Of a stretch of 43,354 bases of DNA, positions 1-43,354 are shown piece by piece. Position 1 is the stretch's first letter. Each line of letters starts with the position of its first letter. Origin of the DNA: Klebsiella planticola ATCC 33531 (GTDB taxonomy: Bacteria; Pseudomonadota; Gammaproteobacteria; Enterobacterales; Enterobacteriaceae). The stretch lies in contig NZ_JMPP01000061.1 of the NCBI RefSeq assembly GCF_000735435.1, forward strand, positions 1 through 43,354, given 5' to 3'. The notes under the pieces are model-generated. The model was given only the letters and a program-made list of their open reading frames with translations. It ran no database searches and had not been told where the DNA came from. A program made the translations under genes and the position numbers.

Positions 1-77
1 GTTTTCTGCATTCGCTTCAATTCGCATCACGGTGTTAACGTCATATTCAGGCGATGTACAAGGCGCTGCGGTGATAT

Positions 78-103
78 CCCGGCTAAGCGGCGCGCCAGCC
101 GGG
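78..103 (-). terminator. Possible hairpin terminator after ubiF
   Basis: The arms CCCGGCT and AGCCGGG form a GC-rich stem eight bases beyond the ubiF stop codon. No convincing uridine run follows on the minus strand, so termination is only a possibility. Nothing else is recognisable in bases 1-111. In E. coli a tRNA cluster lies further along in this direction, but no tRNA is visible here. Confidence 0.35.
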
Positions 104-111
104 AACCGGGT

Positions 112-1287
112 TTACAATCCCAAGGCGTATTTCAGCGCCTGGCGCTTTAAAACGCCCGCATGTGCCGCAGCCATTAAGCCGATATTGCGCAGCACGCGCA
201 CCGGCGCCAGATCGTTGCTGAAACCGGCATAAAACAGATCCATACCCGACTGCATAATAAAATTATCCGCTCTGCGTCGCGCCTGGTAGCGTTTCAGCAC
301 CGGCAGGCTTGCCCATGCTTCCCCCTGGCTTTTCGCCTCGCTCAAAATATCCAGCAGCGCGTCAACATCGCGATAACCCAGATTCACCCCCTGCCCCGCC
401 AGCGGATGAATGGTATGCGCGGCATCCCCCACCAGCGCCAGTCCCGGCTGTACATACTGCAGCGCATGGCGACGGGTCAGTGGAAACGCCCCGGCACTCA
501 GCGGCGTGACCTGACCCAGTCGGGACGGGAAGTGGCGCGCAATCTCCTGCTGTAGCTGCGGCATACTCATGCCCTGCAGCTGGCGAATACGCGCGGGCGT
601 GTCATACCACACCAGCGATGCCCACTTGTCGAACAGCGGCAGAAACGCGCGCGGGCCCGATGGCGTAAACTGCTGCCAGGTGCTGTTGCCAGGCTCCTGC
701 ACGCACTGCACGCTAATCAACATGCAGGATTGCTGATACTGCCACGCGTGAACGCCAATGCCTGCCAACTGGCGCACCTGCGAGTTGGCGCCATCCGCGC
801 CGATAACCAGGCTGGCCGCACACTCGCCGCCATTGGTCAGACGCAACGTCGTGCAGGTCTCCCCCCGCTGCATCTCCTGTAACGAGGCGCCAACCTGCAG
901 CGTGACGGCCTCATGCGCCGTCAGCGCCTGCCATAGGGCGAGCTGCAGAACATTGTTCTCCACCATATAACCCAGCTCAGGCAGCTTCAGCTCGACGGCA
1001 TCAAAGGTCACATGCGCGTCCTCCCATTCCCAGGTCTCCAGCCGGCGATAGGGATGCGCACGCATGGCGCGCACCGCATCCCAGACGCCAAGGCTTTTCA
1101 GTAACCCGACGGAAGCGGCGCTAATCGCCGAAATACGGACATCCGGCGGCGCTGAAGGCGCAAATGCCGGCGGTGCCGATGGCTCGATGACCGTTACCGT
1201 AAAACCGTGCTGCGCCAGCCCCAGCGCCAGGGCTCCGCCAACCATTCCGCCACCCACAATGGCGACATCTGTTGCATGAATTGTCAT
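112..1287 (-). CDS. ubiF: 2-octaprenyl-3-methyl-6-methoxy-1,4-benzoquinol hydroxylase UbiF
   Basis: This FAD-dependent monooxygenase adds the last ring hydroxyl in aerobic ubiquinone synthesis and acts at the inner membrane in the Ubi complex. The N-terminus carries the Rossmann dinucleotide motif GGGMVG (residues 12-17), and the C-terminal half has the family signature GDAAHTIHPLAGQG, which closes the FAD site. The chosen ATG gives 391 aa, the E. coli length, and is preceded by AAGGAT. An upstream in-frame ATG at 1383 would add 32 residues unlike the family and was rejected. The gene diverges from miaB across about 200 bp. Confidence 0.97.
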   Translation of the reverse strand: MTIHATDVAIVGGGMVGGALALGLAQHGFTVTVIEPSAPPAFAPSAPPDVRISAISAASVGLLKSLGVWDAVRAMRAHPYRRLETWEWEDAHVTFDAVELKLPELGYMVENNVLQLALWQALTAHEAVTLQVGASLQEMQRGETCTTLRLTNGGECAASLVIGADGANSQVRQLAGIGVHAWQYQQSCMLISVQCVQEPGNSTWQQFTPSGPRAFLPLFDKWASLVWYDTPARIRQLQGMSMPQLQQEIARHFPSRLGQVTPLSAGAFPLTRRHALQYVQPGLALVGDAAHTIHPLAGQGVNLGYRDVDALLDILSEAKSQGEAWASLPVLKRYQARRRADNFIMQSGMDLFYAGFSNDLAPVRVLRNIGLMAAAHAGVLKRQALKYALGL

Positions 1288-1495
1288 GGCAATTATCCTT
1301 AAACCTGAATCCGTTAAGTTTACCGGATTTTTCCCCACCTCGGGGTGATAACGCTCGCACTGGTCAGGGCGCGACCAAAGCATTACAATACGCGCCCTGC
1401 AATCCTGGCTTTATACCCGCTATCCTTCACATTGCAGAGTCATTCCCGGTGAAGAAAATAGCTTTGGGTATATATACTTAAGCATGAGCAAGTCG

Positions 1496-2920
1496 ATGAC
1501 AAAAAAACTCCATATTAAAACCTGGGGCTGTCAGATGAACGAATATGATTCATCAAAGATGGCCGATCTGCTGGATGCCACGCACGGGTATCAACTGACC
1601 GAAGTGGCGGAAGAAGCGGATGTGCTGCTGCTCAATACCTGCTCAATCCGTGAGAAGGCTCAGGAAAAAGTCTTCCATCAGTTAGGCCGCTGGAAGCTAC
1701 TGAAAGAGAAGAACCCCGACCTGATTATTGGCGTCGGCGGTTGTGTCGCCTCTCAGGAAGGCCACCATATTCGCCAACGCGCCCACTACGTCGATATTAT
1801 TTTCGGGCCGCAGACGCTGCATCGTCTGCCGGAGATGATCAACTCCGTTCGCGGCAACCGCAGTCCGGTAGTGGACGTCAGTTTCCCCGAAATCGAAAAA
1901 TTCGATCGTCTGCCGGAACCGCGCGCCGAAGGCCCAACGGCATTCGTCTCGATTATGGAAGGCTGCAATAAATACTGTACTTACTGCGTGGTGCCTTACA
2001 CCCGCGGTGAAGAAGTCAGCCGCCCCTGCGACGATATTCTGTTTGAAATCGCTCAGCTGGCCGCTCAGGGGGTCCGTGAAGTTAACCTGCTGGGTCAAAA
2101 CGTCAATGCCTGGCGCGGCGAGAACTACGACGGAACGACCGGCAGTTTTGCCGATCTGCTGCGTCTGGTCGCGGCGATCGACGGTATCGACCGCATTCGC
2201 TTTACCACCAGCCACCCGATCGAGTTTACCGATGACATCATTGATGTCTATCGCGATACGCCGGAGCTGGTGAGCTTCCTGCATTTACCGGTGCAGAGCG
2301 GTTCCGACCGGGTGCTGAACCTGATGGGACGTACCCACACGGCGCTGGAATACAAAGCGATTATCCGCAAGCTGTACGAAGCGCGCCCGAATATCCAGAT
2401 TAGCTCCGACTTTATCGTCGGCTTCCCTGGCGAAACCAACGAAGATTTCGAGAAGACCATGAAGCTGATTGCCGATGTGAATCTCGATATGAGCTACAGC
2501 TTTATCTTCTCTGCCCGTCCGGGAACGCCGGCGGCGGATATGGTCGACGACGTCCCGGAAAAGGACAAGAAGCAGCGCCTGTATATTCTGCAGGAGCGCA
2601 TCAACCAGCAGGCTATGGCCTGGAGCCGCCGCATGCTTGGCACTACCCAACGCATTCTGGTTGAAGGCACCTCCCGCAAAAGCATCATGGAGCTCTCAGG
2701 GCGCACCGAGAACAATCGGGTAGTCAACTTCGAAGGCACCCCGGATATGGTCGGTAAGTTTGTCGATGTCGAAATCGTTGACGTCTACACCAACTCGCTG
2801 CGCGGTAAAATTGTGCGTACCGAAGAGGAAATGGGACTGCGTATCGCGGAATCTCCGGAATCCGTTATCGCCCGCACCCGCAAAGAAAACGACCTCGGCG
2901 TCGGAACCTATCAGCCGTGA
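1496..2920 (+). CDS. miaB: tRNA-2-methylthio-N6-dimethylallyladenosine synthase MiaB
   Basis: MiaB is a radical-SAM methylthiotransferase that converts i6A37 to ms2i6A37 in tRNAs reading UNN codons. The N-terminal domain holds Cys12, Cys49 and Cys83 for the auxiliary 4Fe-4S cluster. The radical-SAM motif CNKYCTYC supplies Cys157, Cys161 and Cys164, and a TRAM domain follows at the C-terminus. The start at 1496 gives 474 aa, as in E. coli. An in-frame ATG at 1484 would add MSKS and cannot be excluded, because neither start has a strong ribosome site. A TATATATACT stretch lies only about 10-25 bases upstream of the start, so the leader may be very short. Confidence 0.97.
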
Positions 2921-2928
2921 TCCGTTCA

Positions 2929-2958
2929 GGCCTGCCGCCCCCGGCAGGCCTTGTATTT
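2929..2958 (+). terminator. Hairpin terminator after miaB
   Basis: Perfect 9-bp arms (GGCCTGCCG at 2929-2937 and CGGCAGGCC at 2942-2950) enclose a four-base loop and are followed by TTGTATTT. It starts eight bases past the miaB stop. It may reduce rather than abolish read-through, since ybeZ follows 120 bp later in the same direction. Confidence 0.55.
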
Positions 2959-3073
2959 CCTCTCCCCGGCCCAATATTCATCGCAATGCTTGCGCCATAT
3001 TCCCATGACGTGAATAATTTCCTTACTGGCCGGAGACGTTCGCTGTCCGGCAAAACGTGTAAAGAGGAACAGC

Positions 3074-4120
3074 TTGAACATAGAAACCCGTGAAATTACC
3101 CTGGAGCCAGCGGATAACGCACGCCTGCTGGGGCTGTGTGGCCCGTTTGACGACAACATCAAACAGCTGGAACGCCGATTAGGCATCGAAATTAATCGCC
3201 GTGACAATCACTTTAAACTGACCGGGCGCATGATATGCGTGAACGCGGCAGCCGATATCCTGCGCAGCCTGTACGTCGATACTGCGCCGATGCGCGGACA
3301 GATTCAGGATATTGAACCGGAACAGATTCATCTGGCCATTAAAGAGGCGCGGGTGCTGGAACAAAGCGCCGAGAGCGTGCCGGAGTACGGTAAGGCCGTC
3401 AATATTAAGACCAGGCGTGGCGTGATTAAGCCGCGTACGCCAAACCAGGCGCAGTACATCGCCAACATTCTCGATCATGATATTACCTTCGGCGTCGGCC
3501 CTGCCGGGACCGGGAAAACCTATCTGGCGGTTGCCGCGGCGGTCGACGCGCTCGAACGCCAGGACGTACGCCGTATTCTGCTGACCCGCCCTGCCGTCGA
3601 AGCCGGGGAAAAGCTCGGTTTCCTGCCCGGCGACCTGAGTCAGAAAGTCGATCCGTACCTGCGCCCGCTGTACGATGCGCTGTTCGAAATGCTCGGCTTT
3701 GAGAAGGTCGAGAAGCTGATTGAGCGCAACGTTATCGAAGTCGCACCGCTGGCCTATATGCGCGGCCGTACGCTGAACGATGCGTTTATTATTCTCGATG
3801 AAAGCCAGAACACCACCATCGAACAGATGAAGATGTTCCTGACCCGTATCGGTTTTAACTCAAAAGCGGTGATCACCGGCGACGTCACTCAGATAGACCT
3901 GCCGCGCAGCACCAAATCCGGCCTGCGCCACGCCATTGAGGTGCTGGCGGAAGTTGATGAAATCAGCTTCAATTTCTTCCATAGCGAAGATGTGGTACGC
4001 CACCCGGTGGTAGCTCGCATCGTGAATGCGTATGAAGCGTGGGAAGAAGCTGACCAAAAACGTAAAGCAGAACTGGCCGCCGAGCGCAAACGCGAAGCCC
4101 AGGAACAGGAGCAGAAATGA
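3074..4120 (+). CDS. ybeZ: PhoH-family ATPase YbeZ
   Basis: YbeZ is a cytoplasmic PhoH-like P-loop ATPase of 348 aa that acts with the RNase YbeY in ribosomal RNA metabolism. It shows Walker A GPAGTGKT (residues 142-149) and Walker B FIILDE (about 238-243) followed by SQN, the PhoH arrangement. The start codon is TTG, preceded by AGAGGAAC, and matches the E. coli N-terminus. Its last four bases overlap ybeY (ATGA), indicating translational coupling. The C-terminus is a charged Lys/Glu-rich tail. Gene order ybeZ-ybeY-ybeX-lnt is conserved in enterobacteria. Its exact biochemical role is not settled. Confidence 0.95.
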
Positions 4121-4584
4121 GTCAGGTTATTCTCGATTTACAGCTGGCTTGCGAAGATAACGCGGGGTTGCCGGATGAAGCCCAGTTTCAACGCTGGGTC
4201 GATGCCGTCATTCCTCAGTTCCAGGAGGAGTCAGAAGTGACCGTACGCCTGGTAGACGAAGCCGAAAGCCATGAGCTGAATCTGACCTATCGCGGCAAGG
4301 ATAAGCCGACAAACGTGCTGTCGTTCCCGTTTGAAGCGCCGCCGGGTATCGAACTGCCGCTGCTTGGCGACCTGATCATCTGCCGTCAGGTCGTTGAACA
4401 GGAAGCCAAAGAGCAAGACAAACCGCTGGAAGCGCACTGGGCGCATATGGTGATTCACGGCAGCCTGCACCTGCTGGGCTATGACCATATCATTGATGAA
4501 GAAGCGGAAGAGATGGAAGGCCTCGAAACAGAGATAATGCTTGCTCTGGGCTATGAGGATCCGTACATTGCCGAGAAGGAATAG
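4117..4584 (+). CDS. ybeY: Endoribonuclease YbeY (rRNA maturation factor)
   Basis: YbeY is a small zinc-dependent single-strand endoribonuclease needed for 16S rRNA 3'-end maturation and quality control of 70S ribosomes. The 155-aa protein carries the UPF0054 metal motif [11 protein letters not shown] at residues 114-124, with His114, His118 and His124 as ligands. It overlaps the end of ybeZ by four bases. The reading frame is full length and matches E. coli residue for residue in the active site. Confidence 0.96.
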
Positions 4585-4685
4585 CCTGCCGCCGGTTTAA
4601 CCGGCGAGCGGCCCCCATGCCGTCCGGCGCTGAACACACGCGCGACGAGCGACAAATTAACTGACATGAGAACCCACACGACGCC

Positions 4686-5564
4686 ATGAGCGACGACAAT
4701 TCACACAGTAGTGACACAGTAAACAGCAAAAAGGGATTCTTCTCCCTGTTACTCAGCCAGCTTTTTCACGGAGAACCGAAAAACCGTGATGAACTGCTGG
4801 AGCTGATCCGTGATTCCGGGCAAAACGACCTTATCGACGAAGATACGCGCGATATGCTCGAAGGGGTAATGGACATCGCCGACCAGCGCGTCCGCGATAT
4901 CATGATCCCCCGCTCGCAGATGATTACCCTGAAACGCAATCAGACCCTGGACGAATGCCTCGATGTGATCATCGAGTCCGCCCACTCGCGTTTCCCGGTC
5001 ATCAGCGAAGATAAAGATCACATTGAAGGGATTCTGATGGCCAAGGACCTGCTGCCGTTTATGCGCAGCGATTCCGAGGCATTCAGCATGGAAAAAGTGT
5101 TACGCCCGGCGGTTGTCGTGCCTGAAAGTAAGCGGGTTGACCGCATGCTGAAAGAGTTCCGCTCCCAGCGTTACCATATGGCTATCGTGATCGATGAGTT
5201 CGGCGGCGTCTCCGGTCTGGTGACCATTGAAGACATTCTCGAGCTTATCGTCGGCGAGATAGAAGACGAATACGATGAAGAAGAAGATATCGATTTTCGT
5301 CAACTGAGCCGCCACACCTGGACGGTGCGCGCCCTGGCCTCCATTGAAGACTTCAACGAAGCCTATGGCACTCACTTCAGCGATGAGGAGGTGGATACCA
5401 TTGGCGGGCTGGTGATGCAGGCCTTTGGCCATCTGCCGGCGCGCGGTGAGTCTATTGACATCGATGGTTACCAATTCAAAGTCGCCATGGCCGATAGCCG
5501 ACGTATCATCCAGGTACATGTCAAACTTCCTGATGACGCACCGCAGCCGAAGCTGGAAGATTAA
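4686..5564 (+). CDS. ybeX: CBS-domain protein YbeX (CorC-like)
   Basis: This 292-aa soluble protein has two CBS domains (about residues 65-190) followed by a CorC/HlyC-type C-terminal domain (about 205-280). The family binds adenine nucleotides. The E. coli and Salmonella proteins were linked to CorA-associated magnesium/cobalt efflux and, more recently, to ribosome metabolism. It lies about 100 bp after ybeY. The short gap contains the palindrome GCCGGTTTAACCGGC (4591-4605) but no uridine run, so it is probably co-transcribed with ybeZ-ybeY. Confidence 0.95.
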
Positions 5565-5586
5565 TTACACGGGACGATTAACCTAA

Positions 5587-7125
5587 ATGGTATTTGCCTC
5601 TCTAATCGAACGCCAGCGCGTACGTCTGCTGCTGGCGCTATTATTCGGAGCCAGCGGAACGCTGGCTTTTTCTCCTTATGACATCTGGCCGGCGGCGATT
5701 GTTTCGTTAATCGGCCTGCAGGGGTTGACCCTTAACCGACGTCCGCTGCAAAGCGCCTGGATCGGCTTTTTCTGGGGGATGGGGCTGTTCGGTTCCGGCA
5801 TCAACTGGGTCTATGTCAGCATTGCCCAGTTCGGCGGCATGCCCGGCCCGGTCAACGTATTCCTTGTGGTACTGCTGGCGGCATATATGTCGCTGTATAC
5901 CGGACTGTTCGCCGGTCTGCTGTCGCGCCTGTGGCCCAGAACAAACTGGATACGTGTCGCCGTCGCCGCCCCGGTCGTCTGGCAAATCAGCGAATTCCTG
6001 CGCGGCTGGGTGCTGACCGGCTTCCCGTGGCTGCAGTTTGGCTACAGCCAGATTGACGGCCCGTTGAAAGGGCTGGCGCCCGTGATGGGCGTTGAAGCCA
6101 TTAACTTCCTGTTGATGGTGGTTAGCGGCCTGCTGGTTCTTGCGCTCATTCAACGCAGCTGGAAACCGTTGGTTGCCGCCATCGTGCTGTTTGCGCTGCC
6201 CTTCCCGCTGCGCTACATCCAGTGGTATCAGCTGCTGCCGGAGCGGGCAACCCAGGTATCTTTGGTGCAGGGCGATATTCCCCAGGCGCTGAAATGGGAT
6301 GAAAACCAGCTGGTGAATACGCTGAAAACCTATCTGGATTTGACGCAGCCGCATATGGGTTCCTCCCAGCTGATCGTCTGGCCAGAATCGGCGATCCCGG
6401 ATCTGGAAATCAACCAGCAGAATTTCCTGAGTATGATGGACGACCTGCTGCGCGCGAAAGACAGCTCGTTGATTACCGGTATTGTCGACGCCCGGCTTAA
6501 CAAGCAAAACCGTTACAATACCTACAACACCATCATTACGCTGGGCAAAGATAATCCCTACAGCTACGATTCCAAAGATCGCTACAACAAGAATCATCTG
6601 GTGCCGTTTGGTGAATTCGTGCCGCTGGAGTCCATTCTGCGCCCGCTGGCTCCGTTCTTCGATTTACCGATGTCCTCATTCAGCCGCGGTCCGTACGTCC
6701 AGCCGCAGCTGGTGGCACATAACATGAAGCTGACGGCGGCTATCTGCTACGAGATTATTCTCGGCGAGCAGGTGCGGGATAACTTCCGCCCGGATACCGA
6801 CTACCTGCTGACCATCTCCAACGATGCCTGGTTTGGCAAGTCCATCGGTCCGTGGCAGCACTTCCAGATGGCGCGGATGCGTGCCCTGGAGCTGGCGCGT
6901 CCGCTGCTGCGCAGCACCAATAACGGTATTACCGCCGTCATCGGTCCGCGTGGGGAAATTCAGGATATGATCCCGCAGTTTACCCGCGCAGTGCTGACCA
7001 CCAAAGTCACTCCGACGTCCGGCCTGACCCCGTACGCCCGTACCGGTAACTGGCCGCTGTGGGCGCTGACCGCGCTGTTGGGTTTTGGCGCGCTGATCAT
7101 GAGTCTGCGCCAGCGTCGTCGCTAA
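5587..7125 (+). CDS. lnt: Apolipoprotein N-acyltransferase Lnt
   Basis: Lnt adds the third acyl chain to the N-terminal cysteine of lipoproteins in the inner membrane, which permits Lol-dependent sorting to the outer membrane. The 512-aa product has several hydrophobic segments in residues 1-210, then a nitrilase domain. The catalytic Glu (VWPESAIP), Lys ([10 protein letters not shown]) and Cys (AAICYEI) correspond to E. coli E267, K335 and C387. A final membrane helix precedes a basic tail. The gene follows ybeX by 22 bp and appears to close the operon. LptE and RlpA elsewhere in this window are likely substrates. Confidence 0.97.
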
Positions 7126-7137
7126 TCGTTACAGCCT

Positions 7138-7199
7138 GCGGATCTAAGTGTCGATCCGCATAGCCCCGGCCGGCAGCCGTCGCCGGGGCCGCCTTTCTC
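7138..7199 (+). terminator. Tandem hairpins after lnt
   Basis: Two stem-loops follow the lnt stop. One has arms GCGGATC and GATCCGC (7138-7159). The other has arms GCCCCGGC and GCCGGGGC (7163-7189) and is followed by a pyrimidine-rich stretch, CGCCTTTCTCTCC. They probably end the ybeZ-lnt transcript. Confidence 0.5.
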
Positions 7200-7229
7200 T
7201 CCATGCTTCCTTCTCGCCACTCGCCAACC

Positions 7230-7246
7230 TGGCACGCCCATTGCTT
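7230..7246 (+). promoter_or_regulatory. Sigma-54 promoter for gltIJKL
   Basis: The sequence reads TGGCACG, four bases, TTGCTT. This is a full match to the RpoN -24/-12 consensus (TGGCACG-N4-TTGCW). The GG and GC doublets are exactly ten bases apart and predict a start near 7256, giving a leader of about 275 nt before gltI. Nitrogen-controlled expression of an amino-acid importer is expected biology. Use of the site is inferred from sequence only. Confidence 0.75.
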
Positions 7247-7290
7247 AATATTCTCAGGTCGCGGCGACATTTATTGCTGGTATAACCCGG

Positions 7291-7331
7291 TTGCACCAGC
7301 ATCGCTCGCCTCAAGCACTAACCTGGTGCAA
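7291..7331 (+). promoter_or_regulatory. NtrC-like site inside a 9-bp inverted repeat
   Basis: GCACT-AACCT-GGTGC (7315-7329) matches the NtrC enhancer pattern GCACY-N5-GGTGC. It overlaps the right arm of a perfect inverted repeat, TTGCACCAG (7291-7299) and CTGGTGCAA (7323-7331). The site lies about 65 bp downstream of the predicted sigma-54 start, not upstream as usual. It could be an enhancer in an odd place, or a stem-loop in the mRNA leader. Confidence 0.5.
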
Positions 7332-7469
7332 TGGACGATTTTTGCCTTTAAATGGTGCGGAGCACTTCGCAAAAATAAACAATAAAGCAGCAAAATCTTT
7401 ACATTAAGCCAAACTAAATGCTAACAAACACATACAAATGCTGCGCGTCAGCGTCGCAGCCATAATAAC

Positions 7470-7487
7470 GCACACACACATTCACAA
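7470..7487 (+). promoter_or_regulatory. C/A-rich leader element, probable GcvB target
   Basis: A run of CA repeats, GCACACACACATTCACAA, lies 45-62 bases before the gltI start. In Salmonella a C/A-rich element at about the same place in the gltI leader acts as a translation enhancer and as the pairing site of the small RNA GcvB. A second C/A-rich patch lies near 7424-7437. Confidence 0.65.
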
Positions 7488-7531
7488 TGGGTATCAAAAG
7501 CGTCAGTGACGCTGAGGATAAGGAGTTGGAT

Positions 7532-8440
7532 ATGCAATTACGTAAACTGGCCACAGCGATGCTGGTCATGGGCATGACCGCCGGTCTGGCGCATGCGGAA
7601 GATGCCGCCCCGGCAGCAGGCAGCACACTGGACAAAATCGCTAAAAACGGCGTTATCGTCGTCGGCCACCGTGAATCCTCCGTACCGTTCTCTTACTACG
7701 ACAATCAACAAAAAGTGGTCGGTTACTCTCAGGACTACTCCAACGCTATCGTTGACGCTATCAAGAAACAGCTGAATAAGCCTGACCTGCAGGTAAAACT
7801 GGTTCCGGTGACCTCGCAAAACCGTATTCCGCTGCTGCAGAACGGGACTTATGACTTCGAGTGCGGCTCCACGACCAATAACCTTGAACGTCAGAAGCAA
7901 GCCGCCTTCTCCGATACCATTTTCGTCGTGGGTACCCGCCTGCTGGTGAAAAAAGGCGGGGCGATTAAAGATTTCCCGGATCTGAAAGACAAAGCGGTTG
8001 TCGTCACTTCCGGTACCACTTCCGAAGTTCTGCTGCATAAGTTGAATGACGAGAAGAAAATGAACATGCGCATTATCAGCGCCAAAGACCACGGCGACTC
8101 CTTCCGTACTCTGGAAAGCGGTCGCGCGGTGGCCTTTATGATGGACGATGCGCTGCTGGCCGGCGAACGCGCGAAAGCGAAGAAACCGGATAACTGGGAG
8201 ATCGTCGGTACGGCACAGTCGAAAGAAGCCTACGGCTGTATGCTGCGTAAAGATGATCCGCAGTTTAAAAAGCTGATTGATGACACCGTCGCCACGGCCC
8301 AGACCTCCGGCGAAGCGGAAAAATGGTTTGATAAATGGTTCAAAAACCCAATTCCGCCAAAAAATCTGAATATGAACTTCGAACTCTCCGACGACATGAA
8401 GACGCTGTTCAAGACCCCTAACGACAAAGCTCTGAACTAA
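7532..8440 (+). CDS. gltI: Glutamate/aspartate periplasmic binding protein GltI
   Basis: GltI is the periplasmic receptor for the GltJKL ABC importer. The first 22 residues form a signal peptide ending in AHA, before EDAAP. The mature part is a family 3 solute-binding protein with a type-II periplasmic fold. The chosen ATG follows AAGGAG and gives 302 aa, exactly as in E. coli. An ATG at 7487 would extend the frame by 15 residues and spoil the signal peptide, so it was rejected. The upstream 406 bp hold the sigma-54 promoter, the NtrC-like site and the GcvB-type element. SroC follows the stop codon. Confidence 0.97.
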   Translation: MQLRKLATAMLVMGMTAGLAHAEDAAPAAGSTLDKIAKNGVIVVGHRESSVPFSYYDNQQKVVGYSQDYSNAIVDAIKKQLNKPDLQVKLVPVTSQNRIPLLQNGTYDFECGSTTNNLERQKQAAFSDTIFVVGTRLLVKKGGAIKDFPDLKDKAVVVTSGTTSEVLLHKLNDEKKMNMRIISAKDHGDSFRTLESGRAVAFMMDDALLAGERAKAKKPDNWEIVGTAQSKEAYGCMLRKDDPQFKKLIDDTVATAQTSGEAEKWFDKWFKNPIPPKNLNMNFELSDDMKTLFKTPNDKALN

Positions 8441-8590
8441 TTAAAAAAACAAGGGGCAGGACACCCTGCCCTCCCGATTGTTGTGACAGCACGGACAGAC
8501 TATACGGTGGCTGGTCGTTCCCCAGCCGCCGCGAATACCGAAACAGGCTGCACAATGATCTTCGAGGGTAGCGATGCTACCCTTTTTTTT
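8438..8590 (+). ncRNA. sroC: SroC small RNA (gltI-gltJ intergenic)
   Basis: In E. coli and Salmonella, SroC is an approximately 150-160-nt RNA cut by RNase E from the gltI-gltJ part of the gltIJKL mRNA. It acts as a sponge for GcvB and triggers its decay. The equivalent spot here has a hairpin (GGGCAGG/CCTGCCC, 8454-8471), an unstructured middle and a strong intrinsic terminator (GGGTAGC, GAT, GCTACCC, then eight T) ending at 8590. The 3' end is well defined. The 5' end is estimated from the known length. Identification rests on position and architecture. Confidence 0.75.
8566..8590 (+). terminator. Intrinsic terminator between gltI and gltJ (SroC 3' end)
   Basis: A perfect 7-bp stem with a three-base loop is followed by eight T residues, 14 bases before the gltJ start. 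It should stop part of the transcription from gltI. This would make the binding protein more abundant than the membrane and ATPase subunits and would define the SroC 3' end. Confidence 0.9.
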
Positions 8591-8603
8591 CCAGGAGTCA
8601 TTT

Positions 8604-9344
8604 ATGTCAATAGACTGGAACTGGGGAATCTTCCTGCAACAGGCCCCGTTCGGCAATACCACCTATCTGGGTTGGCTCTGGAGCGGCTTTCAGGTCACCA
8701 TCGCCCTGTCGATTAGCGCCTGGATTATCGCTTTTTTCGTCGGCTCGCTGTTCGGCATCTTACGCACCGCCCCCAACCGCTGGTTATCCAGCATCGGGAC
8801 CTGCTACGTCGAACTGTTCCGTAATGTCCCGCTGATCGTTCAGTTCTTCACCTGGTACCTGGTGGTGCCGGAGCTGCTGCCGGAAAACATCGGCATGTGG
8901 TTTAAATCCGAGCTCGATCCGAATATTCAGTTCTTCCTCTCTTCGATGATGTGTCTGGGGCTGTTTACCGCCGCTCGCGTATGCGAACAGGTGCGCGCCG
9001 CCATTCAGTCACTGCCGCGCGGACAGAAAAACGCCGGGCTGGCGATGGGCCTGACGCTGCCGCAGACCTATCGTTACGTCCTGCTGCCTAACGCCTATCG
9101 GGTGATTGTGCCGCCGATGACCTCTGAGATGATGAACCTGGTGAAAAACTCGGCCATCGCCTCAACCATCGGGCTGGCGGATATGGCGGCACAGGCAGGC
9201 AAGCTGCTGGATTACTCGGCCCACGCCTGGGAATCCTTTACCGCGATTACCCTCGCCTATGTGTTTATTAATGCGGTGATTATGCTGGTGATGTATGTGG
9301 TTGAACGCAAGGTCCGCCTGCCGGGCAATATGGGAGGCAAATAA
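8604..9344 (+). CDS. gltJ: Glutamate/aspartate ABC transporter permease GltJ
   Basis: GltJ is one of two inner-membrane permease subunits of the glutamate/aspartate importer. The 246-aa product has the HisM-type layout of several membrane helices and the EAA loop around [15 protein letters not shown], which contacts the ATPase GltL. The ATG at 8604 follows CAGGAG and matches the E. coli N-terminus MSIDWNWG. A start at 8574 would lie inside the SroC terminator and was rejected. It ends two bases before gltK. Confidence 0.97.
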
Positions 9345-9346
9345 TC

Positions 9347-10020
9347 ATGTACGATTTTGACTGGAGTTCTATCGTTCCATCGATGCCCTACCTGCTGGCC
9401 GGGCTGGTTATCACCCTGAAAATCACCGTGACCGCCATCATTTTTGGTATCGTCTGGGGCACCCTGCTGGCGGTTATGCGTCTGTCCAGCTTCCTGCCGC
9501 TGGCGTGGTTTGCGAAGACCTACGTCAACGTGTTCCGCTCGATCCCGCTGGTGATGGTCCTGCTGTGGTTTTATCTGATTGTTCCCGGCTTCCTGCAGAA
9601 CGTCCTTGGCCTGTCGCCGAAGAGCGATATCCGCTTGATCTCCGCGATGGTGGCCTTTTCGATGTTTGAAGCGGCGTACTATTCGGAAATTATCCGCGCG
9701 GGTATCCAGAGTATCTCTCGCGGCCAGTCGAGCGCCGCGCTGGCGCTGGGGATGACCCAGTGGCAATCCATGAAGCTGATTATTCTGCCGCAGGCGTTTC
9801 GCGCCATGGTGCCGCTGCTGCTCACCCAGGGGATCGTTCTGTTCCAGGACACCTCTCTGGTTTACGTTCTGAGCCTGGCCGACTTCTTCCGTACCGCCTC
9901 CACCATCGGCGAGCGCGACGGAACCCAGGTCGAGATGATCCTGTTCGCAGGCGCCGTTTATTTTGTCATTAGTCTCAGCGCATCGCTGTTGGTCAGCTGG
10001 TTGAAGAAAAGGACTGTGTA

Positions 10021-10021
<1 letters not shown>
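9347..10021 (+). CDS. gltK: Glutamate/aspartate ABC transporter permease GltK
   Basis: GltK is the second permease subunit, 224 aa, the same length as in E. coli. It has the polar amino-acid permease topology and an EAA-type loop near [15 protein letters not shown] that docks on GltL. It starts two bases after gltJ and its stop codon shares a base with the gltL ATG (TAATG), so the three genes are translationally coupled. Confidence 0.97.
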
Positions 10022-10746
<725 letters not shown>

Positions 10747-10757
10747 CGGTCGCCTTG

Positions 10758-10793
10758 CCGACGCGCATCAGCAGGTGCGCGTCGGGTTTCATT
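10758..10793 (+). terminator. Terminator of gltIJKL
   Basis: Perfect 10-bp arms CCGACGCGCA (10758-10767) and TGCGCGTCGG (10776-10785) with an eight-base loop are followed by GTTTCATT. It is the only structure between the convergent genes gltL and ybeL. Confidence 0.7.
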
Positions 10794-10814
10794 CAGCCAC
10801 CTCAGCGCGGCGTA

Positions 10815-11297
10815 TCAAGGCTCAAAGGGACGACGCTGGAACTGGTCGTGGCCGCATTTCGGGCAACGCGGCAGAATATCCGGGGTATAGACCGCCAGGT
10901 GATAATGGCAGTGTTCGCACACCAGGTTTCCCAGCCCCACCACTTCGCCACTATGGTAAACCCCGTGGTGGTTGAGATCCTGGAACACTTCGCGCCATTC
11001 CAGCTGGGTTTTATCGGTAATATCCGCCAGCTCCTGCCACAGGCTCTCTTTTATCACCCGCATAAACACGCTGTCCGTCAGTTCGTCCTGACTCTCTTCA
11101 TAACTGCGCGCGAACTCTTCGAGATCGCGTCTGACCGCGGTGGTCAGCGACTCCACTTCGCGCTGCGTTAACTCACCAGACTGGCTAATTTTCACCCGCG
11201 CCTGTTCCACCAGCGCGTCAATATCGCGTTCTCCATTGCGCAGCCGTTCACTGAGCGTCGACACCAGTTCACGGTAGAATTGAGCAACCTTGTTCAT
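10815..11297 (-). CDS. ybeL: DUF1451 zinc-ribbon protein YbeL
   Basis: YbeL is a conserved enterobacterial protein of unknown function, 160 aa. The N-terminal half is charged and helical, probably a coiled coil. The C-terminus has a four-cysteine zinc ribbon (CEHC and CPKC, about 18 residues apart) ending HDQFQRRPFEP. The second of two adjacent ATG codons was chosen because it matches E. coli in length and lies after a purine-rich site, GGAGGCGAAA. It is divergent from leuS and convergent with gltL. No function is proposed. Confidence 0.93.
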   Translation of the reverse strand: MNKVAQFYRELVSTLSERLRNGERDIDALVEQARVKISQSGELTQREVESLTTAVRRDLEEFARSYEESQDELTDSVFMRVIKESLWQELADITDKTQLEWREVFQDLNHHGVYHSGEVVGLGNLVCEHCHYHLAVYTPDILPRCPKCGHDQFQRRPFEP

Positions 11298-11427
11298 CAT
11301 TTCGCCTCCGGTGTGGTTAACTTCTTCTAATAATAGACCTTATTTGCCATCTGCTTTGCCAGTTAGCCCACAGAGTCGCGAAATAATCTCCGCCGCTTTT
11401 GCCGATGTTAATGTGCGAAAGGCTGTT

Positions 11428-11457
11428 TTGACGTGGGCGTTTGGGCTATGCTATGCC
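11428..11457 (+). promoter_or_regulatory. Probable leuS promoter
   Basis: TTGACG (11428-11433) is followed after 18 bases by TATGCC (11452-11457), within a repeated CTATG context, about 65 bases before leuS. The -35 is good and the -10 is weak, so this is a moderate call. Confidence 0.45.
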
Positions 11458-11521
11458 GATCTGATAACACATCCATTGGCTACATTTTGTAGCTGTATTG
11501 AAAACAGGACCACTGGCTGCC

Positions 11522-14104
11522 ATGCAAGAGCAATACCGCCCGGAAGAGATAGAATCGAAAGTCCAGCTTCACTGGGACGATCATCGTACATTTGAAGTAA
11601 CTGAAGACGAGAGCAAAGAGAAGTATTACTGCCTGTCGATGCTTCCTTATCCTTCTGGTCGACTACACATGGGTCACGTGCGTAACTACACCATCGGCGA
11701 CGTCATTGCCCGCTACCAGCGTATGCTCGGCAAAAACGTTCTGCAGCCGATCGGCTGGGATGCGTTTGGTCTGCCGGCGGAAGGCGCCGCGGTAAAAAAT
11801 AACACCGCGCCGGCCCCGTGGACCTACGACAATATTGCCTACATGAAAAACCAGCTGAAAAAGCTGGGCTTTGGCTATGACTGGAGCCGTGAAGTGGCGA
11901 CCTGCACCCCGGAATACTACCGCTGGGAGCAAAAGTTCTTCACCGAGCTGTATAAAAAAGGCCTGGTGTACAAAAAAACGTCTGCGGTGAACTGGTGCCC
12001 TAACGACCAGACCGTTCTCGCCAACGAACAGGTTATTGACGGTTGCTGCTGGCGCTGCGATACCAAAGTTGAGCGTAAAGAAATCCCGCAGTGGTTTATC
12101 AAAATCACCGCCTACGCCGACGAGCTGCTCAACGATCTGGATAAGCTGGATCACTGGCCTGATACCGTTAAGACCATGCAGCGCAACTGGATCGGCCGTT
12201 CTGAAGGGGTAGAAATCTCCTTCAACGTTAACGAGTATGCCGACAAGCTGACCGTCTACACCACCCGTCCGGACACCTTCATGGGCTGTACCTACCTGGC
12301 CGTAGCCGCGGGTCATCCGCTGGCGCAGCAGGCGGCAGCGAACAACCCGGAGCTGGCTGCGTTTATCGACGAATGCCGTAACACCAAAGTCGCCGAAGCA
12401 GAAATGGCGACGATGGAGAAAAAAGGCGTCGATACCGGCTACAAAGCGATTCACCCGCTGACCGGCGAAGAGATTCCGGTCTGGGCGGCAAACTTCGTGC
12501 TGATGGAATACGGCACCGGCGCCGTCATGGCCGTTCCGGGTCACGATCAACGCGACTACGAATTTGCCAGCAAATATGGTCTGAACATTAAGCCGGTTAT
12601 TCTGGCGGCAGACGGCTCAGCACCGGATCTGTCCGAGCAGGCGCTGACTGAAAAAGGCACCCTGTTCAACTCCGGCGAGTTCGACGGCCTGAGCCACGAA
12701 GCGGGCTTCAACGCTATTGCCGACAAACTGGCGGCCATGGGCGTTGGCGAACGCAAAATTAACTATCGCCTTCGCGACTGGGGCGTTTCCCGTCAGCGTT
12801 ACTGGGGCGCACCGATTCCAATGGTCACCCTCGAAGACGGTACCGTCATGCCGACACCGGAAGATCAGCTGCCGGTCATTCTGCCGGAAGATGTGGTCAT
12901 GGACGGCATCACCAGCCCAATCAAGGCCGATCCGGAGTGGGCAAAAACCACCGTTAACGGTCAGCCTGCGCTGCGCGAAACCGACACTTTCGATACCTTT
13001 ATGGAATCCTCCTGGTACTACGCGCGCTATACCTGCCCGCAGTACAATGACGGAATGCTGGATCCAGACGCCGCCAACTACTGGCTGCCGGTCGATATTT
13101 ACATCGGCGGGATCGAACATGCGATTATGCACCTGCTGTACTTCCGCTTCTTCCATAAGCTGATGCGCGACGCGGGTATGGTTAACTCCGACGAGCCGGC
13201 GAAACAGCTGCTGTGCCAGGGGATGGTACTGGCTGACGCCTTCTATTACGTTGGTGAAAACGGCGAGCGCAACTGGGTTTCTCCGGTTGATGCCACCGTG
13301 GAGCGCGATGAAAAAGGCCGTATCGTCAAAGCCTACGATCCGCAGGGTCGCGAGCTGGTGTATACCGGCATGAGCAAAATGTCCAAGTCGAAGAACAACG
13401 GCATCGACCCGCAGGTGATGGTTGAACGCTACGGCGCGGATACCGTTCGTCTGTTCATGATGTTCGCCTCTCCGGCAGATATGACTCTGGAATGGCAGGA
13501 GTCCGGCGTTGAAGGGGCAAACCGCTTCCTGAAACGTGTCTGGAAACTGGTTTATGAGCACACGACTCAGGGCCCGGTTGCCGCACTGGACGTTGCCAGC
13601 CTGAGCGAAGATCAGCAGGCGCTGCGTCGCGATGTGCACAAAACGATCGCCAAAGTGACCGATGATATCGGTCGTCGTCAGACCTTCAACACCGCGATCG
13701 CCGCGATCATGGAGCTGATGAACAAACTGGCGAAAGCGCCGCAGGAAAACGAACAGGATCGCGCGCTGATGCGTGAGGCTCTGCTGGCGGTTGTGCGTAT
13801 GCTCAATCCGTTCACCCCGCACGCCTGCTTCACGCTGTGGCAGGAGCTGGGCGGCGAAGGCGATATCGACAACGCGCCGTGGCCGGTCGCCGATGAAAGC
13901 GCCATGGTTGAAAATACCACCCTGGTTGTTGTTCAGGTTAATGGTAAAGTCCGTGGTAAAATTACCGTTCCGGTCGATGCAACCGAAGAACAGGTTCGTG
14001 CACGTGCGGGTCAGGAACATCTGGTCGCGAAGTATCTCGACGGTGTCACCGTACGTAAAGTGATTTACGTCCCGGGTAAACTGCTCAACCTGGTCGTTGG
14101 CTAA
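11522..14104 (+). CDS. leuS: Leucyl-tRNA synthetase LeuS
   Basis: LeuS charges tRNA-Leu and is essential. The 860-aa class-I synthetase has the HIGH-type motif HMGH (residues 49-52), an inserted CP1 editing domain with the conserved [15 protein letters not shown] segment that hydrolyses mischarged products, the SKMSKSKN loop around residue 620, and the C-terminal leucyl-specific domain. The ATG at 11522 gives exactly the E. coli length. An in-frame start at 11498 would add eight residues and was rejected. It is followed after 14 bp by lptE, a conserved pairing. Confidence 0.98.
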
Positions 14105-14118
14105 GCGCAGGAGGAAGC

Positions 14119-14709
14119 GTGCGATATCTGGCAACATTGTTGTTATCTCTGGCGGTGCTCATCACCGCCGGATGCGGTTGGCATCTGCGGAGTACCACTC
14201 AAGTTCCCACCGCGATGAAAACCATGATCTTTCAGTCGAGCGATCCGAATGGTCCGTTAAGTCGTTCGGTGCGTAATCAGCTGCGTCTGAATGGCGTCGA
14301 GATCGTCGACGGCAGCACGCTGCGCAAGGATATTCCGTCCCTGCGTCTGGATGCGTCATCCATTCAGAAAGATACGGCCTCTATTTTCCAGGATGGTCGT
14401 ACGGCTGAATATCAGATGGTGCTGACGGTGCAGGCAAGCGTGCTAATCCCGGGTCATGATATCTATCCGATCTCGACGAAAGTCTACCGCTCGTTCTTCG
14501 ATAACCCGCAGGCAGCGTTAGCGAAAGACGCCGAGCAGGATATGATCGTCCAGGAGATGTATGACAAAGCCGCTGAACAGCTGATTCGTAAGCTGCCAAG
14601 CGTCCACGTTGCTGATGTCGAAGCCACGAAAGGGGAAGAGCAGACGGTCACGCCGACCCCCGCTTCCGCAACCTCTGGCAATCGCGTCTCCACCACGCTG
14701 GGTAACTGA
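14119..14709 (+). CDS. lptE: LPS-assembly lipoprotein LptE
   Basis: LptE is an outer-membrane lipoprotein that plugs the LptD barrel and helps deliver lipopolysaccharide to the cell surface. The start is GTG after AGGAGGAAGC, an excellent ribosome site. The lipobox LITAGC places the lipidated cysteine at residue 19. The 196-aa product is close to the E. coli 193 aa, with a variable Thr/Ser-rich tail after about residue 170. Its stop overlaps the holA ATG (TGATG), so holA is coupled to it. Confidence 0.96.
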
Positions 14710-15740
14710 TGATTCGGCTGTACCCAGAACAACTCCGCGCGCAGCTCACCGAAGGGCTGCGCGCGGCCTATTTATTACTCGGCAGCGATCCGTTGCTGTT
14801 GCAGGAAAGTCAGGACGCGATTCGCGAAGCCGCTGCTACCCAGGGCTTTACCGAACACCATACCGCGACCCTCGACGCCAGCACCGACTGGCCCGCCCTC
14901 TTCTCACTCAGCCAGGCCATGAGCCTGTTCGCCAGCCGTCAGACGCTGCTTCTGGTCCTGCCGGAAAACGGCCCTAACGCGGCGATTAACGAACAGCTTG
15001 CCACCCTGGTCAGCATGCTCCATGACGACCTGCTGTTAATCGTTCGCGGTAATAAGCTCACCAAAGCGCAGGAAAATGCCGCCTGGGTAACCGCCCTGGC
15101 CAGCCGCGCGGTTCAGGTGAGCTGTCAGACGCCGGAATATGCGCAGCTGCCGCGCTGGCTGGCGGCGCGAGCAAAACAGCACCATTTGCAGCTTGATGAC
15201 GCCGCCAGTCAGCTGCTGTGCTACTGCTACGAAGGCAACCTGCTGGCGCTGGCGCAGGCACTGGAGCGTCTCTCTCTGCTGTGGCCGGACGGCAAGCTCA
15301 CGCTGCCACGCGTCGAGCAGGCGGTAAACGATGCCGCCCACTTCACTCCCTATCACTGGGTGGATGCGCTGCTGGCTGGTAAAAGCAAACGGGTGCTGCA
15401 TATCCTGCAGCAGTTACGTCTGGAAGGAAGCGAACCGGCGATTCTGCTGCGTACGCTCCAGCGGGAGTTGCTGCTGCTGGTTAACCTGAAACGCCAGTCG
15501 GTCCATACGCCGCTGCGTACGCTCTTCGATAAGCATCGGGTATGGCAGAACCGTCGACAGCTGTTAAGCGATGCGCTCGCGCGCCTCAGCACGGATCAGT
15601 TACGCCAGGCCGTCACTCTGCTGACCCGAGCGGAGCTCACCTTTAAGCAGGATTACGGCAGCGCCATCTGGCCGGAATTAGAGAGCCTTTCTTTGTTGCT
15701 CTGCCATAAAGCGCTGGCAGACGTGTTTATTGATGGTTGA
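14709..15740 (+). CDS. holA: DNA polymerase III delta subunit HolA
   Basis: Delta is the clamp-opening wrench of the clamp loader. It binds the beta ring and cracks one interface. The 343-aa protein has the E. coli length and the AAA+-like fold of clamp-loader subunits. The N-terminal beta-contact region is around [15 protein letters not shown]. It begins in the lptE stop codon and its own stop lies directly before nadD. Confidence 0.97.
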
Positions 15741-15741
15741 T

Positions 15742-16383
15742 ATGACTCAGTTGCAGGCAATGTACGGTGGCACCTTCGATCCGGTGCACTATGGTCACCT
15801 CAAACCGGTTGAGGTTCTGGCGAATCAGATAGGCCTTGGCAAAGTCATTATCGTCCCAAACAATGTTCCGCCACACCGCCCGCAGCCTGAGGCCACCAGC
15901 GCCCAGCGCAAACAGATGCTGGAACTGGCCATCGCCGATAAACCCCTGTTCGTGCTTGATGAGCGCGAGCTGCAGCGGCAGACGCCCTCCTGGACCGCGC
16001 AAACCCTTGAAGAGTGGCGACAGGAACAAGGGCCTGACCAGCCGCTGGCGTTCATTATTGGTCAGGACTCGCTGCTCACCTTCCCGACCTGGCACAATTA
16101 CGCCACGATTCTCGATAATGCGCATCTGATCGTCTGCCGACGCCCGGGATATCCGCTGGTGATGAAACGGGAAGAGGATCAGCGGTGGCTGGACAAACAT
16201 TTAACGCACGACGCCGAACAGCTGCACAGCCGTCCCGCCGGGGTCATCTATCTGGCGGAAACTCCGTGGTTTGATATTTCGGCAACGCTTATCCGCCAGC
16301 GCCTTGAACGCGGGGAATCCTGCGCTGACATGCTGCCGGCCGCGGTACTGACGTATATCCATCAGCAAAAACTCTACTGTTAA
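15742..16383 (+). CDS. nadD: Nicotinate-mononucleotide adenylyltransferase NadD
   Basis: NadD makes nicotinate adenine dinucleotide from NaMN and ATP, a required step in NAD synthesis. The N-terminus carries the nucleotidyltransferase motif [11 protein letters not shown] (residues 9-19), and the C-terminal half has the [10 protein letters not shown] motif that positions ATP. The start at 15742 gives 213 aa like E. coli. In-frame TTG (15730) and ATG (15733) codons overlap the end of holA and would add up to four residues. The gene is probably translated by coupling with holA. Confidence 0.95.
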
Positions 16384-16484
16384 CCGGCCGTTGCCCCAAC
16401 GTTCGTGACGCCGGATGCGATAGCAGAGCGCCGATTCGCTTATACTCCCCCCATCCCTTGACGATGTCAGAAGGCGTATATTCA

Positions 16485-17114
16485 GTGAAATTATGGTTAG
16501 TTCGACATGGTGAAACTGAGGCCAATGTTGCCGGCCTTTACAGCGGACACGCTCCGACCCCGCTAACCGAGCGCGGCATGATGCAGGCGCAAACGCTCGG
16601 CCAGCTGCTGCAGGCGGTAGCGTTCGATCGCGTGCTTTGCAGTGAGCTGGAACGTACCCACATCACCGCCGACCTGCTGCTCGGCACACGGAATATCCCC
16701 CGGCAGATTGTCCCCGAACTCAACGAGATGTTTTTTGGCGACTGGGAAATGCGCCATCATCGGGACTTACGGCTCGAAGACGCCGAAAACTATGCCGCCT
16801 GGTGCGCGGACTGGCAGCATGCGGCGCCCACCAACGGCGAAAATTTTCAGCACTTCACCCACCGCGTCCGTATGTTTGCGGAGAAGCTGACGCACCATCC
16901 GCAGCCAGACCATCTGCTGATCGTGGGCCATAAAGGTGGACTGAGTCTGCTCATCGCGCTGTTGCTGAAGCTGCCGGCGGAAGCCATGTGGCATTTTCCC
17001 GTCGCCCATGGCACATGGAGTGAACTCGAACTGCACGCTGATTTTGCCACGCTGCGGGTATTAAATAGCCAGGCGCGCTGGCAGAAGGAACAAGAATTCC
17101 GTGCAGACCATTGA
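16485..17114 (+). CDS. cobC: Alpha-ribazole phosphatase CobC/PhpB
   Basis: This protein is a histidine phosphatase of the phosphoglycerate-mutase superfamily. It removes phosphate from alpha-ribazole-5'-phosphate, or from adenosylcobalamin-5'-phosphate, in late cobalamin assembly. It opens with the phospho-acceptor motif VRHGE (His8). A second catalytic His lies in VGHKGGLSLL. The GTG at 16485, preceded by AGAAGG, matches the E. coli N-terminus. Longer starts at 16458 (TTG) and 16464 (ATG) are possible. The product is 209 aa, against 203 in E. coli. A TATACT box lies at 16441-16446, so it may have its own promoter. Confidence 0.92.
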   Translation: MKLWLVRHGETEANVAGLYSGHAPTPLTERGMMQAQTLGQLLQAVAFDRVLCSELERTHITADLLLGTRNIPRQIVPELNEMFFGDWEMRHHRDLRLEDAENYAAWCADWQHAAPTNGENFQHFTHRVRMFAEKLTHHPQPDHLLIVGHKGGLSLLIALLLKLPAEAMWHFPVAHGTWSELELHADFATLRVLNSQARWQKEQEFRADH

Positions 17115-17248
17115 CAGGTCAGAGCAGGCTGTTATTCTCCGCAGCCTGGACGTATCGGCTAAACGATGTTTCCAGAAATTGTTTTACAAAAATGGCGATG
17201 CAATCACGGGCGATGGATGGGATGATAGCCGCCGCCATCGCTTGCTGA

Positions 17249-17653
<405 letters not shown>

Positions 17654-17656
17654 TGC

Positions 17657-18124
17657 GTGAAGCTGCAGCTGGTGGCCGTTGGCACCAAAATGCCGGACTG
17701 GGTTCAGACCGGCTTTAGTGAATATTTGCGCCGTTTTCCAAAAGATATGCCGTTCGAGCTGCTGGAAATCCCTGCCGGTAAACGCGGTAAAAATGCCGAC
17801 ATCAAACGAATCCTCGACAAAGAAGGGGAAATGATGCTGGCAGCCGCAGGCAAAAATCGCATCGTGACCCTGGATATTCCGGGAAAACCGTGGGATACGC
17901 CGCAGCTGGCACGAGAGCTGGAGCGCTGGAAACAGGATGGCCGCGACGTCAGCCTGCTCATCGGCGGTCCCGAGGGGCTCTCTCCGGCTTGTAAAGCAGC
18001 AGCGGAACAGAGTTGGTCGCTCTCCACCCTCACGTTGCCTCACCCGCTGGTACGCGTACTGGTCGCTGAGAGCCTGTATCGTGCGTGGAGTATTACCACC
18101 AACCACCCTTACCACCGTGAATAA
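17657..18124 (+). CDS. rlmH: 23S rRNA pseudouridine-1915 N3-methyltransferase RlmH
   Basis: RlmH methylates pseudouridine 1915 in helix 69 of 23S rRNA, acting on assembled 70S ribosomes. At 155 aa it is a minimal SPOUT enzyme. The trefoil-knot SAM site is around [11 protein letters not shown] and the C-terminal [15 protein letters not shown]... segment completes it. The start is GTG, three bases after rsfS, and the pair is clearly co-transcribed. Confidence 0.97.
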
Positions 18125-18151
18125 TGATGACCAGGGTAGACTAAGCAGCGA

Positions 18152-20053
18152 ATGAAATTACAGAATTCTTTCCGCGACTATACGGCTGAATCCTCGCTGT
18201 TCGTGCGCCGGGCGCTGGTCGCTTTTTTGGGGATTTTGCTGCTTACCGGCATACTGGTTGCCAATCTTTATAACGTGCAGATCGTTCGCTACACCGACTA
18301 TCAAACGCGTTCCAACGAAAACCGTATCAAGCTGGTTCCCATTCCGCCCAGTCGCGGCATTATCTATGACCGCAACGGTACGCCGCTGGCGCTGAACCGC
18401 ACCATCTACCAGCTGGAGATGATGCCGGAGAAAGTCGATAACGTGCAGCAAACGCTGGATGCGTTACGCGACGTCATCGATCTGACCGATGATGACATTG
18501 CAAACTTCAAGAAAGAACGCTCGCGTTCCCATCGCTTCACCTCGATTCCCGTCAAGGTCAACCTGAGCGAAGTCCAGGTGGCTCGTTTTGCGGTTAACCA
18601 GTACCGCTTCCCCGGTGTCGAAGTGAAAGGCTATAAACGCCGCTACTACCCCTATAATTCCGCGCTGACCCACGTTATCGGCTACGTCTCGAAAATTAAC
18701 GATAAAGACGTCGATCGCCTCGATAAAGAGGGCAAGCTGGCCAACTATGCCTCCACGCATGACATTGGCAAGCTGGGAATCGAGCGCTATTACGAAGACG
18801 TACTGCACGGTCAGACCGGCTATGAAGAGGTCGAGGTCAATAACCGCGGCCGCGTCATTCGCCAGCTCAAAGAGGTGCCGCCGCAGGCCGGGCGCGATAT
18901 CTATTTGACCCTCGATCTCAAGCTTCAGCAGTACATTGAGACCCTGCTCGCCGGCAGCCGCGCTGCCGTGGTCGTCACCGACCCGCGTACCGGCAGCATA
19001 CTCGCGCTGGTCTCCACGCCGAGCTACGACCCGAACCTGTTTGTGGACGGCATCTCCAGTAAAGACTACTCCGCCCTGCTGAACGACCCGAATACTCCGC
19101 TGGTCAATCGCGCGACCCAGGGGGTCTACCCGCCGGCGTCGACGGTCAAGCCTTATGTCGCCGTATCGGCCCTCAGCGCGAACGTCATCACCCGCAATAC
19201 CAGCCTGTTCGACCCGGGTTGGTGGCAGCTGCCGGGCTCTGACAAACGCTACCGCGACTGGAAAAAATGGGGCCACGGGCACCTGAATGTGACCAAAGCG
19301 CTCGAAGAGTCTGCGGATACCTACTTCTATCAGGTCGCCTATGATATGGGGATCGACCGCCTCTCTGAGTGGATGAGCAAATTCGGTTACGGCCACTATA
19401 CCGGTATCGATCTGTCGGAAGAGCGTTCCGGGAATATGCCGACCCGCGAATGGAAGCTGAAACGCTTTAAGAAGCCCTGGTACCAGGGTGACACCATCCC
19501 GGTCGGCATCGGACAGGGCTACTGGACCGCAACGCCGATTCAGATGAACAAAGCGCTGATGATCCTGATAAACGACGGTCTGGTAAAAGTGCCGCATCTG
19601 CTGCAAAGCACCGTCGAAGATGGTAAGCAGGTTCCCTGGGTTCAACCGCACGAGCCGCCGGTCGGCGATATTCACTCCGGCTTCTGGGAAATCGCCAAGG
19701 ACGGGATGTTCGGCGTCGCCAACCGTGGCAACGGGACCGCGCATAAATACTTCGCCAGCGCGCCGTATAAAATTGCGGCGAAATCCGGTACGGCCCAGGT
19801 GTTTGGTCTGAAAGCCAATGAAACCTATAACGCGCACCGAATCGCAGAACGTCTGCGTGACCATAAACTCATGACGGCGTTTGCCCCTTATAACAATCCC
19901 CAGGTTGCTGTTGCCATCATTCTTGAGAACGGCGGAGCTGGCCCGGCGGTCGGCACGATTATGCGCCAGATTCTCGACCACATTATGCTGGGTGATAACA
20001 ACACAAACCTGCCGAGTGAGAACCCGGCGGTCACGGCGGGTGAGGATCAATAA
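18152..20053 (+). CDS. mrdA: Penicillin-binding protein 2 (MrdA)
   Basis: PBP2 is the elongasome transpeptidase that cross-links side-wall peptidoglycan together with RodA. The 633-aa class-B PBP has one N-terminal membrane helix (about residues 20-45), a pedestal domain, and a transpeptidase domain with the active-site STVK (Ser near residue 330), the SAD variant of the second motif (in EESADTYFY) and KSGT near residue 545. Its length is identical to E. coli. The stop shares a base with the mrdB ATG. Confidence 0.98.
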
Positions 20054-21165
20054 TGACCGATAATCCGAATAAAAAATCACTATGGGATAAAATCCATCTC
20101 GATCCGACCATGGTGCTGATTCTGCTGGCGCTGCTGACCTACAGCGCGCTGGTTATCTGGAGCGCCAGCGGCCAGGACATCGGGATGATGGAGCGCAAAA
20201 TAGGCCAGATCGCCATGGGCGTGGTGATCATGATCGTGATGGCGCAAATCCCGCCGCGGGTGTATGAAGGCTGGGCGCCCTATCTCTATATCTTCTGTAT
20301 CATTTTGCTGGTGGCGGTTGACGCTTTCGGCGCGATTTCCAAAGGCGCCCAGCGCTGGCTGGATCTTGGCGTCGTGCGCTTTCAGCCGTCGGAAATTGCC
20401 AAAATCGCCGTCCCGCTGATGGTCGCGCGCTTTATCAACCGCGACGTTTGCCCACCCTCGCTGAAGAATACCGCCATTGCGCTGGTGCTGATTTTCCTGC
20501 CAACCCTGCTGGTTGCCGCCCAGCCCGACCTCGGGACATCGATTCTGATTGCGTTGTCTGGCCTGTTCGTGCTGTTCCTTTCCGGGCTGAGCTGGCGTCT
20601 TATCGGCGTGGCGGTGGTGCTGGTTGCGGCGTTTATTCCGATTTTATGGTTCTTCCTGATGCATGATTATCAGCGTCAGCGCGTCATGATGTTGCTCGAT
20701 CCGGAGACCGATCCGCTGGGCGCCGGCTATCATATTATCCAGTCGAAAATCGCCATTGGCTCCGGCGGATTACGCGGTAAAGGCTGGCTGCACGGCACCC
20801 AGTCGCAGCTGGAATTCCTGCCGGAACGCCATACCGACTTTATCTTTGCGGTCCTGGCAGAAGAGCTCGGCCTGATTGGCGTGCTGATTCTGCTGGCGCT
20901 CTATATTTTGCTCATCATGCGCGGGCTGTGGATCGCCGCCCAGGCGCAGACCACCTTCGGTCGCGTGATGGCCGGTGGTTTAATGTTGATTTTATTCGTT
21001 TATGTCTTCGTAAATATTGGTATGGTGAGTGGTATTTTACCAGTGGTGGGGGTACCGTTGCCGCTGGTCAGCTACGGGGGCTCAGCCCTGATCGTATTGA
21101 TGGCCGGGTTTGGTATCGTGATGTCGATCCACACCCACAGAAAAATGTTGTCGAAAAGCGTTTAA
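20053..21165 (+). CDS. mrdB: Peptidoglycan glycosyltransferase RodA (MrdB)
   Basis: RodA is the SEDS-family glycosyltransferase that polymerises lipid II for rod-shape elongation with PBP2. The 370-aa product has about ten membrane helices. It includes the conserved ...SSE-like [14 protein letters not shown] region and the SEDS C-terminal signature with [14 protein letters not shown]. It overlaps mrdA by one base (TAATG), so the two partners are made together. Confidence 0.98.
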
Positions 21166-21175
21166 GGGGTTCGCG

Positions 21176-22294
21176 ATGCGTAAGCAATGGCTGGGGATCT
21201 GCATAGCAGCGGGGCTGCTGGCGGCATGTTCGGGTGAAGACGTGCAACAGAAGACGGTCAGCACTCCACAGCCGGGCGTCTGTAATGGCCCAAGCGTGGA
21301 AATCAGCGGCGCCGATCCGCATTATGAGACGCCAAATGCCACGGCGAATCAGGATTACGAGCGCGATGGTAAAAGTTATAAAATCGTCCAGGATCCGTCT
21401 AACTTTACTCAGACCGGTCTGGCCGCCATTTATGATGCGGAACCCAACAGCAACCTGACGGCATCCGGCGAAGCCTTCGACCCGACGCAGCTTACCGCAG
21501 CGCACCCGACGCTGCCGATTCCGAGCTACGTGCGCGTGACGAACGTGGCGAATGGCCGCATGATCGTCGTGCGTATTAACGATCGCGGCCCGTACGGCAC
21601 CGATCGCGTGATTTCGCTTTCTCGCGCCTCTGCCGATCGCCTTAACACCTCCAATAACACCAAAGTGCGTATCGATCCGATCATCGTCGCAGCGGACGGG
21701 TCGCTTTCCGGCCCGGGTATGGCCTGTACTACCGTCGCCAAACAAACCTATGCGCTACCTGCCCGTCCGGATCTTGACGGCGGCGCGGGTGTTTCCAGCG
21801 AACCGACGGCACAAACCGACGTTCGCCCGATCAGCAATGCCACGCTGAAACCGGAAGACAACGTTGGCGCCCCGGTGAACAGCAGCGGCTTCCTCGGCGC
21901 GCCGACGCCCCTGAATAGCGGCGTGCTGGAAAGCAGCGAGCCTGCGGTGCAGACTGCTACCCAAAGCGCGCCGGTTACCGCGCCTGGTTCTGTACAAGGC
22001 AGCGTCACGCCGGCAGCGCCGGCGGCTGCTGCGACCGCGGCTGTCGCCGCCTCTTCGGCAAGCGCCAGCGGCGATTTTGTCGTCCAGGTCGGTGCCGTCA
22101 GCGATCGGGCCCGCGCGCAGCAATATCAGCAGCGTCTGAGCCAGCAGTTTTCCGTGCCTGGCCGCGTCGTGCAGAACGGCGCAGTGTGGCGCATTCAGCT
22201 CGGGCCGTTCGCCAGTAAATCGCAGGCCAGCACGGTACAACAGCGCCTGCAAAGCGAAGCTCAGCTGCAATCATTTATTACTCACGCCAACTAA
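21176..22294 (+). CDS. rlpA: Septal-ring lipoprotein RlpA
   Basis: RlpA is an outer-membrane lipoprotein of the septal ring. In Pseudomonas it is a lytic transglycosylase for glycans lacking stem peptides. Activity in enterobacteria is less clear. The lipobox LLAAC puts the lipidated Cys at residue 18. A double-psi beta-barrel domain covers about residues 75-175. A long Ala/Ser/Thr/Pro-rich linker (about 190-295) leads to a C-terminal SPOR domain (about 298-372) that binds denuded glycan. At 372 aa it is slightly longer than E. coli because of the linker. Confidence 0.96.
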   Translation: MRKQWLGICIAAGLLAACSGEDVQQKTVSTPQPGVCNGPSVEISGADPHYETPNATANQDYERDGKSYKIVQDPSNFTQTGLAAIYDAEPNSNLTASGEAFDPTQLTAAHPTLPIPSYVRVTNVANGRMIVVRINDRGPYGTDRVISLSRASADRLNTSNNTKVRIDPIIVAADGSLSGPGMACTTVAKQTYALPARPDLDGGAGVSSEPTAQTDVRPISNATLKPEDNVGAPVNSSGFLGAPTPLNSGVLESSEPAVQTATQSAPVTAPGSVQGSVTPAAPAAAATAAVAASSASASGDFVVQVGAVSDRARAQQYQQRLSQQFSVPGRVVQNGAVWRIQLGPFASKSQASTVQQRLQSEAQLQSFITHAN

Positions 22295-22322
22295 ACAGCC
22301 AGGGTCGTGGTCCGTACTGTGA

Positions 22323-22357
22323 TGCGCATGAAAAAGTCATTAACAAAGTCATGCGCA
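22323..22357. repeat. Perfect 9-bp inverted repeat between rlpA and dacA
   Basis: TGCGCATGA (22323-22331) and TCATGCGCA (22349-22357) are separated by 17 bp that are A-rich. No uridine run follows, so it is not a clear terminator. The repeat lies upstream of the dacA -10 box and could be an operator or a weak rlpA terminator. Confidence 0.5.
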
Positions 22358-22387
22358 ATGTCGGATGCCGGTCCACAGAGCATTTGT

Positions 22388-22393
22388 TATAGT
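22388..22393 (+). promoter_or_regulatory. dacA -10 box
   Basis: TATAGT lies 45 bases before the dacA ATG. No good -35 is seen at the correct distance, which would fit an activator- or stationary-phase-dependent promoter. This is a weak call. Confidence 0.35.
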
Positions 22394-22437
22394 AAGGCAC
22401 TTTTTTTAACTCCATCACGGATGCCGTTGTTCTGACC

Positions 22438-23637
22438 ATGAAGACCTCTTTCACCGCACGTTTACTCGTTACGGCCCTCTCCGTTGCAGCGCTCTCCTCC
22501 GCTGCCCACGCCGATGACCTGAATCTCAAAACCATGATCCCAGGCGCGCCGCAGATTGATGCCGAATCCTGGATTCTTATTGATTACAATTCGGGCAAAG
22601 TGCTGGCGGAGAATAACGCTGATTCTCGCCGCGACCCGGCGAGTCTGACCAAAATGATGACCAGCTACGTCATCGGTCAGGCCATGAAAGCGGGAAAATT
22701 TAAAGAAACCGACCTGGTGACGGTGGGTAACGATGCGTGGGCAACCGGTAACCCGGTGTTTAAAGGCTCTTCACTGATGTTCCTCAAGCCGGGTATGCAG
22801 GTTCCGGTTTCTCAGCTGATCCGCGGCATCAACCTGCAGTCAGGTAACGATGCCTGCGTCGCCATGGCCGACTATGTTGCTGGCAGCCAGGATGCCTTCG
22901 TCAGCCTGATGAACAGCTACGTCAATGCGCTGGGCCTGAAAAACAGCCACTTCCAGACCGTTCACGGTCTCGATGCCGACGGCCAGTACAGCTCTGCGCG
23001 CGATATGGCGCTGATTGGCCAGGCGCTGATCCGCGATGTACCGAACGAATACACCATCTATAAAGAAAAAGAGTTCACCTTTAACGGCATTCGTCAGTTG
23101 AACCGTAATGGTCTGCTGTGGGATAACAGCCTGAACGTCGACGGGATTAAAACCGGGCATACCGACAAAGCGGGCTATAACCTCGTGGCCTCGGCGACCG
23201 AAGGCCAGATGCGTCTGATCTCCGCCGTCATGGGCGGCCGCACCTATAAAGGTCGCGAATCCGAAAGCAAAAAGCTGCTGACCTGGGGCTTCCGCTTCTT
23301 CGAAACCGTCAATCCGCTAAAAGCCGGGAAAGAGTTCTCTTCCGAACCGGCCTGGTTTGGCGACAGCGATCGCGCTTCGCTGGGTGTCGATAAAGACGTT
23401 TATCTGACTATCCCTCGTGGCCGCATGAAAGATCTGAAAGCCAGCTATGTGCTGAACAATACCGAACTGCACGCCCCGCTGCAGAAAAACCAGGTTGTCG
23501 GCACCATTAACTTCCAGCTGGATGGTAAAACCATCGATCAGCGCCCTCTGGTGGTCCTGCAAGAAATTCCTGAAGGCAATTTCTTCGGAAAAATGATTGA
23601 TTACATCAAGTTAATGTTCCACCACTGGTTTGGTTAA
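22438..23637 (+). CDS. dacA: D-alanyl-D-alanine carboxypeptidase PBP5 (DacA)
   Basis: PBP5 trims the terminal D-Ala from peptidoglycan pentapeptides in the periplasm and is the main carboxypeptidase. The 399-aa product has a signal peptide ending AHA (cleavage after residue 25), the serine motif SLTK (Ser69, Lys72), SGN (135-137) and KTG (238-240). A beta-rich domain follows, then a C-terminal amphipathic helix ([18 protein letters not shown]) that anchors it to the inner membrane. The N-terminal signal differs from E. coli, which has 403 aa, but the mature part is nearly the same. Confidence 0.97.
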
Positions 23638-23698
23638 AAATCGAACGCTTGAAAGTGTGATTTACATCCCCATATACTAATCATCAAAGTAACCTGAT

Positions 23699-23731
23699 AA
23701 CTCCCACCCTTCGTGGGAGTTATTATTTTTT
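23699..23731 (+). terminator. Intrinsic terminator after dacA
   Basis: AACTCCCAC (23699-23707) and GTGGGAGTT (23713-23721) form a 9-bp stem, followed by ATTATTTTTT. It ends about 20 bases before ybeD, so ybeD expression may depend partly on read-through. Confidence 0.88.
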
Positions 23732-23751
23732 GTCGTAACACCGGAGCTGAC

Positions 23752-24015
23752 ATGAAAACCAAACTTAACGAACTGCTTGAATTCCCTACTCCATTTACTT
23801 ACAAAGTAATGGGGCAGGCGTTGCCTGAGCTGGTTGATCAGGTGGTGGAAGTGGTACAGCGCCATGCGCCGGGTGATTACTCTCCACAGGTAAAACCGAG
23901 CAGCAAAGGGAACTACCACTCAGTTTCTATCACCATCAACGCAACCCATATCGAGCAGGTCGAAACCCTGTACGAAGAGCTGGGCAATATCGATATCGTC
24001 CGGATGGTGCTGTAA
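23752..24015 (+). CDS. ybeD: DUF493 protein YbeD
   Basis: YbeD is a small cytoplasmic protein of 87 aa with an ACT-like alpha/beta fold in the E. coli structure. Its function is unknown, although its constant place before lipB has suggested a link to lipoate. The chosen ATG follows CCGGAGCTGAC and matches the E. coli start. A GTG-like start at 23713 lies inside the terminator stem and was rejected. Confidence 0.95.
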
Positions 24016-24113
24016 CCCATTCCCAGACCCGGTCCTGCGCCGGGTCATCTCTCCCCGCTGTGCTGTGATATACTCCCCCCTCAAGTCACTTCTCTCTCTG
24101 CGGAGACGTTGTT

Positions 24114-24758
24114 TTGCAGCATAACAAAATCCTTATCCGTCAACTTGGCCTGCAACCTTACGAACCGGTCTCGCAGGCGATGCATGAATTTACCGATACC
24201 CGCGACGACAGCACGCTGGACGAAATCTGGCTGGTAGAACACCCTCCGGTCTTTACTCAAGGCCAGGCGGGAAAAGCCGAACACGTGCTGGTTCCGGGAG
24301 ATATTCCGGTCATTCAAAGCGATCGCGGCGGCCAGGTGACCTACCACGGGCCAGGGCAACAGGTGATGTATGTTCTGCTGAACCTCAAGCGCCGGAAACT
24401 GGGCGTGCGCGAACTGGTGACACTGCTGGAACAGACCGTGGTTAATACGCTGGCGGAATACGCGATTGAATCACATCCACGCGCCGATGCGCCCGGTGTC
24501 TATGTCGGCGAGCAAAAAATCTGCTCTCTGGGTTTGCGTATCCGGAAAGGTTGTTCGTTTCACGGGCTGGCGCTGAATATTGCGATGGACCTGTCGCCGT
24601 TCCTGCGGATCAACCCCTGCGGCTATGCCGGAATGGAGATGGCCCAAATGCGCCAGTGGCAGCCGGATATTCAACCGCAGATGGTGGCGCCTCATCTGGT
24701 AGCCAACCTGCTGACCCTACTCGGCAACCCGCCTCACGAGATGATTGCCGCCGCTTAA
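24114..24758 (+). CDS. lipB: Octanoyl-ACP:protein N-octanoyltransferase LipB
   Basis: LipB transfers octanoate from acyl carrier protein to the lipoyl domains of pyruvate and 2-oxoglutarate dehydrogenases and to GcvH, the first step of de novo lipoylation. The catalytic dyad Lys135 (EQKICSLG) and Cys169 (NPCGYAG) is present, as is the substrate loop [12 protein letters not shown] (residues 71-82). The start is TTG after CGGAGAC, as in E. coli. The product is 214 aa. A TATACT box lies near 24068. The next step is catalysed by LipA, encoded 470 bp downstream. Confidence 0.97.
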
Positions 24759-24770
24759 CTCCCGCCGGCT

Positions 24771-24793
24771 CGCGCCCCTGTCACAGGGGCGCG
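24771..24793 (+). terminator. Ten-bp hairpin after lipB
   Basis: CGCGCCCCTG and CAGGGGCGCG form a perfect 10-bp stem with a three-base TCA loop. It sits 12 bases after the lipB stop and has no uridine run. It probably acts as a Rho-type or RNA-protecting 3' end. Confidence 0.5.
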
Positions 24794-24839
24794 ACATCCG
24801 CATTATCGCGAGTTAAGCCCTTATCTCTGCAATTAAATG

Positions 24840-25046
24840 TCATGCGCGGCGCCGCTGGTGAGCCAAAGCGATATGTTCGGGCTGATGCCGGAGCGGATGT
24901 TTTCTTTACTGGCGCGAACGGGGTCGCTGGCAAGGCTCGAGACGCTGAATGACCCGAAGAGCGCATTGAGATGTTACCGGCTTAATGCGCAGGAACCGTT
25001 GCTGAATCAGGTCATCGCGGTGGTTTGCCAGTCGTTTAAACAATAA
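24840..25046 (+). pseudogene. ybeF: Relic of a LysR-family gene (ybeF position)
   Basis: The translated stretch includes SQSDMFGLMPERMFSLLA and ends LLNQVIAVVCQSFKQ. This looks like the last 65 or so residues of a LysR effector-binding domain, where a helix following an S-D-x-x-G-x-x-P motif is typical. There is an in-frame TAA directly upstream and no helix-turn-helix anywhere nearby. In E. coli the LysR gene ybeF lies exactly here, between lipB and lipA. I infer a deletion that removed the 5' four fifths of the gene. No start with a ribosome site is visible. The rest of the 467-bp gap holds only the lipB hairpin and the lipA leader. Confidence 0.65.
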
Positions 25047-25225
25047 AGCACGTGAGGATAAGCATAAAACAACAACTATTTTACAATTTGCCGAACAGGT
25101 AGGCTGCTTTCTGTCCCATATCAATGGTATACTGCCTGTCCTTAATTCAAAAATAGTTGATAATTACAACATTTCCTTGAATTGATTCGCTTTCCTTCGT
25201 GACTCGCAACTGGAACACGCACGCT

Positions 25226-26191
25226 ATGAGTAAACCCATTGTGATGGAACGCGGTGTTAAGTACCGCGACGCCGATAAAATGGCCCTTATCCCGGTGAAA
25301 AACGTGGCAACTGAGCGTGAAGCTCTGCTCAGAAAACCGGAATGGATGAAAATCAAACTTCCGGCTGACTCGTCCCGTATCCAGGGAATCAAAGCAGCGA
25401 TGCGTAAGAACGGTTTGCACTCCGTGTGCGAAGAAGCTTCTTGCCCAAACCTTGCGGAATGCTTCAACCACGGAACGGCCACCTTTATGATCCTCGGCGC
25501 GATTTGTACCCGCCGCTGCCCGTTCTGTGACGTTGCGCACGGTCGTCCGGTGACCCCGGATGCCAACGAACCGCAGAAACTCGCGCAAACTATCGCCGAT
25601 ATGGGCCTGCGTTACGTCGTCGTGACCTCCGTTGACCGCGACGATCTTCGCGACGGCGGCGCTCAGCACTTTGCCGATTGCATCAGCGCTATTCGTGAGA
25701 AAAACCCGACAATAAAGATTGAGACCCTGGTCCCTGACTTCCGTGGCCGTATGGATCGCGCGCTGGATATCCTCACGGTGACTCCGCCGGATGTGTTTAA
25801 CCACAACCTGGAAAACGTGCCGCGTCTGTATCGTCAGGTTCGCCCGGGCGCCGACTACAACTGGTCGCTGAAACTGCTGGAGCGCTTTAAAGAAGCGCAT
25901 CCGGAGATCCCGACTAAATCAGGTTTGATGGTCGGTCTCGGCGAGACCAACGAAGAGATCATCGAAGTCATGCGCGACCTGCGTCGCCATGGCGTGACCA
26001 TGCTCACCCTGGGCCAGTATCTGCAGCCAAGCCGCCATCACCTGCCGGTTCAGCGCTACGTTAGCCCGGACGAGTTTGAAGAGATGAAAGCCGAAGCGAT
26101 GGCGATGGGCTTCACCCACGCCGCCTGCGGTCCGTTCGTTCGTTCGTCTTATCATGCCGACCTGCAAGCCAAAGGGATGGAAGTGAAGTAA
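25226..26191 (+). CDS. lipA: Lipoyl synthase LipA
   Basis: LipA is a radical-SAM enzyme that inserts two sulfurs into protein-bound octanoate to make lipoate. Both clusters are intact. The auxiliary 4Fe-4S ligands are Cys68, Cys73 and Cys79, and the radical-SAM ligands are Cys94, Cys98 and Cys101 (CTRRCPFC). The C-terminal RSSYHADLQ supplies the serine that also ligates the auxiliary cluster. The ATG at 25226 gives 321 aa as in E. coli. An in-frame upstream start at 25199 was rejected for length. Confidence 0.98.
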
Positions 26192-26207
26192 AACTCACTG
26201 CCCGGCA

Positions 26208-26244
26208 ATCGCCGCGTGAACGCTTTCGCGCGGCGATCTGTTTT
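26208..26244 (+). terminator. Intrinsic terminator after lipA
   Basis: ATCGCCGCG (26208-26216) and CGCGGCGAT (26229-26237), extended inward by GTGAA/TTCGC-type pairing, are followed by CTGTTTTTA. This is a clear plus-strand terminator. Confidence 0.85.
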
Positions 26245-26320
26245 TACCCCGCCCGTCTGACGTTTCCCTGACCACTGGTAACAACTGGTTGCATTTTTTC
26301 CGCATCTTCGCGAACAAGCA

Positions 26321-26358
26321 ATAAAAAGAGGCCGCAACGCTTATCGCTGCAGCCTCTT
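26321..26358 (-). terminator. Intrinsic terminator after tatE
   Basis: On the minus strand, an imperfect stem of about 12 bp (outer arms AAGAGGC and GCCTCTT) is followed by TTTTTAT. It lies about 60 bases past the tatE stop. Confidence 0.8.
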
Positions 26359-26418
26359 CAACGTCCAGACTTTCGCCTGTCGGTTACGCCCTCCCGCTGT
26401 CGGGGAACGCGCCTTTAA

Positions 26419-26625
26419 TTACTCTTTATGAGAGAGCTTTTGTGCCGGAGCGTCTTCTTCCGCACTGGTTTTCTTTGCGCTATCGTCATCGTCGTTCATG
26501 GCTTTCTTGAAGCCTTTGATAGCGGAACCCAGGTCTCCACCCAGCGTACGTAATTTTTTGGTACCAAACACTAAAATAATCAGTGCTGCGACAACCAGCA
26601 GTTTGGTAATACTAATCTCACCCAT
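26419..26625 (-). CDS. tatE: Twin-arginine translocase subunit TatE
   Basis: TatE is a TatA paralogue of the twin-arginine export system. The 68-aa product has one N-terminal membrane helix (about residues 6-20) with the TatA-type [20 protein letters not shown] hinge and amphipathic helix, then a charged tail ending KLSHKE as in E. coli. It is monocistronic, with its own terminator. Confidence 0.96.
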
Positions 26626-26752
26626 AGCTAACCTTCTTCTCTAAAACAAGCTGCGAATACGCCATCATACACGCGAACAATTAACGGCTATTTGACGCGC
26701 GGACACAATAGCAATCTGTAACAAGGTGAATCAAGCCTTGTTTAAAAAAACA

Positions 26753-27541
26753 TCACAATAATTGCGGTGGCGCAAAGCGGCGGTTCTTCAGCACCGGCAA
26801 ACGCTCGCGAACCTGGCGCAGCGACGCTGTCGAAATGTCGGCAGTAATCATCTGCGGCCCGTCCCCTGCCCCCGCCATTATCGTTCCCATCGGGTCGATA
26901 ATGCGGCTCTGGCCAATATTGCGGGTTCCGCATTCACCTGCCGCCACAATATAGCAGGTCGTATCCAGAGCCCTGGCCGCCAGTAGCGTGGCCCAATGAT
27001 ACTCCTTCATCGGCCCTTTTACCCACGCGGTGGGTAAAACCAGCACTTCAGCACCGTTAAGTGCCAGCGTTAACGCCAATTCAGGAAAGCGTAAATCGTA
27101 ACAGGTCATCAGGCCCACGCGCACCCCGTCGACATCAATCAGCGGCGGGATCTGTTGCCCGGCATCAACAAGTCGCGACTCCTGCATCGCAAACGCGTCA
27201 TACAAATGGAGCTTCTGATATTGGGCAATAACCTCGCCCTGGCGTATTGCCACCAGCGTATTCGTCGCTCTCCCCTCACCCGAAGGCACATGCAGCGTCA
27301 GCACCGTGGTTAAACTATAATTCCGGCTTTCATCACGCAACAGCTGCAGAAAACCGCCATCAATCTCCTGCGCCGACTTTACCGAGAGATCCGGATCGCT
27401 GTCGTCGCGCGCCAGCAACGCTTCCGGTAATACCAGCAATGATACTCCCTGCCCGGCCGCCTGGTTCATCAACGCCACGCAGGTACGCGCATTGACTCGC
27501 CAGTCCGCCGTAACGGCAAATTGTCCCGCAGCAACCCGCAT
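26753..27541 (-). CDS. ybeM: Nitrilase-family amidase YbeM (deaminated glutathione amidase type)
   Basis: This is a 262-aa carbon-nitrogen hydrolase. The catalytic triad is visible as Glu40 (LPEALL), Lys110 (YQKLHLYD) and Cys147 ([11 protein letters not shown]). By family it belongs with Nit1/YbeM, which repairs deaminated glutathione, a side product of transaminases acting on glutathione. In E. coli K-12 this gene is truncated. Here it is complete. The start follows GGAGAAGAG. The gene is divergent from crcB and stands alone. Confidence 0.9.
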
Positions 27542-27631
27542 TCTCTTCTCCCGTCAGGTATTTCGTAGCCAGCGACGTGTTTGACGCGCTACACTCAAAC
27601 CCCTGTATTAACCAAATAGCAGGGAATGAGA

Positions 27632-28015
27632 GTGTCACAACTACTTTTAGCCGTTTTTGTTGGTGGCGGTACCGGCAGCGTATTGCGCTGGTGGCTTGGA
27701 ATGAAGTTCAATCCAATGCATCACGCTATTCCCATCGGCACACTCGCGGCAAACCTGCTGGGCGCATTCATCATTGGCGCCGGGCTGGCATGGTTTAACC
27801 GCCTGACAAACATTGACCCAATGTGGAAACTGCTGATCACGACCGGATTTTGCGGCGGGCTGACGACGTTTTCAACCTTCTCATCGGAGGTCGTTTTCCT
27901 GCTGCAACAGGGCCGTTTCAGCTGGGCGCTGCTGAATATTCTGGTCAATCTGTTAGGCTCATTCGCCATGACGGCAACGGCATTCTGGCTCTTTTCCCAC
28001 GCAGCCAGTCGCTAA
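27632..28015 (+). CDS. crcB: Fluoride exporter CrcB (Fluc)
   Basis: CrcB forms a dual-topology dimeric fluoride channel in the inner membrane. The 127-aa product has four hydrophobic segments and the signature [13 protein letters not shown] (near residues 73-85) that lines the pore. The GTG at 27632 was chosen because AGGGA lies at proper spacing and the length equals E. coli. An ATG six bases upstream would sit too close to that site. No fluoride riboswitch was recognised in the 90-bp leader. Confidence 0.94.
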
Positions 28016-28029
28016 CGGCAGGCAAAAAA

Positions 28030-28054
28030 AAACCCGCGTTTAGCGGGTTTTTAT
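28030..28054 (+). terminator. Bidirectional terminator between crcB and cspE
   Basis: AAACCCGC and GCGGGTTT enclose a five-base loop. T residues follow on the plus strand and an A run precedes, so the same hairpin serves crcB (plus) and cspE (minus). Confidence 0.9.
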
Positions 28055-28072
28055 ATTCTACTGACGCAATGC

Positions 28073-28282
28073 TTAGATAGCGTTTACGTTTGCAGCAGAA
28101 GGGCCTTTGGCACCGTTAGTGATTTCGAACTCTACGCGCTGACCTTCAGCCAGAGTTTTGAAACCGTTGGACTGGATTGCAGAGAAATGTACGAATACAT
28201 CTTTGCTGCCATCTTCCGGAGTAATGAAACCGAATCCTTTGGATTCATTAAACCACTTAACGTTACCTTTAATCTTAGACAT
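28073..28282 (-). CDS. cspE: Cold-shock-family RNA chaperone CspE
   Basis: CspE is a constitutively expressed CspA-family protein that binds single-stranded RNA and DNA, melts RNA secondary structure and affects transcription antitermination. The 69-aa OB fold carries RNP1 (SKGFGFI) and RNP2 (VFVHF). A longer open frame extends 53 codons upstream, but the ATG preceded by AAGG at position 28282 gives the exact family length and N-terminus. The leader contains a CGACAC/GTGTCG stem-loop (28306-28326) just before the ribosome site. A possible promoter (TTGATG, 18 bp, TATCAG) lies about 30-60 bases upstream. Confidence 0.97.
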
Positions 28283-28444
28283 CAAAATTACCTTTATATG
28301 AAAAAACGACACTGATACTGTGTCGGACACCAGTACATCAATTGTGATGCCTTTTGTCCAGTGCAACTTTATTAAAAAGTGACAAATATCGCTATCTTTT
28401 TTAGGAGGTCGCGCCTTAGTTGTTGTTTTTTCACGGGACAAACG

Positions 28445-28467
28445 ACTTAGCTCATTTGTTGCTAAGT
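28445..28467 (-). terminator. Possible hairpin after pagP
   Basis: ACTTAGC (28445-28451) and GCTAAGT (28461-28467) form a 7-bp stem 11 bases past the pagP stop. There is no clear uridine run on the minus strand, so it is a weak terminator at best. Confidence 0.35.
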
Positions 28468-28477
28468 TATGCCGGTT

Positions 28478-29053
28478 CTAAAACTGAAAACGGGCCCAGG
28501 CAAAGTAGACGTTACCGTTGTTGTAGGTCCCGGGGATATAGGTCATCTGGAAGGTTGCAGGCCCATAACCAATGGATGCCAGTGGCAAAATGACCGGAAT
28601 GGGAATGTAATTCCAGTTATCTCGCGCCGTCACGCCCAGCGTGTACCCCAGACCAAGATGAAAATTGTCGTCTGCTAACGGACGCCAGGTTTTCTCCCAG
28701 CCGTAGCCGCCAATCGGCTCCCATTTGTTAAAAGAGTCCTTAAAAGCCATCAGGTACAGGCCATGCCAGTTGCCTTTATCATCCCAGCGCGAAACCCCGA
28801 ATCCAGCCCCCCACGGACGCTCGTTATACCCATCGGTCTTTTCTTTGTCATAGGCAAAGCGGGCATGCCAGGTAATCGCGGGAACATACAGATCGTAGTG
28901 TTCAGGTTCCTGCCAGGTTTGCACGACGTTATCACTTAAGGTGTTATACCCATCGCGAATCGTCGACGTAAACGACGCGTTAGCCGCGCCACAAGAGAGC
29001 ATTAACCCCAAAAAACCAAGAAAAAACAATACGAAATGACGTTGTCTCAACAC
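28478..29053 (-). CDS. pagP: Lipid A palmitoyltransferase PagP
   Basis: PagP is an outer-membrane eight-strand beta-barrel enzyme that moves palmitate from phospholipids to lipid A, giving resistance to antimicrobial peptides. The 191-aa precursor has a signal peptide (about residues 1-26, ending near AANA). The N-terminal amphipathic helix with [11 protein letters not shown] carries the conserved catalytic His. Beta strands rich in aromatic residues follow, ending in Phe (FAWARFQF) as needed for Bam insertion. The N-terminus differs from E. coli but the mature region is very similar. It is divergent from dcuC. A TATACT -10 box lies on the minus strand near 29098. Confidence 0.95.
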
Positions 29054-29234
29054 TTATCTCTTACCAATATCGATTTTAAAGCGCAATAAGTTAACAAGTA
29101 TAATCTTAATATTACCTTAACGAAATTAGGTAAGTTTCTGATTTATGATCGGAAAAACAGCAACCTTTTCACCTTGTCGTTTTGTGATAGCGGCCGCCCC
29201 TCCGCTGATGATTGCAGGGTTCTCATCGGTTTAT

Positions 29235-29248
29235 TGATTTGCGTCAGC
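29235..29248 (+). promoter_or_regulatory. FNR-like site upstream of dcuC
   Basis: TTGAT-TTGC-GTCAG agrees with the FNR consensus TTGAT-N4-ATCAA at 8 of 10 positions. A class-II placement (centre at -41.5) would put the start near 29283, about 62 bases before dcuC. FNR activation of dcuC is known in E. coli. The rest of this 291-bp gap shows no further structure. Confidence 0.5.
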
Positions 29249-29344
29249 ATGTTTCGCCCATTAATTAGGCACATTCGCTCACTTAATTTTCTCTTCACTT
29301 TATTTATTAGCAGATTCTTTGGGTAAAAGGCTTAGGGGTAAAAA

Positions 29345-30715
29345 ATGCTTACGCTAGTTGAGATCCTGATCGGGGTTGTGGTCATTGTGGGTGTTGCCCG
29401 CTATATCATAAAAGGGTATTCCGCCACCGGCGTGCTGTTCGTCGGCGGTTTGGCGTTACTCATCGTCAGCGCGTTGATGGGGCACAAGATTTTACCCGGC
29501 GATACGAAAAGCACGGGGTATTCCGCGACCGATATCATCGAATACGTCAAAATCCTCCTGATGAGCCGCGGCGGCGATTTGGGCATGATGATTATGATGC
29601 TCTGCGGCTTCGCCACCTATATGACCCATATTGGCGCTAACGATATGGTGGTAAAGCTGGCCTCAAAGCCGCTGCGCTATATTAACTCCCCCTATCTGCT
29701 GATGATCGCCGCCTATTTCGTGGCCTGTCTGATGTCGCTGGCCGTCTCCTCGGCAACCGGTCTGGGCGTTCTGCTGATGGCCACGCTGTTCCCGGTGATG
29801 GTGAACGTCGGTATCAGCCGCGGCGCCGCGGCGGCAATTTGTGCCTCGCCGGCCGCGATTATCCTCTCTCCGACCTCCGGCGACGTGGTGCTGGCCGCCA
29901 AAGCCGCAGAAATGCCGCTCATCGACTTCGCGTTTAAAACCACGCTGCCGATCTCCATCGTCGCGATTATCAGCATGGCCATTGCCCACTACTTCTGGCA
30001 GCGCTATCTGGATAAAAAAGAGAATGTCGTTCACGAAATGCTTGATGTGAATGAGATCACCACTACCGCCCCCTCCTTCTACGCCCTTCTGCCCTTTACG
30101 CCGATTATCGGCGTACTGATTTTCGACGGGAAATGGGGCCCGGAGCTGCATATTATTGCCATCCTCGTCCTCTGTATGCTGCTGGCGGCCGTGCTGGAGT
30201 TTGTTCGCGGCTTTAATACCAAAAATGTTTTCGCCGGGCTGGAAGTCGCCTACCGCGGCATGGCCGATGCCTTCGCCGGCGTCGTCATGCTGTTAGTGGC
30301 CGCAGGCGTCTTTGCTCAGGGCCTGAGCACCATTGGCTTTATCAATAGCCTGATCTCAATCGCCACATCATTTGGCTCGGCGAGCATCATTTTAATGCTG
30401 GTGCTGGTGATTCTGACCATGCTGGCGGCAATGACCACCGGTTCCGGTAACGCGCCGTTTTACGCCTTCGTCGAGATGATCCCGAAATTAGCCCACTCTT
30501 CAGGCATCAACCCGGCCTATCTGTCCATTCCTATGCTACAGGCTTCAAACCTGGGTCGGACTATTTCGCCGGTCTCGGGCGTGGTGGTAGCCGTTGCCGG
30601 GATGGCCAAAATCTCCCCCTTTGAAGTAGTGAAACGGACCTCTGTTCCGGTTATCGTCGGTCTGCTGGTGGTGATTATCGCCACCGAAGTTCTGGTGCCC
30701 GGTAGCGCACTTTAA
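29345..30715 (+). CDS. dcuC: Anaerobic C4-dicarboxylate transporter DcuC
   Basis: DcuC is an inner-membrane carrier that exports succinate during anaerobic growth and can exchange it for fumarate. The 456-aa product has about 12 membrane helices and the conserved DcuC features SSATGLGVLLMATLFPVMV and SPAAIILSPTSGDVVLAA. It is about five residues shorter than E. coli at the C-terminus, with no frame damage. In E. coli the dpiBA and cit genes follow. Here rna follows after 85 bp. Confidence 0.96.
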   Translation: MLTLVEILIGVVVIVGVARYIIKGYSATGVLFVGGLALLIVSALMGHKILPGDTKSTGYSATDIIEYVKILLMSRGGDLGMMIMMLCGFATYMTHIGANDMVVKLASKPLRYINSPYLLMIAAYFVACLMSLAVSSATGLGVLLMATLFPVMVNVGISRGAAAAICASPAAIILSPTSGDVVLAAKAAEMPLIDFAFKTTLPISIVAIISMAIAHYFWQRYLDKKENVVHEMLDVNEITTTAPSFYALLPFTPIIGVLIFDGKWGPELHIIAILVLCMLLAAVLEFVRGFNTKNVFAGLEVAYRGMADAFAGVVMLLVAAGVFAQGLSTIGFINSLISIATSFGSASIILMLVLVILTMLAAMTTGSGNAPFYAFVEMIPKLAHSSGINPAYLSIPMLQASNLGRTISPVSGVVVAVAGMAKISPFEVVKRTSVPVIVGLLVVIIATEVLVPGSAL

Positions 30716-30725
30716 TAAACGCGAA

Positions 30726-30749
30726 AAGGCGCCAGCAGGCGCCTTTTTT
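30726..30749 (+). terminator. Intrinsic terminator after dcuC
   Basis: AAGGCGCC and GGCGCCTT with a four-base AGCA loop are followed by TTTTTT. It is a textbook terminator ten bases after the stop codon. Confidence 0.92.
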
Positions 30750-30800
30750 ATGCTTTAATCATTTCCTGTAAATCATTGTCACCCACTATCAGGATTAAAA

Positions 30801-31598
30801 ATGTTCAGGAAGGATTTCGTCGCCATTGCCCTTTTACTGACGGCAACCCAGGCCGGCGCTGAACCACTCACCGCAACGCAGTATGGCGATTTCGACCGTT
30901 ATGTACTGGCTTTGTCATGGCAAACGGGATTCTGCCAGAGCATGCATGACAGAAACCGTAGCGAGCCGGAAGAGTGTCGCTTGCAGCAGGAATTACCGAA
31001 TAAAGCGGATTTCCTGACGGTACATGGCCTCTGGCCTGGCTTGCCAAAATCCATTGCTGCCCGGGGCGTCGACGATCGGCGCTGGATACGTTTTGGCTGT
31101 GCCACCCGCCCTGTCCCCAACATGCCTGAAGTTAAAGCCGGGCGTAAATGCCAGGCCGCTGAAACCGGGCTGTCGCTCGAGATGGCGAATAAACTCAATA
31201 GCGTAATGCCAGGAGCCGGCGGCAATTCGTGTCTCGAGCGTTATGAGTATGCGAAACACGGCGTCTGCTTTGGCTTCGATCCCGATAGCTACTTTGGCAC
31301 GATGGTGCGTCTTGATAGTGAAGTGAAGCAGAGCCCGCTGGGCCTCTTTCTGGCGAAACACTACGGGCAGAGCGTCAGCCGCGATGAGTTCGATACCGCG
31401 GTCGCGCAGGCATATGGTCAGCAGAGCGTGAAAGCATTTAAGCTGACCTGTAACGGCAATCCGGCTTATTTAACCGAAATGCAAATCGCCATCAAAGCGG
31501 AGGCCATCAATCAGCCGCTTTCAGCCAATAGCCTCTTGCCCCAGCCTCATCCGGGGAATTGCGGCAAACAATTTATCATTGATAAAGCCGGCAACTGA
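30801..31598 (+). CDS. rna: Periplasmic ribonuclease I (RNase T2 family)
   Basis: RNase I is the broad-specificity periplasmic RNase that scavenges RNA and produces 2',3'-cyclic nucleotides. The 265-aa precursor has a signal peptide of about 20 residues ending AGA. The two conserved active-site segments are FLTVHGLWPG (His75) and YEYAKHGVCFG (Lys152, His153). Several cysteines fit the disulfide pattern of the family. DsbG and other thiol enzymes in the periplasm could assist its folding. It is convergent with the next gene. Confidence 0.96.
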   Translation: MFRKDFVAIALLLTATQAGAEPLTATQYGDFDRYVLALSWQTGFCQSMHDRNRSEPEECRLQQELPNKADFLTVHGLWPGLPKSIAARGVDDRRWIRFGCATRPVPNMPEVKAGRKCQAAETGLSLEMANKLNSVMPGAGGNSCLERYEYAKHGVCFGFDPDSYFGTMVRLDSEVKQSPLGLFLAKHYGQSVSRDEFDTAVAQAYGQQSVKAFKLTCNGNPAYLTEMQIAIKAEAINQPLSANSLLPQPHPGNCGKQFIIDKAGN

Positions 31599-31603
31599 TG
31601 ATT

Positions 31604-31621
31604 CGGCGGCGTAAGCCGCCG
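31604..31621. terminator. Short stem between convergent rna and hydrolase genes
   Basis: CGGCGGC and GCCGCCG with a four-base GTAA loop fill the 28-bp gap. It lacks a uridine run but can serve both strands as a weak terminator. Confidence 0.45.
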
Positions 31622-31626
31622 GTAGA

Positions 31627-32457
31627 TTATGCGCGAATAAAATCGAGCAAATCCTGGTTAATCTGGTGTTTATGGGTTGTACAGATCCCGTGAGACCCAC
31701 CCTGATAGACCTTTAATTCGCCGTCAGGCAGTAGCTGCGCCGCCACTTTACCGCAGGTTTCAAACGGGACAATCTGGTCATCATCACCATGAATCACCAG
31801 CGTCGGGATTGTCATCTTACGCAGGTCCTCACGGAGATCGGTTTCAGAAAACGCTTTAATACAGTCATAAAGCGCTTTGATTGACCCCTGCAACCCCTGC
31901 TCGACAAACCCTTCGCGTACCGCTTTTGACTCTTTGGCGCCGTCCCGATTGTAGCCGTAGAAAGCTGCGCTCAGCTCATAGAAGAACGCCCCGCGATCCT
32001 CGATAACGCCCTCTCTGATACTGTCGAAGACCGCTTTGGGTACGCCGTTCGGGTTAAAATCCGTCTGAATCATAATCGGCGTCACGGCGCCAATCAGCAC
32101 CGCTTTCGCCACTCGGTCAGTCCCGTGCCGGCCGATATAACGCGCGACTTCTCCGCCGCCGGTTGAGTGTCCGACATGAATGGCATCACGTAAGTTCAGA
32201 TGGGCGGTGAGCTGAGCCAGATCGTCGGCATAGCGATCCATGTTGTGGCCATCCCAGGGCTGCGCCGAACGACCATGCCCCCGACGATCGTGAGCAATCA
32301 CACGGAATCCATGCGATCCAAGAAACAACATTTGATCTTCAAAAGCATCAGCCGTTAACGGCCAGCCGTGGCTGAACACCACCGGTTGCCCGCTGCCCCA
32401 GTCTTTAAAATACAGATAACTACCGTCGTTAAGAGTAAGTTTGTCAAAACCGCTCAT
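31627..32457 (-). CDS. Alpha/beta hydrolase, cofactor-free chloroperoxidase/esterase type
   Basis: This 276-aa protein has the full alpha/beta-hydrolase triad: Ser98 in GHSTGG, Asp227 in HGDDDQIVP and His256 in GGSHGI. The oxyanion segment is SHGWPL (29-34). It closely fits the non-haem chloroperoxidase/arylesterase group, whose members hydrolyse esters and, with organic acid, make peracids. The natural substrate is unknown. There is no signal peptide, so it is cytoplasmic. E. coli has no gene here: rna and rnk are adjacent there (with citT beyond rna). GC content matches its surroundings. Confidence 0.88.
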
Positions 32458-32592
32458 TTCAGTCTCCTGTACTGGAAGGGTACTACCTGATACCGCTTAA
32501 AAAGGATAAGACAGATTTTTCACTTGCGACGGCAGTATCATAAATTTCATATGTCCCTTTCGGCGATCATCACTTAATGTGCGTTTAATCAC

Positions 32593-32621
32593 TTCAAACC
32601 GCCGACAAGTCTCAGTATGAT
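32593..32621 (+). promoter_or_regulatory. Probable rnk promoter
   Basis: TTCAAA (32593-32598) and TATGAT (32616-32621) are separated by 17 bp. The predicted start is near 32628, which puts the following hairpin at the very 5' end of the mRNA. Confidence 0.55.
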
Positions 32622-32632
32622 GGGACGACATT

Positions 32633-32664
32633 AACCCTTGCCTTTTCGGTGAGGGTTTTCTTTT
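32633..32664 (+). terminator. Attenuator-like hairpin in the rnk leader
   Basis: AACCCTTGCC (32633-32642) and GGTGAGGGTT (32648-32657) pair at all ten positions (two are G-U) around a five-base loop and are followed by TTCTTTTA. The upstream gene is on the other strand, so this is not a gene-end terminator. It lies 34 bases before rnk, within the predicted leader. Confidence 0.65.
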
Positions 32665-32697
32665 ACGGACAGGTTCCTGGATAACACGGAGTATGCG

Positions 32698-33108
32698 ATG
32701 ACCAGACCCGCAATCATCATTAATGAGCTCGATGCAGAACGCATCGACAGGCTGCTCGAACAGCCGGCTTTCGCGAATTCCCCGGTGGCAGATGCGCTGA
32801 ACGACGAACTGGATCGTGCACAAATGCTGGCGCCCGAAGCGATGCCGCATGATGTTGTCAGCATGAACAGTAAAGTCAGATTTCGCGATTTGACCAGCGG
32901 TGAAGAACGCGTGCGGACACTGGTGTTTCCCTCGCAGGTGACCGACAGCGCAACCCAACTTTCCGTGCTCGCCCCCGTTGGTGCCGCGCTGCTCGGCCTG
33001 AAAGTCGGCAGTGCGATCCACTGGGAATTACCGGGCGGGGCATCGGCCCATCTCGAAGTACTGGAGCTGCTTTACCAGCCGGAAGCCGCAGGTGAGTTTC
33101 ATCGTTAA
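32698..33108 (+). CDS. rnk: Regulator of nucleoside diphosphate kinase Rnk
   Basis: Rnk is a 136-aa GreA/GreB-like protein that binds RNA polymerase without cleaving RNA. It was named for its effect on nucleoside diphosphate kinase and alginate in Pseudomonas. The N-terminal helical part is shorter than in GreA, and the C-terminal FKBP-like fold ends with LRVG-type [12 protein letters not shown]. It matches E. coli in length. A 10-bp attenuator-like hairpin occupies the leader. Unlike E. coli, ybdR is not found between rnk and uspG. Confidence 0.95.
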
Positions 33109-33143
33109 TTATCCCGCTGCCTGAGGCGTTTCACGCTTTATTC

Positions 33144-33170
33144 AGAGGATGTCTTCGCATCCTCTTTCTG
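33144..33170 (+). terminator. Terminator after rnk
   Basis: AGAGGATG and CATCCTCT enclose the TCTTCG loop, followed by TTCTG. Its position 36 bases past the stop fits termination of rnk. Confidence 0.7.
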
Positions 33171-33261
33171 CCCCCCACCCTCTCTCCTGGCGCTGACAAA
33201 ATTTTACCCCTCTCTTCGTCTGAGCTGACAGTTTTGCGAGCTGAATGACACTATATCTTCC

Positions 33262-33267
33262 TATAAT
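33262..33267 (+). promoter_or_regulatory. uspG -10 box
   Basis: A perfect TATAAT lies 39 bases before the uspG ATG. No clear -35 is seen at 17 bp, which suggests help from an activator or from another sigma factor. Confidence 0.5.
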
Positions 33268-33305
33268 GTGTTGATATAGAAACAGTCGAACAAGGAGGAA
33301 TGCAT

Positions 33306-33734
33306 ATGTATAAAACTATCATTATGCCCGTTGATGTTTTTGAGATGGAGTTGAGCGACAAGGCCGTCCGCCACGCGGAATTTTTGGCCCAGCAGGATGG
33401 GATTATTCACCTGCTCCACGTATTACCCGGATCGTCCAGCTTCACAATGAGCCGCTTTACCGCCGATCTGCGCCGTTTTGAAGAGCATCTACAGCACGAG
33501 GCGGAAACGCGTCTGAAAACAATGGCCGGTCATTTCAGCATCGACCCTTCGCGGATTAAAATGCACGTCCGCTTTGGTAACGTGCGGGACATGGTGAATG
33601 AACTGGCGAACGAAATTAAAGCCGATGTGGTGGTGATTGGTTCGCGCAACCCATCTATCAGCACGCACTTACTTGGCTCTAATGCCTCAAGCGTCATCCG
33701 CCACGCCCATATTCCGGTGATGGTCGTTCGGTAA
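33306..33734 (+). CDS. uspG: Universal stress protein UspG
   Basis: UspG is a 142-aa universal stress protein that binds ATP and autophosphorylates in E. coli. The C-terminal nucleotide motif is visible as [33 protein letters not shown] (short form G-2x-G-9x-G-S/T). The ATG at 33306 is seven bases after AGGAGG and gives the E. coli length. An ATG at 33300 overlaps that site and was rejected. The gene is convergent with ahpF. Confidence 0.96.
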
Positions 33735-33750
33735 CACCGAACGATAAAAG

Positions 33751-33779
33751 AAGAGGCTACCCTGGGGTAGCCTCTTTTA
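33751..33779. terminator. Bidirectional terminator between uspG and ahpF
   Basis: AAGAGGCTACCC and GGGTAGCCTCTT form a 12-bp stem with T residues on one side and A residues on the other, so it serves both convergent genes. Confidence 0.9.
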
Positions 33780-33802
33780 TATGCAGGTGTAGTCTTACTT
33801 TA

Positions 33803-35368
33803 TTATGCGGTTTTGGTACGAATCAGATAATCGAACGAACTCAGGGAAGCTTTCGCCCCCTCGCCCGCGGCGATAATGATCTGTTTGTACGGTACGGTTG
33901 TGCAGTCGCCGGCGGCAAACACGCCCTTGACGTTGGTTTCACATTTCGCGTCGATGATAATTTCACCCATCCGGTTACGCTCGATGGTGCCTTCCAGCCA
34001 GTTGGTGTTCGGCAGCAGTCCAATCTGCACGAAAATCCCCGCCAGCTCGATATGGTGTTCATCACCGCTAACCCGGTCACGATACTGCAGGCCGGTCACT
34101 TTGCTACCATCGCCCGTCACTTCAGTGGTCTGCGCATTGAGAATGATATCGACATTTTTCAGGCTGCGGACTTTATCCTGCAGGACCTGGTCGGCTTTCA
34201 TTTCCGGCGCGAACTCCAGCAGGGTCACATGTTCTACCAGACCAGCCAGATCGATGGCCGCTTCAACGCCGGAGTTACCGCCGCCGATAACCGCCACGCG
34301 TTTACCTTTAAACAGCGGGCCGTCGCAGTGTGGGCAATAGGTCACCCCTTTGGTGCGGTACTGATCCTCACCCGGCACGTTCATGTTGCGCCATTTTGCC
34401 CCGGTGGCGATGATCACGCTGCGTGCTTTCAGCACCGCGCCGGAGGCCGTTTCAATTTGGTGCAGGCCGCCTTCTACCGAAGCCGGAATCAGTTTCGATG
34501 CGCTCTGAGAGTCAATCACATCCACAGCATAGTCGCTGACGTGCGCTTTTAACGCCCCGGCCAGCTTCTGCCCTTCCGTTTTCGGTACAGAGATGTAGTT
34601 TTCGATATCCACGGTATCCAGCACCTGGCCACCGAAACGTTCACCCATCAGGCCGGTACGAATGCCTTTACGCGCAGAATAGACCGCCGCTGCGGCGCCT
34701 GACGGGCCGGAACCGACGATCAGCACATCGTAAGCATCGCGTTTATTCAGCTCTTCCGCCGCCCGTTTTTCGGCGCCGGTATCGACTTTAGCGACGATTT
34801 CCGCCAGCGTCATACGACCCTGACCGAACTCCTGGCCATTCATAAAGACAGCCGGAACGCCCATCACGTTGCGGTCGGTAATCTCATTCTGGAAAGTCCC
34901 GCCGTCAATCGCCGTATGTTTGATACGCGGATTCAGTACCGCCATCAGGTTCAGCGCCTGCACGACATCCGGGCAGTTATGACAAGAGAGCGAGTAATAG
35001 GTTTCAAACTCAAAATCACCGTCCAGATCGCGGATCTGTTCGAGCAGTGACTGGGTCTCTTTAGAGGGATGACCGCCGGTCCACAGCAGCGCCAGCACCA
35101 AAGAGGTAAATTCATGTCCCAGCGGAGAACCGGCAAAGCGCGGCCCCTGGAGGGATCCAGGATTGGCAATCAGGAACGAGGGCTTGCGGACAGGCAAGCT
35201 GTTATCTTCTCTGAAGGTCACTTTTTCCGACAGTTCGGCGATTTCAGCCAGCAGTTCCTTGATTTCTGCCGATTTTGCGCTGTCATCCAGCGTGGCAACC
35301 AGCTCAACAGGTTTGGTCAGTTTCTCAAGGTAGGCCTTGAGCTGGGTTTTCATGTTGGTGTCGAGCAT
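33803..35368 (-). CDS. ahpF: Alkyl hydroperoxide reductase flavoprotein AhpF
   Basis: AhpF passes electrons from NADH through FAD and two disulfides to AhpC. The 521-aa protein has an N-terminal double-thioredoxin-like domain with CHNC (Cys129, Cys132). The thioredoxin-reductase-like part carries FAD motif [10 protein letters not shown], the redox pair CPHC near residues 345-348, the NAD(H) motif [10 protein letters not shown] and the C-terminal FAD segment [16 protein letters not shown]. All expected motifs are present at E. coli length. The gap to ahpC is 241 bp and holds an ERIC element. Confidence 0.97.
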
Positions 35369-35397
35369 TTTTAATCTCCTGCTTAAAAAACATCATC

Positions 35398-35437
35398 ATG
35401 CAAGCTGCCTTGCGGGCGGCCTGAATGCGGCTTGCAT
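35398..35437 (-). repeat. Stem-loop just before ahpF
   Basis: ATGCAAGC (35398 on) and GCTTGCAT (ending near 35437) can pair around a GC-rich inner region, about 30 bases upstream of the ahpF start on the mRNA. It may influence ahpF translation or stability. Confidence 0.45.
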
Positions 35438-35489
35438 CATGGTGTTGGAATAAAACGGGCGCAGATGCACCCGCTTGAGGATAAATTCG

Positions 35490-35601
35490 CAAGCATTTCG
35501 TGTTACAGGAAGGCGGCAAGCTTATGAAGCCCCGGGAGCTTACATAAGTAAGTGACCGGGGTAATTAAGCGTTGCCAACACACCTGTGGCATGAAAGACG
35601 C
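35490..35601. repeat. ERIC (IRU) element between ahpC and ahpF
   Basis: The core GGAGCTTACATAAGTAAGTG with its flanking CCCC/GGGG arms (35530-35561) is the conserved centre of the enterobacterial repetitive intergenic consensus. The flanks also fit, with AGGAAGGCGGCAAG on the left (35507-35520) and GCCAACACACCTG on the right (35573-35585). The outer ends are estimated. The element is transcribed with ahpCF and would form a long imperfect hairpin in the mRNA. Confidence 0.85.
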
Positions 35602-35609
35602 CGGAATTT

Positions 35610-36173
35610 TTAGATTTTACCGACCAGGTCCAGAGACGGAGCCAGAGTCGCTTCACCTTCTTTCCATTTCGCCGGGCAAACTTCACCTGGGTGAGAAGCA
35701 ACGTACTGAGCAGCTTTGATTTTACGCAGCAGGTCAGATGCGTCGCGGCCGATACCTTCAGCGGTAACTTCGATAGCCTGGATGATACCCTGCGGGTCAA
35801 CAACGAAGGTTGCGCGGTCTGCCAGACCTTCGTCTTCACGCATGTTGTCGAAGTTACGGGTCAGGGCGCCAGTCGGGTCGCCGATCATCGCATATTTGAT
35901 TTTCGCGATAGTGTCAGAGCTGCTGTGCCATGCTTTGTGGGTGAAGTGGGTATCGGTAGAAACGGAGTACACGTCTACGCCCAGTTTCTGCAGTTCTTCG
36001 TAATGGTCTGCAACGTCGCCCAGTTCAGTCGGGCATACGAAGGTGAAGTCTGCCGGATAGAAGAAGAATACGCTCCAACGGCCTTCGGTGTCTTTTTCGG
36101 TAACTTCGATGAATTCACCGTTTTTGAATGCCTGGTTTTTAAAAGGTTTGATTTTAGTGTTAATCAAGGACAT
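35610..36173 (-). CDS. ahpC: Alkyl hydroperoxide reductase peroxiredoxin AhpC
   Basis: AhpC is the main scavenger of low-level hydrogen peroxide and organic hydroperoxides and forms a decamer in the cytoplasm. The 187-aa typical two-Cys peroxiredoxin has the peroxidatic Cys47 in FVCPTE and the resolving Cys166 in GEVCPAKW. It is nearly identical to E. coli. The ribosome site is GGAGGAAG. An OxyR-type site lies 60-97 bp upstream. It forms an operon with ahpF and is divergent from dsbG. Confidence 0.98.
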
Positions 36174-36233
36174 CTATACTTCCTCCGTGTTTTCGTTGAG
36201 GTCTAAGTTAACGAACTTTTCCTGATTCGACCA

Positions 36234-36270
36234 ATGCGTTTGCATTATCAAATCAATAAGCGATATCTAA
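36234..36270 (-). promoter_or_regulatory. OxyR-type site upstream of ahpC
   Basis: Read on the plus strand, four tetrads spaced by seven bases are ATGC, TTAT, ATAA and CTAA. They match the OxyR pattern ATAG-N7-CTAT-N7-ATAG-N7-CTAT at 11 of 16 positions. OxyR activation of ahpC is established in E. coli and Salmonella. Confidence 0.6.
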
Positions 36271-36350
36271 CAACCGGAACAAGACAGCTTTGTGAACCCG
36301 TCGCGACAATCGCCGCGTTTCGTTACTTTTGCATCCCGTGGCGCTGAAAG

Positions 36351-36462
36351 TAAAAAGGCCGCCCTGTTCAGGCGGCCCCGTTACCTGAAATACCCGCAGG
36401 TAGGTTCAGTGCCAGACAAGCTGGCTATGTGTTGCGCTCTACATTACCTTAATGTAACAGCA
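36351..36462 (-). ncRNA. Candidate small RNA between ahpC and dsbG
   Basis: On the minus strand, about 110 nt fold into four consecutive stem-loops with perfect arms: TACATTA/TAATGTA (36440-36456, three-base loop), GCCAG/CTGGC (36411-36425), TACCTG/CAGGTA (36382-36402) and a GC-only 7-bp terminator stem, GGCCGCC/GGCGGCC (36357-36377), followed by UUUUUA. A promoter-like pair lies directly upstream. No protein gene ends at this terminator. I do not recognise a known RNA. The alternative is a distal, attenuated ahpC leader, since ahpC begins 178 bases further on in the same direction. Confidence 0.5.
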
Positions 36463-36468
36463 AGGCCG

Positions 36469-36497
36469 ATTACACCATCCGCAGTATTAAAGGGCAA
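36469..36497 (-). promoter_or_regulatory. Promoter of the candidate small RNA
   Basis: On the minus strand, TTGCCC (36492-36497) and TGTAAT (36469-36474) are separated by exactly 17 bp. The predicted start is near 36461. The dsbG OxyR-type site ends 11 bp upstream of this -35, a distance suited to activation in both directions. Confidence 0.5.
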
Positions 36498-36508
36498 TCC
36501 GCCCGCGA

Positions 36509-36545
36509 GCAGGTCTTACCTATAGCTGTGATAGGCTTCATCATC
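36509..36545 (+). promoter_or_regulatory. OxyR-type site upstream of dsbG
   Basis: The tetrads GCAG, CTAT, ATAG and CATC, each seven bases apart, match the OxyR pattern at 11 of 16 positions, with both central tetrads perfect. A TATACA -10 box lies at 36555-36560. dsbG is an OxyR-regulated gene in E. coli. Confidence 0.6.
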
Positions 36546-36580
36546 TTTTCACCTTATACATTGATTTAAAAGGAATAATC

Positions 36581-37327
36581 ATGTTAAAGCGTCTGTTTTT
36601 TCTGAGTTTTTTACCCTTTTTCTGCCAGGCTGAAGATCTCCCGGCTCCCGTAAAAGCGATAGAAAAACAGGGAATTACCATTATTAAGCCCTTTGAAGCG
36701 CCGGGTGGAGTGAAGGGATGGCTGGGGAAGTATCAGGATATGGGGGTCGCTATCTATCTGACCCCCGACGGCAAGCACGCCATTTCCGGCTATATGTACG
36801 ATGAAAATGGCAATAACCTGAGCGAACAGCTGTTCCAGAAAGAGCTCTATACGCCGGCAGGCCAGGCGATGTGGAAGAAAATGGAGGCCGCCAGCTGGCT
36901 ACAGGAAGGGAAAAAGGAGGCGCCGATCATTCTGTATGTCTTTGCCGATCCCTTCTGCCCGTACTGCCTGCAATTCTGGCAACAGGCGCGTCCGTGGGTA
37001 GAGTCAGGCAAAGTACAGATTCGCACGCTGTTGGTTGGCGTCATCAAACCCGAAAGCCCGGCAACGGCCGCCGCAATTCTCGCCACTCAGGATCCGGCGA
37101 AAACCTGGCGTGATTACGAACAATCCGCCGGTAAAATGCCTATTAAGCTCCCGGCTCATCTCTCCCCGGAAAAAATGAAGATCGTCAGCGAGAATCAGCA
37201 GCTAATGGATGAACTCGGCGCGAACGCAACGCCGGCCATTTACTACATGAACAAAGATAATATGCTGCAGCAGGTGGTCGGGCTGCCTGAAGCCGACAAG
37301 CTGCAGGTCATGATGGGAGAAAAGTAA
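36581..37327 (+). CDS. dsbG: Periplasmic thiol:disulfide protein DsbG
   Basis: DsbG is a DsbC-like dimeric periplasmic protein that keeps single cysteines of certain proteins reduced, protecting them from sulfenylation. It is recycled by DsbD. The 248-aa precursor has a signal peptide (cleaved near residue 17, CQA), an N-terminal dimerisation domain and a thioredoxin fold with the active site CPYC (Cys126, Cys129) and the cis-Pro loop TPAIYYM. The start follows AAGGAATAATC. Linkage with ahpCF and an OxyR-type site place it in the peroxide response. Confidence 0.97.
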
Positions 37328-37347
37328 CCCCTCAGCTCTGCTTTCTG

Positions 37348-37376
37348 GCCAGGTTCCTGAGCAAAAAGAACCTGGC
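37348..37376 (+). terminator. Hairpin after dsbG
   Basis: GCCAGGTTC and GAACCTGGC form a perfect 9-bp stem with an 11-base loop, 20 bases after dsbG. It lacks a uridine run, so efficiency is uncertain. Confidence 0.5.
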
Positions 37377-37514
37377 TTACGCCTCTCCAGTCATATACAT
37401 TCAGTAATGGCGAAGAATAAACGCCAGCATGAATTCACCAAATCAATAATTACAAAAAATAAAATACAAAATATTAATCATTTTTATCACCACGACTTAA
37501 TCCGGACATTAGCC

Positions 37515-38429
37515 ATGGCGAATCTTTACGGCCTGAAAAAATTCGATCTTAACTTGCTGGTTATTTTTGAATGCATCTATCAACATCTGAGCATCAGTCG
37601 GGCGGCGGAAACATTGTTTATTACCCCCTCCGCCGTCAGCCAGTCACTGCAACGCCTGCGCACTCAGCTTAACGATCCTCTGTTTATTCGTTCGGGGAAA
37701 GGAATTACGCCCACCAAAACGAGCGTCAACTTGCATTATCTCCTCGAAAAAAACTTAAGCCAGCTTGAGAAAACGATTTCTATGGCCAACCCGGCCAACT
37801 TTAAAAAACGTTTTGTCATTTATAGCCCACAGTTATTTATTACCCCCGATGCGTCACAATTCATCCACGCCCTCTACCAGAGCGGCAATATGCAGGTGGA
37901 ACACCATGACCTGCAGCTCACCAGCGGGTCGGTGGAGAGTCTACTCTCACAGCGCAAGGCGGACCTGATACTCAGTTTGTCCCCCTGTAAAAGCGCGGAG
38001 ACACTCTGTCAGCCCTTCCGGGAGGCTGAGATGGTACTGGTCTGTGGCCAACACCATCCGCGGGCCGACGAACTCAACGATCGGCAGGCCATCATGCGGG
38101 AAAGTTTCGCCGCCTATCTTTCCAGTGAGGTCGGCATAAAGAACTTTCATGCGCACATGAAAAAAAGTTTGCCGGAGCGAATGATTGCCTTTCGCAGCGA
38201 TTCTCTGATAGCGATTGTCAATATGATTAACCAGACCGACCTTATCGGCTTTGTCCCTAAAGCTCTATTTAACCACCCGCTTTTCAATCTGAAATTAATA
38301 CCGCTGCCCGTTCCGGCGCCATCTATTATGATCTACATGATTTATCACCAGACGCAGATAAATACGCCCATATTCTCCTCGCTGATCGACAAGATAATCC
38401 AGCCGCAACCTCAGATAAATAATTCATAA
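37515..38429 (+). CDS. ybdO: LysR-family transcriptional regulator (YbdO/CitR type)
   Basis: This LysR-type regulator is 304 aa. The N-terminal helix-turn-helix covers about residues 8-65 (FDLNLLVIFECIYQHLSISRAAETLFITPSAVSQSL region). The effector domain is more diverged from E. coli YbdO than is usual for this window, and I estimate only moderate similarity beyond residue 95. The start was set at the ATG that matches the E. coli N-terminus MANLY. Upstream in-frame codons back to 37407 have no ribosome site. E. coli YbdO has been linked to citrate fermentation genes. Those genes are not at this locus, so the target here is unknown. Confidence 0.88.
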   Translation: MANLYGLKKFDLNLLVIFECIYQHLSISRAAETLFITPSAVSQSLQRLRTQLNDPLFIRSGKGITPTKTSVNLHYLLEKNLSQLEKTISMANPANFKKRFVIYSPQLFITPDASQFIHALYQSGNMQVEHHDLQLTSGSVESLLSQRKADLILSLSPCKSAETLCQPFREAEMVLVCGQHHPRADELNDRQAIMRESFAAYLSSEVGIKNFHAHMKKSLPERMIAFRSDSLIAIVNMINQTDLIGFVPKALFNHPLFNLKLIPLPVPAPSIMIYMIYHQTQINTPIFSSLIDKIIQPQPQINNS

Positions 38430-38553
38430 CTTGAATGGTTTAATAAAAACCAATACACCACACAAATGCACAGCATAAAGAATGACGATGATGGCTTTCT
38501 GTCGTAGCATGATATGCAATCAGATCGTCAACTGCAGTTAAGGAACAGAGACC

Positions 38554-39777
38554 GTGACATTAATAAAACTTCCGTTACCCGATTCCGTTCTGCAGGCCGC
38601 GCAGAAACGCATTGAATGGGTGATGGATAATTTCCCACGTATCTGTGTCTCTTTTTCCGGGGGCAAGGATTCCACCCTGATGTTACATCTGACCGCGCTT
38701 CACGCGCGACGTACGGGCCGCAAAATTAGCGTGCTGTTTATCGACTGGGAAGCGCAGTTTTCCTGCACCATTACCCATTGTGAAGCGCTGCGGGAAACGT
38801 ATCAGGATGTCATCGAACGATTTTTTTGGGTTGCTCTGCCGCTAACCACGCAGAACTCACTCAGCCAGTTCGCTCCGGAATGGCAATGCTGGGAACCAGG
38901 CACCCCATGGGTACGCCAGCCTCCTCCACATGCCATTACCGACCCCGGCTATTTTTCTTTTTACACCCCGGGGATGAGCTTCGAAAACTTTGTTCGCGAA
39001 TTCGCCGACTGGTTTTCCGCTAACCGTCCCGCGGCGGTCTTAGTCGGCATCCGCGCGGATGAATCCCTTAACCGATTCATCACCATCTCGTCGCGCCGCA
39101 AACAGCGCTTTGCCGATGACAAGCCCTGGACCACCGCAGCGCCGGGGGGCCACGCGTGGTACGCCTACCCTATTTATGACTGGAAAACCGCTGATATCTG
39201 GACCTGGTTTGCCAAAAGCGGACTCGCCTGTAACCCACTCTATAATCTGATGTATCAGGCCGGCGTACCGCTGCGCTACATGCGTATCTGTGAACCTTTC
39301 GGTCCGGAACAACGCCAGGGGCTTTGGCTTTATCACGTACTGGAACCTGAACGCTGGGCCGCCATGTGTCAGCGGGTGAGCGGCGCGTGCGGCGGCGGCA
39401 TCTACGCCGGCCAGGATAACCAGTTCTACGGGCATCGCAAGCTGGAGAAGCCCGGACATCATAGCTGGAAGAGCTACGCCCTGTTTTTACTCGACAGCAT
39501 GCCGGAAAAAACGGCCGAGCATTACCGGAATAAAATTGCCGTCTATCTGCGCTGGTATCAAAAGCAGGGGATGGAGGAGATACCTGACCTCCAGAAGGCC
39601 GATACCGGCGCGAAGGATATTCCGTCCTGGCGACGTATCTGCAAGGTGCTACTGAATAACGATTACTGGTGCCGCATGCTCTCTTTCAGTCCAACCAAAT
39701 CCAGCCATTACCGGCGCTACCGCGAACGAATGAGTCAAAAACGCCAGCAGTGGGGAATCCTATGCAACAACAAATAA
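38554..39777 (+). CDS. ybdN: PAPS-reductase/DndC-like ATP pyrophosphatase YbdN (IbrA-like)
   Basis: YbdN is a 407-aa cytoplasmic protein of the adenine-nucleotide alpha-hydrolase superfamily. The PP-loop SFSGGKDS is at residues 33-40. The middle part carries the DUF3440 features AAPGGHAWYAYPIYDWKTADIW and EPFGPEQRQGL. Close relatives are IbrA of E. coli, implicated in control of immunoglobulin-binding genes, and more remotely DndC, which activates sulfur for DNA phosphorothioation. The molecular activity is not known. The start is GTG. It overlaps ybdM by 16 bases, so the two are coupled. Confidence 0.92.
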   Translation: MTLIKLPLPDSVLQAAQKRIEWVMDNFPRICVSFSGGKDSTLMLHLTALHARRTGRKISVLFIDWEAQFSCTITHCEALRETYQDVIERFFWVALPLTTQNSLSQFAPEWQCWEPGTPWVRQPPPHAITDPGYFSFYTPGMSFENFVREFADWFSANRPAAVLVGIRADESLNRFITISSRRKQRFADDKPWTTAAPGGHAWYAYPIYDWKTADIWTWFAKSGLACNPLYNLMYQAGVPLRYMRICEPFGPEQRQGLWLYHVLEPERWAAMCQRVSGACGGGIYAGQDNQFYGHRKLEKPGHHSWKSYALFLLDSMPEKTAEHYRNKIAVYLRWYQKQGMEEIPDLQKADTGAKDIPSWRRICKVLLNNDYWCRMLSFSPTKSSHYRRYRERMSQKRQQWGILCNNK

Positions 39778-40388
39778 TGCAGGATCTTGAGCGCTATCTG
39801 AACACGCTTTCGCAGGCAGAACGCATTGAGGCGCTGAACGCTTTTCGCCAGCTTTTGCACGATTACAGTCCGTTCAAATCGCATCCCGTTGACTGTGTGC
39901 TATGGGTAAAACAGGAAAGCGTTGCGCCAAATGATTACAACCCCAACAACCTCGCCCCGCCGGAAAAACGTCTGCTGCTCACTTCGCTGGAAACGGACGG
40001 TTTTACGCAACCCATCGTGGTGCTCAGACAAGATGAGGCGCGCTACACCATCGTTGACGGATTCCATCGTCACGAGCTGGCCAGCAACAAAGCGCCGTTA
40101 AAACAGCAGTTGAACGGCTATCTCCCGGTCACCTGCCTGGAAAACCATTCAGCCACTCGCGATACGCTGATGGCCGCCACTATCCGCCATAACCGCGCGC
40201 GGGGCCGCCACCAGATCCCGGCCATGTCGAGTATCGTCCATGAACTGGCGAATCTTGGCTGGTCTGACGCTAAAATCAGTCAAGAGCTGGGTATGGATGC
40301 TGACGAAGTGTTACGCCTGAAACAAATTAATGGTCTTGCCGAACTGTTTGGCGACCGGCAATTTTCTCAGGCGTGGACCGTAAAATAG
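39762..40388 (+). CDS. ybdM: ParB/Srx-fold protein YbdM (IbrB-like)
   Basis: YbdM is a 208-aa protein with a ParB/sulfiredoxin-like N-terminal domain (about residues 45-125). NNLAPPEKRLLLTSLETDGF leads to QPIVVL and then VDGFHRHELA (98-107), the equivalent of the ParB nucleotide-binding box. A helix-turn-helix-like segment follows (about 160-200, SDAKISQELGMDADEVLRL). The start after GGGGA lies inside the end of ybdN. IbrB is its paralogue in E. coli. A joint function with YbdN is inferred from overlap and conserved pairing. The activity is unknown. Its stop codon abuts that of ybdL. Confidence 0.9.
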   Translation: MQQQIMQDLERYLNTLSQAERIEALNAFRQLLHDYSPFKSHPVDCVLWVKQESVAPNDYNPNNLAPPEKRLLLTSLETDGFTQPIVVLRQDEARYTIVDGFHRHELASNKAPLKQQLNGYLPVTCLENHSATRDTLMAATIRHNRARGRHQIPAMSSIVHELANLGWSDAKISQELGMDADEVLRLKQINGLAELFGDRQFSQAWTVK

Positions 40389-41549
40389 CTACAGCTGGCA
40401 GAGACGTTCCGCTGCGGCCAGCAAAGTTGCCGGCTGTTTTGCAAAGCACAGGCGTATGAGTTTGTGCGGGAACGGATCGGCGCAGAACACCGACAGCGGG
40501 ATCGCCGCGACGCCCACCTCGGTCGTCAGCCAACGGCAGAAGCTCACATCGTCGAGATCGGAAATCGCGCTGTAGTCAGCCAGCAGGAAGTAGGTGCCCT
40601 CGCAGGGCAGAATCTCCAGACGGCTACTGCGCAGGGCATCGACAAACAGATCTCGCCGCTCGCGGTAGAATTCCGGCAGCTGGCGATAGTGCTCCGGCTC
40701 ATGGCGCAGCATGTCGGCGATAGCCAGCTGGGCGGGCGTATTCACCGCGAAGGTCAGATACTGATGAACCTTGCGCAGCTCGGCGCTTATTGCCGCCGGC
40801 GCCACGCAGTACCCCACTTTCCAGCCGGTCATGTGGAAGGTTTTGCCAAATGAAGAGACTGCCACCGCCCGCTCGCGCAGCTGAGGGTGTGCCAGTACGC
40901 TGGCATGCCCGTGGGGCGCAAAGCAGATATGCTCATAGACCTCATCGCTGATCACATAAATTTCGCGATCGGTAATCGCCTGCCACAGCGCGGCAAAATC
41001 CTCGCGCTGCCAGACCGTCGCCGACGGGTTATGTGGCGTATTGAGAATCACCAGCCGGGTGCGCTCGCTAAGCGCTGCGGCAAATTCTTGCCAGTCAACG
41101 CGAAAATGCGGCGGCTGCAGAGCGATACGTCTCAATACGCCGCCGGATAACTCTACGGCCGGCGCGTAGCTGTCGTAGCTGGGGTCAAAACAGATGACCT
41201 CGTCGCCGGCGCGTACCAGCGCGGTGATCGCCGCGTAGAGCGCTTCGGTCGCCCCCGCCGTGACGGTAATATCGCTGTTTGCATCCGGGCGATGGCCGTA
41301 CAGTTCGGCGGTTTTATCGGCGATCGCTTCACGTAATGCCGGGACACCGGTCATCGGCGCGTACTGGTTAGCCCCCTGAGCGACATGATACGCCAGGCGC
41401 TCCTGCAGGTAGCGCGGCCCGTCAAAATCCGGGAACCCCTGCGACAGATTGATCGCCCGGTGTTCCTGCGCCAGCGCGCTCATTTGTGTAAATATGGTGG
41501 TGCCAAGAGAAGGAAGTTTACTTTCAGGAATCAGTGGCTTATTACTCAT
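40389..41549 (-). CDS. ybdL: Methionine aminotransferase YbdL (MtnE role)
   Basis: YbdL is a 386-aa class-I PLP aminotransferase. The Schiff-base lysine lies in SSFGKTFHMTGWKVGY, and the class hallmarks NTPHNPSATVW and DEVYEHI are present. E. coli YbdL prefers methionine, histidine and phenylalanine. Here it faces mtnC-mtnD across a MetJ-type operator, which supports a role in the last salvage step, transamination of 4-methylthio-2-oxobutyrate to methionine. Its stop is directly adjacent to the ybdM stop on the opposite strand, with no base between. Confidence 0.94.
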   Translation of the reverse strand: MSNKPLIPESKLPSLGTTIFTQMSALAQEHRAINLSQGFPDFDGPRYLQERLAYHVAQGANQYAPMTGVPALREAIADKTAELYGHRPDANSDITVTAGATEALYAAITALVRAGDEVICFDPSYDSYAPAVELSGGVLRRIALQPPHFRVDWQEFAAALSERTRLVILNTPHNPSATVWQREDFAALWQAITDREIYVISDEVYEHICFAPHGHASVLAHPQLRERAVAVSSFGKTFHMTGWKVGYCVAPAAISAELRKVHQYLTFAVNTPAQLAIADMLRHEPEHYRQLPEFYRERRDLFVDALRSSRLEILPCEGTYFLLADYSAISDLDDVSFCRWLTTEVGVAAIPLSVFCADPFPHKLIRLCFAKQPATLLAAAERLCQL

Positions 41550-41585
41550 TTTATAATTACCGATTGTAATGCTGTTGTTGAAGCC

Positions 41586-41613
41586 ACTATAACACGATGT
41601 TAATATTTGGCAA
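41586..41613 (-). promoter_or_regulatory. ybdL promoter
   Basis: On the minus strand, TTGCCA (41608-41613) and TATAGT (41586-41591) are separated by 16 bp, about 37 bases before ybdL. The MetJ-type boxes begin three bases upstream of the -35. Confidence 0.65.
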
Positions 41614-41635
41614 TCAAGACGCTTAGACGTCTAAA
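41607..41635 (+). promoter_or_regulatory. mtnC-mtnD promoter
   Basis: TTGGCA (41607-41612) and TCTAAA (41630-41635) are 17 bp apart. The MetJ-type boxes fill most of the spacer, so a bound repressor would block polymerase. The -35 elements of the two divergent promoters overlap. Confidence 0.55.
41617..41632. promoter_or_regulatory. MetJ operator (two met boxes)
   Basis: Two tandem eight-base boxes, AGACGCTT and AGACGTCT, match the met-box consensus AGACGTCT at 6 and 8 of 8 positions. MetJ binds adjacent boxes as cooperating dimers with S-adenosylmethionine as corepressor. The location between ybdL and mtnC implies joint control of salvage by methionine status. Confidence 0.82.
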
Positions 41636-41702
41636 TGATAATGTTATGCCGGTTCTCGCCTGAAGCAGCCCATCACGGCGCACCGCCCACTCTGGAGAAA
41701 CC

Positions 41703-42392
41703 ATGATCCGCGCTATCGTGACCGATATTGAAGGCACCACCAGCGACATTTCTTTTGTCCACAACGTTCTGTTTCCGTACGCCCGCGAGCGGCTAGCGGC
41801 CTTTGTCACCGCGCAACAGTACGCCGATCCGGTGAAGACGATCCTTGATAATCTGCGAGCGGAAATCGGTAACCCCGCCGCCAGCACCGCCGAACTGATT
41901 GATACCCTACTGGCCTTTATGGACGAAGACCGCAAGTCAACGGCGCTCAAGGCGCTGCAGGGTATTATCTGGCGCGAAGGCTATGTTAATGGCGACTTTA
42001 CCGGCCATCTCTATCCGGACGTTCTGCCCGCGCTGGAAAAATGGAAGTCCCAGGGAATTGATTTATATATATATTCCTCTGGCTCCATCGCGGCGCAGAA
42101 ATTGTTATTTGGCTACAGCGACGAAGGTGATATTACTCATCTGTTCAGTGGCTATTTCGATACCTTGACGGGAGCCAAGCGAGAAACGCAGTCCTATCGC
42201 AATATTGCCGAACAGCTGGGGCATCATCCGGCAACGATTCTGTTCCTCTCCGATATTCATCAGGAGCTGGATGCGGCAGAAGCCGCCGGTTTTCGTACGA
42301 TCCAGCTGGTGCGCGGCGACCGCGATCCTGCCAGCCATCACCCGCAAGTTCAGCGTTTTGACGACATTCATCCGGAGCAGATCCCAGCATGA
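41703..42392 (+). CDS. mtnC: Enolase-phosphatase E1 MtnC
   Basis: MtnC is a HAD-family enzyme that enolises 2,3-diketo-5-methylthiopentyl-1-phosphate and then removes phosphate, giving the acireductone used by MtnD. The 229-aa protein has the catalytic Asp8 and Glu10 in TDIEGTT, a serine loop in YSSGSIAAQ and the metal-binding segment [16 protein letters not shown]. The ribosome site is TGGAGAAACC. It overlaps mtnD by four bases (ATGA). The gene is absent from this position in E. coli. Confidence 0.96.
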
Positions 42393-42931
42393 GCGCATTA
42401 ACGATTTATTCAGAAAAAGACGCCGGTACCCCTCTCTGGCAAAGCACCGACGGCGATGAAATCCAGCAGCAGCTCAACGCCAAAGGCGTGCGCTTCGAAC
42501 GCTGGCAGGCCGACCGCGATCTGGGTGTCTCCCCGACGCCGGAAACGGTGATTGAGGCCTATCAGCACGCCATTGACAAACTGGTCGCTGAAAAAGGCTA
42601 CCAGAGCTGGGACGTGATCAGCCTGCGCGCCGATAATCCGCAAAAAGAGGCGCTACGCGCGAAGTTTCTCAACGAACACACCCACGGTGAAGACGAGGTC
42701 CGCTTTTTTGTTGAAGGCGCCGGGCTGTTCTGCCTGCATATCGGCAACGAGGTGTTTCAGGTACTGTGCGAGAAGAACGATTTGATTTCGGTACCGGCTG
42801 ACACGCCACACTGGTTTGATATGGGCTCGGAACCCAACTTCACCGCTATCCGCATTTTCGACAACCCGGAAGGCTGGGTAGCGAAATTTACCGGCGACGA
42901 TATCGCCGACGCCTACCCACGGCTGGCATAA
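42389..42931 (+). CDS. mtnD: Acireductone dioxygenase MtnD
   Basis: MtnD is the cupin dioxygenase that converts acireductone to 4-methylthio-2-oxobutyrate with iron, or to off-pathway products with nickel, as first shown in Klebsiella. The metal ligands are His97, His99 and Glu103 (HTHGEDE) and His141 (TPHWFDM), counting the initiator Met. The 180-aa length equals the Klebsiella enzyme. The product is the substrate of the aminotransferase YbdL encoded next door. It is coupled to mtnC by a four-base overlap. A REP array follows. Confidence 0.97.
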
Positions 42932-42948
42932 CGCCGCAATGCAATAAT

Positions 42949-43354
42949 GCCGGGTGGCGGCTACGCCTGACCCGGCCTACAACGTCCCCAGCTTTCCGTA
43001 GGCCCGTGCAGCCGGGTTTGCTCCGCAGCCTGGGCGGGCGATAAACCGACCCTGTCCCAGCTGGCGGCTACGCCTGACCCGACCGACAACAGCCACAGCT
43101 TCCCGTAGGCCCGTGCAAGCGAAGCGCCGCCGGGCAACACCCACTCTCTAACTCCTAATAAACCTCGGCGGATCGAAGGCAGTAATCGGCGGTAACGGTT
43201 CGCGCCATGGTTCGATCTCCACCCGGCAGGTCTGGGCGCTACAGCCCTGTCCCAGCTGGCGGTTACGCCTGACCTGACCGACAACGTCCGCAGCTTCCCG
43301 TAGGCCCGTGCAAGCGAAGCGCCGCCGGGCAACACCCACTCCCTAACCCCTAAT
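42949..43354. repeat. Tandem REP/BIME array
   Basis: A REP palindrome (GCCGGGTGGCGG ... CCCGGCCTAC, 42949-42980) is followed by a partial inverse REP. Then a 110-bp unit at 43050-43159 is repeated at 43245-43354 with a 195-bp period and only a few differences. Each unit pairs a GGCTACGCCTGACC-type arm with an inverse GTAGGCCCGTGCAAGCG arm. The second copy ends exactly at the window edge, so the array may continue. The open frames through it on the minus strand are composed of the repeats and are not genes. Confidence 0.85.

Follow-up and report, generated by a model that had tools for sequence, protein, structure and literature searches.

STnc70, a small RNA gene between ahpC and dsbG, lies beside a conserved OxyR-like site from which it may be activated

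Two described systems come closest to the locus studied here. One is OxyS (RF00035), a small RNA that leaves an OxyR site and whose gene adjoins oxyR in E. coli; the other is the catalogued small RNA family STnc70 (RF02069). In the literature that we searched, which left aside supplements and most subscription papers, STnc70 was named in one paper only, as a table row, and its accession RF02069 was unprinted, and no work about a small RNA at ahpC-dsbG was found by title or abstract start. The row concerns E. coli EDL933, where, in the part of the paper available, STnc70 is placed at 719959 with a length of 94 nt, 47 transcript reads and 141 footprint reads (PMC5331693). For the dsbG-ahpC spacer itself, RpoD holoenzyme was found to bind the E. 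coli sequence in vitro, and the promoter list built on such binding prints TTGCCC-17-TGTAAT as a constitutive ahpCF promoter (PMC3946193, Table 1, from the sections available). Two sites in the spacer are cited as those by which OxyR activates ahpC and dsbG (PMC6389858, in the passage available), and dsbG was reported as unresponsive to peroxide in the accessible portion of one E. coli RNA-seq study (PMC9026346).

The window analysed here is a 43,354-nt stretch of DNA from Klebsiella planticola ATCC 33531. Its interval between ahpC and dsbG had been picked out from the raw sequence in a first-pass annotation as a candidate small RNA gene; that the RNA is catalogued lay beyond the reach of that annotation. 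The Rfam covariance model RF02069 matched the minus strand at 36345-36439 with 74 bits (cut-off 40), aligned over the whole model (positions 1-149). The interval is the gene for the STnc70 small RNA, so a known family, and both the family match and its conservation support the original claim of a small RNA gene at this place. The gene neighbourhood is that of the E. coli member, with dsbG and ahpC on either side, and the nearest named relative of the window's DsbG is that of Raoultella ornithinolytica (97%), so that the window probably belongs to Raoultella or a close neighbour. Also as claimed, no sense-strand protein gene overlaps 36348-36462, and the small plus-strand open frame across it (77 codons, 36292-36525) is antisense to the RNA. 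A resemblance of the interval to RcsR1 (19.2 bits, cut-off 60) was rejected, and so was a second place for STnc70 in the genome (contig 36, 15216-15243), where the similarity comprised 28 bases of the terminator only. Elsewhere the window holds the sroC small RNA (8436-8596, plus strand; 145.8 bits, cut-off 45), the cspA thermoregulator (28024-28347, minus strand; 121.8 bits, cut-off 78) and the rnk leader (32559-32667, plus strand; 70.3 bits, cut-off 50). The features of the locus are collected in the table.

Table. Features of the STnc70 locus in window coordinates. OxyR-like sites were scored at the 20 specified positions of a 37-bp OxyR consensus.
Feature	Coordinates	Strand	Evidence
ahpC	35610..36173	-	TIGR03137, 342.8 bits, cut-off 272 (NCBIfam)
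OxyR-like site of ahpC itself	36234..36270	.	13/20, tied second best of the window
STnc70 RNA, about 111 nt (predicted ends)	36352..36462	-	promoter, terminator, RF02069 match
Intrinsic terminator, GC-rich hairpin and five U	36352..36379	-	helix with 96.3% of pair cells standard
Hairpin 3, stem with inner stem	36385..36409	-	two helices with 100% and 96.2% of pair cells standard
Hairpin 2	36411..36425	-	100% of pair cells standard
Unpaired linker GCAACACATA, putative pairing region	36426..36435	-	GCAAC part nearly invariant
Hairpin 1	36436..36461	-	fold; 89.9% standard pair cells across 41 sequences
Extended -10, TGG-TGTAAT	36469..36477	-	read directly; TGn in 47/47, -10 with 99% mean identity
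-35 element TTGCCC of STnc70	36492..36497	-	read directly; 96% mean identity over 47 loci
OxyR-like 37-bp site, common to the STnc70 and dsbG sides	36509..36545	.	14/20
dsbG	36581..37327	+	NF008657, 379.6 bits, cut-off 124 (NCBIfam)

We considered how widely the gene is distributed. RF02069 matched 21 of 60 relatives, including all 20 genomes of the window's genus (its own among them), and 50 of 295 genomes of the family, while a model that includes hairpin 1 (R1) matched 58 of these 295, 46 of them at E values up to 1e-8; searches over more than 40 genomes ran with stricter filters, by which weak members can be lost. From the 58 genomes matching R1, loci of 30 and later 20 were examined, the other 8 all having E values of 1.1e-5 or weaker. 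The comparisons below use 47 distinct loci: of 59 loci collected, 11 were omitted as copies, as a disrupted E. coli locus or for having no STnc70 (L022, L023, L059, L025, L026, L027-L029 and L031-L033), which left 48, of which 47 were distinct. STnc70 lies upstream of ahpC in every examined locus that has it (47 of 47 distinct, 20 of 20 added). Among the omitted loci, that of Serratia inhibens (L031), found through a dsbG relative, had no ahpC match and no STnc70 match, and that of E. coli EPSSH018 (L025) carries an ISApl1-family transposase gene at 3485-4459 between ahpC and dsbG, with the window match still covering STnc70. In an order-wide draw, 4 of 148 genomes matched: the window's own, one other of its genus and two from other families. 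The last two were taken as chance, since their 3-kb loci matched neither ahpC nor dsbG; one of them follows a flagellin-like frame.

The E. coli member is found in the same place in MG1655 (42.7 bits), where the RefSeq features of the dsbG-ahpC stretch do not include STnc70 and oxyS is annotated at its own place. In the EDL933 record, position 719959 is likewise flanked by dsbG and ahpC. The window copy and the Rfam family have sequence, hairpins 2 and 3 and the terminator in common. They differ in that the model of 149 positions has a long hairpin 2, most of which the window copy lacks, and in that the start placed here lies 23 nt earlier, adding hairpin 1. The model begins 23 nt behind the promoter-predicted start (36439-36462) and omits this hairpin; either the model is truncated or the RNA undergoes processing. 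The longer hairpin 2 is present in L034 and L035 (1501-1649), both from one genus, which fill all 149 Rfam positions with 188.9 and 186.2 bits; a third locus of that genus (L036) has the short form, and the Rfam model seems to have been built on the long form.

The minus strand of 36348-36462 folds into four hairpins with a free energy of -47.2 kcal/mol (z -3.78), a value equalled by 1 of 200 shuffles. The first-pass annotation had described four stem-loops with perfect arms; the four hairpins are there, but hairpin 1 has a bulge and a G-U pair and hairpin 3 an internal loop. The terminal stem was as described, with a 7-bp GC-only core followed by five U at 36356-36352. We then turned to an alignment of 41 distinct STnc70 sequences (A1), from which four identical RNAs and the two long-hairpin loci L034 and L035 had been dropped. 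Overall, 95.7% of the pair cells were standard, and sliding the arms against each other cut standard pairing to 37-51%. Cells with compensating changes numbered 21, against 8.3 in shuffles, and none of 500 shuffles reached this number. Two of five covariation measures were not extreme, with pairs changed on both sides reached in 34 and pair types in 87 of 500 shuffles, and the shuffles ignore the relatedness of the 41 sequences. Judged from the alignment, hairpins 2 and 3 and the terminator appear solid. Hairpin 1 is kept in most sequences, with a different form in E. coli and misalignment in three rows. Pairing conserved in related genomes, which the first-pass annotation had named as a check on its reading, was found in these 41 sequences, as four hairpins with some covariation.

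Between hairpins 1 and 2, the linker sequence GCAAC hardly varies in the alignment, and for this reason it is our candidate for the pairing region; part of the linker is paired in the fold of the E. coli RNA. In the terminator, four T are invariant across the 41 sequences, and terminator-like sites in the surrounding kilobase are at about chance level (2 found, mean 1.0 in shuffles). A short U run of this kind would suit ProQ or weak Hfq binding more readily than a small RNA of the classical Hfq class. The name STnc70 is absent from the text of a Salmonella Hfq survey, as far as that text was accessible (PMC2515195).

On the minus strand, TTGCCC (36497-36492) and TGTAAT (36474-36469) can be read directly at 17 bp from each other, as the first-pass annotation had it, and the start of STnc70 is predicted near 36462, at 7 nt behind the -10. 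A generic promoter scan does not report this promoter because TGTAAT has no A at position 2, where the scan requires one. Consensus scans are weak here, and it is therefore conservation and the family match that carry the case. The pattern TTGNNN-17-T(G/C)TAAT with an extended -10 precedes STnc70 in all 47 distinct loci. This pattern is a relaxation: the original form TTG(C/T)CC-17-TGTAAT fitted 39 of 47 and was widened after the eight exceptions had been viewed. Left unchanged, the relaxed pattern fitted 19 of the 20 added loci, L087 being the one without an exact match. The promoter spacer has a mean identity to the window of 57% over the 47 loci at a fixed length. All compared loci are related, so that pattern matches are not independent events. 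In E. coli MG1655 we located TTGCCC-17-TGTAAT at 638657-638685. The promoter printed for E. coli is identical in these elements and lies likewise in the dsbG-ahpC spacer; it differs in its product, which the available table gives as ahpCF (PMC3946193), whereas the main product here would be a terminated RNA.

OxyR-like sites were scored at the 20 specified positions of a 37-mer which we take to be the OxyR consensus. Among all positions of the window, 36509-36545 scored best, confirming the OxyR-type site that the first-pass annotation had noted behind the -35 element, at a distance of 11 bp. All 47 distinct loci have such a site, its end separated from the -35 downstream by 11 bp in 25 loci and by 10 bp in 22; scores are 11-17 of 20 (at least 12 in 46 of 47), and the core CTAT-N7-ATAG is present in 45. 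The gap between site and -35 has a mean identity to the window of 46% at a fixed length. The same layout recurs in 19 of the 20 added loci, with a gap of 10 (7 loci) or 11 (12 loci). The OxyR-like site of ahpC itself is present in all 47 loci with scores of 11-14, centred 77-79 nt upstream of the start of that gene. Scores of 13-14 also arise by chance, as at 13418-13454 of the window, which ties with the ahpC site, and at 1299-1335 of the E. coli stretch. OxyR control had been part of the earlier reading as well; the rigidly conserved arrangement of site and promoter supports it as a prediction from sequence.

The first-pass annotation had also remarked that the layout recalls oxyS without being OxyS. 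The analogy of layout holds, and RF00035 matched neither anywhere in the window at its cut-off nor within 36000-37500 at E values up to 5. The neighbours of STnc70 are dsbG and ahpC, and it does not diverge from oxyR. In E. coli the site on the STnc70 side scores 16 of 20, equal to the site of oxyS, and the centres lie at about -64 (-65 in the window) and -56, respectively, a difference that would be within about a helical turn. The genome has its own OxyS-like match elsewhere (contig 13, 7930-8023), with 36.7 bits below the cut-off of 75. In a search of 21 genomes of this genus, 13 gave an OxyS match and none reached the cut-off, which seems to miss this genus.

The explanation that we favour, with a probability of about 0.68, is that STnc70 is a sigma-70-dependent, OxyR-activated small RNA of about 111 nt that acts in trans. 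RNA polymerase with sigma-70 would start near 36462 from TTGCCC-17-TGTAAT with its extended -10, and oxidised OxyR bound at 36509-36545, centred about 65 bp upstream of the start, would raise transcription much as at oxyS. The RNA, with its four hairpins, would end at the intrinsic terminator near 36352 and would act in trans, for which base pairing by the linker GCAACAC that joins hairpins 1 and 2 is the likeliest means. The printed STnc70 reads from EDL933 (PMC5331693) and the in vitro binding of RpoD holoenzyme to the E. coli spacer (PMC3946193) count in favour of this explanation. For STnc70 we infer the transcript ends, the activation by OxyR, the action in trans, the pairing region, the partner protein and the targets. 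A search for exact complements of GAGCGCAACAC found four places in the genome besides the gene, none clearly at a gene start, and yielded no target; one of the four lies inside a frame that by eye resembles an aldo/keto reductase. Two printed observations, as far as their sources were available, count against this explanation: the low reads of STnc70 in EDL933, with footprints above transcripts (PMC5331693), and the assignment of the promoter to ahpCF as constitutive (PMC3946193).

We consider it unlikely that STnc70 is made from an ordinary sigma-70 promoter while the OxyR-like site acts on the divergent dsbG alone. This division would fit the citation of OxyR as activator of dsbG and ahpC via two spacer sites (PMC6389858) and the constitutive entry of the E. 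coli promoter (PMC3946193), each in the part of the source available. Moreover, the site keeps nearly the same distance from the dsbG start across loci (53-55 in 37 of 39), and may therefore serve dsbG as well or instead. However, 7 of the 47 loci (L002, L011, L015, L018, L048, L052 and L058) showed no dsbG in the flank examined, and all seven keep the OxyR-like site, the promoter with its spacing to the site, and STnc70; 6 of the 20 added loci likewise showed no dsbG within their 2-kb stretch, and in all 6 the gap is 10 or 11. The length of the gap to the -35 is fixed while its letters drift, and peroxide left dsbG unchanged in the one RNA-seq study, within its accessible portion (PMC9026346). 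In six of the seven loci, a frame that looks CitR-like by eye comes next. A distal ahpC promoter with an attenuated leader, in which the terminator halts most transcripts and ahpC is supplied by regulated read-through, had been named in the first-pass annotation as the rival view, and we regard it as distinctly improbable. In its favour are the printed assignment of the promoter to ahpCF in the available table (PMC3946193) and the position of STnc70 upstream of ahpC in every examined locus. It is weakened by the terminator, which is kept while the next 60 nt behind it are on average only 46% identical and variable in length, and by the OxyR-like site that ahpC retains for itself at 77-79 nt. 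The sole alternative pairing spotted by eye, of UUCAGG with CCUGAA in the terminator, is lost in E. coli and in the 149-nt loci. Partial read-through from STnc70 into ahpC may occur.

That the transcript carries a small peptide, or a start-stop that binds ribosomes, and is no base-pairing RNA seems very improbable indeed. The footprints in EDL933 exceed the transcript reads (141 versus 47, ratio 6.5), and a one-codon frame AUG-UAG stands at the same alignment column (A1 column 34), just behind AAGG, in 23 of 41 sequences. On the other hand, the read counts are low in the available part of that study (PMC5331693), the AUG is absent in 16 of 41 sequences, E. coli included, and no start in the 41 sequences opens a frame of conserved length, on which ground we rejected a peptide-coding reading. 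EDL933, which would lack AUG-UAG if like MG1655, still has more footprints than transcript reads in the same table (PMC5331693).

In the literature searched, we did not find the conserved OxyR-promoter layout at STnc70 in print. We lean towards the view that the core Enterobacteriaceae, including E. coli, possess in STnc70 a second small RNA activated by OxyR, overlooked with its promoter booked to ahpCF and its site to dsbG. If the link to OxyR is right, it would explain why the OxyR-like site survives where dsbG is not found, and the printed assignment of the promoter to ahpCF would change. The control of STnc70 can be tested cheaply in E. coli K-12, and, if this view is true, the AhpCF arm of the peroxide response would come under post-transcriptional control as well.
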